Under the pieces are notes generated by a model. That model worked only from the letters and a program-made list of their open reading frames with translations. It did no database searches and was not told the origin of the DNA. The translations under genes and the position numbers were made by a program. From Candidatus Gracilibacteria bacterium (GTDB lineage Bacteria; Patescibacteriota; Gracilibacteria; BD1-5; UBA2023), in contig JAQUAB010000001.1 of NCBI GenBank assembly GCA_028687475.1, positions 310,001 to 374,000 on the forward strand: a DNA stretch of 64,000 nucleotides. Reading direction: 5' to 3'. Position 1 is the first letter of the stretch. Every line of letters begins with the position of its first letter. This document shows, one piece after another, positions 1 to 64,000 of this stretch.

Positions 1-1347
1 CCGAACCAAGGAAAATACAAAGTCTATATTATCGATGAGGTTCATATGCTCTCAACGGGTGCATTCAATGCACTTCTCAAGACACTCGAAGAACCACCAG
101 TTCATGTGAAGTTCATCCTCGCAACAACAGAAATAGAAAAAGTCCCAGAGACGATCCGTTCCCGTACACTGAGGTTCGACTTCCGAAAAATCACCACAGA
201 AAACATCATCGCTCGACTCAAATTCGTCTGCCAGTCAGAGAATATCACCGCCGAAAAAGAAGCCATCGAACTCATCGCACGCGTGGCGCGTGGTGGACTC
301 CGTGATGCTCTCACACTCCTTGAGCAGAATACGATTGATTGAGAAGTTCATGCGGAACATATCCGCTACACACTCGCACTGATTGAGGATTCTTTTATCG
401 ATGATATTATCGAGAAACTCCGAATCTCTGATATTGCAGGAATCCTCTCGGTTATCGAAAACCTCCGAACTGGACATATTGATGCGCGCGGACTCTTCGA
501 ACAGCTCCTCTATCGTCTTCGAGATTTGATGTTTGAGCATATTTCTGATGCCCACTTTTTCGAATACGAAGCCATATTCACGCTTCTCATGGAATGACAT
601 TCGAAAATCAAACTCATTCCTGATGGCATGATGCTGATCGAGATTACATTCCTCAAAATCGTGAAAAGAGGAGAAAGAATCGTAAATGAAAATTCAAACG
701 TAGAATCTCCTAAAAAATCTACAGTTCCGCCTGTTCCTGAAGGACGGGGGTTCGGGGGTGGCAATCGTCCCCAGAAAGAAGATTGAGAAGAAACTGTACA
801 AAATCGAGTTGACACCCCCGAGACCTTTGTTACTTTCGGTCACGAAAGTAAGGGGAATGTATCAAGAGATTCCTCGACTTCGCTCGGAATGACAAAAACA
901 CTGGATTCCTGAACGAGTCAGGAATGACAGGAACAAAGGGATTCTACCCACAAGGGGTATACTGACTATCTCCGAGAATGACAGAAACTATGAGACACTG
1001 GATTGCTTCGTTCCACTCGCAATGACACAAGCAAAAATCAACCTACCAACCCACCATCTGACCAACCCACTATTTCATCATTCTCCTTCCCTGCCCTCAT
1101 TGCTCATTTCCGCACGGAGAATGCGGCACTCATGACCGACCTCAAAACCGCTCGATTCCAACTCCAGGATAATAATACACTTGTCCTGATTTTCTCGAAA
1201 TCATGGAATCATGGACGCGTCGATACTCCGAAGACCAAAAATGCTATCACTGAAGCACTCGAGAAGCTTTTCGGATGAAAGTGGAAAGTGGAAACTCGAC
1301 TCGAAGAATGAGGAACAGCGAATCTGAACGTCGATGATGTATTCTAA
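1..1347 (+). CDS. dnaX: DNA polymerase III subunit gamma/tau (5' end outside window)
   Basis: Clamp-loader ATPase that loads the sliding clamp at the replication fork. The visible 448 codons begin inside the AAA+ domain: the Walker B stretch IIDEVHML, then sensor 1 in TIRSRTLRF, then the domain III collar. The frame stays open only if TGA is glycine (codons at 340, 577, 784, 853 onwards and others) and ends at TAA. Between the collar and the C-terminal segment lies a linker about 60 codons long made of four tandem palindromic repeat units, followed by a Pro/Gln/Asn-rich stretch. The C-terminal part (from about 1081) is acidic and lysine-rich, as in tau-type tails. The family assignment is firm; the role of the repeat-derived linker is unknown. 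Confidence 0.95.
856..1028 (+). repeat. Tandem palindromic repeats inside dnaX
   Basis: Four consecutive units, each with a half-site near GGATTCC or GATTCCTC and a closing GGAATGAC or GAATGAC, occupy the dnaX linker. The same family occurs at 1366, 7252, 12963, 31787, 34399 and 50192. Here the units are translated in frame, and several of the TGA triplets in GAATGA-CAG read as glycine. Confidence 0.8.
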
Positions 1348-1365
1348 AAATGTTCATAAATACAC

Positions 1366-1415
1366 CTTTTTGTCATTTCGACCGAAGTGAAACGGAGCGG
1401 AGAAATCCCTTTTTC
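1366..1415. repeat. Palindromic repeat unit (intergenic)
   Basis: A single repeat unit (TGTCATTTCGACCGAAGTG, then a gap, then GGAGAAATCCC) follows the dnaX stop. The rest of 1348-1545 holds no gene that I can see; a TATAGA-like -10 near 1502 could serve the downstream permease. Confidence 0.6.
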
Positions 1416-1545
1416 TTGCAATTATAAGAAGAAACCTGCCAAAATCTCTTAAAGTGTATTTAAATCTCTTTTTGGGATTTTTTGCGTTTAGAAAGGTTTT
1501 CTATAGAATGTATCTATTCCTCTTCATCTTTACCTAAAAAGAAAT

Positions 1546-2706
1546 ATGATTCGCACACTTCTTCCTATTATATTTTCCGAGAAATTTTTCGAGAAAGTCA
1601 TTGCCTATGCTCTTCTTGGACTCATCGCCTGGTCACTCTCAGACTTCCTTGCCCTGTTTTTCATCATATTTATCTGTGCGTATATATTTCTCGAAGCTGC
1701 AGAAAGTATCGCATCCCATATCCATGACTGGGGCGAAAAAGGGAAAAATGATACACGACATAAAATCGCTGCAAAATACGCTACTACCAATATCGTCGTA
1801 AGCATTCTCTATGTGATTTTTATCACTATGGTTACCTTTATCTTCATCAATATTGTTCCGAAAATTGCTGAAGATGTTCGAGAATTTGTATGAAAAGCTC
1901 CAATTATTGCGAGCCAATGACAAGAAATTATCAACAAAATCCAAGAAAGTACGACGATCGATCTCGGACTAGAAGAACTCACGCAGAATATTTTCAGCTC
2001 GAAAAATCTCGAATCTGTTGGTCAATTTATCCTCACGAATATAACTAGCGGAGGACTCATTCTCATGAAGTTCTTTATTGGACTCGCACTCTCGTATATA
2101 TTCATCATCGAACGGAAGAAAATCGGAACCTTTCTCTGAAAAATCCGTAAAGGCAATTTTGCTTTTTTCTACGATGAATATGCGATTGTCGCGAAAAAAA
2201 TCGGTGTTGGATTCGGTGTCATCTTCCGTGCACAGTCTATTATCGCGCTGGTAAATTCGATTCTCACTGTCTTGGGATTGATTGTTATTAGTTTTATGCA
2301 TGGTGGATGATCATTTCCTTATATTATCACGCTCGCACTTGTAGTATTTATTTTTGGTTTCATTCCGGTTTTTGGTACGATTATCTCAGGAATACCAATT
2401 ATCATCATCGCCTACGGATATGGCTGACTCTCTTCAGTTCTCTGAGTTCTCGTCATGCTGGGAGTAGTTCATGCTGTCGAAGCATATTATCTGAACCCAA
2501 AAATCGTGTCTTCGTACGTACATTTTCCCGTCTTCATTACTTTCCTGATTCTCACGATTTCAGAACACTTTTTCGGATTGATTGGACTACTTATAGGAGT
2601 TCCACTTTTCTCGATATTCATCGGACTTGTGGAAGACCTCGATAAATATATCAACTCCATCAAAAAAGAATATTCTCTGCGTGTACGAATATGAACGAAT
2701 CCATAA
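1546..2706 (+). CDS. AI-2E family (PerM/UPF0118) membrane transporter
   Basis: 386 residues with about eight hydrophobic segments in the order typical of AI-2E/PerM proteins: two N-terminal helices (FEKVIAYALLGLIAW and FLALFFIIFICAYIFLEA), a helix at about residue 85, a cytosolic or extracytosolic middle, then four C-terminal helices with the conserved FGLIGLLIGVPLFS motif. Eight in-frame TGA codons read as Gly. Members of the family export small solutes or ions; the substrate here is unknown. The reading frame ends 16 bases inside miaA, so the two are probably translated from one message. Confidence 0.88.
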
Positions 2707-3599
2707 AACAAAAACTCGATACATTTCTCTGAGTAGAAACGGAACTTCCGAAGATTATCGTCATCTATGGACCAACCGCTTGTGGTAAAACGGCACTTTC
2801 TCTCGATGTGGCAAAATACCTGAACACAGAAATCATCTCTGTCGATTCTCGGCAAATATATCGACATATGGATATCGGAACTGGGAAAATCACCAGAGAA
2901 GAAATGCAAGGTATTCCTCATCATATGCTCGATGTGATTGATCCAACTGTGAAATTCTCGGTCGTAGATTTTGTGAACATGGGACTTCCGATAGTCGAAA
3001 AAATCCAACAACAAGGGAAAATCCCAATTCTCTGCGGCGGAACATGACTCTATATCGATGGGATTCTCTATGAGATGGCGTATCCTGATACAAAGCCTGA
3101 TTGGGAATATCGAGAAAAACTCGAGAAAATCCGACTCGAAGAAGGAAATGAAGTTCTCTGGAAAATGCTCGAAAGTGTCGATCCTGAATATGCGCATGAA
3201 CTCGAAGTGAATAACTTTCGCTATGTGATGCGTGGACTCGAGGTCTGGCATGCGACCGGAAAATCCAAACGAGAATCAAAAGACAAAAAGAAAGCCCGTT
3301 TTGCACCGCTTTTTCTCACGCCATACACCGATGACCAAAGACCAATTCTCTACGAACGAATCAATAAACGTGTAGAAAATATGTTTACTTCTTGACTTAT
3401 AGATGAGATTAAGTATATTGCGAATACGTTCGGTTCGGATTGCCTTGGACTCGCTACTATCGGATACAAAGAAGTGGTAGAATATCTCCATTGAGAACTC
3501 TCACTTGAAGCCTGTATCGCGGAAGTTCAACAACACAATCGGAACTATGCAAAACGGCAGATAACTTGGAATAAGAAATATGACTGCTTCAGTTTTTAA
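2691..3599 (+). CDS. miaA: tRNA dimethylallyltransferase
   Basis: Transfers a dimethylallyl group to A37 of tRNAs reading UNN codons. 302 residues, the usual length. P-loop GPTACGKT at 27-34, the DSRQIYR substrate motif at about 57, and GGTGLYIDG, where the second glycine of GGTG is a TGA codon (3046-3048) at an invariant position; this is one of the clearest proofs of recoding in the window. The C-terminal half has the GYKEVVEYL and Q-x-RNYAKRQ-x-TW signatures. The start codon lies inside the end of the permease gene, and the end overlaps the next gene by 20 bases. Confidence 0.96.
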
Positions 3600-4146
3600 G
3601 TTCTCTTTTCGAGAGGTTTCACCAGAGAAATCCTTACAAGATCTCCGAACAGTTCCAGATAATACAGAAAGTATAGCCCTATTCCTCACTTCTCGATATC
3701 CTGAGGAAGTTGCTTTTTTGACTTCTGTTCTCACAGGTGAAGCCAAAGTAAGTCCGATTGTTAGACGAAGAGTGAGTATACAGCTTTATAGAGTAAGAAA
3801 TGATTCATCTTTGTGATATTTTGATTGAAATACTCGAGAATCAATGTGAGCATTAAAGCTTTTATCAGTTTTTGAAGAAATCATGGCATCTCCTGAAGAG
3901 CCAGTGGAAGAAGTACTTAAACAGTTTGCCACAATCTATGGAGAATCATGAATACGATATCTTCTCAATGAGCAATATTTAGGAAATCTCATAGCAATAT
4001 ATTACCCTGAAAGAATCGGTCATATTGATACGAAAAAATTAACTCAATCACTTGTTCGTTGCTGACATTGATGAGAATCAGTTATTGAATTATGGCAAGA
4101 AAATCATATGTTCACTTCTTCTTATCAAAATCAGTCTGAGTCCTAA
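3580..4146 (+). CDS. Hypothetical protein (188 aa)
   Basis: I do not recognise this protein. It starts with ATG 20 bases before the miaA stop, so it is translationally coupled to it, and runs with six TGA-glycines to TAA. It is soluble in character, with a repeated pattern of leucine and glutamate around residues 90-120 (FEEIMASPEEPVEEVLKQF) and a Gly/Cys/His run near the end (RCGHGGE). Its stop is four bases from the end of the convergent Sua5 gene. Being third in an operon with miaA is the only functional hint. Confidence 0.7.
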
Positions 4147-4150
4147 AATT

Positions 4151-4657
4151 TTACTTTCGGAGATATTTCACTTCACCATCCTCTCAGAACTCAAAAATAT
4201 CCGATGGTGGCTCATCACAGATTCCTCCATCGACTCATTTCAATCATGGAAAATATTCTCTCGCTTCGGCGAGAGTTTTTGATTCTGGATTTCCAGAAAT
4301 ATTCGCTGAAGTGAGAAAAAGTGGATACGATAAATTATCGCGAATATCTGCAATAATACATTTTTCCGCTACACGAAGCGATATTTTCTCATAGGTTATT
4401 GGATTGAGAAATTCTGGCAAAACAAAATCTTCGCGCTTTTTCCCGAGAATACTCCATGGACGAGGGTATTTTTTCAGGAACTCTATCTGTTCATCCGTAA
4501 TTTCGATATATTTCTGGAGATCTTCATAATCCTTCACCAACCATGCAAGCGGCTTCGTGAAATCCCGTCCTTTCAGACGATAGATTTCCTGGTAATCCTG
4601 CTCAGTGAATTCACCTGCAAGACCGTAGCATGTATCAGTAGGAAGAAGAAATATCAA
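4151..4657 (-). CDS. Sua5/YciO/YrdC family threonylcarbamoyl-AMP synthase
   Basis: Makes the threonylcarbamoyl-adenylate used for t6A37 in tRNAs reading ANN codons. 168 residues with the KxR-SxN signature (LKGRDFTKPLAWLV near residue 30 and TSANISG near 118) and the N-terminal LPTDTCYGL. The best start is TTG at 4657; no ATG precedes it after the stop of the upstream gene. The C-terminal 30 residues lie after a TGA and are Asp/Glu/Gly-rich. It is shorter than full Sua5 and lacks the extra C-terminal domain. It is last in a minus-strand run that starts with the oxidoreductase. Confidence 0.88.
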
Positions 4658-4686
4658 TGTATAAATAAATAATGAACAAATAACAA

Positions 4687-5037
4687 TTAAGGATTTTTTG
4701 TTGTTTTTATACTGGAAATGAGCATTCTCAGAAGTTCTTTATTTGCTTCAAGAAATTCTTTGTATTCATCAAGCTCCACAAATCATCAAGCATAAAGCAA
4801 CTCTATCCAATATTCTGTTTCATTTGCCTCTTTTAGAGCAATATGAAGTTTTGAAATGAAATCAGGACGACTCTGAGCATATTCCGCCTCTCGAATTAAG
4901 GCACCAATTGCTGTACCACTTCGAAGAAATTGTTTCGATAAAACAAATTCTTTCTTTTCAGAAATAAGAAATTGAGAAAGTCTTACAACTGCCAACGCAA
5001 AATGAAAGCTTTTTTCTTTGAGAATATTTTCTTTCAT
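4687..5037 (-). CDS. Four-helix-bundle protein (23S rRNA intervening-sequence protein family)
   Basis: 116 residues. The pattern FHFALAVVRLSQFL, then LSKQFLRSGTAIGALIREA, then AQSRPDFISKLHIALKEANETEYWIELL matches the small four-helix-bundle proteins first found inside 23S rRNA intervening sequences and common in CPR genomes. Their biochemical role is unknown. Two adjacent TGA codons read Gly-Gly just before the last helix. It lies between the oxidoreductase beta gene and Sua5, with short gaps on both sides. Confidence 0.85.
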
Positions 5038-5050
5038 ATATTGTTCACTG

Positions 5051-5680
5051 TTAATTGTTATTTGTTCATTGATTTACTGCCCATCGTCTAAAGCTCGGAC
5101 AATCCTGTTCAACGTCAATATGAGAAAATCCCTTGTGCTCTATTGCTGCTTTGATAATTTCTTTCAATTCTTGGAAATTTTTGGATTGTGCCTTTTTCGT
5201 GAACTTGCATCCTGCATGTTCCGCAAGTGCTATCGGATTGAGTGGAGCAATGAGATTCCCTTCTGGAGCAGTCTTGGTCACTGCACCAATCGGAGTCGTT
5301 GGAGAGGATTGTCCAGTCGTGAGTGCATAGTTCTCGTTATTGAAGACGATATATGTGATATCAAGGTCTCGACGACACGAGTGGATAAAATGCCCCATAC
5401 CGATTCCATAGCCATCACCATCACCACCAACTGCAACCACCGTGAGTGATGGATCCACCATCTTCACACCAGTAGCAAATGGAAGAGTACGACCATGAAG
5501 TGTTTCTGCCGCATATCCATCGATATACTGAGAGGCCTTTCCAGAACAACCTACTCCAGAAACTACCACACGCTTGTGTGATGGAATTCCGAGTTCCTTG
5601 AATGCATTTTTGATTGCCATGATGATGAGGAAGTCTCCGCAACCAGGACACCATTGGATGTTTGTGAGTCAAGAGCGCAT
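5051..5680 (-). CDS. 2-oxoacid:ferredoxin oxidoreductase, beta subunit (TPP-binding)
   Basis: Beta subunit carrying thiamine diphosphate; with the alpha/gamma subunit at 6144-7859 it would decarboxylate a 2-oxoacid to an acyl-CoA and reduce ferredoxin. 209 residues with the N-terminal WCPGCGDF cysteine motif, VSGVGCSG, the GDGDGYGIGMGHF Mg/TPP motif and YALTTGQSSPT. The start ATG at 5680 is visible only when the TGA in its fourth codon is read as Gly. It is shorter than common beta subunits (about 270-300), missing the extra C-terminal arm. The first 30 bases of the gene are duplicated at 5917-5948. Confidence 0.9.
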
Positions 5681-5806
5681 ATTTTATAAAAAGTTTGATT
5701 TTAAGAAGTTTTCTGATATGATACTCGTGTATCACGATTGAAAGACGTTGTCTCGAGTATTGCACTCTAGGTGGTGTCTTTTTTTATGTATTCGAGTTTC
5801 GTTCGT

Positions 5807-5948
5807 TTATTTGTCAGCGAATCGATGACGAAAAAATTTATTCCAATTCAAGTTGCCATCATTGATCACGAATGGCAAGATTCACATTTTGACTATCGAT
5901 AAACACGTATGTCTTTTCTCATTGAATGCTTGTGAGTCAAGAGCGCAT
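5807..5948 (-). pseudogene. Decayed NYN-domain (LabA/DUF88-like) gene fragment
   Basis: The first 36 codons read a NYN-type start (KTYVFIDSQNVNLAIRDQGW, with the conserved Asp after the first strand) and stop at TAA 5838; one frame over, WNKFFRHRFADK continues the usual second helix and stops at 5807. The remaining bases up to the beta-subunit gene give no open frame. The first six codons and much of the next few are the same as those of the beta subunit gene. I read it as a frameshifted, truncated nuclease gene. The assignment rests on a short stretch only. Confidence 0.5.
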
Positions 5949-5954
5949 AGAATT

Positions 5955-6137
5955 TTACTTATTACTTAAAGTGTTGGAAATTACAACCCCGAATCCTTGA
6001 ACCAATCTGGAAGTTTTTCTTGGTTTTCCATGAAGCATACCAAATACATTTCCAACAAATTGCTTATGTGCTTCTGAATTTATTACTTTCGGTAATCAAT
6101 ATGAAGAAACTCTAATACCAGGCATTCAATTTTTCAT
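5955..6137 (-). CDS. Hypothetical small basic protein (60 aa)
   Basis: An ATG frame with two TGA-glycines, ending at TAA, lies six bases after the alpha-subunit stop. The sequence (GMPGIRVSSYGLPKVIN, then HGKPRKTSRLVQGFGVV) is basic and looks protein-like but matches nothing I know. An ATG at 6125 is an alternative start. It could be a remnant, because its neighbour is decayed. Confidence 0.4.
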
Positions 6138-6143
6138 AAACAT

Positions 6144-7859
6144 TTAGATTAAAGAATTAAGATCTTCCATATAGAACGGAAGGAGATCATATTTCCTGAG
6201 GTTTCCGATTTCGAGTCCTGCGATATACGCGAGTCCAAGCTCTTTTGTGAGGTATCCTTCGAGCTGTCCTGAGTAGTTGTTCTCGACAAAGACGATTTTC
6301 TCACACTTCGCGAATTCATCACGAAGACGAACATCGACTGGTGCAAGGAACTTGATAATCACGAGTCCCCATTCTGGATTCTGTTCGACAAATGCTCGTG
6401 CCGTGTAGGCATTGAAACTCGTCGTTACCATCTTTTTCTTCGCACTTGGATTTACCACTTCATATCCGTAGATTCCCTCTTTTTCGAAGAAGTTCTGGAG
6501 TTTCTTTGCTCGTTTTTCAGTCATTTTCACCTTCATCAGCATATCCTCAGTCGTCGCACCATATTCGTCATGTTCGTATGATGTCGCAATGAAGTCACCT
6601 TGTTCAGTTCCCACACGGACATATGGAGAAATACCGTCATCCGTGAGCTCATAGCGTTTGTAGTCAGTGGCTGGATTTGTAATCAATTTTCCACGTTCAA
6701 CTGGTGCAGGTACGAGTTCCCCGATTGACACCTTTCCTTCTGAGAATTGCTTGTCCGTAAGGAGAATCACGGTTGTCTGATATTTCTGTGCGATATTGAG
6801 CGACTGTCCGCCCATGTAATATCATTCTTCCATAGAGGAAGGAATCATCACGACATTCTCGATGTCACCAAAAGTCGGACGCACTGCATAGAGCATATCA
6901 CCCTGTTCATGATAGGTCGGAGTTCCTGTGCTTGGACCCGCGCGTTGAGAAAGCACAGCCACAATCGGAAACTCAGCCTCAGCAGCAAATGAAAGTGCCT
7001 CCGTCATGAGTGCAAATCCTCCACCTGAAGTCCCCACCATCGCACGAGCTCCAGTAAATGAAGCTCCAAGAGCCGCATTCATCACAGCAATCTCATCTTC
7101 TGCCTGAAGATATGGAATACGTTTTGCATTCACAATCTCAGAAAGAATCGTCGAAGCGGGAGTCATCGGATACGCTGAATAGAACTCGAGTTCACTATCC
7201 ATCGCACCGTAGGCAATCGCCTTATTTCCGTAAGTGAGTTGCTTTGGTGTCCGTCATTCCTGCGGAGGCAGGAATCCAGAGTCTCAGGCACCTGGATTCT
7301 TTCCCCACAGGGGATAAACTCGCTCAGAATGACGGGAACGCCCGATTTCCGCATATTCTTTCAAAATCTGCAAATTTTTCGCAACCGTTTCCTCTCATTT
7401 CTTCTGGAAAGATTTCGCGATCCATGGCTCAAAAGCAGAAATATCTACACCGATATATCCAGCAAGCATCCCCACAAGATAGGTATTTTCGTATTTGTCC
7501 TGGATGAGCGGATCGATGACAACAAAATCCGTACGAAGCGTCGGAAAAGCGATTTCCACTTTTTCTATCCATTTCTTGTTCGCAATGAGAAGCCCTCACT
7601 TTCTGAGATCCACGAGATTTGGGGTGATATTTTTCTCATTGAGTGAAATGAGCACGTCGACTTCACGAGCAATATAGGGCGATGCGGAACAGATGTTCAC
7701 ATCGTAGAAATTGAGTCCACCCTTGATGATCGACTGATATTCACTGTCAGTGATCACATTGTATCCCAAAGTGGAGAAAGTATTGGCGATGATATCCATC
7801 ACCGAGTGCATACCGAGACCAGCTGGCCCTGCGATGCGGATTCCGTAGCGATTTTGCAT
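6144..7859 (-). CDS. 2-oxoacid:ferredoxin oxidoreductase, fused gamma-alpha subunit
   Basis: 571 residues. The N-terminal gamma domain (RYGIRIAGPAGLGMHSVMDIIA, residues 4-25) carries out the CoA/acyl step; from about residue 220 follows the alpha PP domain (EFYSAYPMTPASTI, then the LQAEDEIAV and GTSGGGFALMTEAL motifs). This order is that of KorA-type subunits. Three TGA-glycines occur in conserved surroundings. Residues 175-203, in the inter-domain linker, are encoded by a palindromic repeat. The beta subunit is encoded downstream on the same strand. The substrate (pyruvate, 2-oxoglutarate or another) cannot be told from sequence. Confidence 0.92.
7252..7337 (-). repeat. Palindromic repeat inside the oxidoreductase alpha gene
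   Basis: Ends are CCGTCATTCCTGCGGAGGCAG on one side and GCTCAGAATGACGGG on the other, with an inner GGCACCTGGATTC. It lies in the linker between the gamma and alpha domains and leaves the frame open, adding about 28 residues. Confidence 0.85.
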
Positions 7860-7920
7860 GAGAGAAAAGTTCGATTTTATGGCGGAAGTATAGGGAAAAA
7901 GAATGAAAAATCAAACCATA

Positions 7921-7943
7921 AAAAACCCTAACCAAAGTTAGGG
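7921..7943 (-). terminator. Rho-independent terminator
   Basis: CCCTAAC-CAAA-GTTAGGG stem followed, on the minus strand, by a run of six T. It ends the small membrane protein gene at 7994 just upstream of the oxidoreductase alpha gene. Confidence 0.75.
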
Positions 7944-7993
7944 AAAGGAAAAATATTTATCAACAAAACTACTGGGATTAAAGTAAGAAATAA

Positions 7994-8146
7994 TTACATA
8001 ACCATCAATCCAAATACAATATTCAATATCGTGAACCAGAACCAATATCCTCGTGGAGTATTATCTTTCAGATAATTCGCGCCGAGATGTGATATGATAA
8101 GTGTCATAATAGTTGTCCAGATGAGATGTCATGGTGAGAGATTCAT
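7994..8146 (-). CDS. Small membrane protein (50 aa)
   Basis: ATG to TAA with one TGA-glycine. Two hydrophobic segments (LIWTTIMTLIISHLGANYL and YWFWFTILNIVFGLMVM) separated by a charged turn KDNTPRG suggest a two-pass inner-membrane protein. It stands alone, is followed by its own terminator at 7921-7943, and matches no family I can name. It is too short for most gene finders. Confidence 0.65.
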
Positions 8147-8268
8147 GAGATGATATTACTGAAAAGTTCAGGAAAGCAAAATATAGAACCTCTTCTTGTC
8201 CAAGAATTTGACATTAATAAATAAAAAGAATATATTTACTCAAAATACTTATCTATAATATCAGCACC

Positions 8269-8715
8269 ATGACTGAAAAACTTAACTTAGGAGAATCGCT
8301 TATACAAGATAATGTAAAAGAAGTTCCAAATACAAAGACTCAATTCTATTTTGAGGCTATGGCGTTATATGGCCCTGATATGAGTATTTATCAAAGGAAT
8401 AATGTTTACTCTATAGGAGGCATACAAGAATACTTAAAATCAAAACCAAATATATTCTATCTAGACCTAGACTTCCTCTCCAAAGAGGATGCAATAGATT
8501 GATTAAGAGTATTGAAATGGTTATGTATTCTTATTGATCGAAGAATTGATCTCAATCAGAGACTATGAAGATCTAAAAATGAACCAGAAAAAAGTGAAGT
8601 AATCAATTTACTATGAAATGGCGGACTAAAACAAGATATATCGAGACTTAGTGTAAAGTATCCGCACTTACTAGATAAAATGTTTGAATTCATAAATAAG
8701 TTACCACGAGGATAG
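8269..8715 (+). CDS. Hypothetical protein (148 aa)
   Basis: Opens with a TATAAT -10 at about 8252 and ATG at 8269. Three TGA-glycines. The protein is soluble, with the N-terminal part rich in Asp/Glu/Tyr and a C-terminal half with alternating Lys and Leu (LKWLCILIDRRIDLNQRL). I do not recognise it. It faces murC and shares a bidirectional terminator with it. Confidence 0.7.
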
Positions 8716-8750
8716 TATCAATACGGTAAAACTGTTATATCGGGATTTTT

Positions 8751-8779
8751 TATACCACCTCTCGGAAAGAGGTGGTATA
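8751..8779. terminator. Bidirectional terminator
   Basis: A 12-bp perfect stem (TATACCACCTCT with AGAGGTGGTATA) with a five-base loop lies between the convergent gene at 8269 and murC. Confidence 0.8.
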
Positions 8780-8806
8780 TTATGTTTTCTGAATCTGTAA
8801 AATCAT

Positions 8807-10294
8807 CTAAAATATATCATATCTGAGTCCATCCACATCCCCTGCCCCGAGGAGCAATATTACCGAAGATCTAGGATTTTGTTCATCATATTCACGAATG
8901 ATTTTGGTAGTATTTTCAAGTCCCTTTCCATTTAGTACCATGTCTGATTCCTTATCTTGCATCTTTAATTTTGCATCTTTAATCGCGGCCACAAGCCGCT
9001 CTGTCGTCATCCACTCAACATCTTCTTTCTTATCTCGAGAGAAATAAATATCTGGAATTACGAGTGTCGAAGCATCAGAAAAACTTATTGCGAATTCTTG
9101 CAAGAGTTCGCGAGTACGAGAATATTGGTGCGGTTGGAAGACTACGTAGAGCTTCTTGTCTGGATATTTTTCGCGAATGGCATGCAGGGTGGGTCGAATC
9201 TCATTCGGATGATGACCATAGTCGGACATGAGGATATTCCCATTTTTTGTCGTTTTCACAATCTCAGAACGTCTCCATGAACCACGATACGACTCAAGCT
9301 TCGGTACAATGATATCATCCTGCATCCCGAGCAGTCGTCCTACCGTATATGCGAGATACGCATCCTGAAGGAGATGATCGCCAGGAACCTGGAGGTGGAG
9401 CTCTGGAAGTGGCATATCCTTCTCGACGGTGTAGCATTTTTTTCCGTTGCAACACATCTCTTCCACACGCGGAAAATAGACGATTTTCCCATTTCCAACG
9501 ATGATTTTTTTCTCATCAGGAATCTGGAGTTTCCGAGAATTATCATCATCCGCAGAGATGATTACAAATCCTCGCGTCTGATCAACAATTGACTGGAATG
9601 CGGAAATATAATCCTCAAGATTCTGGTAATAATCCAGATGATCGAGGTCGATATTCGTAATAACCGTGATATATGGATGATATTGGAGAAATGAACGCTT
9701 GTACTCACACGCCTCGATGACAAAATTTTCTGCCTGAATCTCAGTGTAGAAATTCGTATTCCCGAGCTGTGGAACCTGCGTCCCGATGATCGCCGAGCAC
9801 CCTGGTGCCGTCGGCACATATGCGAAGCTTCCATCTGCAGGGATTTCTATCGTGGGATTATCCGTATACTCGTTCGCGAGCATGAGCGTCGTCATGGCCG
9901 TCGTCGTCGACTTTCCATGAGAACCCGTGATTGCGATTCCCTGCTTCGCATTGAAGACTTTACCGAGCGCAACTGGATAGGAAATATGTCGAATGTTAAG
10001 TTCTCGGGCTTTCGCAAGCTCTGGATTCGAATAAATCTGCTCTTCTGGTGTGAGATCTGGCTTCGTGATAATCGCCTCGGAATAGATAACGAGCTCTGTA
10101 TCATCTCGGAGATTGTCTGCCGTGTGTCCGATGTGGATATCGAATCATTCACTTCTGAGTGTATCGAGAAATGGTGAATCCGCGCCATCCGAACCAGAGA
10201 CAGTATAACCAAGGTGCTTGTAGTAGCGAGCAAGAGCCGAGACTCCGATGCCGCCAATGCCGATGACGTGAAGGTGTTTTTGAGTATTTTGCAT
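8807..10294 (-). CDS. murC: UDP-N-acetylmuramate--L-alanine ligase
   Basis: Adds L-alanine to UDP-MurNAc in the cytoplasmic stage of peptidoglycan synthesis. 495 residues. N-terminal Rossmann motif [11 protein letters not shown] (12-22), ATP loop GSHGKSTTT (124-132), Mur central motif [11 protein letters not shown] near 220 and the C-terminal DYGHHPNEI near 325, a MurC signature. One TGA-glycine in the N-terminal domain (SEGFDIH); the rest of the gene has none. It is transcribed alone and implies that the cell makes a peptidoglycan wall. Confidence 0.96.
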
Positions 10295-10342
10295 GGGCGG
10301 AATTATATGAGAAAGTGAAGAAAAGGCAAAAAATGTCTACAT

Positions 10343-10370
10343 TTGACAAAAACTAAAATAAATATATTAT
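10343..10370 (+). promoter_or_regulatory. Sigma-70-type promoter
   Basis: TTGACA at 10343-10348, 16-base spacer, TATTAT at 10365-10370, about 35 bases before the orphan gene's ATG. Confidence 0.7.
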
Positions 10371-10406
10371 GCAGAATATTAACAGTACTTTTTAATATTC
10401 ACTTTT

Positions 10407-12530
10407 ATGGATACTCCTGAAACTTCACAAGAAAGTATTCCCTGATTAAGATGTTTTCTGGAAGCGTTATATGCAAATAGAAGTCATCTTGATGAAATGA
10501 TGCGAGCTCGTGATAACATATATTATTATACTTTTAAAGAAAAATTTTTTAATCAAATTGATGCTAAAAGTGGTTTAAAATATGGACAAGTTCAACACCT
10601 CATTGCATTATTATCCAGTGGTTGAGAAATTCCTAGTATTGATACGATAGAAAATTGGCTACAACAAGGAAAAATCGTTCATGTCACACTTCCAATTTTT
10701 TCTCGTTTACATGCGTCTAGTAATTTAGGTTGAGTAATTCTTTATGTTTATGATGAAAAAAAACAAAAATGAAATTTTTATGATATACATGGAAATATAA
10801 TTCCTTGGAACACTTTGGAATGAGTAGAAGACAATAGTAAAATCAATCGCGTTGAATATCCAAAGAAAATAAAGGAAACTTCATGAAATGGATGAAAAGA
10901 AGCAAAAAATATATTTCCACTTATGTGATTATTTTTTGAAGAATGTACGAATAGCAACGGAGAAAAAAGATGGAAGATTTTATCACCCGCAATAAAAAAT
11001 CCAAGAAATTGATCTCATGCATTTGAAATAGTAATACATTCTCCAAGTTGAGAAGATAACGGCATTTGAGTATACCCTGCACAAATGATTTTTCACGACG
11101 GAGATTCATCTATTAAATGAAATTATGGAGAAGTGCATGTAAATAAGCTCTTTAAAGCAGTATACGGTCTCAACGGAAATATGTGATGTGCCATAGTAGT
11201 GGATGAAAATAACTGCGCGTATAAAATTCATAACCAAAATACCCCAGGTATTGAAGTATGAATAGAATATATAGGATGAGAAGACCACTACATAAGAAAT
11301 AAAATTAGTACTTTCTTGATTGAGTGAGAACCAGTAAAGGATATTGATGGTTTTAATATAGTTAGTCCAGCACAATTATTTTCTCCAAAATCGATTCAAC
11401 TTCTTTGAGAAGAAATTGAAAAAGAATGACTTCAAAGTATTGTTGATAAAACAAAAAAACATGTAAAAGATAACATAGAGTTTTGCAAACCAATTGAAAC
11501 TCAAGAAGAATTCGAATCGTTCTTAAAAGATTTTGTTTCTCCATATAATTCCTATAGTAGTAATGATTTAGAAAATCTCCTCAAAAATCTTTGAGTAAAC
11601 GGTAGAGTTACCACACAAAATATTTTAACGATACATCATCATAACTTTTCAGCGTATTTTATTCAAACAGAAAAATATGGAACCTATATACTTGGATTTG
11701 ATGGACTTATAAAAGCAGATACTTTTACCTCTCCTTCTCAACCAAGAAATACACCAGAAGAGATAAAAAATAATCCATATTATGAATCATTTGCGCAGGC
11801 AAGAAATGTAATTTCTCAGTTTTTCAATCCTGAAAAATACCAAAAATTATCAAAAGAAGAACTCATAAATATAGTCCAATCAGAAATTGCAGTTTTACCA
11901 AACGGAACGCAAGACGAAAACGATATAAATGAAAAAATTCTTGCTACTTTTGAACTTTTAAGAAGATGAGAAAATATTAAGACTCTTTTTCAAAATATAA
12001 TAGTATCAAAAAGACTCAAGCTCATGATGATTGAGATTATGTGAGATAAAGACAATCTCATAGAAATCATGATTCAAAATGGTCTTGTAAAACCAGAAGA
12101 ATTAATCAGTTCATCAAAAACTCAAATCAGAAACGCATATTCTAATATGAATATCATTGATTCAATATTGAAAAGTATAGGATATACATGAGAAAGAGGT
12201 AGAGTTGATGCTTTTGTTTTATGAAAAGTAAAAAAATCAGAAAAGTTGTTAAAAGTTTGATGAGATCATCCTAATAGTTTAGAGATATATTGTGAAATAT
12301 TATTACTCCACCTTCAAAATATTGAGTGGAATATTGAAAATACTCATTTTAAAAAATTAACAAGAATCATAAAGAACATAAAACAATTTATAAAATTAGT
12401 TCGTAGTGAAATTCTAGAAAATTCAGACCATTTCTTTATGAGATGAGTGAGAAATGAAAAAGAATATAAATTATATATTGAGTTTTGTCTCAAATCACTT
12501 GAAGAAAAATGTAATCACATTATACCTTAA
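10407..12530 (+). CDS. Orphan protein of 707 aa
   Basis: A 2124-base frame with more than thirty TGA-glycines and no TAA or TAG, so it cannot be seen under the standard code. It is more AT-rich than its neighbours. No signal peptide or membrane segment. The N-terminal half contains beta-rich text with many glycines (HASSNLGGVILYVYDEKKQKG; the residues ILSPAIKNPRNGSHAFEIVIH near 200); the C-terminal 250 residues are helical, Lys/Glu/Ile-rich. The N-terminal region has a faint resemblance in style to papain-like or SH3-like folds, but no motif is firm. It has its own promoter and terminator, so it is a single-gene unit. Function unknown. Confidence 0.75.
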
Positions 12531-12546
12531 TACACCCCCACCCTCC

Positions 12547-12575
12547 GCCCACCCGCGGCTGGTGGGCTTTTTTTA
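12547..12575 (+). terminator. Rho-independent terminator
   Basis: GCCCACC-CGCGGCT-GGTGGGC stem followed by TTTTTTTA, directly after the orphan gene. Confidence 0.85.
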
Positions 12576-12674
12576 TTTCTTCTTCGCATGATAGAGATAC
12601 ACATACCCGAGGAAGAAAAATATTCCATACAGCAGTATAAATCTATTATCGGGAAAGATTATTGTAGACCTCAT
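12573..12674 (-). CDS. Possible 33-residue single-pass membrane peptide
   Basis: ATG frame overlapping the last 29 bases of the MBL gene in another frame. The sequence RFILLYGIFFFLGYVYLYHAKKK has one strongly hydrophobic segment with a lysine tail, like a tail-anchored peptide. Only the hydrophobic pattern and the coupled position support it; it could be chance. Confidence 0.4.
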   Translation of the reverse strand: MRSTIIFPDNRFILLYGIFFFLGYVYLYHAKKK

Positions 12675-14220
12675 CGACGAAACTCTTAACCGTGAGTCAG
12701 GATTTCGCACGCTCGAAGTGAAGTCGATATTTATTCAGGAGGAGATCATGATTGCAGAAGTTCGCACCGAGACACATCCAGAGTCGATAGATTTTTTTCG
12801 GATCGAGTCGATGCCAGAAGTTCGAGTAGAGTTCCTGACGACCATCGAGAAAATCGACAATATCGAGAAGCCAATAATCCTCGTCGACTTGAAGTTCAGA
12901 TGAATATGGAACTTCACGGAACGCGACATCTGCGAGTGAATACTCGAAAATAATCCATTGTTCCTGTCATTCCTGCGTAGGCAGGAATCCAGAATCTGTA
13001 ATACTTTCTAGATTCCGGGTCAAGCCCGGAATGACAGAAACCTTGAGTCCAATCCGATAACATCCATCATGATTTTTGATGAGCGCCGACCGAAGCGAAG
13101 CAACTGCCGATGCTGACCAATACGGAAGGAATCGAGTATTGAGTACTTCAAAAATTCGCTTTTTCGCTCCGTCTATATCGAGATTCTCTCGTGGAAAAAG
13201 TGGAGCCTCAGCATAGAGGCGAGGATCAGTACTCTCGAGATTCCCATGTTCGCGATCGATGATAAGTTCTCCGATAGGACATTCTTTTCTTCATGTTTCG
13301 ATATTTGCATTCTCGACACGATACTGTCGACCTGGAAGGAGCGCCTTCTGAGGAAATTCATAGCCACACTCGCGAGCAATATCTGACTCCATGGATGCAA
13401 TCTCTTCGAGTGGAAAAATCTGCACACGAGCATAATCGAGCGAAAAACGACGCGGATAGACAATTCCCTGCCCGATAAATCCTCGCACCAGGTTCGGAAT
13501 CTCGTACATGTTCGGAAAGTTCGCGAAATCCTCATATTCTCCTTTCTGATACGAGAAATACATTTCCTCTTTTCGTCCGGCAATATATTCATCGCGGAAG
13601 GCTTTTCGTTTTTTGATCGGAAGGTCGAGGACCGGAAGTTGCCCAGGAAGCTCATTGCGACTCGCGAGATAGCAGACGGTCTCATATGGTTTTTTCGAAA
13701 GAATGCGAAAAAGTTGTTTTTGTGTATCGAGATCATCTTCTTCCGGAAGTGTATCGATCTCCGCAAAAAGCAGTTCTCGATCGTTTTCTATCGAAAGCAT
13801 CATTACATCATCCTCATTAGTGATGGTATTCTGTGGGAACATATGTCCCGTGATACCGATTCCCTCATAGCGGAATGCCTGATGTGGGTACAATATCTCG
13901 ATATGAATCTCTGGGATATATTCCCGAATCAGTGGTACTACAAATGCGAGCGTATACGGAAGAAGCAGGATCGGATTCGCATTTCTATAAATAGGCAACA
14001 AAGTATATGGATCAAGATGATCCGTATGTGAATGCGATACATAGATAATATCGACGGTTTTGATATTCTCCATATCGAGTTCGACCTTCACACTGCGTTC
14101 CATGAGGTCACCGACAGAAAAATCTGAGAGCCAACCATCTACCATGATGCGAATATTGCGACCAGCATCATTCGCGATATCGACGAGGAATTCTGTATGT
14201 CCGAGGGGAGTTATAATCAT
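12646..14220 (-). CDS. MBL-fold metallo-hydrolase
   Basis: 524 residues. The first 250 residues form a metallo-beta-lactamase fold with the zinc motif SHSHTDHLD (His63, His65, Asp67, His68), an upstream VDGWLSD strand and a downstream GHMFP histidine, as in UlaG-like MBL proteins. The C-terminal half has no family I recognise. Residues 393-420 come from an in-frame palindromic repeat; without TGA as glycine the frame would break there and at 13291. The substrate is unknown. No operon partner other than the small peptide frame at its end. Confidence 0.85.
12963..13043 (-). repeat. Palindromic repeat inside the MBL gene
   Basis: TGTCATTCCTGCGTAGGCAGG at one end and GGTCAAGCCCGGAATGACAG at the other, a head-to-head pair typical of the family seen at 7252. 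The gene reads through it in frame. Confidence 0.85.
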
Positions 14221-14246
14221 AAGAGTATTTTAGTTGTTTTAAGGAA

Positions 14247-14268
14247 AAAGGAACGTTGCCGTTCCTTT
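14247..14268 (-). terminator. Probable terminator
   Basis: AAAGGAACG-TTGC-CGTTCCTTT stem with a short T-rich tail on the minus strand, between the gene ending at 14300 and the MBL gene. Confidence 0.55.
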
Positions 14269-14299
14269 GAATGAGTCATCTATCGATAGAGTTTCTATT

Positions 14300-14596
14300 T
14301 TACTGCATATTAGAAAACGATCACTGAGGAAGCATATCCTGAAGAGCTTTCTCGAGTTCAGTTTTCTGACTCTCGATCATGCCACTTGCTGTTGAGAGAA
14401 TTAGTGGTTTGATCATTTCTGTCACCTTTCCCATGATCGCTTCTGGATTCGTTGCGATGAGATAGAGAAATCCGAAAATAATAATCCATTTGAAAAATCT
14501 CATTACCATAGCCGTTTTGCGACGAGATTCTTGTTTGGTAATTATTTGATAGAGTTCTTCGAGCTTTTGCTCGTTGGTAAGTTGCTGATCAGACAT
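14300..14596 (-). CDS. Small single-pass membrane protein (98 aa)
   Basis: N-terminal charged helix (EQKLEELYQIITKQESRRKT), one transmembrane segment (FFKWIIIFGFLYLIA, about residues 33-49), then an amphipathic tail. The true end is at TAA 14300, seven codons beyond a TGA-glycine. It follows a 41-residue membrane peptide gene and a lipoprotein gene on the same strand with short gaps; the three may form one envelope operon. No family recognised. Confidence 0.7.
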
Positions 14597-14614
14597 AGAA
14601 AAGTAGAAAATGAA

Positions 14615-14740
14615 TTATTCAACCGATACCGCAGATTGAGGATCAACTGGTGTAGTCATATCGATATAGACAACCACTCCTGTTCCAACAATCGACAGAA
14701 TGAGAGCAATAACTGTGAGAGTAATGAGAAATTTGCGCAT
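14615..14740 (-). CDS. Membrane peptide (41 aa)
   Basis: MRKFLITLTVIALILSIVG is a signal-anchor-like start, followed by a short VVVYIDMTTPVDPQSAVSVE tail. It sits 16 bases after the lipoprotein gene and 18 before the next membrane protein gene. Function unknown. Confidence 0.55.
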   Translation of the reverse strand: MRKFLITLTVIALILSIVGTGVVVYIDMTTPVDPQSAVSVE

Positions 14741-14756
14741 AGAAAAAATATGAGAA

Positions 14757-16343
14757 TTATTCGTTTGACTCTGAAAAATCGATGTCTGAGATATCATCAA
14801 ACTCAGAACTATCCTCGATGAAAGTTTCTGGTGGTTCCAATGCACTGATTGCATCGATGAATTCTTTGAATGGTTTTGTCTCGGATGGAACATTGATTTT
14901 TCCAGAGAAATCAGAACGTTTCGCGATAACGTCTACTTCAAAATGTGCCTTTGGAGCTTCCATTGTATCTGTATCATCTGTTGGAATCGCCATATCAAGT
15001 ATGAGAGAAAAGCGTTCTGGAGTTGCGCGAAGTCCAACATCAGCATTGAATGATTCTACATTTCCAGATTTCACTACGATCGGACCACGAATCATATCAT
15101 CAGATCATTTTTCGAGATCAAGTGCGAGTGTATTTCCGATAACCGCTCCGTGAATATGAAGAGCTGCGAGAGCTTTATTGAGAATTTTTCCTGTCCATGT
15201 AGCACTTCCAACACCGAAGTTCATGTTCCCTTCGAATGAACCGTCTTTAGCATTTTTGTGATTCATCGTCACTGTGAATCCTTGTGCAGGAGATGAAAGT
15301 GTTGTCGTGAGTTCTGCGAGACGCTCACCATCATACTTCAATGTTGCAATCAGTTTTCCGACTTCAGTTCCATCTTGACTCATACTGATAGTGAGATTCT
15401 TTTCTCCTGTCTTTGATTTTTCTGTAGCGATAGAAAACGCGTTCCCCCCTGTTGTTGCCGTGAGAGCAAATACATCAACATCTTGATGAAGTGCTATCTT
15501 TGTTGACTCATTTTGCTCAGTCGTGAGCGCGAGTTGCATATCGAAATACTTCGGATTCTTCGGATCATAACTCACTACTCCAGTTCCCTGAAGTGATGCA
15601 AGATTCTCAGAAAACTCTTTCTTATCTTCATCTGTCATCCCGCTTCCTGTCAAACGAATAGTTACCACATCAACCAGAGAAACGATATTTTGAACATCCA
15701 ACATCACTTCGTAGCTCTGAATCGAACCAGACATTCCGAGATCTTTTGTCTGTTGAAGCACTGGATATTTCGTGAGATAGCCCTCAACCTCATCAAGAGT
15801 CAGAGAAGAAAGTGACTCAGAAATCTTATACGAAAGTGCATCACTCTCCGTTGCTCCAGAGAATGAATCCCTCATATCTTCTTTTGTGAGAGCAAGCCAA
15901 ATATTACTATATTTCTGAATAACACCCATCACATCTTCACTGAGCATATTCATTTGTTTGAGATCCTTCATGAGGAAATACGCATCACCTTCATGAGAAA
16001 TGATGCCAAGTGTATCAAGTGATATTGATCCTGATGCTATAAGTGCCTCATATGACAAAAGAAGATTTCGTGCCGTGAATTCTGCATCTCGCCCATTTAC
16101 CTTCGATGAATAGTCACTAGAAAAAACGCCACTCATAAATCCAGGAACAGAAGCAATCATTTGCATAGAACCATCAACAGCATATTTTTGATTCATTCCG
16201 AGGTCTTTCCCGATTTCACGGAGAGATTCTATCTGAGATTTCACATGAGAATTGTACATTCCAGTGAAGTCAGTGGGAGCACCTGTGAGCGAACAAGAAG
16301 CAAAAAATGGAACGAGAAGCAGTGTGAGATATTTTTTAGACAT
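14757..16343 (-). CDS. Secreted lipoprotein (528 aa), function unknown
   Basis: Starts MSKKYLTLLLVPFFASC, a lipoprotein signal with the lipid-carrying cysteine at residue 17. The mature part is Ser/Thr-rich and beta-rich (TATTGGNAFSIATEKSKTG; TGSGMTDEDKKEFSENLASL), without transmembrane segments, consistent with an extracellular or envelope-attached protein. One TGA-glycine near residue 414 separates it from an acidic C-terminal part rich in Glu, Ser and Asp. I favour ATG 16343 over an upstream in-frame TTG-like start because it puts the signal first. Family unknown. Confidence 0.75.
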
Positions 16344-16521
16344 AGAAATAAATAAGGATAATGTCACCTAGTATAGGAAGGAAGGGATTCTTATCAAGGG
16401 AAAAATCCCGTATCTATATACAAAATTATTTTATCAATTATACATAAATATATTGAAGAGAATTTGATTTTTCTGATTTTTTCATATTCTATCTTCATTC
16501 CTATATTCTAATTTTTTTCTC

Positions 16522-17109
16522 ATGGCCAATATCGACCACGCACCAAGCAAATACATGCTCAATCTTCTTCATGTTCTCCCTGCTTTTGCTGACGAAGGTG
16601 AGAATCGTATCAATACTATCATCGAGCTCAACTCCATGACTATCAACAAATACGAAATCATCACGGAATCAGGTCAACTCAAGCTCGACCGTGTCGGATA
16701 TTCTTCTCTCTCATATCCATTCGCATATGGAGCAATCCCTTGCACTTGGGATGAAGATGGAGATCCACTCGATGTAGAGATTGTTGGTGTGACTGAGCCA
16801 CTTATCCCTGGGTCTCTCGCAGAAATCCGTATCATCGGTATCATGAAGTTCAATGATGGTGGTGAAGTTGATGATAAGGTTATCGGTGTTATCGCTGACG
16901 ACAAGCGTATGGATCATATCACGAGCTACGAACAACTCGGTGCTCACTGGCTCAAGGAGACAACTTACTACTGGGAACACTACAAGGATCTCAAGAAGCC
17001 AGGAACTTGCCGTGTGGATGGATTCTTCGGGGTCGAAGAAGCGAAGAAAATCATCAAGGAATGTGAGGAACGTTATGAGAAAGAATATAAACCAAAGTTC
17101 AATGCCTAA
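16522..17109 (+). CDS. ppa: Inorganic pyrophosphatase (family I)
   Basis: Hydrolyses pyrophosphate and pulls biosynthetic reactions forward. 195 residues. The active-site strand YGAIPCTWDEDGDPLDVEIVG contains the D-x-D-G-D-P-L-D metal motif; KYEIITESGQLKLDR and ADDKRMDHI supply the usual Lys and Arg. There are no TGA codons in it. The hairpin at 17109-17142 follows immediately and overlaps the end of the convergent gene. Confidence 0.96.
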   Translation: MANIDHAPSKYMLNLLHVLPAFADEGENRINTIIELNSMTINKYEIITESGQLKLDRVGYSSLSYPFAYGAIPCTWDEDGDPLDVEIVGVTEPLIPGSLAEIRIIGIMKFNDGGEVDDKVIGVIADDKRMDHITSYEQLGAHWLKETTYYWEHYKDLKKPGTCRVDGFFGVEEAKKIIKECEERYEKEYKPKFNA

Positions 17110-17118
17110 AATAATCCC

Positions 17119-18453
17119 CTACCGAGTTGGTGGGGGATTATCGCGCATGAATTCTATAACATTAGATAGTGGTATTTTTCATGCATTTCTTTTTTCTCGA
17201 AATTCAGCATTATTTGAGTATATCTCAATTGCAGCAATGAGTCACTGCCATAAATTTTTCCATACTCCTGAATGAGAAGACTGTGCCAATATTCATCGAA
17301 ATGCCATTCTTGCTGCATCTTGATCATCATGAACTCAATCCAACGCTATAATAATTTCTTGCCAGGAAGTGGACGAGGCATTAATTTTATTGGTATCCAG
17401 TAAAATAATGAGGCTCTGTAAGAATGGGCGCAGTACCTTTACTACAAATGATCCGTCACCGACTGCAACACGTCAGTTCTTCTTCGTACTGGAAAGTGTA
17501 TGATCTAGTCCATTTAATAAGAGTTCTTCTATATAATTCTTCCACTCCTTATTCTGTGGTAGTATTTCCACGGGATTATCAGTATCTTTTTGAGAAAGGT
17601 TGGATTCTCCTTCTATGAGAGGAACTTGAGTTGTTGGCGAAGAAATATTCTCCCTAATTCCATTCATTGCACTATCAATACGGTTCAGGGTCTCCATCCT
17701 GAGTTTTTCTTGTCTGGTCTCTACTCTCATACCTTCAACTCTTTGCCTCATAACTCCTAATTCCTGAAGATGCTTCTCAGTAAATGGTCAGGAAAGAATA
17801 TTGTCCAATCGTGCCTGAATCTGACCCATCTTTTGTGCTGGAGTTTCTGAATTATGCTGGAGTTTCTGAATTATATCAATACTCACAAAACGCCCTGATG
17901 GTTCTCTGGGTTTAGGATTGGATTGGGCTATACCCCCTTCGTCTTCGGATGAGGTATTTTTATGTTGAATGACCTTCTGGGAAGATGCAAGAATACTTGA
18001 GACTTCATCTTCCAGAGTAAGAATATTTCCAATAGGATTGTATTTACGAGAACAAAGCAATCGAGAAAAAAGTCAAAAATATTGGCGCTTCTCTTCTCTA
18101 TTGAGTGATGACTTGGGGCTTAGTGGTATATTAGCTATATCTCGAACAATGCTTGGATTCTTCTCAAAATTCATCATCTGGAGACCTAACTCAAACTGAA
18201 CAAGAGACATCTTACTTATACTAAGGTATTTTTTACGAAGCAGTTGGAGTTTGGCAATAATATTTTTCTTCTTTCCAAGAGAAAGCGAGGAATCTTGAAT
18301 ATAAGCAATCCATGCGTCGCAATAAGCCACTCCTAATGAAATAAAATCTTGTTGAAGACTTGTTATCCATACAAGAAAATCACTATCACGTTTTTGATTA
18401 TTATCTATGCTCTGTTGATAAGTATCAAGGAAAATCTGCTCGGAAGTATTCAT
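17119..18453 (-). CDS. Hypothetical protein (444 aa)
   Basis: A single code-25 frame from ATG 18453 to TAG 17119. It is hydrophilic, with a helical N-terminal 130 residues (DFISLGVAYCDAWIAYIQ, KKNIIAKLQLLRKKYL), a disordered Ser/Pro/Glu middle, a coiled-coil-like arginine/glutamate segment (VEGMRVETRQEKLRMETL) and a C-terminal globular part with VLRPFLQSLIILLD. A plus-strand frame also stays open over 17147-17536, but only this strand continues a protein across several hundred codons. Family unknown; convergent with ppa, with stops ten bases apart. Confidence 0.65.
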
Positions 18454-18546
18454 AGAATAAAAATAGTTAATTATTAATATAAATATATTAATAATTGTCA
18501 AATTTATTTTTTGGATATAATTCACTTTTTCCATACACTCACCGAC

Positions 18547-19752
18547 ATGATAAAAATAATTTCCTATACTCCGAAAACAGCAGAGGCAAAGCTTCAGAGC
18601 ATAAGCCTACCAACCCACAATCCTACCAACCCACAATCCTACCATTTCCTTCTCACTTGTCAGTCAGGACTCGAATCCCTCGTGAAGCGGGAATGTGAGA
18701 AGCTCCGTCTCGACAATATCCGCGGACAAGATCGTCTCGTGAAGTGCGATGGGACTGAGAAAAACATGTATGAACTCCTTCTCTGGAGTCGTTTTGCGAA
18801 CCGTGTCTATCTCTCACTTCGCGAAGAGAAAATCACTGATTTCGACACGCTCCATGAAGTGCTTCGAGAAATTGTGTGGAGCGACTATCTGACAGGAAAA
18901 GAACAAATCGTTATCGAAGCATCATCGACGAGATCAACTCTCACCAGTACTCCGACTATCCAAAGTGTCGCACAGAATGCGATTTTTTCGACACTGAATA
19001 CGCCGAACTATACCAATGACACAGAAGTTCATATTCTCATCCTCCTCATCGATAACGTCGCTCATGTCCTTATCGATATCACGGGTGATCCGCTTCACAA
19101 GCGTGGATACCGCCGTGAATCTGGAGAAGCACCGATAAAGGAAAACCTCGCAGCAGCGCTCGTGGCTTTCGCCAATTGGAAATACAGTACTCCCCTTCTT
19201 GATCCATTTTGTGGTTCAGGAACGATTCCTATCGAAGCCATCATGATAGCGCGAAATATCGCACCAGGACTTTTCCGCAGTTTCCGTATCGAAGAACTTC
19301 CTTTTTTTGATGAAGAACGTCTCGAGAATACTCGTGCAGAAGCCGAGAAAAAAATCTATCCAAGTGGAAAATATACCGTTCTCGCTAGTGATATCGAACC
19401 TGAGATGGTACGAATTGCTGAAGAAAATGCACGACGTGCTGGAGTTGCGGGAGATATTCATTTCTCGGTAGGAAATTATTTGAGATATGAACGATGAGAT
19501 ATGAACGATGAGACGAGTATGGGTTCACTCATCACTCATCACTCATCACCTATAACTCTCATCACCAATCCTCCATATGGAAATCGTCTCCAGAGTGAAG
19601 ATATCGATGATATCTATCGGAAACTTATCCGCGAAGTCGGTGAAAATGGCGGCGGATTCATCACGTCATACCCCGTCGATGTACGATTCGGACTCGCGAA
19701 TAAGAAACTCCTCAATGGTGGCGAAGAATGCCGTTTCTGGTATAAGAAATAA
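18547..19752 (+). CDS. THUMP-domain 23S rRNA guanine-N2 methyltransferase-like (RlmL/Trm14 family)
   Basis: 401 residues: THUMP RNA-binding domain from about residue 38 (LLTCQSGLESLVKREC), linker, then a Rossmann methyltransferase with DPFCGSGTIPIEA, ASDIEPEM and the catalytic NPPYG motif for exocyclic amino methylation. The N-terminal 35 residues carry a tandem CCTACCAACCCACAAT repeat, similar to one in dnaX. Just before NPPY, bases 19482-19560 are low-complexity tandem repeats read as SER/ASP/HIS-rich text. I choose ATG 18547; an in-frame TTG lies at 18511. The exact rRNA target is not known. Confidence 0.88.
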
Positions 19753-19773
19753 GACCCAAATTCGGGTCTTATT
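19748..19773. terminator. Bidirectional terminator
   Basis: AATAAGACCC-AAATTC-GGGTCTTATT stem with flanking T and A runs, between convergent genes. Confidence 0.8.
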
Positions 19774-19775
19774 TC

Positions 19776-21749
19776 TTATTTCTTCTTCACCAGTACATAT
19801 CCATCCGCATTAGAATACTTCGTATATACTGCCTGCGGAGAGTTATCATTTTCTCCTTCATGATATTCTGGATTCGGGATATTGATATTCTGGAGAATTA
19901 CCTTCATACTATACTGCTGTCCTTCGAGGAGGAAAGTCATCTCGTCTTTCGATGGATTGATCGTGTCCCACTGTGGAGCATTCGTATGAAGCGCGAGAAA
20001 ATGCTTCTGCATATCATCGAGTCAGAACACTTCTACAACCTGTCCACTCAATACCAATTCTCACTTGAGTGCATTCATATCGAATCTCATAATATCTTCT
20101 CACTGATAAGCATAATCATCTTTCCCAACAACACGGACGATTTTCTCATATCCTGCTACATCGAGTGGAAATATCTCGAACTGAGTATTCTTGAGTCCGA
20201 AATAAAATGTCTGTGGAATAGCATTTTTCCCATTGTATGGAAAATTCCGAACTTTGATTTTCTCAGAAATAGTTGATTGAATCTCATAGCTCTGAAGTTC
20301 TTTGTAGTATTCATCACGATAACAATTTTCTTTTTTATCTGCGAGACATTTCTGATATTTTTCTTCGGATGCTTGCCATTTTTTCAGTTTTTCTGCTTCA
20401 GCCTCAGTAATCTCATGAGTGAAAAGCGTACGAATCGTCTGACAATCATCGAACCGACATACATATCCGATACCCTCATAGATATCATTCGAAAGCGTTG
20501 GATCGATCGCTTCATATTTCTCGAGTGGAACAATCACACTTCCAGAAAGGATTTTCGCAGACTGGAGATCCACGAGCAATCTCTCATACTGACGATGAAA
20601 TGGAAGACTGTAGACTGACCATGGACCAATCGAAATGACGAAGACAATAACCGCAAGTGTCGCAGGAATGAAGGCAAGTCGTTTTTCTCGAGAAAAGCCA
20701 TAATAGAGAGAAATCCCGAGAAGCCAGATGCCGAAAACGACGACAAAATAGCGATTCATCGTGAGATCATACTGAGCGATTCGAAGATAGATCGCATAGA
20801 ACAACATCATGACTTGTGGGATCACCGCATATGGGAAATATCGACGCACTCGCTGAATAATGCCATTATTTTCTCCAATGACTTGAGAAAAAATATAGAT
20901 AATATACCCAAAAACCGAGAATCCTATCACCATCCAGGAGATTTGTCATTTTGGCCAATCGTGGAAATTCAGAAGCACCTTCACCGAATACGCGTAGAGA
21001 ATCAGGAAATATATGGAAATAAACGGAAGTCCGACATACTTCACGAGAAATGTAAAAAACGGATTCTCATTTCCCTTCGCAAGAGTGATATCCTCACTCG
21101 TCGGAATACGAACCAGTCAGAAAAGTGGTGCTGTGAAAGAAAGTGCGAATATTGCCCAATATCCATATGCTTTATCCGAAATCCACGTGACATCAAAAAG
21201 TGTATCTATACTCCAAAGTGCAATAGATCCCAGAGCCATCAGCGCTCCACCAATAATCGTCGACATGAGAAAGACGGTCGCAAGCGCATAGAAATATTTC
21301 ACATATACATTTTCCTTATATCATTTTCCTCCCAGATCAGCCGCGAATGGTGCGAAAAAAAGAAATGCAAAGAATCCAAAAAACGTCAGGAAAACAAGGG
21401 TTGTTCCTTCCATAGAATTGAATGGATCGTTTCCGAGCGCGAGATAGAAAAGGATTCCAAACGCGAGAAATCCGATTCCAATCGGTATCTTGATCCATCT
21501 TCTGACGTTCAGTTTCTCGAGAGATAGCACTGCTGCGGTCACGAGACAGAATGTCACAATACTCGTAACTATGACATTCCCAAGGATACGAGAAATATCC
21601 TTATCTATATCATATCATTGTGCATTGAGATAGGTGAATACTCCACTCACGATGAGTATGAGAAATACAGAAAATGGGAAACGCTTCACGATTCTTGAGA
21701 GTTCAGATTTCAGATGTGCGAGAGAAAACAATGAAAGAAATGAAGTCAT
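19776..21749 (-). CDS. Large polytopic membrane protein (DUF4153-like)
   Basis: 657 residues. About ten transmembrane helices fill the first 370 residues (for example FLTFFGFFAFLFFAPFAADL, TVFLMSTIIGGALMALGSIA, YFVVVFGIWLLGISLYYGF), followed by a 280-residue soluble domain with WQASEEKYQKCLADKKENCY and ending HEGENDNSPQAVYTKYSN. This two-part design, membrane bundle then extracytosolic domain, resembles DUF4153 proteins; I could not confirm that by search. Several TGA-glycines, for example at 21615. ATG at 21749. Role unknown, probably envelope. Confidence 0.7.
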
Positions 21750-21857
21750 AAAGAAAACTTAAAGTAGTTTCATTTTACGTTTTTTCGAAAAGAGTCAAAC
21801 AGGAAATTTTCTACCTGAATTTCTGTTTCTCACAATCAAAAAAGCGCCCCAACAATG

Positions 21858-21932
21858 TGGTAGCGCTACGGAGAATCGAACTCCGGTTCCGGGAATGAGA
21901 ATCCCGTGTCCTAACCACTAGACGATAGCGCC
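21858..21932 (-). tRNA. tRNA-Glu (anticodon CTC)
   Basis: 75 bases including an encoded CCA. Acceptor GGCGCTA pairs with TAGCGCT; D-arm CGTCTAGTGGTTAGGACA and T-loop GTTCGATTC are standard. The anticodon loop TTCTCAT holds CTC. It lies just after rplK on the same strand. Inverted copies of a sequence near AAGCGCCCCAAC flank it at 21842-21853 and 21936-21947. Confidence 0.95.
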
Positions 21933-21957
21933 GAATGGTTGGGGGCTTTTTTGGATA

Positions 21958-22395
21958 TTATTTCTTTCCGAGATCAGTGGTGATACCCATAGAACGAGCT
22001 GAACCCGCTACGATAGACATAGCAGCGTCGAGATCATTTGCATTGAGATCTGGCATTTTCCCTTCTGCGATCGTCTTGAGTTGATCCATAGTGAGGTGTC
22101 CGACCTTGACCTTGTGTGATTCCTTCGAACCAGATGCGAGCTTGAGTGCATCCTTGATCCACCAAGTCATAGGAGGTTGTTTTGTGTAGAAATCAAAAGA
22201 ACGATCTTCATAAATATTGATCACTGTAGGAAGAATCTTCCCCATCTGATCTTTAGTTTTGTCGTTGAACTGTTTACAGAATTCTGCGATCTGGATACCG
22301 GTAGGACCAAGCGCAGTACCTACTGGAGGTGCTGGATTTGCCTGACCAGCCTTGAGTTGTAGTTTTACAACTTTTGTTGGTTTTTTAGGAGCCAT
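21958..22395 (-). CDS. rplK: 50S ribosomal protein L11
   Basis: 145 residues. KLQLKAGQANPAPPVGTALG and the C-terminal VAGSARSMGI are L11 signatures; it binds the GTPase-associated region of 23S rRNA. No TGA codons. No rplA follows; instead tRNA-Glu lies immediately downstream. The 162 bases upstream to 22557 hold only the divergent promoter region. Confidence 0.96.
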   Translation of the reverse strand: MAPKKPTKVVKLQLKAGQANPAPPVGTALGPTGIQIAEFCKQFNDKTKDQMGKILPTVINIYEDRSFDFYTKQPPMTWWIKDALKLASGSKESHKVKVGHLTMDQLKTIAEGKMPDLNANDLDAAMSIVAGSARSMGITTDLGKK

Positions 22396-22557
22396 AATAA
22401 TAAAGTGGTTTGTCGCATCATGGTCGGGAAACACATGATATAAACAAGAGATATATAAACGTAGAAGCTCGCGTATTATAAAGAATATAGGAAAAATGCA
22501 AGAAAAAATGACAAAATCTTTCGAATGCGATATAGTAGTAGAAATAATCATTTTCTT

Positions 22558-23250
22558 ATGCCAAATCACTGAGAATCTCTCAGGAATTCTGTAAACACCA
22601 TTCCTGAAGTTCCATCCATATCTGCACAATGAGCTGACTATTTTTTCGAGACATACAACCAGAATACCATTAGAACTCTTACGGAACTCATGGATGCAAC
22701 ATCACAAATATTGAAACAACATTTCTCATATCCATTTATCGAAGGAATTTCAGGAAAGAATATGGGATTTTTCACAGAAGAAGATGTAGAAAAGATGAAA
22801 CTCGATCAGTTCACATGGAATGCTATCTATAACTATAGCCTGAGAAACAAGAATTCTGACATAGGACTCGTTCGAGAAGTTCTCGATATATGACCAACTA
22901 TTCAAGGAAAAGAGAATGATGCAAGAATCTTATTGGAAGACTATCTTCCTATGGAATGAGAATGAATGTTTCTCGATGCACAATTCCAAAAAGAAATTGG
23001 CTCTTCTCGAAAGAATCTCTCTGCTTTCCAAGAAAACACGACTGGAAACTGTCGAATACTCTCGAGTATAGCAAAGACCCTCATAGAATATGGCTCATAT
23101 AAATACAAAACGTGAGCCATAAAGGTAGAATACGTTCATACTCAAGTTTCTGGACAGAGCCATACTTTTCTCAAAATCACCTCAAAAAATACATCAACAA
23201 TATTTGATCCTACTACTCTGATTCTCGGACGGTCCTTTTGATCTATATAG
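22558..23250 (+). CDS. Possible transglutaminase-like cysteine protein (230 aa)
   Basis: Seven TGA-glycines. Three conserved-looking elements appear in transglutaminase order: GNCRILSSIAKTLIEYG (candidate Cys, about residue 165), SGQSHTFLKI (candidate His) and IFDPTT (candidate Asp). That Cys-His-Asp spacing is the basis for the suggestion; the N-terminal 150 residues are unassigned. It has no signal peptide. It converges on tilS, overlapping it by eight bases. Confidence 0.5.
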
Positions 23251-24208
23251 AAGAAAAACCAATAACTATCCTCTCCCCTCGCCTCTCGAGATGCAGTTTT
23301 CCGATATCTTTCACTCAGAAAGAATTTTTATCAGCAATAAACCGAATCAATTCTTCCACCAACTTTGCCGAGAGCCCCTGATTGGAACCATGATGTGCAT
23401 GACGATAGAGTTCGACGATGAGTTCTCGCTGGAAGAATGGATGAACTCACTGAAATTCTGTAATAAGAAATGTTTTTGGTTTTCCGGAATTTTTCTCAGC
23501 ATTCGCGAACCAATCTCACGAAGCAACATCGAAATACGCCGTCATATCTTGCATATATTCCGCGAGATGCTCTATAGTGCGATGGAATGATGGATTTATC
23601 TCCAGTAATATTGGTGTCACCTGATGACGGATCTTATTTCGTTCGAAGTTCGTATCAGAATTGGTACTGTCTTCCCGATATGGGATATGACACGTCTCAG
23701 CATAGTGGAGAATATTTGCTTTTGTTTTGGTGAGAAATGGACGAAGAATGTAGCCTGATTCGATGCTCATCCCGGAAAGTCCTTGAATTTTTCCTCACTT
23801 CAGAAGATTCAGAAGAATCGTTTCTACTTGATCATCGGCATGATGCGCAGTGAGAATATATCTCGCATGATATTTTTTGCGGACTTCTTCGAGAAACATA
23901 TAACGCTCATGACGAGCAATTGCTTCGAGCGATCATTTCTTCTCTTTTGCCAGTGTTCCGATATCCATTTTCTTCGTCCTGATTCGTATATTTATACTAT
24001 TGCAAAATTTCGTAACAAAATCACTATCAGCATCTGATTCAGCTCCTCGAAGTGAATGGTCAAAATGTGCTACGATAATATTTTCTTCAGGATGGCACTT
24101 GCGCACAAGATCCAGAAGGACCATACTATCCACTCCTCCACTCACGGCAAGGATGATTGTATTTTCTGGAGAAATGTATTTCGAAAATGTTTCAATAAAT
24201 GTATGCAT
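23243..24208 (-). CDS. tilS: tRNA(Ile)-lysidine synthase
   Basis: Converts C34 of the CAU-anticodon tRNA-Ile to lysidine so that it reads AUA. 321 residues. PP-loop SGGVDS at 23-28, AHFDHSLRG (substrate motif), [11 protein letters not shown] and the [11 protein letters not shown] segment are all present. The C-terminal 100 residues contain [13 protein letters not shown] and [11 protein letters not shown], visible only after reading TGA 23516 as Gly. AUA codons are common in the genes of this window, so the enzyme should be essential. Confidence 0.95.
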
Positions 24209-24241
24209 GGAATTATAGTATAGAAAAAGAAGAAAATCACA

Positions 24242-24274
24242 AAAAAACTCTCACCAATTATGATGAGAGTTTTT
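24242..24274 (-). terminator. Rho-independent terminator
   Basis: AAAAACTCTCA stem with TGAGAGTTTTT and a T-run on the minus strand, ending the DsbA-like gene. Confidence 0.8.
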
Positions 24275-24286
24275 CAGAAGAATATA

Positions 24287-24925
24287 TTACTTGGAAAGGA
24301 TACGATCCATCTGGCTCTTGAAGTCATCGACAGTCGAGAAGATTGAAAAATCGAGCTTTGTTCCATCGAGAATCACGGTCGGAGTAGCATTCACACGTGC
24401 TGCATCACCATCAGCCACATCACGATCTACACTTGCTGCATATGTATTCTCTTTGAGACATGATGAGAATTTCACAGTGTCAATACCAAGCCCATCAGCC
24501 GCAGCTACACGTTCATCATCGGATACGGTTGCTCCTGCTTTCTTTTCTTCGAGTGCATAGAGAGCCTTCTTGTAGTCCATGAATTTCCCATTCTGTTCGA
24601 CAGCACAGTAAAATGCAAGGGAATCACGGTAGGCATTCTTATGAATGCGAGTAAGTGGAAATTGTTTATAGGTGATAGTCGCCTTTCCTGCGGCTGCCAA
24701 TTCTTCCAGAACTGGGAGAAATGTATGAGAAAAGTTGATACAAGCCGGACATTGGAAGTCAGCATAATATTCAATCTGGTGGGTTCCGCTTCCATAGGTT
24801 GGAGCATCTATCACGATACCTACAGTGGCCCCAGACGTATTCTGGGTAGGAGATGTATTTGTCACAACACCCGTACAAGATGCGAGAAATACCAGAGAAA
24901 AAAGAAGAACTATATATTTTCACAT
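24287..24925 (-). CDS. DsbA-like thioredoxin-fold lipoprotein
   Basis: 212 residues. The second codon is TGA (Gly), which hides the true start; the first 17 residues GKYIVLLFSLVFLASC form a lipoprotein signal with Cys17. The catalytic CPAC (59-62) in YYADFQCPACINF and the cis-Pro element VNATPTVIL near 175 mark a DsbA/thioredoxin-4 family disulfide exchange protein on the outer face of the membrane. It could oxidise the cysteine-containing secreted proteins encoded next to it at 25047 and 26528. Confidence 0.9.
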
Positions 24926-25046
24926 AAATTAAAGAGGGCTATAAATCTAAAAGAGCTCTTTTCATAAAAGAACTTCCTGATTCTATATATTTCTTTTCTT
25001 TTTCCAAATTTTTGCATTTTCTCGACCTTTTGGATAGAATGGAAAC

Positions 25047-26525
25047 ATGACAAAGCTTCATGTTCGCATCGTCTTTCTCCTCGCTACATTGGTACCGAGT
25101 TTTTCGTATGCGGCTGACAGTTATATTGGATCTTCTCTGGGGTTGGATTTCTATTCGACAATCGATGATGGAAGCTATACACTCATCGATCAAATGGTAA
25201 AAACCGAGATGGCGAAAAAGCCAAAACTCGGTGAATTCTGAGCAGGATGTCCGAATATCGATCTCATCGCCGACAAGGCAACGAGTACGGATATTCTCGA
25301 CTATGGGAAGCTCTCCGAAGCGCTCAAAGGAAAAAATATAACCATAGAGTGATATCAAGCACTCATGACTTGCCTGAATAATACCTATACCGAACTGGTT
25401 GCACAAAAAACCAATGAGACCGATAAACTCCAAAAGATTTCTGCTATTGGACTCTATACGGACGGGAACAAAGATAATTCTGATTATGATATCGTCGGAG
25501 ATATTGATAGAATCAATGGACTTCTTTTTTCTGAAGATCTCAAATACAATGGTGTAACTAATAATTCGAAATCCTCTCTCGCAAGTTATTTAGCAGGAAA
25601 TGCAGTCCCAGCACTTTTTGTCGAAGAAGCCAGCACAGGTGCAACCAATACAGGAAATCTCGATACTACGAACCTCGGCAATCTCTGTAGCACCAATGAT
25701 ACTAGCATTCCTCTCGATTCTCTCGTAGATGAGAACTTCATGAATGAACTCGACAGTACTCTCAGTAGTGATATGTCAGTGCCCAATGATCTCAGATATG
25801 GTGGTGACATCTCGAAAAATTTCTCATCGAGTTCCACTAACAAAACCACTCCGACAAGTGCTGGGGATTTTTTCCATCCTGGAGGAAATTGTAGTGGTAT
25901 GTTCTGTATTGATGTGCGATTTGTCTCTGGAAATATGAATCTCCTCGGTGGCGGAAAAAGCACTTCGATCGAAGGAATCATCGAGAAACATACTGAGATT
26001 CTTGACCCAATCTCGAAAACTCAACTTGCCTGTCAAACTATGAGAAATCAGATGGGAGAACTTTCTTTTGATAAACTCAAACTTTCTGAGATTCTTTCTG
26101 GACTTCGTGTATACTATGTAACAAAACCTCAAAAAGAAAAACGACTCAAATCCGAAGCAACCCCACAATCTGAAGAAGAAGAACTCCTCCAGATACAACG
26201 CTGTGCATATGCAACATCTGGACTCCCGACGAATATAGAAGCAGCCAATGGCCCACAAGTAGCAGGATATAGCCTCAACACTACATCCAATACAGAAAAC
26301 TATGACAATCGAATTATTACGACAACACCCCAAGATACGAATCAATATGGAATCGGTGCAAACTGTATGGAACTGTATATGGATGAAGGGAGAAATACGT
26401 ATGCAAATACCTTTTCTACTGACATCTCAGAGATCGAATCATTCACTCGATCGATGGTGCAGGTCATCACAAATATCGTCAATATAGGAACTCAGATGGA
26501 TAGTAAACCAACAGGTTGTGTATAA
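25047..26525 (+). CDS. Secreted protein with conserved cysteines (492 aa), function unknown
   Basis: Sec signal MTKLHVRIVFLLATLVPSFSYAA with cleavage after Ala. The mature part has cysteines spread through it (GCPN, LMTCLN, GNLCSTN, GNCSGMFC, LACQT, QRCAY, ANCME and a final GCV), suggesting disulfides. Mostly soluble, with Asn/Thr/Ser-rich stretches. Two bases separate it from the next gene, which is of the same type, so the pair is probably one operon of a surface system. Only the signal and cysteines support the role; family not recognised. Confidence 0.7.
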
Positions 26526-26527
26526 CT

Positions 26528-27763
26528 ATGAACATGAAAAAAATTCTCCCCATCATCCTCGTACTCTGAACTATCCCTCAGTTGCTCTCGGCAGCAGAAG
26601 GAGCTTGTTCGATAGAAAATGGACCCACTCCTCTGCTCAAGAATTACCTCAATGCAACGGATGCACGAATAATGTCAGTTATCAGTGCTGGAAAGAAAAA
26701 CAATTGCAATGGCACTTTTTCAAATGAGAGAAAATTTCTCGAAGCGATGGATCGTATTGATATTCGGTCAGAACTGGATACGAATTTTGTAGTAGATTTC
26801 CAGTACAATATCCTCATCGCTGCAGAAGGAAACTCTCGATATCCAGTGATTCGTCAGGGACAAATCATTCATGAGAAAGAAACAAAAATCACAAACGCTC
26901 TCAAGATTGTCGCCAATAATTGTAATCTCGAAACATCTGTGACAACCGAATGAGGAAAAACAGCAGAAACAGTTCTAGGCGATATGCTCACTCTCAACCG
27001 AAAAGTCGAATCATATTTCAAAAGAGTTGCTGGTGGAGATATCAGCCTTCCTGAAGGTATTTCTGATGCTGATAAGAATCTCTTCCAGGAGATTGCCGCA
27101 AACTACAGCAAGGATGCGACAAGTGGTTGCCAGAATCAATATGATTTTGAGGAAATAGTATCGAAGCTTCAATGAGCTGTAGATATCAATTTCAAAAATA
27201 TTGGAAACTCATTTGATAGCTGGAAAAAAGCAATTGATATGTTCCGTGGCACAGAATGAACCCCACAACAACAACAAGATCTCGAGAAAAGACTACTCTC
27301 ACGAGAACTCGCTCGTCAGTGATTTTCTACAACAGCACAAAAGACCATGCTCGAGAATCTGTCATGTTTCCGGAGAAATACCAGCACCGATTCTACGGTT
27401 GAAGAGCTCTCAAAAACACGACAGAACTGTATTCAATCCATTGCACAATGACTCGAAAATATTACCAATCCTCTTCAGCAATCATTTCTCAAGGTAACGA
27501 ATACAGAAGATTATCTGAAAAAACGCCTCAGAATCCAGACAGAAAAAGCTATCAACAAAGATGATGTGACAATCATCTGGAGTCAACTCAGCACTATCAT
27601 ATCGAATAATGACGAAACGGCAGTCAATGAAGAAATGCTCTCCAATCTTGTGAGCATCCATATGCAACTCGTAGAAGTCAACAAACTCCTTCTCAAGAAG
27701 ATCCCTGATATGCAGAAAAACTGTATGCGAGAAAATCCGAGTATCGTCGGTGCTTGTCGATAG
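26528..27763 (+). CDS. Secreted protein, operon partner (411 aa), function unknown
   Basis: Signal peptide MNMKKILPIILVLGTIPQLLSA (the Gly is TGA). The mature part begins AAEGACSIENG, has cysteines at C-x12-NNCNG, ANNCNL, SGCQN, LSCF, QNCI and KNCM, and is alpha-helical, Gln/Asn/Lys-rich. Six TGA-glycines. It starts directly after the preceding secreted protein and closes with TAG twelve bases before xthA on the other strand. Cysteine content fits the neighbouring DsbA-like protein as a folding partner; that is inference. Confidence 0.68.
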
Positions 27764-27775
27764 AAATTGCTATCT

Positions 27776-28576
27776 CTAGAAATCCAGCATCATCGGACAG
27801 TGATCTGATCCCATCTGGTTGGTGAGATACTCTATATTGCGAATATTTGCTATAGTAATATCATCCGCCCAAAGCGCATCGATACGCCACCCGACATTTC
27901 TCTCGCGGGACCGAGTAATCACATCCCACCAAGAATACACATCCCGCACGTCGGGATTTTTTGTACGCCAGATATCATGCCAACCATCTTGCACTCGACC
28001 ATCGAGCCAAGCACGTTCAAGTGGATGGAATCCGATTTTCCCATCATTCTCCTTCGGCCGTGCGAGATCAATCTCCTGATGTGCACAATTGATATCTCAT
28101 CCCCATATCACCCCTGCCCCACTCGCACGCAGTTCGTCCATATATTTCGCGAATTCCGTATAGAATACAAGTTTATCGTGCCATGCTTGTTCTGATTTTC
28201 CCCCATTCGGAAAGTAGATACCAAAAATATGAAGTACTTTTTCTCATGACTTTTTTGATGTAAGTTTCACATGCGCCACTCTCCCTTCATTCGCCGTCGG
28301 ATCACCAAGAAATGAATCAAGAAATTCCACATCATAATCATCATACATACGCGAACTAATCCATACGCCCGTTCCAGCATATCCAGCCTTCTCAGCGGGA
28401 TTGTAGTGAGCTATATATCATTCTGGATGATTCATGGATTCTGAGAATTTATCAGGAGTTCCTTTGATTTCTTGCATGAAGAAAATGTCTGGACTATACG
28501 TATTCACGAGATTCTGGATTTCTCACTTCTTTTCGACCGCACGGATACCATTCACATTCCAGGAGATTATTCGCAT
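27776..28576 (-). CDS. xthA: Exodeoxyribonuclease III (AP endonuclease)
   Basis: Cleaves the DNA backbone at abasic sites. 266 residues with all EEP-fold motifs: WNVNGIRA, MQEIKG, GGDINCAHQEID (first Gly of GGD pair involves TGA), WRIDAL and the final SDHCP. Four TGA-glycines at turn positions. Close to full family length. It stands alone between a secreted-protein operon and an intergenic repeat. Confidence 0.96.
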
Positions 28577-28673
28577 AATTTTTGACGATAAAGAACAAGG
28601 GAAGATTATAGAAAAAATATGTAATTACAAGATAATTCTTTTGATTATCCTTGAAAAAATTGGAATCTATCTT

Positions 28674-28715
28674 GCTTCTTTCTTTGAAGTATTTTGAGAA
28701 TCAGTCGACGCAAAT
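28674..28715 (+). repeat. Repeat shared with 51458-51499
   Basis: About 42 bases, from TTGCTTCTTT to CAGTCGACG, match the segment at 51458 with roughly six differences. In both places the plus-strand reading is A-S-x-x-x-V-F-G-E-S-V-D, with TGA as Gly, so it looks like a remnant of the same coding sequence. The rest of 28577-28739 has no clear gene. Confidence 0.6.
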
Positions 28716-28739
28716 AAATCAAATTATACATTTCTATTC

Positions 28740-29099
28740 CTACTTCAGAAACATCATCTTACTTTTCTCCACAATCTCATCTGTCTCAAGATATTCCCGC
28801 GTAATATTTCTCTCATCAGCGATCGAGAGGACGATCCTCCGCTCGATAAAATAGAGAAGAAAATCATGGAGTTCGTCAGAATCCTGAATATGTGAATAGA
28901 AATTATAGACGGAAAGATGCGGAACATTGAGCTCCTTCCCTATCTGACGCCAAGACTTCTTCTGGAACACATACAACAATATCCCTTTCGTGAGGAGCAT
29001 CGCAGAGAACTTCTTCGGCACAAAATCCACCTGATGACAAAATCGCTCGACCCGATGATAGTCGCGTGTCTCGATGTTCTGGAATCGGATAAGCCACAT
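28740..29099 (-). CDS. Helix-turn-helix, transposase-like fragment (119 aa)
   Basis: SAMLLTKGILLYVFQKKSWRQIGKELNVPHLSVYNFY looks like the N-terminal helix-turn-helix of an IS5-like or related transposase (a basic run, then SWRQIGKELNVPHLSVYNF). The catalytic DDE part is absent, and upstream sequence in another frame (KYHKLVFEQITDML) could be the missing N-terminus after a frameshift. Probably a degraded insertion sequence, or a domesticated DNA-binding protein. No terminal repeats were found. Confidence 0.5.
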   Translation of the reverse strand: MWLIRFQNIETRDYHRVERFCHQVDFVPKKFSAMLLTKGILLYVFQKKSWRQIGKELNVPHLSVYNFYSHIQDSDELHDFLLYFIERRIVLSIADERNITREYLETDEIVEKSKMMFLK

Positions 29100-29148
29100 T
29101 CGAAGAGCATATCAGTAATTTGTTCGAATACAAGTTTATGATATTTAA

Positions 29149-29670
29149 TTACGGGCAAATAACTCCATCAAGACGGGAAAACTTATAGAGATAAAGTCAG
29201 CTAAAAGCATTTCAAAAGGAACTCATGATACGATCACACGCAGTGGCAAATTCTCATTCATTTTCATCGAGAAGGTATGGTGCATTCCATGGATCTCGAT
29301 AGTATTTTTCCGCTTCAGCACTATCATGTCAAGCGTAGAAAAATATTTTATCCACTGCACTCTTCCATGAGGTATAGCATTCATTGGTTTCTGGAATATT
29401 TACTAGTGGTCAAGTGAGATCTCAACGTGGAGGTGGTTTACATTTATACTCCGTACAATAACTTCCCGTTATTTGTCAGAGAACTTTATCTGTATTAATT
29501 CTTGCTTCTTCGATAATATTTTGCAGATTTAGTATTGCAACTTTTGTTTGAGTTTGTTTTGCTCGCTCGAAATACATATGAGAAATACTCGGCAATAATA
29601 GTGCAAGTACCCCTATAATCGCAATAACAATCATAAGTTCCACAAGCGTGAATCCTCACCTCTTATGCAT
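29149..29670 (-). CDS. Type IV pilin-like prepilin
   Basis: 173 residues. Prepilin signal MHKRGG-FTLVELMIVIAIIGVL with cleavage expected before Phe; the first Gly of the pair is TGA, the second GGA. Glu5 of the mature protein (FTLVE) is present and the N-terminal helix ends near residue 28. The globular part has cysteines (SYCTEYKC, NECY, TACD, VICP) that could form the D-loop bridges of pilins or pseudopilins. Nine TGA-glycines make it invisible under the standard code. It has no pilus-assembly neighbours here. Confidence 0.9.
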
Positions 29671-29697
29671 AATAAAAGCATGTAAAATAATAAACAC

Positions 29698-29890
29698 GCC
29701 AAAATAGAGTCATGATGTTGAGAGTTTTGGCAAACATAAAAGGGATACCCTGCTCTATGTTCGCCAAAACACCGTATCCATTCGCTCAGAAGAGGAGGAA
29801 TACCTGAACAGGATACCCCTACATGATTCTGAGCAAATGAACAATAAAAAATGGACGGTATTTTGGCTCTTCTATTGTAAGAGCTTTTTC
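29698..29890 (+). ncRNA. Candidate structured RNA with intrinsic terminator
   Basis: No open frame. Four related arms: GCCAAAAT (29698), GTTTTGGC (29724), GCCAAAAC (29763) and TATTTTGGC (29859), which can pair 1:2 with 3:4 or 2:3. Pairing 29724-29738 with 29756-29770 gives 14 of 15 matches around an AGGG-ATA-CCCT hairpin; GCTCAGAA at 29784 pairs with TTCTGAGC at 29827. A plus-strand terminator (GCTCTT, seven-base loop, AAGAGC, TTTTT) ends it at 29889. I recognise no known family. Confidence 0.5.
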
Positions 29891-29906
29891 AGATTTGCAA
29901 ATTTTT

Positions 29907-31736
29907 CTATTCCACCGTCACACTCTTCGCGAGATTCTGCGGTTTATCCACATCACGCCCAAGTTTCTTCGCAATTCCCACCGCCATGAGCCAGAGTGGA
30001 ATGAGCGGGAGAAACGGAGAGAGAAGCGGATGCGTGCTCGGCACTTCGATAACATCGTCATAGAGATCTGCGCGCTTCCCTTCGCCAGCCGTGACCACTC
30101 CGAGCACAACACCATTTCGAGCCTTGATCTCCTTAATATTCGATTCTGTCTTATCACGGAGAACTCACTTGAGATTCAGTACTATCGATGGCATCTCTGG
30201 ACGAATAAGTGCGAGCGGACCGTGCTTCAGTTCTCCACTCGAATAGCATTCTGCATGAAGGTACGTGAGTTCTTTGAGCTTGAGTGATGCTTCTGCGGCA
30301 GTTCCATAGAGGAGATTGCGACCGAGGAAGAAGAAGTTCTGGTATTTGGAATATTTCTCGACGATTGGATTCAGGGATTTTGCGGCCATGAGCTGGTCAT
30401 GGAACTTCGTCGGAAGTTCCTTCATCTTGCGGATAATTTCACGTGCATCCTTCACCTGAAGATCGCGTTTCATCCCGAGTGCGAGTGCCATGAGGATGAG
30501 CACTGCGAGTTGCCCGATGATATTCTTGGTCGATGCGACACCGACTTCCACTCCTGAATGTGTATAGAGTCCCATCTCGCACATGCGAGCAATCGTCGAA
30601 CCGACTACGTTCACGATACCGAATGTGAGACATCCTTTTTCTTTCACCATCTTCAGACTCTCGCGGACATCCGCCGTCTCACCTGATTGCGACATGAAGA
30701 CATAGAGTGTTTTCTTGTTCGGAAGAAATGTATCATACAAGAATTCGCTACTAATACGAACATCACACGGAATATGAGCAATCTCCTTGAACCAGCTCGA
30801 ACCGACCACTCCAGCGAAATAGCTCGAACCGCTCGCGATAATCTCGATTCGTTCGATCTCATGATCTCCGAGTGCATCGAGTGTCTCATTCGTGATGGTC
30901 TCGGTATCGAAATTGATACGACCCTTCAGTGCATTCATGAAAACATCCGGAATCTCATTGATTTCTTTCTCAGTGAACGTCTCGAAATTCCCGATACTCG
31001 CCGTCTGGAATTCTTCCGTGATTTTCTCACGATCTTTCTCTACTTCTTCTCCGAGTGCGAAGATAGAATATTTCCCGTTTTCGATACGAATAATCTCATA
31101 GTCTTCCAATGTCACGAATTCTGTCGCCACTCGAGAAACAGCATTGATATCACTCGAAAGAAATGTTCCTTCGTCTGAAACTCCGACAATCATCGGACTT
31201 CCGAGCTTCGCACCGATAAGCACTCCAGGATCTTCGCGATCGACAACCGCGAGGGCGTAAGCACCAACCAATCTCGTCAGCACTCGCTCGAACGTCGAAA
31301 GGAGATCTTTCTCATACATTTCTTCGATAAGTTTCGCGACTACTTCCGTATCCGTCTCACTGTAGAAATGGTATCCTTTTTTCTGAAGTTCTTCTTTGAG
31401 TTCATGATAATTCTCGATGATACCATTGTGAACGACGAAAAACCGCATGTCCTCAGAATAGTGGGGATGTGTATTTTTCTCCGTTACACCACCGTGTGTC
31501 GCCCAGCGTGTATGAGCAATTCCCGTTGTATAATCCGCATTTCTTTTGTCGTTTTTCTCGACTTTCGTCGCGAGATTCGAGACTTTCCCGACGGCTTTCT
31601 CGAGGAAAATCTCTCCCGTCGGAGAAAGTGCTACAAGACCAGCAGAATCATATCCGCGATATTCGAGATTGCGAAGTCATTCGACGAGAAGAGGAATTGG
31701 ATTTTCTGATCCATTATAAGCAAATATTCAGCACAT
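29907..31736 (-). CDS. glmS: Glutamine--fructose-6-phosphate aminotransferase
   Basis: Makes glucosamine-6-phosphate, the first step towards cell-wall amino sugars. 609 residues, the same length as the E. coli enzyme. The N-terminal nucleophile Cys2 is followed by TGA (Gly) in MCGIF, an invariant position. GYDSAGLVAL, HTRWATHGG and two SIS domains (ASGSSYFAGVVGSSWFK; SQSGETADVRESL) are present, ending KPQNLAKSVTVE. There is no sign of a glmS ribozyme in the upstream 282 bases. Confidence 0.96.
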
Positions 31737-32018
31737 AGAGAAATAATTATGAGGAAAAAAAATCAAATTCTTATAAGATGAATTTTGAAGGGATCCCTAC
31801 GGGATGACAAAATCTGGAAAGTTCACAGCACCAAGTTTGTTGATATATCAATTACCAAAGCTAATCAACTAACAACAATCTATTTTTCTGAAGGCGAAAG
31901 TCAAAACAGTTTCCCTTTTTCTGTTTAGTGAGAAAAAAGTTTTTTCTCTTTGGAAAAGCAAAAAATAACACATTTTTGCTGGAAAAGTTCGTCGAATATT
32001 TGCTTTTTTTTCGTGATT
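31737..32018. other. Intergenic region, divergent promoters and a repeat
   Basis: Holds the upstream regions of glmS (minus) and the phosphate transporter (plus). A half palindromic repeat unit is at 31787-31815 (GGGATCCCTACGGGATGAC), and a GAGAAAAAAG-TTTTTTCTC hairpin at 31928-31946. I see no gene. Confidence 0.6.
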
Positions 32019-33464
32019 ATGGAAAAATTGGAAGATAGCCCTCGAATCTCTCTCAATCTTATGGATATTTTTATTCTCATTCTCTGTCTCTGAATCGTCC
32101 TCTCGTTCGAATTCATCAACGGAATGAATGATACAGCAAATGCCATCGCACCTGTTATTTATAGTCATTCTCTCGAAGCGAAAAAGTCAGTATTCCTCGC
32201 TGCTGTTCTGAATTTTCTCGGGGTTTTGCTCGGTGGAACTACGGTTGCCATGAGTATTCTTCATCTTCTACCACTCGGAATTATCACTGAACAACCGACC
32301 AATTTTGGTATTCTGCTTGTGCTTTCGATTCTGATTGCTGCAATTATCTGGGATCTCGGAGCATGGTATCTCGCACTTCCAGTTTCGAGTTCTCACGCAC
32401 TTATCGGATCGATTCTCTGAGTCAGTATTGCTATCATGTATTCCGCTGCTGGAAGTGAATTCACTCCGCATTGGGGAAAAGCGGAAGAAGTCGTAGTTGG
32501 ACTTTTGATTTCTCCTATTATTGGTTTTGGTTGTGCTCTCATTCTCATCTACATCGCACACCGATTCATCAAACGCGAAGAATACTTCAGGGCTCCTATG
32601 AATGCATGAGATCGTCCAAGTCTTGCTATACGATCGACCTTGATTCTCGCATCTGGACTAGTGAGCTTCATGCATGGAAAAAATGATGGACAAAAAGGCG
32701 TCGGAATCGCGACGCTTATTCTCATAACCCTGATTCCAAGCGCTTTCGCGATAAATCCGAAGCTGGATATGAACACACTCTCAGAGAATGTTCATGCTAT
32801 CTCTACCCAAGTAGCACAAATAGATACGAACAAACTCCCAACTCGTGAAGCAGAACTCACTGGTAATATAAAAATTGCAACCAATGAACTCCAAACGCTC
32901 ATCGCAAAAGCAGGAAATGGGGAAATCGATCGTGCAGGAATCCGCAAAAATATATTCAAAATCCGGGATAATTATACATCACTCAATACTCTCGAGACAA
33001 ACAATCTTGTCCCGAGTGCAAGTGCGAATAGTGTCCATATTTCTCTCGCGAACATCAATGAAAACATCAATAATCTGCTCGGTGCTACAGATTATGTACC
33101 ATGGTGGATTATTGTTCTTGTATCTATCGCAATCGGTTCTGGAACAATGATTGGATGGAAACGTATCGTCGAAACTATCGGTGAAAAAATCGGGAAATAT
33201 AAAATGAATTATTCACAAGCGGCATCTTCTGCTTTTATCACAGCAGGAACAATTGGCGCCGCTTCTACTCTCGGACTCCCTGTCTCTACGACTCACGTCA
33301 TGTCATCGAGTGTGGCAGGTACGATGGTCGAAGAACATGGATGGAAAAATGGTATTGATCCACATATGGTCAAACATATTCTCCTCGCATGGATACTCAC
33401 TATGCCATCGACGATTCTCATTGCAGGAACTTTATTCCTCGGACTTCAGTGGTTTTTTCTCTAG
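32019..33464 (+). CDS. PiT-family inorganic phosphate transporter
   Basis: 481 residues, about ten transmembrane helices in two halves, each with the PiT signature: GMNDTANAIA near residue 37 and MHGKNDGQKGVGIATL near 220. SSSHALIGS and VSTTHVMSSS are the matching repeats of the second signature. The central loop (residues 255-375) is long and helical. Four TGA-glycines. ATG 32019 and ATG 32061 are both possible starts; the second begins nearer to the first helix. Takes up phosphate coupled to an ion gradient. Confidence 0.92.
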
Positions 33465-33530
33465 AAAATTTGACTTATCAGGGAAAGATTCTATACTCCG
33501 CTCGACCAATGCCGTTCAATCATTCGTCGA

Positions 33531-33556
33531 AAATCCCCCAGAGGGGGATTTTTTTG
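33531..33556 (+). terminator. Rho-independent terminator
   Basis: AAATCCCCC-AGA-GGGGGATTTTTTT ends the phosphate transporter transcript. Confidence 0.85.
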
Positions 33557-33578
33557 AATTTATGAGAAAATATAATTC

Positions 33579-33902
33579 TTATCCCGGACGTCACTCCATG
33601 ATTCTCCTATATAACTCATGAGACCTTTCCTTCAGGCGACGCCCTTTGATTCATTCACATATCTCATTATATCTATCCTTTGCTTGTTTATCTGTTTTAT
33701 ATGTTTTGGAAAGTACTCAAAGCTCCTCCAATTCTGCAGAAGTTGCATAGCTAACATGGAGTACTACTCCTTGTTTATCAATATCATCAATAGCGTGTCC
33801 TTCTCTAAAACCATAGCCCACAACAGTATCTCCTAAATCATCTATATCATGATGTTCAGCAAGGACAACTGGCTTATCTGCAGGTGTAGAGGTATTAAGC
33901 AT
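33579..33902 (-). CDS. Hypothetical protein (107 aa)
   Basis: ATG at 33902, TAA at 33579, three TGA-glycines. The N-terminal half is acidic (EHHDIDDLGDTVVGYGFREGHAIDDID), the C-terminal half basic and helical (KTYKTDKQAKDRYNEICEG, RRLKERSHELYRRIME). It stands alone between a terminator and the lysS leader. Family unknown. Confidence 0.6.
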
Positions 33903-33996
33903 GGATATCTTTGTTTATTTGGTGAATAAATGTGATATTATATTTTAATTATAAATTGTCAATTTATTTTGTAAAGAACAAGCATCTCTTGCCTTT

Positions 33997-34031
33997 TCCC
34001 TCCCTTTCCATATATTGGGAGGGATTTTTTA
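33997..34031 (+). terminator. Terminator-like hairpin directly upstream of lysS
   Basis: TCCCTCCC pairs with GGGAGGGA over a 12-base loop and is followed by TTTTTTA; the lysS ATG is only eight bases further on. It must either end a short leader transcript or work as an attenuator for lysS. The leader before it (from about 33955) is short and AT-rich. Confidence 0.75.
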
Positions 34032-34038
34032 TACCACT

Positions 34039-35703
34039 ATGTCTACTCCAAACTACTCCACCGAAACCCTCGACCGCATCCGAAAACTCGAACGTATCAA
34101 AACGCTCGGGGTAAATCCATACGCTACCAAGTTCGATATCACACACCAGATTGGACAGATTCTCGTGAATCATCCAGCAAAAATCGAGGAAGGTCAGACT
34201 TCGTCTTTTCGTGCTGTGGAAGATATTATCCCTGCGCCCGTGAGCGAAGTTTCGCTTGCTGGACGTGTGATGCTTCATCGCAGTTTCGGGAAAATCTGTT
34301 TCGCGACGATCAATGATGGAACTGGACGTGTCCAGATTCTTTTTTCTCGTGAGAATTGCAACATCATCGTCGATGGTGAGAAAAAAACAGAACTCTCTCC
34401 CGTCATCCTGAACGAAGTGAAGGATCCAGGAACAATGGAAACACTGGATTCTTCGGCAAAGCCTCAGAATGACGGAAGCGCGGAATCTTTATCTGCATAT
34501 AAATTCGCAGAGAAACTGATTGATTTATGAGATTTTGTCGGAGTCAAGTGAGAGCTTTTCTACACACACAAGGGGGAGCTCACACTCTTCGTGTCAGAAT
34601 TCTCATTTCTCACGAAAGCCATCCGCCCACTTCCAGAGAAATTCCACGGAATGGAGAATGAAGATGAGCGCTACCGCAAGCGCTACCTCGATATGGCAAT
34701 GGACGATGAACTCCGTGCTCTGTTTTATCGCAAAGCGAAATTCTGGGAAACGATTCGCAACTTCATGAAGGACAAGGGATTTCTCGAAGTCGAGACTCCG
34801 ACGATCGAACATACGACGGGCGGAGCCGAGGCTCGACCGTTCGCGACGCATCACAACGACTACGATGTCGATGTCTATATGCGCATCTGTGTCGGAGAAC
34901 TCTGGCAGAAGAGACTTATGGCAGGAGGATTTCCGAAGACATTCGAGATTGGACGCGCCTATCGCAACGAAGGTTCAAGTCCTGAACACCTCCAGGAATT
35001 CACGAATATGGAATTCTACTGGTCATACGCCGACTACGAGGATGGCATGAAACTCGTCCAAGAGCTCTACCAAGCCATCGCACTCACAGTATATGGTCGT
35101 ACGAAATTCACGGCAAAAGGACATGAATTCGACCTCGCGGGTAACTGGCCAAAAGTCGACTACCTCGAAGCAGTGGAATCAAAAACAGGAATCAATCTCC
35201 TCACAGCGACCGATGAAGAGATGAAAGCAAAACTCGCAGAACTCGGTGTGAAATACGAAGGAGATAATCGTGAACGTCTCACAGACACGCTCTGGAAATA
35301 CGTACGAAAAACCATCACTGGCCCAGCATTTCTCGTGAATCATCCGCAGATTATCTCTCCTCTTGCGAAAGCAAGTGCGAAATCCCCAGGAAAAGTCGAA
35401 CGATTCCAGCCGATTATCGCGGGAAGTGAGGTGGGAAATGGATTCTCAGAGCTCAATGATCCACTCGATCAGCGATCCAGATTCGAGCTCCAACAAGAAC
35501 TCCTCGCACAGTGAGATGATGAAGCGATGATGCCAGAATGGGACTTCGTCGAGATGCTCGAACACGGTATGCCTCCGACGTGTGGATTCGGATTCGGTGA
35601 GCGATTCTTCGCCTTCCTCGAAGACAAGCCGCTCCGCGAATGTCAGTACTTCCCTTTTATCAAACCAAGGTTTGGAAGTCATCACTCGCTCGGATGAGAA
35701 TAA
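34039..35703 (+). CDS. lysS: Lysyl-tRNA synthetase (class II)
   Basis: 554 residues. N-terminal OB-fold for the anticodon, then class II motifs: motif 1 FLEVETPTIEHTTGGAEARPF, motif 2 GRAYRNEGSSPEHLQEFT, motif 3 GFGFGERF near the end. TGA-glycines at 34528 and 35512 join segments that would otherwise be separate. Residues 121-148, in the middle of the OB-fold, come from a palindromic repeat read in frame. The final LysRS motif usually followed by LFPLVKP is present as YFPFIKP. Confidence 0.95.
34399..34482 (+). repeat. Palindromic repeat inside lysS
   Basis: CGTCATCCTGAACGAAGTG at one end and GCCTCAGAATGACGG at the other, with inner CACTGGATTC. It interrupts the OB-fold between two strands and adds about 28 residues without breaking the frame. 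Confidence 0.85.
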
Positions 35704-35781
35704 GCAAGCTTCTTCTCTCCTCACTTCGTTCGACTATGAAGCCCGTTCATGTTGTGGAAGAGAAAGATGAGAAATAAAAAT

Positions 35782-35810
35782 TCCCCTTCGAGAAATCGAG
35801 GGGGGTTTTT
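35782..35810. terminator. Bidirectional terminator
   Basis: TCCCCTTCGAG-AAAT-CGAGGGGGG followed by TTTTT, between the convergent lysS and Mrr-like genes. Confidence 0.8.
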
Positions 35811-36614
35811 CTATAATTGTTTAATAAAAGTACATTTTGGGTAATTTGCACACCCGAGAAATTGTTCTCATGAATGTTCTCAATTTTTTGCTACTCGTAA
35901 GATAAGCTCTCATCAACATCTTTCACAGAGACCATAATTTGAATTGAAAGTATCATGTATTATTTCCCTACTTTCCACCAATTTCTTAAGATAATTTCTA
36001 TCCCAAAGTTCTATTCCATACTTCTTAGCCTCAGAAACGGCATCAGTAGTGAATCATGTTGTGGTAACAAAGATTCATCCTGCTGGAGGATTTTCACCAT
36101 TCATTACTCCGTGAAGTTCACGAATTTTCTCAACTCAGATTAGATCTGTTTCATAATGTTTACATTGCACAAAATATTTTTGCTCATCATATATTGCAGT
36201 TACATCGACTCATCAATCTTTTATTCCTGCTCACAGAATTGAGTGAAATCATTTCTCTTCAAGAACACTTGCAATAAATGTTTCAAATTCACGCCAATCT
36301 AACTTCATAATTTCATTAAATCTCTGGAGTGCCATATATCTTTTCTGCTTTCGGTACTTCTGAAATTTTATTAGTACCCAGAAAACAACCATTACAACTA
36401 TTGTAATGGGAATGAGAATATATGGATTCCTTATGACATAATCAACAAGCCAGAAATAATATTCCATTATTTTAATATAATAAGGCATTAGTACTAGTAA
36501 AATCAAGGCAACTCCAAACTGCAAAATTCGAACAAACATATCTTCCAGAAAAGATTGAAAGCTTTGCGGAGAGGAATGATAATATCTCTTCCTTTTGTAT
36601 GAAGTTTTTCGCAT
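35811..36614 (-). CDS. Membrane-anchored Mrr-like restriction endonuclease with zinc ribbon
   Basis: 267 residues in three parts. Two transmembrane helices (FGVALILLVLMPYYIKIMEYYF and PYILIPITIVVMVVFWVLI, about residues 30-87). A Mrr/PD-(D/E)XK domain from about 105 (WREFETFIASVLEEKG; DGGVDVTAIYD; FVQCKHYETD; IELWDRNYLKKL) with Asp and Q-x-K catalytic residues. A C-terminal topoisomerase-type zinc ribbon, C-x2-C then C-x6-C (CERCGGELILR; FLGCANYPKC). Cleaves foreign or modified DNA in known relatives; here only the fold is shown. Eleven TGA-glycines. Confidence 0.85.
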
Positions 36615-36735
36615 ATAAAAATAAATGAAAGTAATAATAGATTATCCTTTCTTTCCCTTTCGGTCAAATCCCATAAAATTATCGAGGCATTTTTTGCCTT
36701 TCTCATACTTTTGGATATGCTGTCGAAATATTTTT

Positions 36736-36809
36736 GTCCTCGTAGTTTAGTGGAAAAATACGGGCCTCCGAAGCTTGTGACACAGGTTCGATCCCTGTCG
36801 AGGACACCA
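36736..36809 (+). tRNA. tRNA-Arg (anticodon CCG)
   Basis: 74 bases with encoded CCA. Acceptor GTCCTCG pairs with CGAGGAC; anticodon loop CTCCGAA holds CCG; T-loop GTTCGATCC. Reads CGG. Confidence 0.93.
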
Positions 36810-36820
36810 GAAATACAGAA

Positions 36821-36852
36821 AATCCCCTCTCATATTGAGAAGGGATTTTTGG
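36821..36852. terminator. Bidirectional terminator
   Basis: AATCCCCTCTCA-TAT-TGAGAAGGGATTTTT lies between the two divergently facing tRNA ends. Confidence 0.8.
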
Positions 36853-36859
36853 TTTCATA

Positions 36860-36936
36860 TGGAGCAGGTAATGGGACTCGAACCCACAACAGCCGCCATG
36901 GCAAGGCGGTACTCTAGCCAATTGAGCTATACCTGC
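36860..36936 (-). tRNA. tRNA-Gly (anticodon GCC)
   Basis: 77 bases with encoded CCA. Acceptor GCAGGTA pairs with TACCTGC; anticodon loop TTGCCAT holds GCC; T-loop GTTCGAGTC. Reads GGC/GGU. It is the natural ligand candidate for the glyS T-box at 44.5 kb. A tRNA-Gly with anticodon TCA, needed to read UGA, is not in this window. Confidence 0.95.
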
Positions 36937-37022
36937 AAAAGAGTACGAGAGGCATTTTATATATTTTTTTGGAAAATCAAGTTTTCCTCATAGAGAAATC
37001 GAGAAAGAAAAATATATAAAGT

Positions 37023-37050
37023 TTGACAAACAATTTTTATTTCCTATAGT
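37023..37050 (+). promoter_or_regulatory. Strong promoter of small transcription unit A
   Basis: TTGACA at 37023, 16-base spacer, TATAGT at 37045. A perfect hairpin CTCGCGAA-GTGA-TTCGCGAG (37072-37091) follows in the leader. Confidence 0.75.
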
Positions 37051-37156
37051 CCGCGAACTCTTTTTGATTTTCTCGCGAAGTGATTCGCGAGCTGACAATT
37101 GAGACTATTCCAACCACACGCACTCTTCATGGAGTTGCTAAAGGAGAGAAAGACCG

Positions 37157-37306
37157 ATGAACACCACCAAGAAACCGACTGAACCAGAGGTTCGTAGCCA
37201 AATCCCGCTACCAGCCCATATTCCCCCTCACCTCAGGGAGGTCTACGTAAATCGGGCTAAACAAGCCCAAATGCAATCCTCCTGAATTTTCTTTGTTTCA
37301 TCGTAG
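37157..37306 (+). CDS. Small protein of unit A (49 aa to TAG, 42 aa if TGA stops)
   Basis: ATG preceded by a strong Shine-Dalgarno AAAGGAGAG (37140-37148), unusual for this genome. The sequence is Pro/Gln-rich (MNTTKKPTEPEVRSQIPLPA, then HIPPHLREVYVNRAKQ). GC content and codon choice (CCG, ACC, GCC, CGG) differ from neighbours. A TGA at 37283 would end it in the standard code; under code 25 it continues seven codons to TAG. Function unknown. Ends shortly before a strong terminator. Confidence 0.5.
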
Positions 37307-37336
37307 AACATAGGACTCCAAAACCTCATGTTCTCG

Positions 37337-37361
37337 ACACCCCCCACGAGGGGTGTTTTTC
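37337..37361 (+). terminator. Terminator of unit A
   Basis: ACACCCC-CCACGA-GGGGTGT followed by TTTTC. Confidence 0.85.
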
Positions 37362-37377
37362 TTTTGTTGAGAATATT

Positions 37378-37405
37378 TTGACAAAAAGAAAATACATCCT
37401 ACAAT
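37378..37405 (+). promoter_or_regulatory. Strong promoter of small transcription unit B
   Basis: TTGACA at 37378, 16-base spacer, TACAAT at 37400, directly after the terminator of unit A. Confidence 0.75.
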
Positions 37406-37600
37406 CACCCTCGAATATTCCAGAGGCCCACAAGGCTCTCGCGGGAATTCCCCTGCATCCAGCTGGGTAAGCGCTGGACATTGAAGGAGAACAGCGATGC
37501 GTTGTTGGATTACGAAAGTGTAAATTGACGGCATCGATAACCCCGGAAGGAATTTCTTCCGGATTCCTTCAACCCCGACCCGCTCACGCGGGTCTTTTTC
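37406..37600 (+). ncRNA. Unit B: short GC-rich transcript with 8-codon open frame
   Basis: Between promoter 37378-37405 and the terminator at 37577. A Shine-Dalgarno GAAGGAGA (37483) precedes ATG 37497 and the eight codons MRCWITKV ending TAA 37523; no longer frame follows. Further hairpins: GGAAGGAATTTCTTCC near 37545 and CAGCTGGG-TAAGCGCTG near 37460. It could be a leader-peptide gene without a following structural gene, or a small RNA. No match known to me. Confidence 0.45.
37577..37600 (+). terminator. Terminator of unit B
   Basis: GACCCGC-TCAC-GCGGGTC followed by TTTTTC. Confidence 0.88.
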
Positions 37601-37618
37601 TTGCTCGCACGGATTCTG

Positions 37619-37646
37619 TTGCTATTTCCCCCATTTTCTCTATAAT
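37619..37646 (+). promoter_or_regulatory. pnp promoter
   Basis: TTGCTA at 37619, 16-base spacer, TATAAT at 37641, about 135 bases before pnp. Confidence 0.65.
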
Positions 37647-37781
37647 CACCTGTGTATATCACTGCTCGCCTATCCGAAGAAGCTGATACGAGTCATTTTC
37701 TTTGGATCGACGAGTGATATTTCCAAAAAAGGTCTGGTGTTCCTTCTAATCACCAATTACTAATTTCTAATCACTACCCAT

Positions 37782-39938
37782 ATGATTGTTGCCCTCAAGG
37801 ATAAGCTCGCACTCTCGCGAGCTGTTGTCGAAAAAACCTACTCTATCGGTGGGAAACAAATCACGTTCGAATCTGGACGTCTCGCGCTCTTCGCGACTGG
37901 TTCTGTGGTTATCAAGGATGAGGATGGAAATTTTCTCCTCACAACTACTGGTATCGGGAATCCGAAAGATGGAGACTTTTTTCCTCTCACGGTAGAATAC
38001 CAAGAGAAATACTATGCGAATGGAAAAATCGGTGGGAATCGCTTCATGAAGCGAGAAGGTCGTCCGAGCGAGACTTCTATCCTGAATAGTCGTGTCATCG
38101 ATCGTCCTATCCGTCCGATGTTCCCGAAAGGAACTCGCACAGAAGTACAGATTATCTCGACTATCATGAGCTCGAGCGGTGTTTCTGACTTCGGTTGGTA
38201 TGGTGTCACTGGTGCTTCTCTCTCTGTTATGCTCGCGGGCGTGAAGGAATTCGAAGCTCCTGTTTCTGGAGTTCGCGTGATTGCGGATGAGGCTGGGAAT
38301 TTCATTTTTGACCCGACATTCGAACAACTCCAGACAGCGCACCTCGACCTCACCGTTGCTGGAACTGAAGATGCTATCACCATGGTAGAAAGCCAAGGAG
38401 ATCAGGTTTCCAATGATCTCATGGTTCGCGCATTTGAGTTCGCTCACGCGATTATCAAGGATTTCTGTAAGGCACAGAAAGATTTCGTTGCTGAATATAC
38501 AAAAGTCTACGTCCTTCCTGAAACAGAACTCACTGTCGTAGAGACGGATACAGAAGTTCTCGCAAAAGTCCATGCGCTTGTCACAGAAGATGAGATCAAG
38601 GCACTCTACAATCTCGGAAAACTCGAGTTCCACGATGCTATCCACCATCTCGTAGAATCAGTTGCTGAGAAACTCGGATACGACGAAGAAACCAATACTC
38701 CAAAAATGGCAGATATTGCTGACAGTGTGAAGGATGTTGTGAAGACTCACATGCGAAAGACGGTTCTCGGAACTCGCTCACGTCTCGATGGTCGTGCGCC
38801 TGGTGAGGTTCGTCCTGTTCGTGCTACTGCGCCGATTCTTCCTCGCACTCATGGTTCTGCACTTTTCGAACGTGGTGTGACACAGGTTCTCTCTATCACG
38901 ACACTCGGTGGACCATCAGATATCCAACTCATCGACGACATGTACGAAGAAGATACAAAACGCTATATCCATCACTACAACTTCCCTCCATTCTCTGTCG
39001 GTGAAGTGAAACCACTTCGTGGTGTTGGACGTCGCGAGGTTGGTCATGGTCGTCTCGCTGAGAAGGCACTTGAGCCAGTTCTGCCAGATGAGACAGATTT
39101 TCCATATATGATCCGTGTTGTCAGTGAAACTACGACTTGTAACGGTTCGAGTTCTATGGGAAGTGTCTGTGGATCGACTATGTCTCTCATGGACGCAGGT
39201 GTGCCGATCAAGGCTATGGTAGCAGGTGTTGCTATGGGAATGATCTACGATGAGACGACTGGAAAGTATGAGATTCTCGCTGATATCCAAGCTCAGGAAG
39301 ACTTCCTCGGTGATATGGACTTCAAGGTAGCTCGTACAGATACTGGTATCACAGCACTTCAGATGGACTGTAAGATTTCTGGCCTCTCTATGGATGTGAT
39401 TCGTGAAGTATTCGCGAAGTCTATCAATGCTTGTGGCTATATCATGGGTGAGATGAAAAAATGCCTCGCAGAACCACGCAAAGAACTCTCTCCATATGCA
39501 CCATTCCTTCTCGCGGTTCATGTTCCAGAAGAGAAAATGCGCGAAGTCATCGGTAAAGGTGGTGAGACGATTCAGTGAATTGAAAAAGATTTCGGTGTGG
39601 AAGTGAACCTCGAAGATGATGGACAATGTACTATCACCGCGAAAACTCAAGAGGCTGGAAAAGCAGCACTTGAGTTCATCAAGGGTATTCTCAAAGACAT
39701 CGAGGTTGGTGATATCTATGAAGGAAAAATCGTGAAAATCCTCGATACGGTTGGTGCTATCGTCGAGATTGCCAAAGGAAAGGAAGGAATGATCCATATC
39801 TCAAAATTCGGAGTCAAGGAGCGTATCGCAGATGTGAACACGGTTGCCAAGGTCGGTGAAATAGTGAAGGTAAAAGTCTATTCTGTCGACAAAGAAAAAG
39901 GACGAATTGGACTGGAAAAAATCAATTCCGAAGTATAA
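37782..39938 (+). CDS. pnp: Polyribonucleotide nucleotidyltransferase (PNPase)
   Basis: Phosphorolytic 3'-5' RNA exonuclease of the degradosome. 718 residues: first RNase PH domain (1-210), helical linker, second catalytic RNase PH domain (about 310-540), KH domain from about 555 (GKGGETIQGIEKDF, its Gly at 39576 being the only TGA), and S1 domain from about 625 (VGDIYEGKIVKILD; EGMIHISKFG). It is transcribed alone from 37619-37646 and starts in an AT-rich segment with no Shine-Dalgarno sequence. Confidence 0.96.
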
Positions 39939-40013
39939 CTGCCACTCCTAGGATTACATGTATATGATTTTATATTTGAACATCTTAGGATAAGAAATGT
40001 ATAAAAGAATCCC

Positions 40014-40913
40014 ATGAACCTCCCAACCCTCGACACCATCGTCCTCGATACTATCAATACATATCAAAATGCGGAGAATCTCCCGCAGATAGACTTTTCC
40101 CAGTTCCACGCACCACTCGTCGTCGGGAGTGGAAATGGGATTGCGACGGGGAAAATCCTTTTTCGGAACATTCCAGCATTTTTCGCATCCGAATCAGAAG
40201 TCGAAGAAAAACTCCGAAATATTCCATCCATCGAAGAAGTAGTGGTTGTCTCAGCGAGTGGAGAGAAGCATGCACCTATTATTCTCGAACTTGCGGAAAA
40301 AATGGGAAAGAAAACATTTCTCATTTCTTCCAGCGAAACCAGTCCTGCTCGAACTATTGCTGATACGAGTTTTGTTTTCCCGAAAAATACAGAACCATAT
40401 ACTTACAATACTTCGACGTATTTCGGATACCTCTATGGTGCTGAAGCGAATCGAGAACTCTCCAAGCTTCGTGATCATATCACTCAGACTATCGATGCCA
40501 TCCTCAGTAATATAGACTGGAAATCTTATACTGGGTATATTGTAGTCCTTCCGAACGAGTTCGCACTCCTGAGAGATATGATCGAGATGAAGTTCATCGA
40601 ACTTTTTGGACGCAAGCTTGCTCGTGACGTCTTCACCTATGAGCAAATGAAGCATGCTATCACAGTTGTTCCTGATGATCGAGAACTCTTCCTCTGTTTC
40701 GGCAATGAGACATGAATACAATACGGAACCAATCAAGTGAATCTTCCTGTTTTCGATACACAAAGTTATGCAGCGATGATGCTGGTCGGATATTATACAG
40801 TATGAAAAATACAGTGAGTACTCCCCTCCTACTTCATGGACTCTATTGAGAAATATTGCGAGACAGCACCAGAGAAATTCGGATTCCATCCTTCACCAAT
40901 CGTGAAAGCATAG
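40014..40913 (+). CDS. SIS-domain sugar isomerase-like protein
   Basis: 299 residues. The N-terminal half shows a SIS (phosphosugar isomerase) fold: VVGSGNGIATGKILF, then VVVVSASGEKHAPIILELA with the Ser/Gly phosphate-binding turns, then KKTFLISSSETSPART. The C-terminal half (EYLYGAEAN onward, with VLPNEFALLRDMIEMKF) resembles the second half of bifunctional phosphoglucose/phosphomannose isomerases, but key residues cannot be confirmed by eye. Four TGA-glycines near the end. Convergent with the inositol-phosphatase-like gene, stops twelve bases apart. Confidence 0.8.
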
Positions 40914-40925
40914 AAGCCCAACCAA

Positions 40926-41750
40926 CTATCAAAAATAAAAGTGTGCCTCAGGAACACGTCATTTTTCTGGTAAGATAAGAGAATTTCCTGAAAAATCTAT
41001 ACAATTTCATCATAGAAGGCTCACTCCTATAAATCCAATAAGGATATCTCTCATTTGCGGGGTATGAAATAAACAATGTGCAAATTCTCATTGAATAAGC
41101 CCCACAAGAGCATCATCCCATCAATATATTTCTTGACTTTGTACTATAGAATAACCCTCTTCTACATATGGAGTTAAAACCTCTGGAATTACCCTGTTGT
41201 TTGCATATACCACTTTTTTTATAGTATTTGGTGGTTGAAGTTTAGTTTTTATATTTGTTTTCATATCTTGAATAAAAACCTCATCTCAAACCTTTGCATA
41301 TAAAATACCCTTAGTAGGATAATATACATATATAAGTGGAAAGCTTCCTCAAACGAGAAGGGCTAGACAGATAGAATAACCTGCACTTCCTTGTATATAT
41401 TCCAGTGTTCCATCAATCGGATCAATAATAATGCTTGCCTGTGCATTTTGATTCGAGAAAGATGAACATGTCATAGTTTCCTCTTCAGCATCAAGAATAA
41501 AGTCTCTTGGCTCGATAATCTGTATCAACTTTTGTAATAGTATCTCTTGAACTTCTTCGTCTATTTTTGTTTTTGCATTTCGACGAAGTATTGTTTCCTC
41601 AGTATCTCAATCGATTAATTCTCATTCTTTTCCTATATTTACTACTCATTGTTGATGTTCAATTGCATATTTTCAAGCAATAAGAAAACTCTGAAAAATT
41701 TCTCATGCAAGTACCTCAAGATTGTATGTTCAGAAAATATAAGTACCCAT
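40926..41750 (-). CDS. Inositol monophosphatase-family phosphatase
   Basis: 274 residues with sixteen TGA-glycines; not visible under the standard code. The metal-binding triad is present: LDAEEET (Glu of the first motif), IIDPIDGTLEYIQG (the DP-x-DGT motif) and YGWDDALVGL (third Asp). These proteins hydrolyse phosphate from inositol, fructose-1,6-bisphosphate or adenosine bisphosphates; the exact substrate cannot be told. Gene order with the SIS protein suggests a sugar-phosphate role, which is inference. Confidence 0.88.
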
Positions 41751-41774
41751 ACTGTATATAAATAGATTCGAAAA

Positions 41775-42365
41775 CTATTTCCGGAAAATCTTGAACCAAA
41801 GATAGATACCAATCAGTACAATAGAAACATATCCAACCTCATTCCCATATCGTCCAATCAGAGTTGTCATACTATCTCCGAAGATGTACCCGAGAGTCAC
41901 AAGAACCGCACACCAGAGAGTCGCACCGAGAAATGTAATCGAGATAAATGGGAGCATCTTCATGCGAAAAATACCAGCAGGAATCGAGATCAGATGACGC
42001 ACGACTGGGAGGAGTCGTCCGATAAATGTATATATCCTGTCATTCTGGAGAAAAAGATCTTCTGCTTTTTTGTATTTTGCTTTCGTGATGAGGATATATT
42101 TCCCATATTTCTCGAGGAAAGGACGCCCGAGCCATTGTCCGAGAATCCAATAATTCAACAGCGCCCCCACAACAGAACCAACTCCGCCAACAAGAACAGC
42201 AAGAAATGGATCAATATGTCCAGCAGCAGCAGAAACCCCAGCGGGTATCATGACGAGCTCGGATGGAACAGGGAAAATCGAAGATTCCAGCGTCATGAGG
42301 ATAAAAATCGCCGTATAATCAATCGTCGAAAAGAACGAAAAAAGTGTATTGATAAGATCGTGCAT
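41775..42365 (-). CDS. DedA-family membrane protein
   Basis: 196 residues, no TGA. FPVPSELVMIPAGVSA, GSVVGALLNYWILG and the conserved F-x-GRLLPVVRHLISIPAGIFRM are DedA/VTT signatures; family members flip undecaprenyl phosphate or other lipids and preserve membrane potential. Five hydrophobic segments. It lies 24 bases upstream (transcriptionally) of the inositol-phosphatase gene, on the same strand, so the two may be co-transcribed. Confidence 0.92.
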   Translation of the reverse strand: MHDLINTLFSFFSTIDYTAIFILMTLESSIFPVPSELVMIPAGVSAAAGHIDPFLAVLVGGVGSVVGALLNYWILGQWLGRPFLEKYGKYILITKAKYKKAEDLFLQNDRIYTFIGRLLPVVRHLISIPAGIFRMKMLPFISITFLGATLWCAVLVTLGYIFGDSMTTLIGRYGNEVGYVSIVLIGIYLWFKIFRK

Positions 42366-42452
42366 AAGAAAAATTTATATGTGGATTGTATCGAGAAAAG
42401 AGGAACTCGCAAATTTCCTTTTCAAGATATGATAAATTTATAATATAAAGCA

Positions 42453-42486
42453 AAAACGTTTGCATTTTTGAACGTTTTCGTACAAT
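42453..42486 (+). promoter_or_regulatory. Promoter with inverted repeat upstream of DoxX gene
   Basis: AAAACGTT at 42453 and AACGTTTT at 42471 form an inverted repeat over a TTGCAT -35; TACAAT at 42481 is the -10 (15-base spacer). A regulator bound here would block the polymerase. Confidence 0.55.
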
Positions 42487-42520
42487 ATTTTCGTACCTTT
42501 ATATTTTTACTTTTCTTCCT

Positions 42521-42943
42521 ATGAATTGGCTATTCTTTCTTGGTCGGCTCCTCTTGGTTGCTATTTTCTATTCTTCTGCTTATAGCAAAATAACAAACTT
42601 CGATATGTTCGTTGGTATTGCTGATGGTGCTGGTATGCCATTTCCTGTGATTGCTATCATTGGTGCCATTGCTCTTGATCTCGTCGGAGCAACACTTCTC
42701 CTCGTGGGAAAAAAGTTCGCTGGATCTGGTGCTGCACTTCTCATTCTATTCCTCATTGTTGCGACTCCATTCTTTCATAACTTCTGGGTGGAAGCTCCTG
42801 GAAGCCTCGCATACACGAACCAATACAACAACTTCATGAAGAATCTCTCTATTCTTGGTGCGATGTTCATCATGCTCTGGTACTACCAGAATGAATGTCC
42901 AGTTCTCAAGTTTCTCGGACTGGCGAAAGGAGAAAAGAAATAA
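42521..42943 (+). CDS. DoxX-family membrane protein
   Basis: 140 residues, four transmembrane helices (FLGRLLLVAIFYSSAYSKI; FPVIAIIGAIALDLVGATLLLVG; AALLILFLIVATPFFHNF; LSILGAMFIMLWYY). The first helix with RLLL-x-IF-x-SSAYSKITN is the DoxX pattern; relatives support redox or membrane homeostasis. No TGA. It has its own regulated-looking promoter and a terminator and is therefore a single gene. Confidence 0.9.
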   Translation: MNWLFFLGRLLLVAIFYSSAYSKITNFDMFVGIADGAGMPFPVIAIIGAIALDLVGATLLLVGKKFAGSGAALLILFLIVATPFFHNFWVEAPGSLAYTNQYNNFMKNLSILGAMFIMLWYYQNECPVLKFLGLAKGEKK

Positions 42944-42961
42944 TATTTGTTCGATTAAAAG

Positions 42962-42987
42962 AATCCCCGATTTCTCGGGGATTTTTC
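42962..42987. terminator. Bidirectional terminator
   Basis: ATCCCCGA-TTTC-TCGGGGAT with T-run, between the DoxX gene and the glyS stop. Confidence 0.85.
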
Positions 42988-42988
42988 T

Positions 42989-44383
42989 TTAGCAACCTTT
43001 CGATTTGAGCCAAGTGATGAGATTCTCGATTTTCACAATTTCTTGTTCTCCCGTATCACGATCGCGAACCGTCACTTGACCTTGATCGTAGTTCTCTGGT
43101 TCGACACAGATAGAGAATGGGATACCGATTTCATCTGCACGAGCATATCGCTTTCCGATAGTTCCCGCTTCATCATATTCACACATGAATTCACTCGAAA
43201 GAAGTGAATAGAGTTCATCCGCTTGTTCTGAGAATTTTTTCACGAGTGGAAATACTCCAACCTTCACTGGTGCAACCTGTGGTGCAAAACGCATCACTAC
43301 ACGACTTCCCTCTTCATTCGTCACCTCATCATACGCATCACACATAGCTGCGAGCGTGAGACGAGAAAGTCCGATAGATGGCTCGATCACGTATGGAATA
43401 TACTTCGTATTATCAAACGGATCGAAGTAGGAGAGATCTTGTTTCGAGAGGGACATATGCGCATTGAGATCATAGTCCGTACGATTCGCGAGCGTTGAGA
43501 TTTCTCCCCAACCGAATGGAAAGAGGTATTCAAAATCTCCAGCCCGCTTCGAATAGTGTGGAAGTCCTTCTTTTGGGATTTCGACAAAACGAACCTTCTC
43601 TGCCTTGAATCCGAGAACTTCCGTAAAGAATGTTGTCTCGTTTTCGAGCCATTCCTGGAAGAGTTCTGCATCAGTTCCTGGTTTGCAGAAATATTCAATC
43701 TCGATCTGTTCGAATTCACGAGTTCGAAAAATGAAGTTTTTCGGAGTGATTTCATTGCGAAATGCCTTTCCGCACTGTGCGACACCGAATGGGATTTTTT
43801 TGCGAGAACTGCGAGCAATGTTCGGGAAGTTCACGAAGATTCCCTGAGCTGTCTCAGGACGAAGATAGACAAGAGAAAGTGCATCTTCTGTCGTTCCCTG
43901 ATGTGTCTGGAGCATGAGATTGAATCGCTTTACATCACCCCAATCTTTCGCACCACAATTCGGACATACAATATGACCGAGCTTCATATATGCATTGAGA
44001 TCATCGAGAGAAGTCTTATCTCCAGCCCAACTGTTCGGTACAGGAAAATTCGCATCTTTTTCGAGTGCTTCTTCGATGAGCTTATCTGCGCGATGACGAG
44101 TATTACATCCACGACATTCCATGAGTGGATCAGAAAATGATCCAACATGACCCGACGCAACCCACACATTTGGATTCATCATGATTGCTGCATCGAGAAG
44201 TACCATATCTTTTCGCTTCTGAACAAAAGTCTTCATCCAGAGATTTTTGATATTTTCCTTGAGAAGGATTCCGAGTGGACCGTAGTCCCATGAGTTCGCA
44301 AGACCTCCGTAGATCTCAGAACCCTGATAGACAAAACCTTTTGTTTTCGCAAAGGTAACGAGTGTTTGCATATCTGCTGCCAT
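42989..44383 (-). CDS. glyS: Glycyl-tRNA synthetase (single-chain, alpha2 type)
   Basis: Charges all tRNA-Gly, including any tRNA that reads UGA. 464 residues of the class II homodimeric type found in archaea, eukaryotes and many bacteria (GSEIYGGLANSWDYGPLG; RPETAQGIFVNF; FRNEITPKNFIFRTREF; the final EPSIGLSRL motif). Cys-x2-Cys pairs (CRGC and CPNC) look like a zinc site. Of roughly thirty glycine codons not one is TGA. ATG 44383 begins MAADMQTLVTF. It is preceded by a T-box leader. Confidence 0.96.
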   Translation of the reverse strand: MAADMQTLVTFAKTKGFVYQGSEIYGGLANSWDYGPLGILLKENIKNLWMKTFVQKRKDMVLLDAAIMMNPNVWVASGHVGSFSDPLMECRGCNTRHRADKLIEEALEKDANFPVPNSWAGDKTSLDDLNAYMKLGHIVCPNCGAKDWGDVKRFNLMLQTHQGTTEDALSLVYLRPETAQGIFVNFPNIARSSRKKIPFGVAQCGKAFRNEITPKNFIFRTREFEQIEIEYFCKPGTDAELFQEWLENETTFFTEVLGFKAEKVRFVEIPKEGLPHYSKRAGDFEYLFPFGWGEISTLANRTDYDLNAHMSLSKQDLSYFDPFDNTKYIPYVIEPSIGLSRLTLAAMCDAYDEVTNEEGSRVVMRFAPQVAPVKVGVFPLVKKFSEQADELYSLLSSEFMCEYDEAGTIGKRYARADEIGIPFSICVEPENYDQGQVTVRDRDTGEQEIVKIENLITWLKSKGC

Positions 44384-44422
44384 AAATAGAAAAGTTAGGA
44401 AGTAAGTTTCTCTCTCGTGGAC

Positions 44423-44600
44423 AAAAAAGACCCACAAAAAAGAATAAACTTTCTTGGGGTCCTTTTAATTTTGAATTCGTAATCTTGAATTTTGAATTAT
44501 TTCGGACGGTTCCACCCAAGTTCTCTGAATCCAGAGCAACTTCATTGTGCTTCTTTCTCCTCCGTAGAGCGCCACCTGAACATCAACAGAAAAAGAAAAC
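44423..44600 (-). promoter_or_regulatory. T-box riboswitch controlling glyS
   Basis: Minus-strand leader from a promoter with -35 at 44630-44635 (TTGCTT) and -10 at 44608-44613 (TATACT). Stem I arms 44588-44597 and 44551-44560 (ten pairs) enclose a loop with a GGC candidate specifier; Stem III is CTCTG-GATT-CAGAG (44523-44536). T-box motif TGGAACCG lies at 44507-44514. Antiterminator: TTGGG pairs with CCCCAA and GTCC with GGAC around the seven-base bulge TGGAACC. The same GGACCCCAAG arm pairs with CTTTTTTG-TGGGTC as a terminator (44429-44463) followed by six T. Confidence 0.85.
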
Positions 44601-44717
44601 TGAGTGTAGTATAAAAACTCCAGAAGAAAAAGCAATAAAAATTCACAAAAAACATATCAAATATTTGCAAAAGCAAATGAATTGTGAGAAGATACTATGG
44701 TCAATTAAATATAAAAC

Positions 44718-45026
44718 ATGAATACTCTTCTTCCTTTTAATCCTGAGGGTCTTCCTCAAAGCCATGATCATGAGCTTCCTAGCAGAAAAGAACGAATATC
44801 AGAAGCGGTTGAAATGATTATAAATCCAGTTTTTTATACTGTTCAGGATGGTGATACTGTAGCAAAAGTCGCGAAGAATCTGGGAATCTTTGCACCGCCA
44901 AGCCTCTTCAGCGTGCAACCATGACAAACATGGCAAGTGGTTCATGGAATTATGTATAATCCTAGAACAGGAACATCCTTTCCTGTTAGCCCTGCGAATG
45001 ATGAAGATTTTTCTGTAGCTGCTTAA
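44718..45026 (+). CDS. LysM-like small protein (102 aa)
   Basis: The middle holds a LysM-like stretch FYTVQDGDTVAKVAKNLGI (residues about 39-57), the fold that binds N-acetylglucosamine polymers such as peptidoglycan. No signal peptide. One TGA-glycine follows (QPGQTW). The end is acidic. The next gene, eleven bases downstream, also begins with a LysM-like motif, so the two are probably co-transcribed and work together near the wall. Confidence 0.65.
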
Positions 45027-45036
45027 ATGTACTATT

Positions 45037-45699
45037 ATGACACTTACTAATTCTCATCCAGAGACCACTCCCGAAGTACTTCGAGAACAAAATAGATGAC
45101 CCTATGTCCTCAAACAAGGTGAATGAATAAGTAATATTGCTGATGCACTTGGAATTCGTCAACAGTATCTAGAATACATTATGAATGGAGAAAATCCGCG
45201 TGCAGGAGATTCTTTTGAATTATTTATCAGTGTTGCTGATGGAAGTGGTACGCTTTCACGTACTCGCGATGGTCATTTTAATAGAAAGTATCTGACCCGT
45301 GAATCTATTTATCATAATATAGAGAAATGACCGGAAAGTTTCCCGTATGTGAACTTCATACGCACTCCTACCAATAATACCTATAAAATGGTAGGACAAA
45401 AAGGTGAAGAAATTGGAGTTATCAATATACCAGCAGCCAATCTCGATCGATTCAAGGAAGAACTTGCAAAAATAAGCGGAAAACTCATTACAGAATGTGG
45501 ATCACGAAAGGAACAATCCAATCTTGCTTGTTCGATACAACCAATAGAATGATTCGGACCCAATGCTTTTGATATCAATAGTAAAAAGTGGTATGATTTC
45601 TTATCAACGAGCATTGATGTTTCCACTCTGAGTCGGCTGGCAAATTCTGCATGAGGAAAGATAATAGAAGCTCTTGCGAAGTCAATTCCACTCAAATAA
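45037..45699 (+). CDS. LysM-like protein (220 aa)
   Basis: YVLKQGEGISNIADALGI at about residues 23-40 resembles LysM; the following Q-rich helix and the domain RTPTNNTYKMVGQKGEEIG are unassigned. Cysteine in ITECGSRKE and LACS. Five TGA-glycines. Ends at TAA directly before a terminator. Paralogue-like neighbour of the 102-residue protein; together they may be a wall-associated pair, which is inference. Confidence 0.62.
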
Positions 45700-45721
45700 C
45701 CACCGAAAAGGTGGTTTTTAT
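45698..45721 (+). terminator. Rho-independent terminator
   Basis: AACCACC-GAAAA-GGTGGTT and T-run after the LysM-like pair; the recG promoter (-10 TATAAT near 45751) follows. Confidence 0.85.
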
Positions 45722-45762
45722 TTTGCATTTTCGGATTTTCCATTTTGCGTTATAATGCAAGC

Positions 45763-48111
45763 ATGATTCTCACGAAATCCCTTCTGCATACAACGGATAC
45801 CTATATCAAGAAACTGCGCGAAGTAGGCATCGAGACCGTGCGAGATTTTCTCTCGCTTTTTCCGCGTGGGATCGAAGATAAGAGTGAGATGATTGAGGAT
45901 TTTTCTCTCATCAATATTAAGGAGAAACAAGCCATAAAGTGCAAAATCGAACTCCTCACGGAAGAGAGCACGCGCAACAAGAAACTCCTCATCAAGGCCG
46001 TTCTCGCGGACAAAAGTGGATTCCATGCGGAAGCCGTCTGGTGGAATCGTCGCATGCTCCTGACACAATTCCATCCTGGAGATATAGTCATCATCTATGG
46101 ACAGGCGAAGTATGAATATGGGCGACTCTCGTGGAATAGTGCTGATATCGAACATTACCGAGAAAAACGTCGAGAAGTTCTGCCTGTATATTCTGATGTG
46201 AACTATATTCCTGGGAATTGGATTCGTGAGAAAATGGCATTGTTGCGCGGATATATCGATGATATTCCGGATGAGATTCCAGACGATATCCGCCAGAAAA
46301 AATGACTCCGACGCAAAAATGCGAATATTCGTGATATCCATTTTCCAGAATCAATAGAGGCTTTTGAGAGAGCAAAACAAGAACTCGGATATGGAGAACT
46401 TTTTGTCTTCCAGAAACGCGGTCTCGATAAAAAATATAACGCACTTGCGGCAAGCGAAGGACATGCGCGAGCAACACCACTCGACACGGAGCTCGTGAAG
46501 TCGCTCATTGCCGATCTTCCCTTTCCGCTCACGAACAAGCAGAAAATCGTGCTTTTCCAGATTCTCAAGGATATGGAGCAACCGCACGCCATGGCACGAC
46601 TCCTGCAGGGTGATGTCGGAACTGGGAAAACTGTCGTGGCACTTATTGCTGCAATCCATATGATTCTTAGCAATCGAATGAAAAATTCAAAATGAAAAAT
46701 TTATTGAAATGTATACCTTGAGGCACAAAATGAAAGTACCAATGACTCGAAATCTTGAATTATTAATCTTGAATCTTGAATCTGATTACAAGTTGCCATC
46801 ATGGCTCCGACGGAGATTCTCGCACGCCAGCATTTCGCTGGCAATGAGGCTTGGCTCATGAAGTGGTGAATCCGATCAGATCTCCTTGTCGGATCACTCA
46901 CAGCACGGATGAAAGAAGATGCACGAGAGCGACTCAAGTCTGGAAATACGGATATTATTTTCGGTACCCATGCGCTCATCCAAGATTCAGTCCAATTCGC
47001 GAATCTCGGATTCGTCGTCGTCGATGAACAACACCGATTCGGAGTCGAGCAACGGAAAGTTTTGGAAGAATACTGTTCGAAAATTCAAAATTCTAAATTT
47101 AAAATTCAAAATGATAATAAAAAAAATCTTGTACCTCAAGGTATACATTTCAATAAATCTTGAATCATTAATCTTGAATCTAGTATAGTTCCCCACAGAC
47201 TGAATATGTCTGCAACTCCAATCCCGCGTACACTCGCACTCACGCTCTATGGTGATCAGGATGTATCGATTCTCGATGAATATCCAGTAGGGCGAAAGCT
47301 AATACATACACGAGTTGTTCGAGAAGATCAACGCGTCGAGATGTATCGTTTTATCGAAGAAGAGATTCGACAATGAAGACAAGTTTACTGGATTTCTCCA
47401 TTGGTTGATAGCAAAAAGAATATGGAGATGAAAAGCTGGAAAAATGGGGAGTCCGAGGGGGCGACACTGTCTGAATGAAGATGAAAACAGTTTTCTGATG
47501 AGCGACAGCAGAGTGGGAATGAGTTTGTCGACCCTTCGGGAGCTTTTGGTACTTTTCAATCATGAAAAGTACGGGATTCGGAATCGAAAGAAGATATCGC
47601 TTCCGCGGTCGAGATGCAGATCACTCTTTCGACCATATTCCCGAAGCTCACCATCGGACTCATCCATGGAAAAATGAGTGGAAAAGAAAAAGATAGAATC
47701 ATGCAGGATTTTTATGAGAATAAGATTCATATCCTCTCTTCCACCTCCGTTGTTGAAGTGTGAGTGAATAATCCGAATGCGACGATTATCTGTATCGAGG
47801 CAGCGGAAAGATTCTGACTCTCGCAACTCCACCAGTTCCGTGGACGCGTCGGTCGAGGTGATGACCAGTCATATTGTTATCTCTTCACAACAAAAGAATA
47901 CAAAACTGATCGACTGAGAGCCATGGAACAGACGAACGACGGATTCGAACTGGCAGAGATTGACCTCGAACTCCGATGACCAGGTGAAGTCTATGGTGTC
48001 CGTCAATCATGAGTTCCTGATCTTCATTTCGCAGATATCACTGATTTTGCTCTCGTCTCAGAAATCAGAGCAGATATAGAAGAATGGATGAAGTGAAAAA
48101 GTCAAAAATAG
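45763..48111 (+). CDS. recG: ATP-dependent DNA helicase RecG
   Basis: Branch-migration helicase for stalled forks. 782 residues: wedge (OB) domain at the N-terminus, motif I GDVGTGKT near residue 290, Ia [10 protein letters not shown], motif [53 protein letters not shown]. Around twenty TGA-glycines. Three insertions interrupt it: after motif I (46684-46788), after DEQHRF (47079-47176), and before motif IV (about 47402-47585). The first two share related AT-rich words and lie in loops. All keep the frame open. Confidence 0.93.
46684..46788 (+). repeat. AT-rich insertion 1 in recG
   Basis: Adds about 35 residues between motif I and motif Ia, ending TCTTGAATCTTGAATCTG. Its core near ATGTATACCTTGAGGCACA appears inverted in insertion 2, and it shares words such as AATCTTGAATTATTAATC with it. 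Confidence 0.75.
47079..47176 (+). repeat. AT-rich insertion 2 in recG
   Basis: Adds about 33 residues between [17 protein letters not shown] and [11 protein letters not shown]. The core TGTACCTCAAGGTATACAT is the reverse complement of the core of insertion 1; both end with words like ATTAATCTTGAATC. Confidence 0.75.
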
Positions 48112-48163
48112 ATTTGCAAAGACAGGAAAAAAAAGGAAAATATACATCATAAGTTTATAATCT

Positions 48164-48649
48164 ATGAATAATATTATTTCCATAGATAGTCATCTCGATA
48201 CAACGGATGAATCACCAGCAAAGACGGCACGAAAGTGGCGTCGTATCGGCTATAGAATACGATGAAAAGTAGCGAATCTTATTGCTGCAAAAAATGGGAA
48301 AAAGAAATTACGAGAATGAACCGACACAAGATTACGTACGGAAATAGTAAATGACCTAGCATATATTGCACTGGAGAAAAAAAGGCTTGCATCACAACCA
48401 GATTTATTAGAAGCAGTATTACGATGAGTATCCCGACAGGAACAGCTCTGGAAACAACGTTGAACATGACATCCAAAACCCTACGATAGAAATGTTATTA
48501 ATCATCTCTTAAGTATTTTACCAAGTAGGTCTGATATATTCTTCGTGGAAGAATTCTTATGAAAGATCATTCGAATACGGAAACAAGTACTCGATGATAT
48601 CATCATTCAACACCATTTAGATTCTAAAAATACACAAAACCATGAATAA
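48164..48649 (+). CDS. Hypothetical protein (161 aa)
   Basis: Arg/Lys-rich (RRIGYRIRGKVANLIAAKNGKKKLR near residues 26-50), five TGA-glycines, TAA at 48647. Charge suggests nucleic-acid or ribosome contact, but no motif is recognised. The next gene starts inside its last codons (ATGAATAA), so they are coupled. Confidence 0.6.
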
Positions 48650-49136
48650 AAGGAATCTTGCATTATCATCAAAACCATCACCACAGTTACTTGTAGTTGA
48701 CTCTCGAGCTAGCTTACATGATCTCTTGAAGCGCATATCGACACTTACAAAACTACTATGTAATGGGGATAATAATTCCCGATGAGAAATCTATCGTACA
48801 CTTGATAGAGTGGCAAATATATTTCGAAATACATCTGATTCAGGGCTTGAAAAGATTCTTAGTGATATCTACAGGAGTGACAAATTAATTTGGGATGAAA
48901 CAGAATGGGAAATAATAAAATGGGGTGATCAATCCTGGCATGAATCCAATAACTCAGAAGACCATAAACGTAAAGGTATAAAACCTGTACATATTCTTGC
49001 ATTACCGAGATCCCAAGAAAAGATTATTAGCCCTACTTGAGTGGTATTAAGAAATGCTATTGTAGATAGAGAATTACGAATTGCTCATGTATATGGAGCC
49101 ACTTCTCGTATACTTTCACCCAAACTTCACCCATAA
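48642..49136 (+). CDS. Hypothetical protein (164 aa)
   Basis: ATG eight bases before the preceding stop. Two TGA-glycines. Tryptophans at WDETEWEIIKWGDQSWHES near the middle, basic C-terminus (RNAIVDRELRIAHVYGATSR). No family recognised. Followed by an O-methyltransferase three bases later, making a three-gene operon. Confidence 0.62.
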
Positions 49137-49139
49137 TAC

Positions 49140-49709
49140 ATGTCTTCCCAAATCATCTCCCTCCATCTCAAAAAAATCAAAAGTACTTCTCTCAAACGAG
49201 AAATCCCGAATATCTCTGAACAGAATGCGGAATTCCTCAAGAATCTCATACAAGAGAAAAATCCGAAACATATCCTCGAAGTTGGTACTGCCAATGGATA
49301 TTCCACACTCCAATTCGCATCCGTTCTTCCAGAATCAAGCACCATCACGACAGTGGAATATGCATGGAATATGCACAATGAAGCAATAGAATATTTCAAG
49401 AATTGCAAACTCAAAAATATTCATGCTATCTGGTGAGATGCCAAGAAAGTCCTCCCAACTCTTGCGGATGAGTATTTCGATTTCGTTTTTATCGATGCGA
49501 TGAAGAAGGAATATCTCCAATATCTTCTTGTCATTCTCTCCAAGTGTACGCCTGATGCAATCATCGTTATCGACGATGTTGAGAAGTTTCGCGATAAGAT
49601 GGAAGACCTATATTTTTGGCTTTCTGATAACAAAATCCAGTACACACTCGAGAAAACGGATGAAGATGATAGTATCATGATTCTCGAAAGAAAATCACTC
49701 CCCTTCTAA
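49140..49709 (+). CDS. O-methyltransferase (class I, SAM-dependent)
   Basis: 189 residues. Rossmann motifs ILEVGTANGYSTLQFA (SAM loop), TTVEYAWNMHNEA, IDAMKKEYLQYL and IIVIDDVEKF match the catechol/caffeoyl O-methyltransferase-like family; in bacteria some act on tRNA (TrmR), others on small molecules. One TGA-glycine at 49434. Ends with TAA before a terminator. Start ATG 49140 overlaps nothing and follows the previous stop closely. Confidence 0.9.
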
Positions 49710-49756
49710 TAAGAACTCTATCGGAATTATTTATTATAATGAGAACTATTCTCACT

Positions 49757-49785
49757 AAAATCCTTGCATTTCTCGAGGATTTTTA
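49757..49785 (+). terminator. Rho-independent terminator
   Basis: AAAATCCT with AGGATTTTT around a short loop, ending the three-gene operon. Confidence 0.75.
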
Positions 49786-49861
49786 TATACTGCGGACATG
49801 AAAATTTAGAATTCTCCTTTGAATTATTAATTTTTAATTGTTAATTTTTAATTGTTTTTCT

Positions 49862-50176
49862 ATGTCTACTCTTGCTTCTACTGATGCTGCTTTTGCAGAA
49901 AATATCGCCACTGGTGTTACTCTTGTTGATTTTTGGGCTGAATGGTGTGGACCATGTCAGATGATGATTCCTCGTCTCGAAGAACTCGCGAGCAAGGTCG
50001 AAAGCAAGGCAAAAATCATGAAACATAACGTCGATAACGAACCTCAGGTTCCGACTCAATTCCGCATCATGTCTATCCCGACTATTATCGTATTCAAGGA
50101 TGGACAACCAGTTGAGAAATTCGTTGGTGTACAGGATGTTGCCACTCTCGAGGCTGCCATCGCGAAATATGTTTAA
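49862..50176 (+). CDS. trxA: Thioredoxin
   Basis: 104 residues. WCGPC (Cys29, Cys32), cis-Pro in MSIPTIIVF and the DFWAEW strand; reduces disulfides in the cytoplasm. No TGA. The leader 49801-49860 is made of AATTTTTAATTG-type repeats with no Shine-Dalgarno. Confidence 0.96.
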   Translation: MSTLASTDAAFAENIATGVTLVDFWAEWCGPCQMMIPRLEELASKVESKAKIMKHNVDNEPQVPTQFRIMSIPTIIVFKDGQPVEKFVGVQDVATLEAAIAKYV

Positions 50177-50191
50177 TTTTTCGTACCTCTA

Positions 50192-50308
50192 TTTTGTCAT
50201 TCTGACGATAGGAAGAATCTCTTTCCCCTCGCTCTTATTTGAAGCAATACACTTCTTCTCATAAGATGAAATCGAAAGAGATCCCTCGTACCTCGGGATG
50301 ACAAAATT
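50192..50308. repeat. Palindromic repeat pair between trxA and dnaJ
   Basis: TTTGTCATTCTGACGATAGG at one end and CCTCGGGATGACAAAAT at the other, with inner GAAAGAGATCC. Same family as the repeats inside dnaX and lysS, but here intergenic. Confidence 0.8.
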
Positions 50309-50332
50309 TTTGTATTTTTCTTTTCTATTCCT

Positions 50333-51436
50333 ATGTCCAAAGAATATTACTCGATACTCTGAGTATCTGAAAATGCTACGGAAGATGAGATAAAAAAAGC
50401 CTACCGAAAAAAGGCAATGGAACTCCATCCTGACCGTCACGGCGGAGATAAGACCAAAGAAGCGGAGTTCAAAAAACTCAATGAAGCCTATTCCGTTCTC
50501 TCTGATCCTCAGAAAAAGTCCAATTATGACCGATTCTGAAGTGCAGAATGAATGGGTGGTATGGGTGGGTTCTGATGATTCCAGTGAGGATTCGATGCAG
50601 GCGACCTTGGGGATATTTTCTCATCGTTTTTCGGTGGCGGATTCGGAGGAGGACAATCTCGACGTCGCGCTGATATTGGTGAAGATATCGAGATCCAGAT
50701 GAAGATTTCTCTCGAAGATGCTATCCGTGGAAGCAATCGCACTATCGAATTCTCTCGCGAAACTCGATGTGTTTATTGTCATGGGAAATGAGGAAAAACT
50801 GACACTTGTACCACCTGTAATGGTAGCGGACAGGTTCGTGAACGCGTGCAGACGATTTTCGGAACCATGGAACAATCTCGACCATGTAGCACGTGTCATG
50901 GAACTGGTGAGAAAATCACGGAGAAATGTACATATTGTCATGGAAAAGGAAAAACTGAAGAAAAGATCTCAAAGACAATCGATATTCCTGCAGGAATCGA
51001 GAATGGCATGAGCATCAAGATGCGCGGTGAAGGTCATGGTGGCAAAGATGGAAACGGCGATCTCTATATCACTTTTTCTGTACCGGATCGCGAAGCGGGA
51101 CTCACTCGCGAACGAGAGAATCTCCACTATGAAGTCTCGCTCTCCCCTGCTGAGGCGGTTCTCGGAACCGAGAAAACCATCGAAATTCCGGTTCTCGGGA
51201 AAAAAACGATAACCGTAAAATCGGGTACGCAGTACGGAACAGAGATCCACTTCAAGCATGAAGGCATACCTTCCCTGGAGCGAAAGTGAACAAAATGACA
51301 TCTTATCATTCATCTCATTATCGCTACACCAACGAAGCTTTCTGACGACCAGAAAAGCCTCTATGAAGCACTTCTTCATACAGAGTGAGGAAAACCACTC
51401 AAGAAATGATGGCTCGATAATCTTTTTGGAGATTAA
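50333..51436 (+). CDS. dnaJ: Chaperone protein DnaJ
   Basis: Co-chaperone that delivers clients to DnaK and stimulates its ATPase. 367 residues: J domain with LHPDRHGG (HPD), Gly/Phe-rich region ([19 protein letters not shown], several TGA), four zinc CxxCxGxG repeats ([33 protein letters not shown]) and the C-terminal substrate domain ending [10 protein letters not shown]. Twelve or more TGA-glycines: it is one of the most TGA-rich conserved genes here. dnaK is 8 kb away on the other strand. Confidence 0.95.
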
Positions 51437-51655
51437 ACTGTATACTAGGAAACCTTTTTGCTTCTTTATATTGAGTATTTTGAGAATCAGTCGACGAAAT
51501 TTTTGATAAGAATCCGAAACTGTTTGACAACGAAGGAGGAGTTTTTTGGATTCCAAAAATGAGTCGTTTCTGATTCCAAAATATGAAACAAAAAGAAGGA
51601 CTTTTGGTACTTTTAGTCATAAAAGTACATGTGTGGGTTCCATAGAATTTGCAAT
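51437..51655 (+). pseudogene. Remnant of a repeated coding sequence
   Basis: A plus-strand code-25 frame reads GNLFASLYGVFGESVDEIFD, then NEGGVFWIPKMSRFGFQNMKQK, ending at TAG 51653, with no start codon. The ASLYGVFGESVD part recurs at 28674-28715. Inverted words TTTTGGATTCCAAAA (51546) and a hairpin CTTTTGGTACTTTT (51599) lie inside. The origin is unknown; the copies look like a mobile or duplicated gene tail. Confidence 0.5.
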
Positions 51656-51698
51656 TCCCTCGCATTTTCATATCATTTCGTTATATAAATCTGTTCAT

Positions 51699-51956
51699 AT
51701 GTCTACCTGATACGCTGATCTCGTGAATGTCTCATCATTCGGAAAAAAACGTGAGAACAACTTCAATCCTGAACGCGGTGAAGTCGCTTTTTACTGTCGC
51801 GAATGCCGAAAGGTCGTGGAACCAATCCAACACGAGCCACAGAAAATAGGGAAGAAAATGCGTGAATATATTTATGAATGTCCTCATTGTCATAGTCAGC
51901 GCATCGCTATCGGCACACTTGAAGGACTCAAGGAACATTATGAGAGGAAGAATTAG
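51699..51956 (+). CDS. Zinc-ribbon protein (85 aa)
   Basis: CRECRKVVEP and ECPHCHSQRIAIGT give two C-x2-C pairs, a single zinc ribbon. The end LKEHYERKN is basic. One TGA-glycine at codon 4. Many such small ribbons bind nucleic acid; nothing more can be said. It may share a transcript with the 181-residue gene that follows 56 bases later. Confidence 0.7.
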
Positions 51957-52012
51957 GTTGACAATATTAGAGAATCAATATTATATCTGTAATTCACATA
52001 ATAATTCCATAT

Positions 52013-52558
52013 ATGCAACTCTCTCATTCTCCACAAGTTCAGGAAAGAAGCGAAGAATATAATCTCTTGGCTGCAAAAATATGAGCCTTAGCAGGAAATA
52101 TGGCATTTATAGAAAAAGTAGATGAATGGCGTGCTAAGTTGTTTCAATTATGCTTAAAGAGACTTTCTGATGAGTTAGAATGAGAGGAAGAGCACTGAAC
52201 TTCTTATAGTATGATGCGACTGAATAACTTTTTCGCAACGCAGTTAAGGGTAACTCAAGTTGGTGAAGAACTTCCTCATAGTCAAGACTCAACTTATGGT
52301 ATAACAGGGCTTGATGAGATTATTGCAATCCAAGAAGAAATTATGAAAGTCGAAAATCATGGGGAAAAAATTCAACTTGATAGAATGCTCGTTTCACTGT
52401 TCCGAAATAAAAATACAACCAAAATTCTTGAGTCTTATGGTCATATGGCAAAAGAAATGATTGAACCGAAACCGATGCCATCTCAAAAAACGAGTAAAAC
52501 ACGAACTTGATTACAAGGATTCAAGGATAGACTTCTTAGTTTAGTAAGATCTGAATAA
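52013..52558 (+). CDS. Hypothetical protein (181 aa)
   Basis: Helical, acidic then basic (RSEEYNLLAAKIGALAGNMAFI; QRLSDELEGEEEHG; PKPMPSQKTSKTR). Four TGA-glycines. TAA 52556 leads straight into a terminator. No family recognised. Confidence 0.6.
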
Positions 52559-52584
52559 TCCCTCTCTGTAGGGATTTCTTTTTA
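52557..52584 (+). terminator. Rho-independent terminator
   Basis: AATCCCT-CTCTGT-AGGGATT followed by TCTTTTTA. Confidence 0.8.
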
Positions 52585-52600
52585 TTTGTCTTCATAGAAA

Positions 52601-52694
52601 GTATACAATGTATACATTTGTCCACATATTTTTATAAGAAATACTTGCATTCGTGAAATTCTTGAATATATATACATGTATACTTTGTATGTAT
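52601..52694 (+). promoter_or_regulatory. Two candidate LexA operators before lexA
   Basis: GTATACAATGTATAC at 52601-52615 (GTATAC-N3-GTATAC) and GTATACTTTGTATGT at 52679-52693 share one 6-3-6 pattern. TTGCAT at 52644 is a possible -35; the second box overlaps the -10/start area. This layout fits autorepression of lexA. The pattern differs from the CTGT-N8-ACAG and GAAC-N4-GTTC boxes of other phyla. Confidence 0.65.
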
Positions 52695-52702
52695 TCAAGA
52701 TT

Positions 52703-53329
52703 ATGGAAAAACTCACCACCAAGGAACAACTCGTTCTCCAGAAAGTGAAGGAATACCTCGCGAATGGAGAGAAGATTACTATCCGATGACTTCAAGTAGC
52801 TCTCGGATACGCTTCTCCTCGATCCATCTCCGTTCTCCTCGATCAGATTATGGAGAAATGATGGCTCTATCGCGACTCCCGCGATGAGCTCCAACTCTCA
52901 CCGAACTTCACGAGCGATAGCTATGAAGTCAGAGGAATTCCTCTCATCGGCACGGTCGCTTGCGGGATGCCCATCTTCGCTGAGGAGAACATCGAGACCG
53001 AGATTCCTGTCTCGACCAAGATAGTGAATCGCACGGATAAGTATTTCTTCCTCCGAGCACAGTGAGATTCTATGAATCAGAAAGAAATCGACGATGGAGA
53101 CCTCGTTCTCATCCGCCAGACGAATATCGCACGGAATGGTGATATCATCATCGCACTCATCAATGATGAAGCAACCCTCAAAGAATTCCGCCAAGAAAAA
53201 TGATCCACATATCTCATTCCCCACTCTGATAATCCTCGACACAAGCCGATTATCCTCGATGAATCCGATGGAAATATCATGATTCAATGAGTCTTCGTTC
53301 GAGCCTTTCCTGGTGGTCTCTTCAATTAA
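52703..53329 (+). CDS. lexA: LexA repressor
   Basis: SOS repressor that cleaves itself when RecA filaments form. 208 residues. N-terminal winged helix ([30 protein letters not shown]), cleavage site TVACGMP with Cys87-Gly88 in place of the usual Ala-Gly (like UmuD), catalytic Ser123 in GDSM and Lys160 in [11 protein letters not shown]-glycines at codons for RGLQ, EKGW, AQGD and others. recA lies 175 bases downstream on the same strand. Confidence 0.93.
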
Positions 53330-53348
53330 TATCTCAACCCTTCATACT

Positions 53349-53429
53349 ATGAACCTCAATATTCTTCTCTTCACGAACTACATTCTCGCATGATCTATGC
53401 TTCTGACATTATTCTCTTTATTTCTATAG
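53349..53429 (+). CDS. Possible 26-residue hydrophobic peptide
   Basis: ATG frame between lexA and recA: MNLNILLFTNYILAG, then SMLLTLFSLFL, TAG stop. One membrane span. Only its hydrophobic character and position between two SOS genes support it. Confidence 0.35.
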
Positions 53430-53503
53430 TCTCTTCATTTTTCTCCGATTTGCTAATCACTAATTACCAACCATTAATAACTACTTCCTAATCACTAATT
53501 CCT

Positions 53504-54499
53504 ATGACTGACAATCGCAAAGACGCCCTCAACTCTGCTCTCGCCATGATCGAGAAACAATTCGGTGCTGGTTCCATCATGAAGCTCGGTGAGAAATCCC
53601 ACCTCGATATCGAGACCTTCGGTTCCGGTTCTATTGCGCTCGATGATGCACTCGGTGGTGGATATGCCAAGTGACGTATCGTCGAAATCTATGGACCGGA
53701 ATCATCTGGTAAAACTACACTCACACTTCATGCCATCGCAGAAGTCCAGAAAGCAGGAGGTACAGCTGCATTCATTGATGCGGAACATGCGCTCGATCCA
53801 GAATACGCGCGAAAAATCGGAGTCAACGTCGATGAACTCATCATTTCTCAGCCAGACTACGGAGAGCAAGCACTCGAGATTGTGGATGCACTCGTTCGTT
53901 CGGGAGCTGTTGACCTCATCGTTGTGGACTCTGTTGCAGCCCTCACACCGAAGGCGGAAATCGAAGGAAATATGGGGGATAGTTTCATGGGACTCCAGGC
54001 TCGCCTCATGTCCCAAGCACTTCGCAAAATCACTGGTGTCATCAATAAATCAAACTCAACCGTTATCTTCATCAACCAGATTCGTATGAAGATTGGAGTC
54101 ATGTTCGGAAGTCCTGAGACCACTACAGGTGGAAATGCTCTGAAATTCTACGCCTCTCAGCGTCTCGATATCCGTCGAAAAGAGAAGATCGAAACTGGAA
54201 CTGGCGATGATAAAGAAGCAATGGGAAACAAGGTGCGCGTGAAAATCGTGAAAAACAAAATTGCTGCACCATTCCGTGAAGTGGAGATGGATATCATGTT
54301 CGCAGAAGGAATCTCTCTCGCTGGTGAAGTGATCGACATCGGTGCGGAGAAATGAGTCATCAAGAAGGCATGAGCATTCTACTCATATGGCGAGACAAAA
54401 CTCGGACAAGGACGAGACAATTCTATCCGGTTCCTCAAAGAAAACCCAGAAATCTATAAGGAAATCGAAAATGCGGTTCGTGCAGTCATGAAGAAATAA
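53504..54499 (+). CDS. recA: Recombinase A
   Basis: Strand exchange and activation of LexA cleavage. 331 residues. Walker [10 protein letters not shown] near 62-70, Walker B LIVVDSV, L2 [22 protein letters not shown]. Residue 57, the glycine of K-G-R-I-V-E-I-Y, is TGA (53672-53674), an invariant glycine in RecA. Three more TGA-glycines in the C-terminal part. The leader (53430-53503) is made of CACTAATT-type words without Shine-Dalgarno or a GTATAC box. Confidence 0.97.
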
Positions 54500-54602
54500 A
54501 ATGACGAAGGATCCAGAGGATATATGGAATAATACGTTCTTGATTCGCAGAAATATTTGCATCCAATAAAATCTATGCTATAATACAGGCATAGATTTTA
54601 TT

Positions 54603-54923
54603 ATGACTCAAGTAGAAAAGAATACATCTTCCCAACCAAATAACTCTCAGGCTACAAATAATGATGATGCTGTTTTTTCTGTGGAAACTCGGATTAAAGC
54701 ACTAGAAGTACTAGCAAAGGAACATGGATGACTTCTTACTGCAGTAATATGACCTATACAATGAGCCATTTGATGGATAGTGAACGCAAATAATATACTC
54801 CCTAGTAATGCTGCTGCAATTATTGCTGCACGTACAAAGTATAACAATACTATGAATGAAGCAGCGAACGATTCCATAATCCCAAAAGAAGAACTCAAAG
54901 AAGAACTCAAAAAAGCTGCTTAA
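54603..54923 (+). CDS. Hypothetical protein with hydrophobic segment (106 aa)
   Basis: Asn/Gln/Ser-rich start, one hydrophobic segment (LLTAVIGPIQGAIGWIV, three TGA-glycines), a basic helix (AAIIAARTKYNN) and an acidic/lysine end with repeated KEELKEELKK. Preceded by TATAAT at 54581 and followed by its own terminator: a single gene. No family recognised. Confidence 0.62.
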
Positions 54924-54944
54924 AAATCTTTCTTGAAAAAAACC

Positions 54945-54973
54945 AAAATCTCTCCATAATCGGGGAGATTTTT
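54945..54973 (+). terminator. Rho-independent terminator
   Basis: AAAATCTCTCC-ATAATC-GGGGAGATTTTT. Confidence 0.85.
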
Positions 54974-55034
54974 CGTGAATCTTCTCACAATAGCAACTAA
55001 AAAACTTCCGTAAGAACCTTCATCTCACCATACA

Positions 55035-55742
55035 ATGCTTCGAACTTCCTTCATTCTTACATCCAAGAAACAACTGACACACGATGTTTTCGAGCTCGTG
55101 TATTCATGTCCAGAACTCCCAAAGGAGCCACCAAAATCAGGACAGTACGTCATGTTCCAACTTGCCCCAGGACTCAATCGAGCCTACTCTCTTGCATCAT
55201 ATACAACCGATACTTTCACACTGATTATCAAGCGGATTCCTGATGGACGTGGGAGTCCGATGATCTGTGATGCGGAAGTTGGAACAACATTTCCAGGGAT
55301 GATTCCGCTTGGACACTTCATTCTGCAGGATACCCCGAAGAATAAGTGTTTTATCGGAACTGGAACAGGATTTGCACCACTCTATTGTCAGATGCTTGAG
55401 AGCACAAAAAAAGATATGAAACCAATTCATATCGCATTCATCTTCTGAGTACGGAATTTTTCGGATGATTTTTATCAGACAGAAATCGCAGAACTCGGGA
55501 AACAATTCGAACAATTCCAACACGTGCACTACTTTTCTCGTGAGACCGAATTCTCTCCAGATCATCAAACACAGAATACGAAATACCAATCTGGTTATGT
55601 TACCGACTGGATTGTTCCAGAAAATATTTCTGGGTATGAAGAATTCTATCTCTGCGGCTCCCCTGCTATGGTAAAAAGCGCCCGAGAAGAACTCGAAGCG
55701 CTTGGTGCGACAAAAGAACAAATATTTTTCGAACAGTTCTAG
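55035..55742 (+). CDS. Ferredoxin--NAD(P)H reductase-like flavoprotein
   Basis: 235 residues of the ferredoxin-reductase fold: FAD-binding RAYSLASYT (the R-x-Y-S motif), the NAD(P) start GTGTGFAPLYCQ and the end FYLCGSPAMVKSAREEL. One TGA-glycine. It would exchange electrons between NAD(P)H and a ferredoxin or flavodoxin, a possible partner of the ferredoxin-linked oxidoreductase at 5-8 kb. Its stop overlaps that of the convergent 95-residue gene (CTAG). Confidence 0.88.
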
Positions 55743-56026
55743 ATCGAGGTACTTCCGAAATCTCCAGTCCCTTTCCCCCAACGATCCTCTTCACTATCTT
55801 CATCGAAATTATTCATGATATCCTGATTCCAACGGGAAAGTGCGTAGAGATTATCATTCAGCGCCATATTGCGCCAGTCGATGATGAAATCATCAGGATC
55901 AGTCTCATTGCCCGCGATATAATACGCCATCATGACGGAGTAGCCTTGCTCTTCTGCAATCTGGTTGATGCGCTTGATGTATTCTTGGATTTTGTCGGTG
56001 AATTCGGAACGAGAGATTTGAGCCAT
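55739..56026 (-). CDS. Hypothetical acidic protein (95 aa)
   Basis: Starts MAQISRSEFTDKIQEYIKRI and ends in a run of Asp, Glu and Gly. No TGA. Soluble, predicted helical. It overlaps the reductase gene by four bases at the stop codons. No family recognised. Confidence 0.6.
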   Translation of the reverse strand: MAQISRSEFTDKIQEYIKRINQIAEEQGYSVMMAYYIAGNETDPDDFIIDWRNMALNDNLYALSRWNQDIMNNFDEDSEEDRWGKGTGDFGSTSI

Positions 56027-56117
56027 AAGAGAAAAAGAAAACTTGTCTCAAGTATATAGAAAAACTCGAGAATGCAATTTTCATACAAAAAATCCGCTCG
56101 AAAGCGGAAGTGTTGCA

Positions 56118-56774
56118 TTATGGTTTTTGCCAGACGATAGTATCTCATTTTCGAGTCGTGATAGTGAGTGTATCTGACCCGACCATGAACGAGAGTCCTC
56201 GCTCACTCATGAGACTCTCGACCGTCATGATATCTCCTTCGCAGTACATCATCGTAGACATCACTTGACGAGTGAAGAGACGATCCATAAGTGCTACATA
56301 TTTCCCATTTAGAGTATTACAGAGCTTCGCATGGAACGTGTGACGAGTGAAGGAAAGTGTGCCAGACTGAGTGATATTCTTGTCATTCAGGCTCACGAGT
56401 GACCAATCATAAGATTGAAGTGCTTGGCGTGGAGTCATTTTCTTCTGTTCCCATGGACGCACACATTGCTTCATAGTCGCATCCCAAGAGTATCCAGCTG
56501 AAGCCTTGCAACCATGTTCGTCACTGTCTCCTCCCACAAGTGGTGCACACTCTCCAGTACTCACAACCGTCGCACCAGCAGCGCGAGCCATACAGCTATT
56601 CGAAAAAGTTTGCTCAACAGGATTACATGGAGCCATGATACACTGAACCTGAACCGTTGCACATACTGGAGCATATTCCATAGTACATGCGACCGCATCA
56701 GTCGCAGCATCCGCAAAACGAATTCCGAGAATTCATACGAGAATCGCACCGATGATATATATTTTCTTGCCCAT
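56118..56774 (-). CDS. Secreted Kazal-type and META-domain protein
   Basis: 218 residues. The N-terminus (MGKKIYIIGAILVGILGIRFADA) is a signal peptide. Then a Kazal-like cysteine pattern (CTMEYAPVCATV, CIMAPCNPV, TFSNSCMARAAG, STGEC), a fold that inhibits serine proteases; then a META/HslJ-like domain (SYDWSLVSLNDKNITQSG; FHAKLCNTLNGKYVAL; MMYCEGDIMTVES). Two TGA-glycines. A Kazal plus META pairing is known from other bacteria. It would act outside the membrane. Confidence 0.85.
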
Positions 56775-56889
56775 AAGAGAAAAGTAAAAAAATTAAAGCC
56801 TTAACCTGATATATACGAAGACGAGTATATGGAAAAATGGTGACAAAGAAAGAGGATCCCTCTGGAGTGGAGCGAAAATAGGAAAAAGA

Positions 56890-56914
56890 AAATCCCTCTG
56901 GAGTGGAGGGATTT
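56890..56914 (-). terminator. Rho-independent terminator
   Basis: AAATCCCTC-TGGAGTG-GAGGGATTT; on the minus strand it is followed by a T-rich tail and ends the 109-residue gene. A half copy (GATCCCTCTGGAGTGGAGC) lies next to it at 56857. Confidence 0.8.
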
Positions 56915-56921
56915 GATTCTT

Positions 56922-57251
56922 TTAATTGATAAAATTAGCAAGAGTATCATGTAATCTCTGTCGTAATCATTGAGCCTTTGGTTTCTCAGGGATCCAACCA
57001 CTTTGCTTGAGTGCTTCTGTTGCCATATTCGAAAGTTCTGTAAAACGAGCATGTCTCACCTCTTCTTCAGGAGAAAGAGCATCTCCATCATAAGAATTTT
57101 CTCATTCACTTCCTGGGTATTTGAGCGGTAATGAAGACATCCAATCTCCCAACGTATCGAATTCTGCTTGGAGTTCGATAGGAAGTGCTCACTTGAGTTC
57201 CTCAAATGTTGGTAAAACTGGAGCTTCGGATTGAGGAGTATTTCAGAACAT
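56922..57251 (-). CDS. Hypothetical protein (109 aa)
   Basis: ATG 57251, TAA 56922, five TGA-glycines. Acidic N-terminal half (EAPVLPTFEELKGALPIELQ) then a helix with HARFTELSNMATEALKQSGW. No family recognised. Single gene with its own terminator. Confidence 0.6.
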
Positions 57252-57341
57252 ATATGTAAAATTATTAATAATCTGAAAGAGAGTATATCATATTATCTCA
57301 ATCTAATCAAATATTGTTGCAGTGAAAAATCGGAAAAAGAA

Positions 57342-57364
57342 AAATCTCTCCGAGAGGAGAGATT
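57342..57364 (-). terminator. Rho-independent terminator
   Basis: AATCTCTCC-GAGA-GGAGAGATT with T-run on the minus strand, overlapping the stop codon of the 283-residue gene. Confidence 0.8.
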
Positions 57365-58214
57365 AAGTCTTGGGAAAATCTTTTTTCATTTTCTCAGAAA
57401 CCTTGAGATTACCAATATCAGGACTATGACTTTTTAAAATAATATCAATCTTATCAAACGTTTTGAAATCTTTAAATAGATATAAGTAAATTCCTTTTAA
57501 GAGAATAGTAAAATGTGTTAATTTCCCAATGGTATGCCCTATTGCTCAAGCAGTTCTATGGAATCTTGTTGATCAGACTAAGTCATAGTCTTTAGTAAAT
57601 GGGCTAATCATTTCCAACATTCAAATATATCCATTATGAGATACATTTGACTCCATGCGATAAATATAATTTCCTAAAGACTCAACATTTACATCAGTAT
57701 TTTTATGCAAAGCACCTATTTTCTCACGTCAAACAGAATGAGAAATAATAGCTCAAGAAAACCATTTATTAAAGTTAGTTATTATATCTTCATTATTATC
57801 ATGCATAAATACCTCACATTGGGTCATGGCTTCTTCTAATTTCCTATTTATTGTCATAATTTCTTGGTAGAAACCACTTTTTCATAGAATTACTATTGCC
57901 TTAAATGATTCTATACAGGAGCATAATAATAGATAGATTGCACAAGTCGGATTATTTCAAGTTATATCAGAAATACTATTCCTTATGTTATATACAAATG
58001 GAGATAATTCTTTAAGAACTACCTCAATTTCTAAGATTTGATTCTCAATTTTCCTAAGATGTTCAGATTTTAGATCACCTTCATATTCAGGATTAAGAAT
58101 AATCAATTGTTTAATAACTGGATTTCTAATAGCAGTCAAATTACTATCAATTAGTTTGAGTATATCTTCTCTGAATTTATCATTTTTCACATCACTAGTT
58201 TTTTTAGCTGACAT
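57363..58214 (-). CDS. Hypothetical protein (283 aa)
   Basis: ATG 58214 (a TTG at 58229 is in frame) to TAA 57363, thirteen TGA-glycines. N-terminal 90 residues are helical (ILKLIDSNLTAIRNPVIKQ; KIENQILEIEVVLKELSPF); a middle part with ITNFNKWFSGAIISHSVG, and a C-terminal part with KGIYLYLFKDFKTFDKI. No known family. It may be co-transcribed with dnaK upstream, but a terminator separates them. Confidence 0.65.
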
Positions 58215-58231
58215 ATTCTTATAATTCAAGA

Positions 58232-58261
58232 AAATCCCCCACTCAAATAAGTAGGGGATTG
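58232..58261 (-). terminator. Terminator after dnaK
   Basis: AATCCCCTACTT-ATTTG-AGTGGGGGATT on the minus strand with a TTTTC tail. Confidence 0.8.
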
Positions 58262-58265
58262 ATTT

Positions 58266-60143
58266 TTATTTTTCCTCAACATCAGCTTCCACAGAACCAT
58301 CATCATTTTTCTTCTCTTCACCTGGCTTCTCAGCGTCGCTGGCGTGAGCGTAGATTGCTTGACCGATCTTCATCATCACATCAGAGAGAGTCTTCGTTGC
58401 TTCATCGATATCTTCCTTGGTAGAATTGGTGTCAGCGAGGACTTGTTTGAGACGTTCGAGAGCAGATTTCGCAGTCTCACCATCAGCTTCTTCATATTTT
58501 CCCTTGTTCTCTTCGAGCGTTTTCTCCGTCTGATAGACGAGAGAGTCAGCATGATTGCGAGCTTCGATAGATTCTTTCTTTTTCTTGTCAGCTTCACGGT
58601 TTGCCTCCGCTTCCTTCACGAGTTTCTCGACTTCATCATCTGACATACCAGTCGAACCTTGAACTGTGATTTTCTGTTCTTTACCAGTTCCCTTATCCTT
58701 CGCTGTCACATGAAGTACGCCAGATGCATCGATATCGAGAGTCACCTCAATCTGAGGAATACCGCGTGGAGCAGCAGCGATACCAGAGAGGATGAATCGA
58801 CCGAGAGACTTGTTATCATTTGCCATCTCACGTTCACCCTGGAGGATATGAATCTCTACTGAGTCTTGGTTATCAACAGCAGTTGAATAGACTTGAGATT
58901 TGCTTGTCGGGATAGTCGTATTGCGTTCGATCATGCGAGTCATCACACCACCGAGCGTCTCGATACCGAGAGAGAGCGGAGTCACGTCGAGGAGGAGAAC
59001 ATCTTTCACATCACCTTGGATGATACCCGCCTGGATCGCAGCACCGAGAGCAACTGCCTCATCAGGATGGACGGATTCATTTGGCTTCTTCGAGAAGAAT
59101 TGTTCTACCTTCGACTTGATCATCGGAACACGAGTCGAACCTCCGACGAGGATGACTTCGTTGATCTGACTTGCTTGGAGACCTGCATCTTTCATCACCT
59201 TGCGGCAAGGTTCGAGTGAACGCTCGACGAGATCGGCGATGAGCTCTTCGAATTTCGCACGAGTGATTTTCACAAGGAGATTCGATGGAACACCATCATT
59301 CATCGCGATGAATGGTTCGTTGATTTCTGTCTCACTACTGGCTGAGAGTTCGATTTTTGCTTTTTCTGATGCGGAACGTACGCGTTGTACTGCCATCGCA
59401 TCCTTGCGGAGATCGATACCTGTTTCTTTCTGGAACTCAGCCATGACGTATTCGAAAATACGCTGATCGAAGTCGTCACCACCGAGGTGAGTATCACCAT
59501 TGGTCGCGAGCACTTCGAATGTTCCTTCTGAACCGATCTCGAGAATAGAAATATCGAATGTTCCTCCACCGAAGTCATAAACCGCTACTTTCTGATCCTT
59601 GTTCTTATCTGCACCGTACGCGAGGGCTGCTGCTGTCGGCTCATTCACGATACGCTTCACGTCAAGACCGGCGATCTTCCCAGCATTGATAGTTGCTTGA
59701 CGTTCTGCATCGTTGAAGTACGCAGGAACGGTGATAACCGCTTCTGTGACTTTTTGTCCGAGGAATTTCTCAGCATCATGTTTGAGCTTTTCGAGGACTT
59801 TCGCAGAAATCTCTTCTGGACGAACTCCCTTTCCATCCCACTCGATGAGACATCCTCCATCTGGACCTTCTGTGACCTTGAATGGAACATTCTTGAGCTC
59901 TTCAGTCACTTCTGAGAACTTGCGTCCGATGAAGCGCTTCGCAGAAAAAATCGTTCCTGCAGGATTCGTCACTGCTTGGCGACGTGCTGGCATACCAACG
60001 ATCGTCTCACCCTTCTTGTTCGCGACAACGGATGGAGTTGTATTTCCTCCTTCTGCATTCGGGATTACTTTTGCTTGTCCACCTTCCATGAAGGCGACAC
60101 ATGAATTCGTCGTACCAAGATCGATACCAATGATTTTTGACAT
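58266..60143 (-). CDS. dnaK: Chaperone protein DnaK (Hsp70)
   Basis: 625 residues: ATPase domain with [12 protein letters not shown] and [14 protein letters not shown], the substrate domain ([14 protein letters not shown]) and an acidic end. There is not a single TGA among more than fifty glycine codons. It is the only gene of the window behind a CIRCE-like operator. grpE is not adjacent; dnaJ lies at 50.3 kb. Confidence 0.97.
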
Positions 60144-60245
60144 AGTTATATGAGTTATCAGATATAAATTATGAACTATAAGATGTAGGAGATAGTTGAG
60201 AAGAATCTCATAGTTTATCTCTCATATCTTATATCTTCGTGGGGC

Positions 60246-60273
60246 ATTTTATCATATTTTTTTCTCGTGTCAA
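60246..60273 (-). promoter_or_regulatory. dnaK promoter
   Basis: Minus strand TTGACA at 60268-60273, 16-base spacer, TAAAAT at 60246-60251. Confidence 0.75.
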
Positions 60274-60279
60274 AAGTTT

Positions 60280-60306
60280 TTAGCACTTTTTTATATTACG
60301 TGCTAG
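60280..60306. promoter_or_regulatory. CIRCE-like operator (HrcA site)
   Basis: TTAGCAC at 60280 and GTGCTAG at 60300 form the CIRCE half-sites TAGCAC-N13-GTGCTA with exact CIRCE spacing; the inner TC/GA pair is not conserved. It lies just upstream of the dnaK -35 and points to heat-shock repression of dnaK. Confidence 0.75.
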
Positions 60307-60310
60307 AATA

Positions 60311-60335
60311 TGTTTTTTACATAAAAGTTTGAAAA
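60311..60335 (+). repeat. Left copy of 25-bp direct repeat
   Basis: Identical over 25 bases to 60668-60692. The two copies bracket the cassette at 60336-60667; this copy contains TTTACA and the TTGAAA -35 of the cassette promoter. Confidence 0.9.
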
Positions 60336-60355
60336 GATGAAATTCTATCTATAAT
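60329..60355 (+). promoter_or_regulatory. Promoter of the cassette gene
   Basis: TTGAAA at 60329, 15-base spacer, TATAAT at 60350; its -35 lies in the left direct repeat. Confidence 0.7.
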
Positions 60356-60418
60356 ATCCTTGATTCCGAGACTTGCACGGCGCATTCCGCGTTCGTGGGT
60401 ACGGAAAAGGAGATCATG

Positions 60419-60625
60419 ATGATTTTGAAAGTGGTCGTAGGAGCCTTATGGCTCCTCGCCACGGCATTCTATATGAGTGCCAACGGCGACTTATTTTTCG
60501 CGGAGAAAATCCGCGAAATAGCTGGGGTTGGCAAGTTGGGGCAGGCGGTGATCGCCACTTACGTAAGCACTCAACTTTGGGTGCTTACGATTACCGTACT
60601 TTTCTTAAAAAGAGTGCCTCCTTGA
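60419..60625 (+). CDS. Small membrane protein of the cassette (68 aa if TGA is stop)
   Basis: Shine-Dalgarno AAAAGGAGATC (60405-60415) precedes ATG 60416 and ATG 60419; the second gives the better spacing. Two hydrophobic segments (ILKVVVGALWLLATAFYMSA and VIATYVSTQLWVLTITVLFL) suggest a two-pass membrane protein. Ends KRVPP then TGA, after which a terminator follows within 15 bases. Read with TGA as glycine the frame would continue through that terminator to TAA 60803, which argues for a standard-code origin. No TGA is used as glycine inside. GC-rich third positions. Confidence 0.6.
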   Translation: MILKVVVGALWLLATAFYMSANGDLFFAEKIREIAGVGKLGQAVIATYVSTQLWVLTITVLFLKRVPP

Positions 60626-60639
60626 GGTAGCAATGGCTC

Positions 60640-60668
60640 GCTCGGCGCCATAAGCCCGAGCATTTTTT
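60640..60668 (+). terminator. Terminator of the cassette gene
   Basis: GCTCGG-CGCCATAAGC-CCGAGC followed by ATTTTTT. Confidence 0.85.
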
Positions 60669-60692
60669 GTTTTTTACATAAAAGTTTGAAAA
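60668..60692 (+). repeat. Right copy of 25-bp direct repeat
   Basis: Identical to 60311-60335. It supplies TTGAAA 20 bases before ATACTATG and may be the promoter of the 192-residue gene. Confidence 0.9.
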
Positions 60693-60711
60693 AAGGAATG
60701 GGAAGAATACT

Positions 60712-61290
60712 ATGAGGATCATGAGAAAAAGTAATCTACAACGTACACATTCTCGAAATCAGGAAATATCTCACTTATTCCAAGAGAGAGAATGAAGAAA
60801 TGTAAATCGACTCAAAGGTAATAAAGCTCAACAAGTATATGATGTATTATTCGAAAGGGGAAAGAAGGCTCCACTATTTCCAATAAAAACCAAAGAATTC
60901 GTGAATTCCCTGGTCGCAGAACATGTTGAATATGCTCGACTTGAGGAAGAATATACTCGTACAAAAATCAAAAATGCTGTCAAGAATGCTGCAAATAGGA
61001 AATGGGCAAAATGAAAACTAATAATGTTAGAAGAAGACTATGATTGGGACTACTATAGAACTTTTCAGATTATTCAAAACATTTGTTCCCAATATATTTC
61101 TTCTATTATCTTAATACCTCAAAGACTCCATCTTGAAGAACCTGAGGAATACAAACAAGCACGAGAAGATTATCTCGGTTGGATGGACCGAATCATCGCA
61201 TGAGTTGATCTGGAAGATAAGAAAAAGGTCCTTTCTGATGATATGTCTGATGATTCCCCACATCCAAAAAAGATATCTAACCTTAAATAA
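60712..61290 (+). CDS. Hypothetical protein (192 aa)
   Basis: Lys/Arg-rich N-terminus (MRKSNLQRTHSRNQEISHLF), a helical middle (KNAVKNAANRKWAKGKL), and an acidic segment LEEDYDWDYYRTFQII. Three TGA-glycines, native codon style. The stop is eleven bases before bcp, so the two may be co-transcribed. No family recognised. Confidence 0.62.
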
Positions 61291-61301
61291 CCCATATTTT
61301 T

Positions 61302-61706
61302 ATGAACCTCACACCCTATCTATCCAAATCTCCTAAAACACTTCTCTATTTTTATCCGAAAGATAATACTCCGGGTTGCACCCTCGAGGCGCAAGATTTT
61401 ACCCGACTCAAGAAAGATTTCGAGGTGCTTGGAATCCAGATTATCGGAGTATCGAAAGATTCAGAAACTTCTCATGCGAATTTCCGCGATAGTTGCAATC
61501 TCGGCATCACACTCATCTCTGACGAGGACGGAAGTCTCCATGAACAATTCGGTGTCATCGGCGAGAAGAAGAATTATGGAAAAATCTATATTGGTACCAT
61601 CCGCTCCACTTTTCTTCTCGATTCGAGTGGAAAAATCCTCCAGGAATGGCGGAATGTAAAAGCCACAGGACATGCGGAAAAAGTTCTGAAAGAAATCCAG
61701 AAATAA
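61302..61706 (+). CDS. bcp: Peroxiredoxin (BCP/PrxQ type)
   Basis: 134 residues. FYPKDNTPGCTLEA with peroxidatic Cys26 and the C-terminal fold; a resolving Cys31 is absent, but Cys at RDSCNLG (about residue 66) exists. Reduces peroxides with thioredoxin (trxA at 49.9 kb). No TGA. Shorter than the usual 150 residues because of a short N-terminus. Confidence 0.93.
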   Translation: MNLTPYLSKSPKTLLYFYPKDNTPGCTLEAQDFTRLKKDFEVLGIQIIGVSKDSETSHANFRDSCNLGITLISDEDGSLHEQFGVIGEKKNYGKIYIGTIRSTFLLDSSGKILQEWRNVKATGHAEKVLKEIQK

Positions 61707-61758
61707 ACTTGCAAAATATATCATATTATTTACTATACAATAAATAACCAATTTCACT

Positions 61759-62040
61759 ATGCATCGAGAACTCCACGGAAATATTCATGTTTCTGATACT
61801 TTATATGGCAGATATATTGATATCCAGATGCCCAGAAAGAGTGTTCATACAACGATTTTCCAAGAATCAGAAACAAAAAAATGGTTTCTCGTCAGTCAAG
61901 AATTTGCACAAAAAGCATGACTTATTCTCGACACTCCTGAAATCTATCCACTCGGATTCCTCGTTATTCCTGAACCAATTGGGAGCACACAAGATAAACG
62001 AATCATAGTTCAACTTCCGAAACAATTCAGAACACTGTAG
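61759..62040 (+). CDS. Hypothetical protein (93 aa)
   Basis: Soluble, with KSVHTTIFQESETKKWFLV and PEIYPLGFLVIPEPIG; one TGA-glycine. Ends TAG 62038. A second frame, shifted by one base, continues downstream (see next entry), so the gene may be longer with a frameshift. Confidence 0.55.
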
Positions 62041-62183
62041 AGCAACTATTAAATGGAGATATAACAGTATGAGATGAATCTGAACTGGTTCAACTGAATC
62101 CACGAATAGGTATCAATACACTCACGGATTCTTGAGAAGGGATACCAGCCAGAATACAACAGGAGCTCTCAATTCCAGAATAA
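61998..62183 (+). pseudogene. Frame-shifted continuation of the 93-aa gene, or a separate startless frame
   Basis: Open from 61998 to TAA 62181 in the +2 frame relative to the upstream gene. Reads SETIQNTVEQLLNGDITVGD, then ELVQLNPRIGINTLTDSGEG, no ATG/GTG/TTG start. Text looks protein-like, so a frameshift (error, decay or programmed) is possible. Confidence 0.4.
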
Positions 62184-62213
62184 GTAATCACTTTCTTTTA
62201 TTTATTTTAGAGT

Positions 62214-62618
62214 ATGCCAATTCTTCAATATATTCCTCCAATGTCAGTCGCAAGTATGAGCTGATTAATGGATGCATCTTCTGAGAGTAATATATGAATA
62301 CAACATATTATCAAACCATGAATGATTTCAGCGTTTGCTCGAACACCAGCGGGAGGTATACAACAAAAAGTGTCCAAATGAGTTTGGTATGCACTTATTG
62401 TTCATAATCTCCCATCGGAATCCCCAAAAATCATACAAGTATATACTCTCAGGAATATGGAAGTATTGGAAAATCTTTTGAGGTATGTAATACTTCTTGG
62501 AGATGAGACCCTCGAAAGAGAAATACGAACAGAACTGCAACAAGATTCTTGAGAGATCGGCAACCTTTTGCACGATATTATAGGAAATACTTGTATGGTA
62601 GACTTGGAAGAAAGATAA
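62214..62618 (+). CDS. Hypothetical protein (134 aa)
   Basis: Six TGA-glycines. Hydrophobic/helical C-terminus (MEVLENLLRYVILLGDETLE). No signal peptide, no family recognised. Lies between the frame-shifted gene and uvrB; preceded by an AT-rich leader. Confidence 0.6.
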
Positions 62619-62654
62619 GATTGCAAGAAGTGAGAAAGCTGATATACTCACGGA

Positions 62655-64000
62655 ATGTTCAAACTCAATTCCCCATACCAGCCAACAGGCGACCAACCCG
62701 AAGCGATTCGGATTCTTGTTGATTCCATCAGGCAATGAAATGATTTCCAGACACTTCTCGGTGTGACTGGTTCTGGAAAGACTTTCACGATGGCGAATAT
62801 TATCTCGGAACTCCAACGTCCAGCACTGATTCTCGCCCATAATAAAACTCTCGCGGCTCAACTTGCCCAAGAATTCAAGGAATTCTTTCCAGAAAATGCG
62901 GTGCATTATTTCGTATCGTATTATGACTATTACCAGCCAGAAGCCTATGTCGTGAAGACAGGAGCCTATATCGAGAAAGAAGCAACCATCAACGAAGAAA
63001 TAGATCGATTGCGTCATGCTGCGACAGAATCTCTCCTCACGAGAAAAGACGTCATCATCGTCGCATCCGTATCATGCATCTATGGTATCGGTGAAGTTGC
63101 GCAATATGAGGCTCAGTGTCTGAAGTTCGAAGTCGGAAAAGATTATATCATCGAGAACCTCATCCGAGAACTCGTCATGGTGCAATTCACCCGTTCGACT
63201 GCCGACTGGAAGCCAGGAATGTTCCTCGTGAAGTGAGATATTCTCGAAATCTGGCCGTCATCGAGTGAATCTATCATCCGACTCGAGTTCTTCGGCGATA
63301 CTCTCGACCGCATCACTCGTATCGAACACCTCACACACCAGCTCATCGAGAATCTCGAAACTATCACGATTTTCCCAGCAAAACATTTCGTCACGGAAAA
63401 AGGTATCATCGAATCCGTCCTTCCGAAAATCAAACATGAGATGGAAGAACAGGTGAAGTTTTTTACTGAAAACGGGAAACTCGTCGAAGCGGAACGTATC
63501 AAGATGCGTGTAGAATATGATATGGAAATGCTCGGCGAAGTCGGGTATGTGAACGGAATCGAGAACTATTCTATGTATCTCGGGAATCGAAATCCAGGAG
63601 AAGCACCAGCAACACTCATGGAGTTTTTCCCAGATGGATTTCTCACTTTCGTCGACGAGTCGCATATCACGATTCCACAAATCGGTGGGATGTACGCTGG
63701 AGATCGCGCTCGCAAAGAGAATCTTGTCGGTTATGGATTCCGTCTCCCTTCTGCGATGGAGAATCGACCATTGAAGTTCGATGAATTTGAACAGAAAATC
63801 GGGCAAACCATCTTTGTCTCGGCGACCCCATCGAAGTATGAGGCTGCTCATGAAAAAGTTGTCGCGGAACAGGTTATCCGTCCGACAGGACTCCTCGATC
63901 CAGAGATCACCATCGAAGATATGGAATTCATGGTGGATAGCCTGATGAAGAATATTGCCGCTGCAAAATCCCGCGGAGAGCGTTCACTCATCACGACGAT
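62655..64000 (+). CDS. uvrB: UvrABC system protein B (3' end outside window)
   Basis: Damage-verification helicase of nucleotide excision repair. 448 codons seen: Walker A GVTGSGKT near residue 36-43, the beta-hairpin [20 protein letters not shown], motif III/IV around [28 protein letters not shown]. Three TGA-glycines at conserved glycines ([15 protein letters not shown] and FLVKGDILEI). The gene continues past the window edge. It is the last of a plus-strand run. Confidence 0.97.

What the first reader, a model, noticed from the sequence alone, without database searches (positions are those of the whole stretch)
44423..44600. T-box riboswitch on glycyl-tRNA synthetase in a UGA-glycine organism
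The glyS leader shows every part of a transcription-attenuating T-box: a short Stem I with a ten-pair helix, Stem III (CTCTG/CAGAG), the TGGAACC bulge framed by TTGGG/CCCCAA and GTCC/GGAC helices, and a competing terminator that uses the same 3' arm. A T-box senses charging of one tRNA by its specifier codon. In this organism an extra tRNA-Gly must read UGA, so charging load on GlyRS is special. The visible specifier candidate is GGC, matched by the tRNA-Gly(GCC) gene at 36860, but the very short Stem I is unusual and the specifier is uncertain.
Basis: partly seen in the sequence, partly recalled or inferred. Interest (0 to 1): 0.88.

Follow-up and report, generated by a model that had tools for sequence, protein, structure and literature searches.

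The report
Miniature tRNA-sensing switch before glycyl-tRNA synthetase
The RNA leader of the glycyl-tRNA synthetase gene in this Gracilibacteria genome is a very small T-box switch that lets transcription continue when glycine tRNA lacks its amino acid; such switches turn out to be spread through the Candidate Phyla Radiation, where the standard RNA-family search passes over them.

Summary
On the minus strand, window 44601-44423 is a T-box-type leader of glyS: ultrashort Stem I with the specifier GGC in its apical loop, purine string plus Stem III, UGGAACC bulge between helices A1 and A2, and an intrinsic terminator that shares the A1/A2 3' strand. Rfam's T-box model does not find it. I recovered the element from 69 of 77 genomes of the same order, upstream of glyS wherever this could be checked. 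Seven of ten antiterminator pairs and all Stem I inner-helix pairs show compensatory changes; 66 of 68 leaders carry an overlapping terminator. The specifier is a glycine codon (GGA, GGC, GGU or GGG) where it could be assigned, never UGA. The link to UGA-glycine recoding is not supported: code-25 relatives lack the element, while relatives without in-frame UGA in glyS have it. A phylum-wide sample found matches in 72 of 380 genomes; the best loci precede glyS, thrS, valS or ileS. This is a new variant of a known kind: a transcription-attenuating T-box with ultrashort Stem I. About half of the glyS copies lack Stem III and two lack Stem I. Charging response and tRNA binding are inferred, not shown.

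The parts
44608..44635 (-). candidate promoter TTGCTT-16-TATACT; expected start of transcript near 44601
   Evidence: read; position just upstream of Stem I; inference
44550..44598 (-). ultrashort Stem I: outer helix 44598-44588/44560-44550, asymmetric internal loop GUUGAUG (44587-44581)/GGA (44563-44561) resembling the T-box kink-turn, then short inner helix and apical loop
   Evidence: inner helix covaries in relatives
44571..44573 (-). specifier codon GGC in apical loop GUGGCG (44575-44570)
   Evidence: other leaders have GGA/GGC/GGU/GGG at this place
44537..44542 (-). purine string AAGUUG (canonical motif RRRxG before Stem III)
   Evidence: motif defined in PMC7583486
44523..44536 (-). Stem III CUCUG-GAUU-CAGAG, followed by AA linker 44522-44521
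44453..44520 (-). antiterminator: A1 44520-44515/44458-44453, T-box bulge UGGAACC 44514-44508, A2 44507-44504/44462-44459
   Evidence: model R1 match 2.5e-12 at genome C1:354451-354526 = window 44451-44526; covariation; own sequence is one of the training rows
44463..44503 (-). insertion in the A2 loop holding ATTCAA-type repeats
44423..44461 (-). intrinsic terminator GACCC...GGGUC then U6; its 5' arm shares 44461-44453 with A2/A1
   Evidence: -17.3 kcal/mol
42989..44383 (-). glyS, glycyl-tRNA synthetase (464 aa, no in-frame TGA)
   Evidence: NF003211.1, 3.7e-178
36860..36936 (-). tRNA-Gly(GCC), probable ligand; 3' end UCCA complementary to UGGA
   Evidence: CCA is encoded

Best explanation
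The leader is a transcription-attenuating T-box with an ultrashort Stem I. Uncharged tRNA-Gly(GCC) pairs by its anticodon with GGC in the apical loop of Stem I and by its 3' UCCA with UGGA in the bulge; this holds the A1/A2 antiterminator together, so RNA polymerase reads through into glyS. Charged tRNA cannot occupy the bulge, the 3' strand of A1/A2 folds into the terminator, and glyS is shut down. Shown by sequence and comparison: the helices, their mutual exclusion, the glycine specifiers, the place before glyS. Inferred: tRNA binding, sensing of charging, read-through in cells.
For: Element in 69 of 77 order genomes (68 by model R1; G011 by pattern). Of the 70 copies, 64 have the glyS start 74-2462 nt downstream on the same strand; G039, G054, G055 and G126 have it 1.7-3 kb downstream; G012 and G113 could not be checked because the contig ends. 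A1/A2 covariation; Stem I inner-helix covariation, 92-95% of cells paired, all 5 pairs compensated in both groups; UGGNA loop 57 vs 5.6 expected; terminator sharing the A1/A2 strand in 66/68; bulge UGGAACC in 68/69 with discriminator base U on tRNA-Gly; RRRxG-Stem III-AA in 37 of 69; related T-boxes before thrS, valS and ileS with ACC, GUC and AUC in the matching loop (read by eye) and valS bulge UGGUACC; some of these score as T-box in Rfam below cut-off (59.6 bits, E 1.4e-10).
Against: RF00230 gives no match to the window and only 10.8 bits at another place in the genome. The specifier helix in this genome is weak (2x2 mismatch). The usual G-U pair at the base of A2, described as the main sensor of the aminoacyl group (PMC7583486), is G-C here and in 56 of 69. 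No expression or binding data.
Confidence: 0.9

Rival explanations
1. A T-box that senses the recoded UGA system: the leader measures charging of tRNA-Gly(UCA), or evolved because UGA-glycine loads GlyRS.
For: The organism reads UGA as Gly (17 TGA in the recG-like ORF) and has tRNA-Gly(UCA) whose 3' end UCCA would also fit UGGA.
Against: No UGA specifier in any order leader; code-25 relatives G060, G061, G065 have no T-box in the glyS leader while relatives without TGA in glyS have it; glyS T-boxes in other classes, one with glyS ending in TGA as a stop.
Confidence: 0.04
2. Ordinary attenuator whose terminator is controlled by something other than tRNA (leader translation, protein).
For: Terminator and competing helix alone would be explained.
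Against: Invariant UGGAACC bulge, glycine codons only in the apical loop, matching codons on thrS/valS/ileS leaders, N of UGGN changing to U on valS leaders.
Confidence: 0.03
3. T-box ancestry but decayed in this genome: weak specifier helix and a repeat insertion in A2 leave a constitutive terminator or no regulation.
For: 2x2 mismatch in the inner helix, 41-nt A2 loop with repeats; G001 and G003 have lost Stem I altogether.
Against: All of A1, A2, bulge, terminator and specifier loop are kept; relative G019 (87% GlyRS identity) has the same loop GUGGCG and another A2 insertion.
Confidence: 0.1

Closest known systems
Class I (transcriptional) T-box, e.g. B. subtilis glyQS; Rfam RF00230
   Same: UGGN-ACC bulge between A1 and A2, RRRxG-Stem III-AA, terminator competing with antiterminator, glycine specifier, no Stem II in glycine T-boxes (PMC7583486)
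   Different: Stem I is about 45-50 nt, with the specifier in an apical loop and no distal part that binds the tRNA elbow; A2 base pair mostly G-C; not detected by RF00230 in the window
Class II (translational) T-box with ultrashort Stem I, Actinobacteria ileS (Sherwood et al. 2015, cited in PMC7583486)
   Same: short Stem I with the specifier in an apical loop
   Different: works through a terminator, no Stem II or Stem IIA/B here, glycine not isoleucine
Subthreshold T-boxes on thrS, valS and ileS in other Candidate Phyla Radiation genomes
   Same: UGGNACC discriminator and aaRS target; thrS, valS and ileS codons in hairpin loops in many of the loci
   Different: several have longer Stem I or Stem II-like elements and score 28-60 bits with RF00230

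Membership tests
T-box riboswitch | UGGN in a 7-nt bulge complementary to the tRNA 3' NCCA | tested here: met
   UGGAACC in 68 of 69 leaders, tRNA-Gly ends UCCA
T-box riboswitch | antiterminator helices A1 and A2 flanking the bulge | tested here: met
   covariation
T-box riboswitch | terminator or sequestrator mutually exclusive with the antiterminator | tested here: met
   66 of 68 leaders
T-box riboswitch | Stem I with specifier codon matching the regulated amino acid | tested here: met
   glycine codons in apical loop; absent in G001 and G003
T-box riboswitch | RRRxG-Stem III-AA | tested here: met
   37 of 69 including the window (with one extra base, AAGUUG); the other 32 keep the purine string but no Stem III next to it (count made by eye)
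T-box riboswitch | G-U wobble at base of A2 | tested here: not met
   G-C in the window and 56 of 69; G-U in 13. Treated as a variable feature, not as defining
Class I T-box | long Stem I with tRNA-elbow module | tested here: not met
   short Stem I in all leaders that have one
Rfam RF00230 | score above gathering cut-off of 93 bits | tested here: not met
   no match in the window; L011 29.5 bits, L013 23.8 bits
T-box riboswitch | antitermination by uncharged but not charged tRNA | not testable with these tools
   needs in vitro transcription

The most novel reading that the evidence does not exclude
Candidate Phyla Radiation bacteria carry their own broad set of transcriptional T-boxes with the specifier in the apical loop of an ultrashort Stem I, read out without elbow contact or Stem II, and in subgroups without Stem III (about 32 glyS leaders) or without Stem I (G001, G003), so the minimum for a working tRNA switch is smaller than now held.
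Probability: 0.55. Interest if true: 0.82.

Novelty: new variant of a known kind. Interest (0 to 1): 0.68.

Why it matters
A review of the field states that transcriptional T-boxes generally need a long Stem I with the tRNA-elbow module, and that Stem III is indispensable (PMC7583486). Here a large, covarying set of transcriptional leaders has no elbow module and, in about half, no Stem III. If they work, they show the smallest RNA that can read both anticodon and charging. The set also gives a concrete regulatory mechanism for Candidate Phyla Radiation bacteria, and I found no paper describing T-boxes there in the library searched. The Rfam cut-off hides them.

Tried and rejected
Rfam at gathering and at E up to 10: no T-box in the window. 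First pass over leaders missed minus-strand loci because loci were not oriented; fixed. A helix AAGU/ACUU between the purine string and the 5' arm of A1 looked like an anti-antiterminator (GAGU/ACUC in L013 and L016); not pursued, because the purine string is a known conserved motif and stays AAAG where A1 changes. Horizontal transfer with clostridial glyS: the Clostridia glyS relatives found have no clear R1 or Rfam T-box hit (one weak R1 hit, L249, E 0.03). Weak R1 hits L163, L165 and L167 lie inside unrelated coding sequence and were dismissed. Single-sequence folding and terminator scan were uninformative.

Full report
What is there. The window lies in a 1.06-Mb genome of the Candidatus Gracilibacteria group (nearest named glyS records are Gracilibacteria MAGs, 72-87% identity). 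The gene at 42989-44383 (minus strand) is glycyl-tRNA synthetase. Its leader starts behind a candidate promoter TTGCTT-16-TATACT (44635-44608) and holds, in order: a short Stem I, the purine string AAGUUG, Stem III, helix A1 with the UGGAACC bulge and helix A2, and a terminator whose 5' arm is the 3' strand of A2/A1.

Chance. The single sequence folds only slightly better than shuffles (z -1.5) and Rfam finds nothing. The case rests on comparison. I searched 59 related genomes with the GlyRS protein and read the leaders. A covariance model of the antiterminator (R1; 36 sequences, some with A2 loops shortened before alignment) shows 98.6% of cells paired, 7 of 10 pairs with double changes and 55 double-change cells against 14.4 in shuffles; sliding the partner by one column drops pairing to 63%. 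In the class, 90 of 353 genomes have a match; in the window's order 68 of 77 do, plus G011, which the model missed, probably because of a long A2 insertion. Of the other eight, G004, G015, G017 and G044 had no usable glyS match and G016 only a C-terminal part; G111, G112 and G119 were not checked. Of the 70 copies (G007 has two), 64 have the glyS start 74-2462 nt downstream on the same strand; four more (G039, G054, G055, G126) have it 1.7-3 kb downstream; for G012 and G113 the contig ends before it could be seen.

Stem I and specifier. In 57 of 69 leaders a hairpin of at least 4 pairs has UGGNA in its loop; shuffled leaders give 5.6 on average and 14 at most. The stems of this hairpin differ widely between species and remain complementary: 92.4% and 94.5% of cells paired in the two loop-length groups, every pair compensated, about 40-60% when slid by one. 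These hairpins were chosen partly by their pairing, so the shuffle test is the fairer one. Outside it lie an asymmetric internal loop and an outer helix; in several leaders the internal loop reads (U)GAUGA/GGA, like the T-box kink-turn. The base after GG in the loop is A in most, C in the window and its near relatives, U or G in others: every glycine codon occurs, UGA never. The own loop GUGGCG fits tRNA-Gly(GCC), loop UUGCCAU, by four pairs (UGGC with G34 to A37). tRNA-Gly(UCC) fits less well and tRNA-Gly(UCA) not at all. All three end in UCCA.

Switch. In 66 of 68 leaders a hairpin made with the A1/A2 3' strand is followed by a U run; of the two exceptions, G030 has one by eye and G011 has a long insertion. 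So the two folds exclude each other. This points to transcription attenuation rather than control of ribosome binding.

Departures from known T-boxes. Stem I has only the specifier hairpin on the kink-turn-like loop; no elbow-binding part, no Stem II. The G-U pair at the base of A2, named as the main sensor of the aminoacyl group in PMC7583486, is G-C in 56 of 69. Stem III with its RRRxG and AA flanks is present in 37 leaders (the window among them); in 32 the purine string runs straight into A1 (counted by eye from the table). Two genomes, G001 and G003, have a good promoter directly before Stem III and no Stem I; G003 also has UGGG instead of UGGA.

Beyond the order. In the class the same model finds glyS T-boxes in G136, G143 and G145 and thrS T-boxes in several other families; G059 has one on glyS by eye. 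In a sample of 380 genomes of the phylum 72 have a match. The 28 best new loci precede thrS, glyS, valS or ileS wherever the downstream frame could be read (seven proteins checked by NCBIfam). L174 and L176 were not resolved. Loop codons read by eye are ACC, GGC/GGA, GUC and AUC, and the bulge is UGGUACC before valS. Several score as T-box in Rfam below the cut-off, up to 59.6 bits, E 1.4e-10, so kinship with known T-boxes is tested, not only recalled.

The recoding idea. The organism does read UGA as glycine and has tRNA-Gly(UCA). But code-25 relatives with TGA inside glyS (G060, G061, G065; probably Absconditabacteria, by inference) show no T-box in the leader, while G059, G136, G143 and G145 have no TGA in glyS and do have it. 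The element therefore does not follow the recoding and does not read the UGA tRNA.

Novelty. I found no paper joining T-boxes with Gracilibacteria, Patescibacteria or the Candidate Phyla Radiation in the library searched; that library lacks most subscription journals. TBDB was built with the Rfam model and a class II model applied to Actinobacteria, so it would probably miss these. Short Stem I with an apical specifier is known, but from translational T-boxes. I rate this a new variant of a known kind.

Noticed in passing
window 44463-44503, 46684-46782, 47082-47179: An AT-rich repeat (ATTCAAGATT..GAATTCAAAATT) sits in the A2 loop of the T-box and again, more diverged, inside the recG-like reading frame; 4 matches against 0.01 expected.
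   Followed up: partly
L014 (G001), L066 (G003): glyS T-boxes with a promoter directly before Stem III and no Stem I; G003 has UGGGACC. Specifier-less T-box or decay.
   Followed up: partly
G036, G055, G012 glyS upstream regions (L085, L023, L086): Sequence between T-box and glyS translates to a fragment resembling REP-associated tyrosine transposases (NPLKWE motif, by eye only); in about twenty genomes the T-box lies 0.3-3 kb from glyS.
   Followed up: no
L148-L162, L166, L168-L196: T-boxes on thrS, valS and ileS across the Candidate Phyla Radiation, some with long Stem I and F-box-like CCGUUA (valS L187), below the Rfam cut-off.
   Followed up: partly
L138 and L016 (G007): One genome with two glyS T-boxes; it is 2.4 Mb with 6% contamination, so probably two strains.
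   Followed up: no
window 42989-44383: GlyRS is closest outside Gracilibacteria to Clostridia enzymes (about 55% identity), whose leaders lack a clear T-box.
   Followed up: partly
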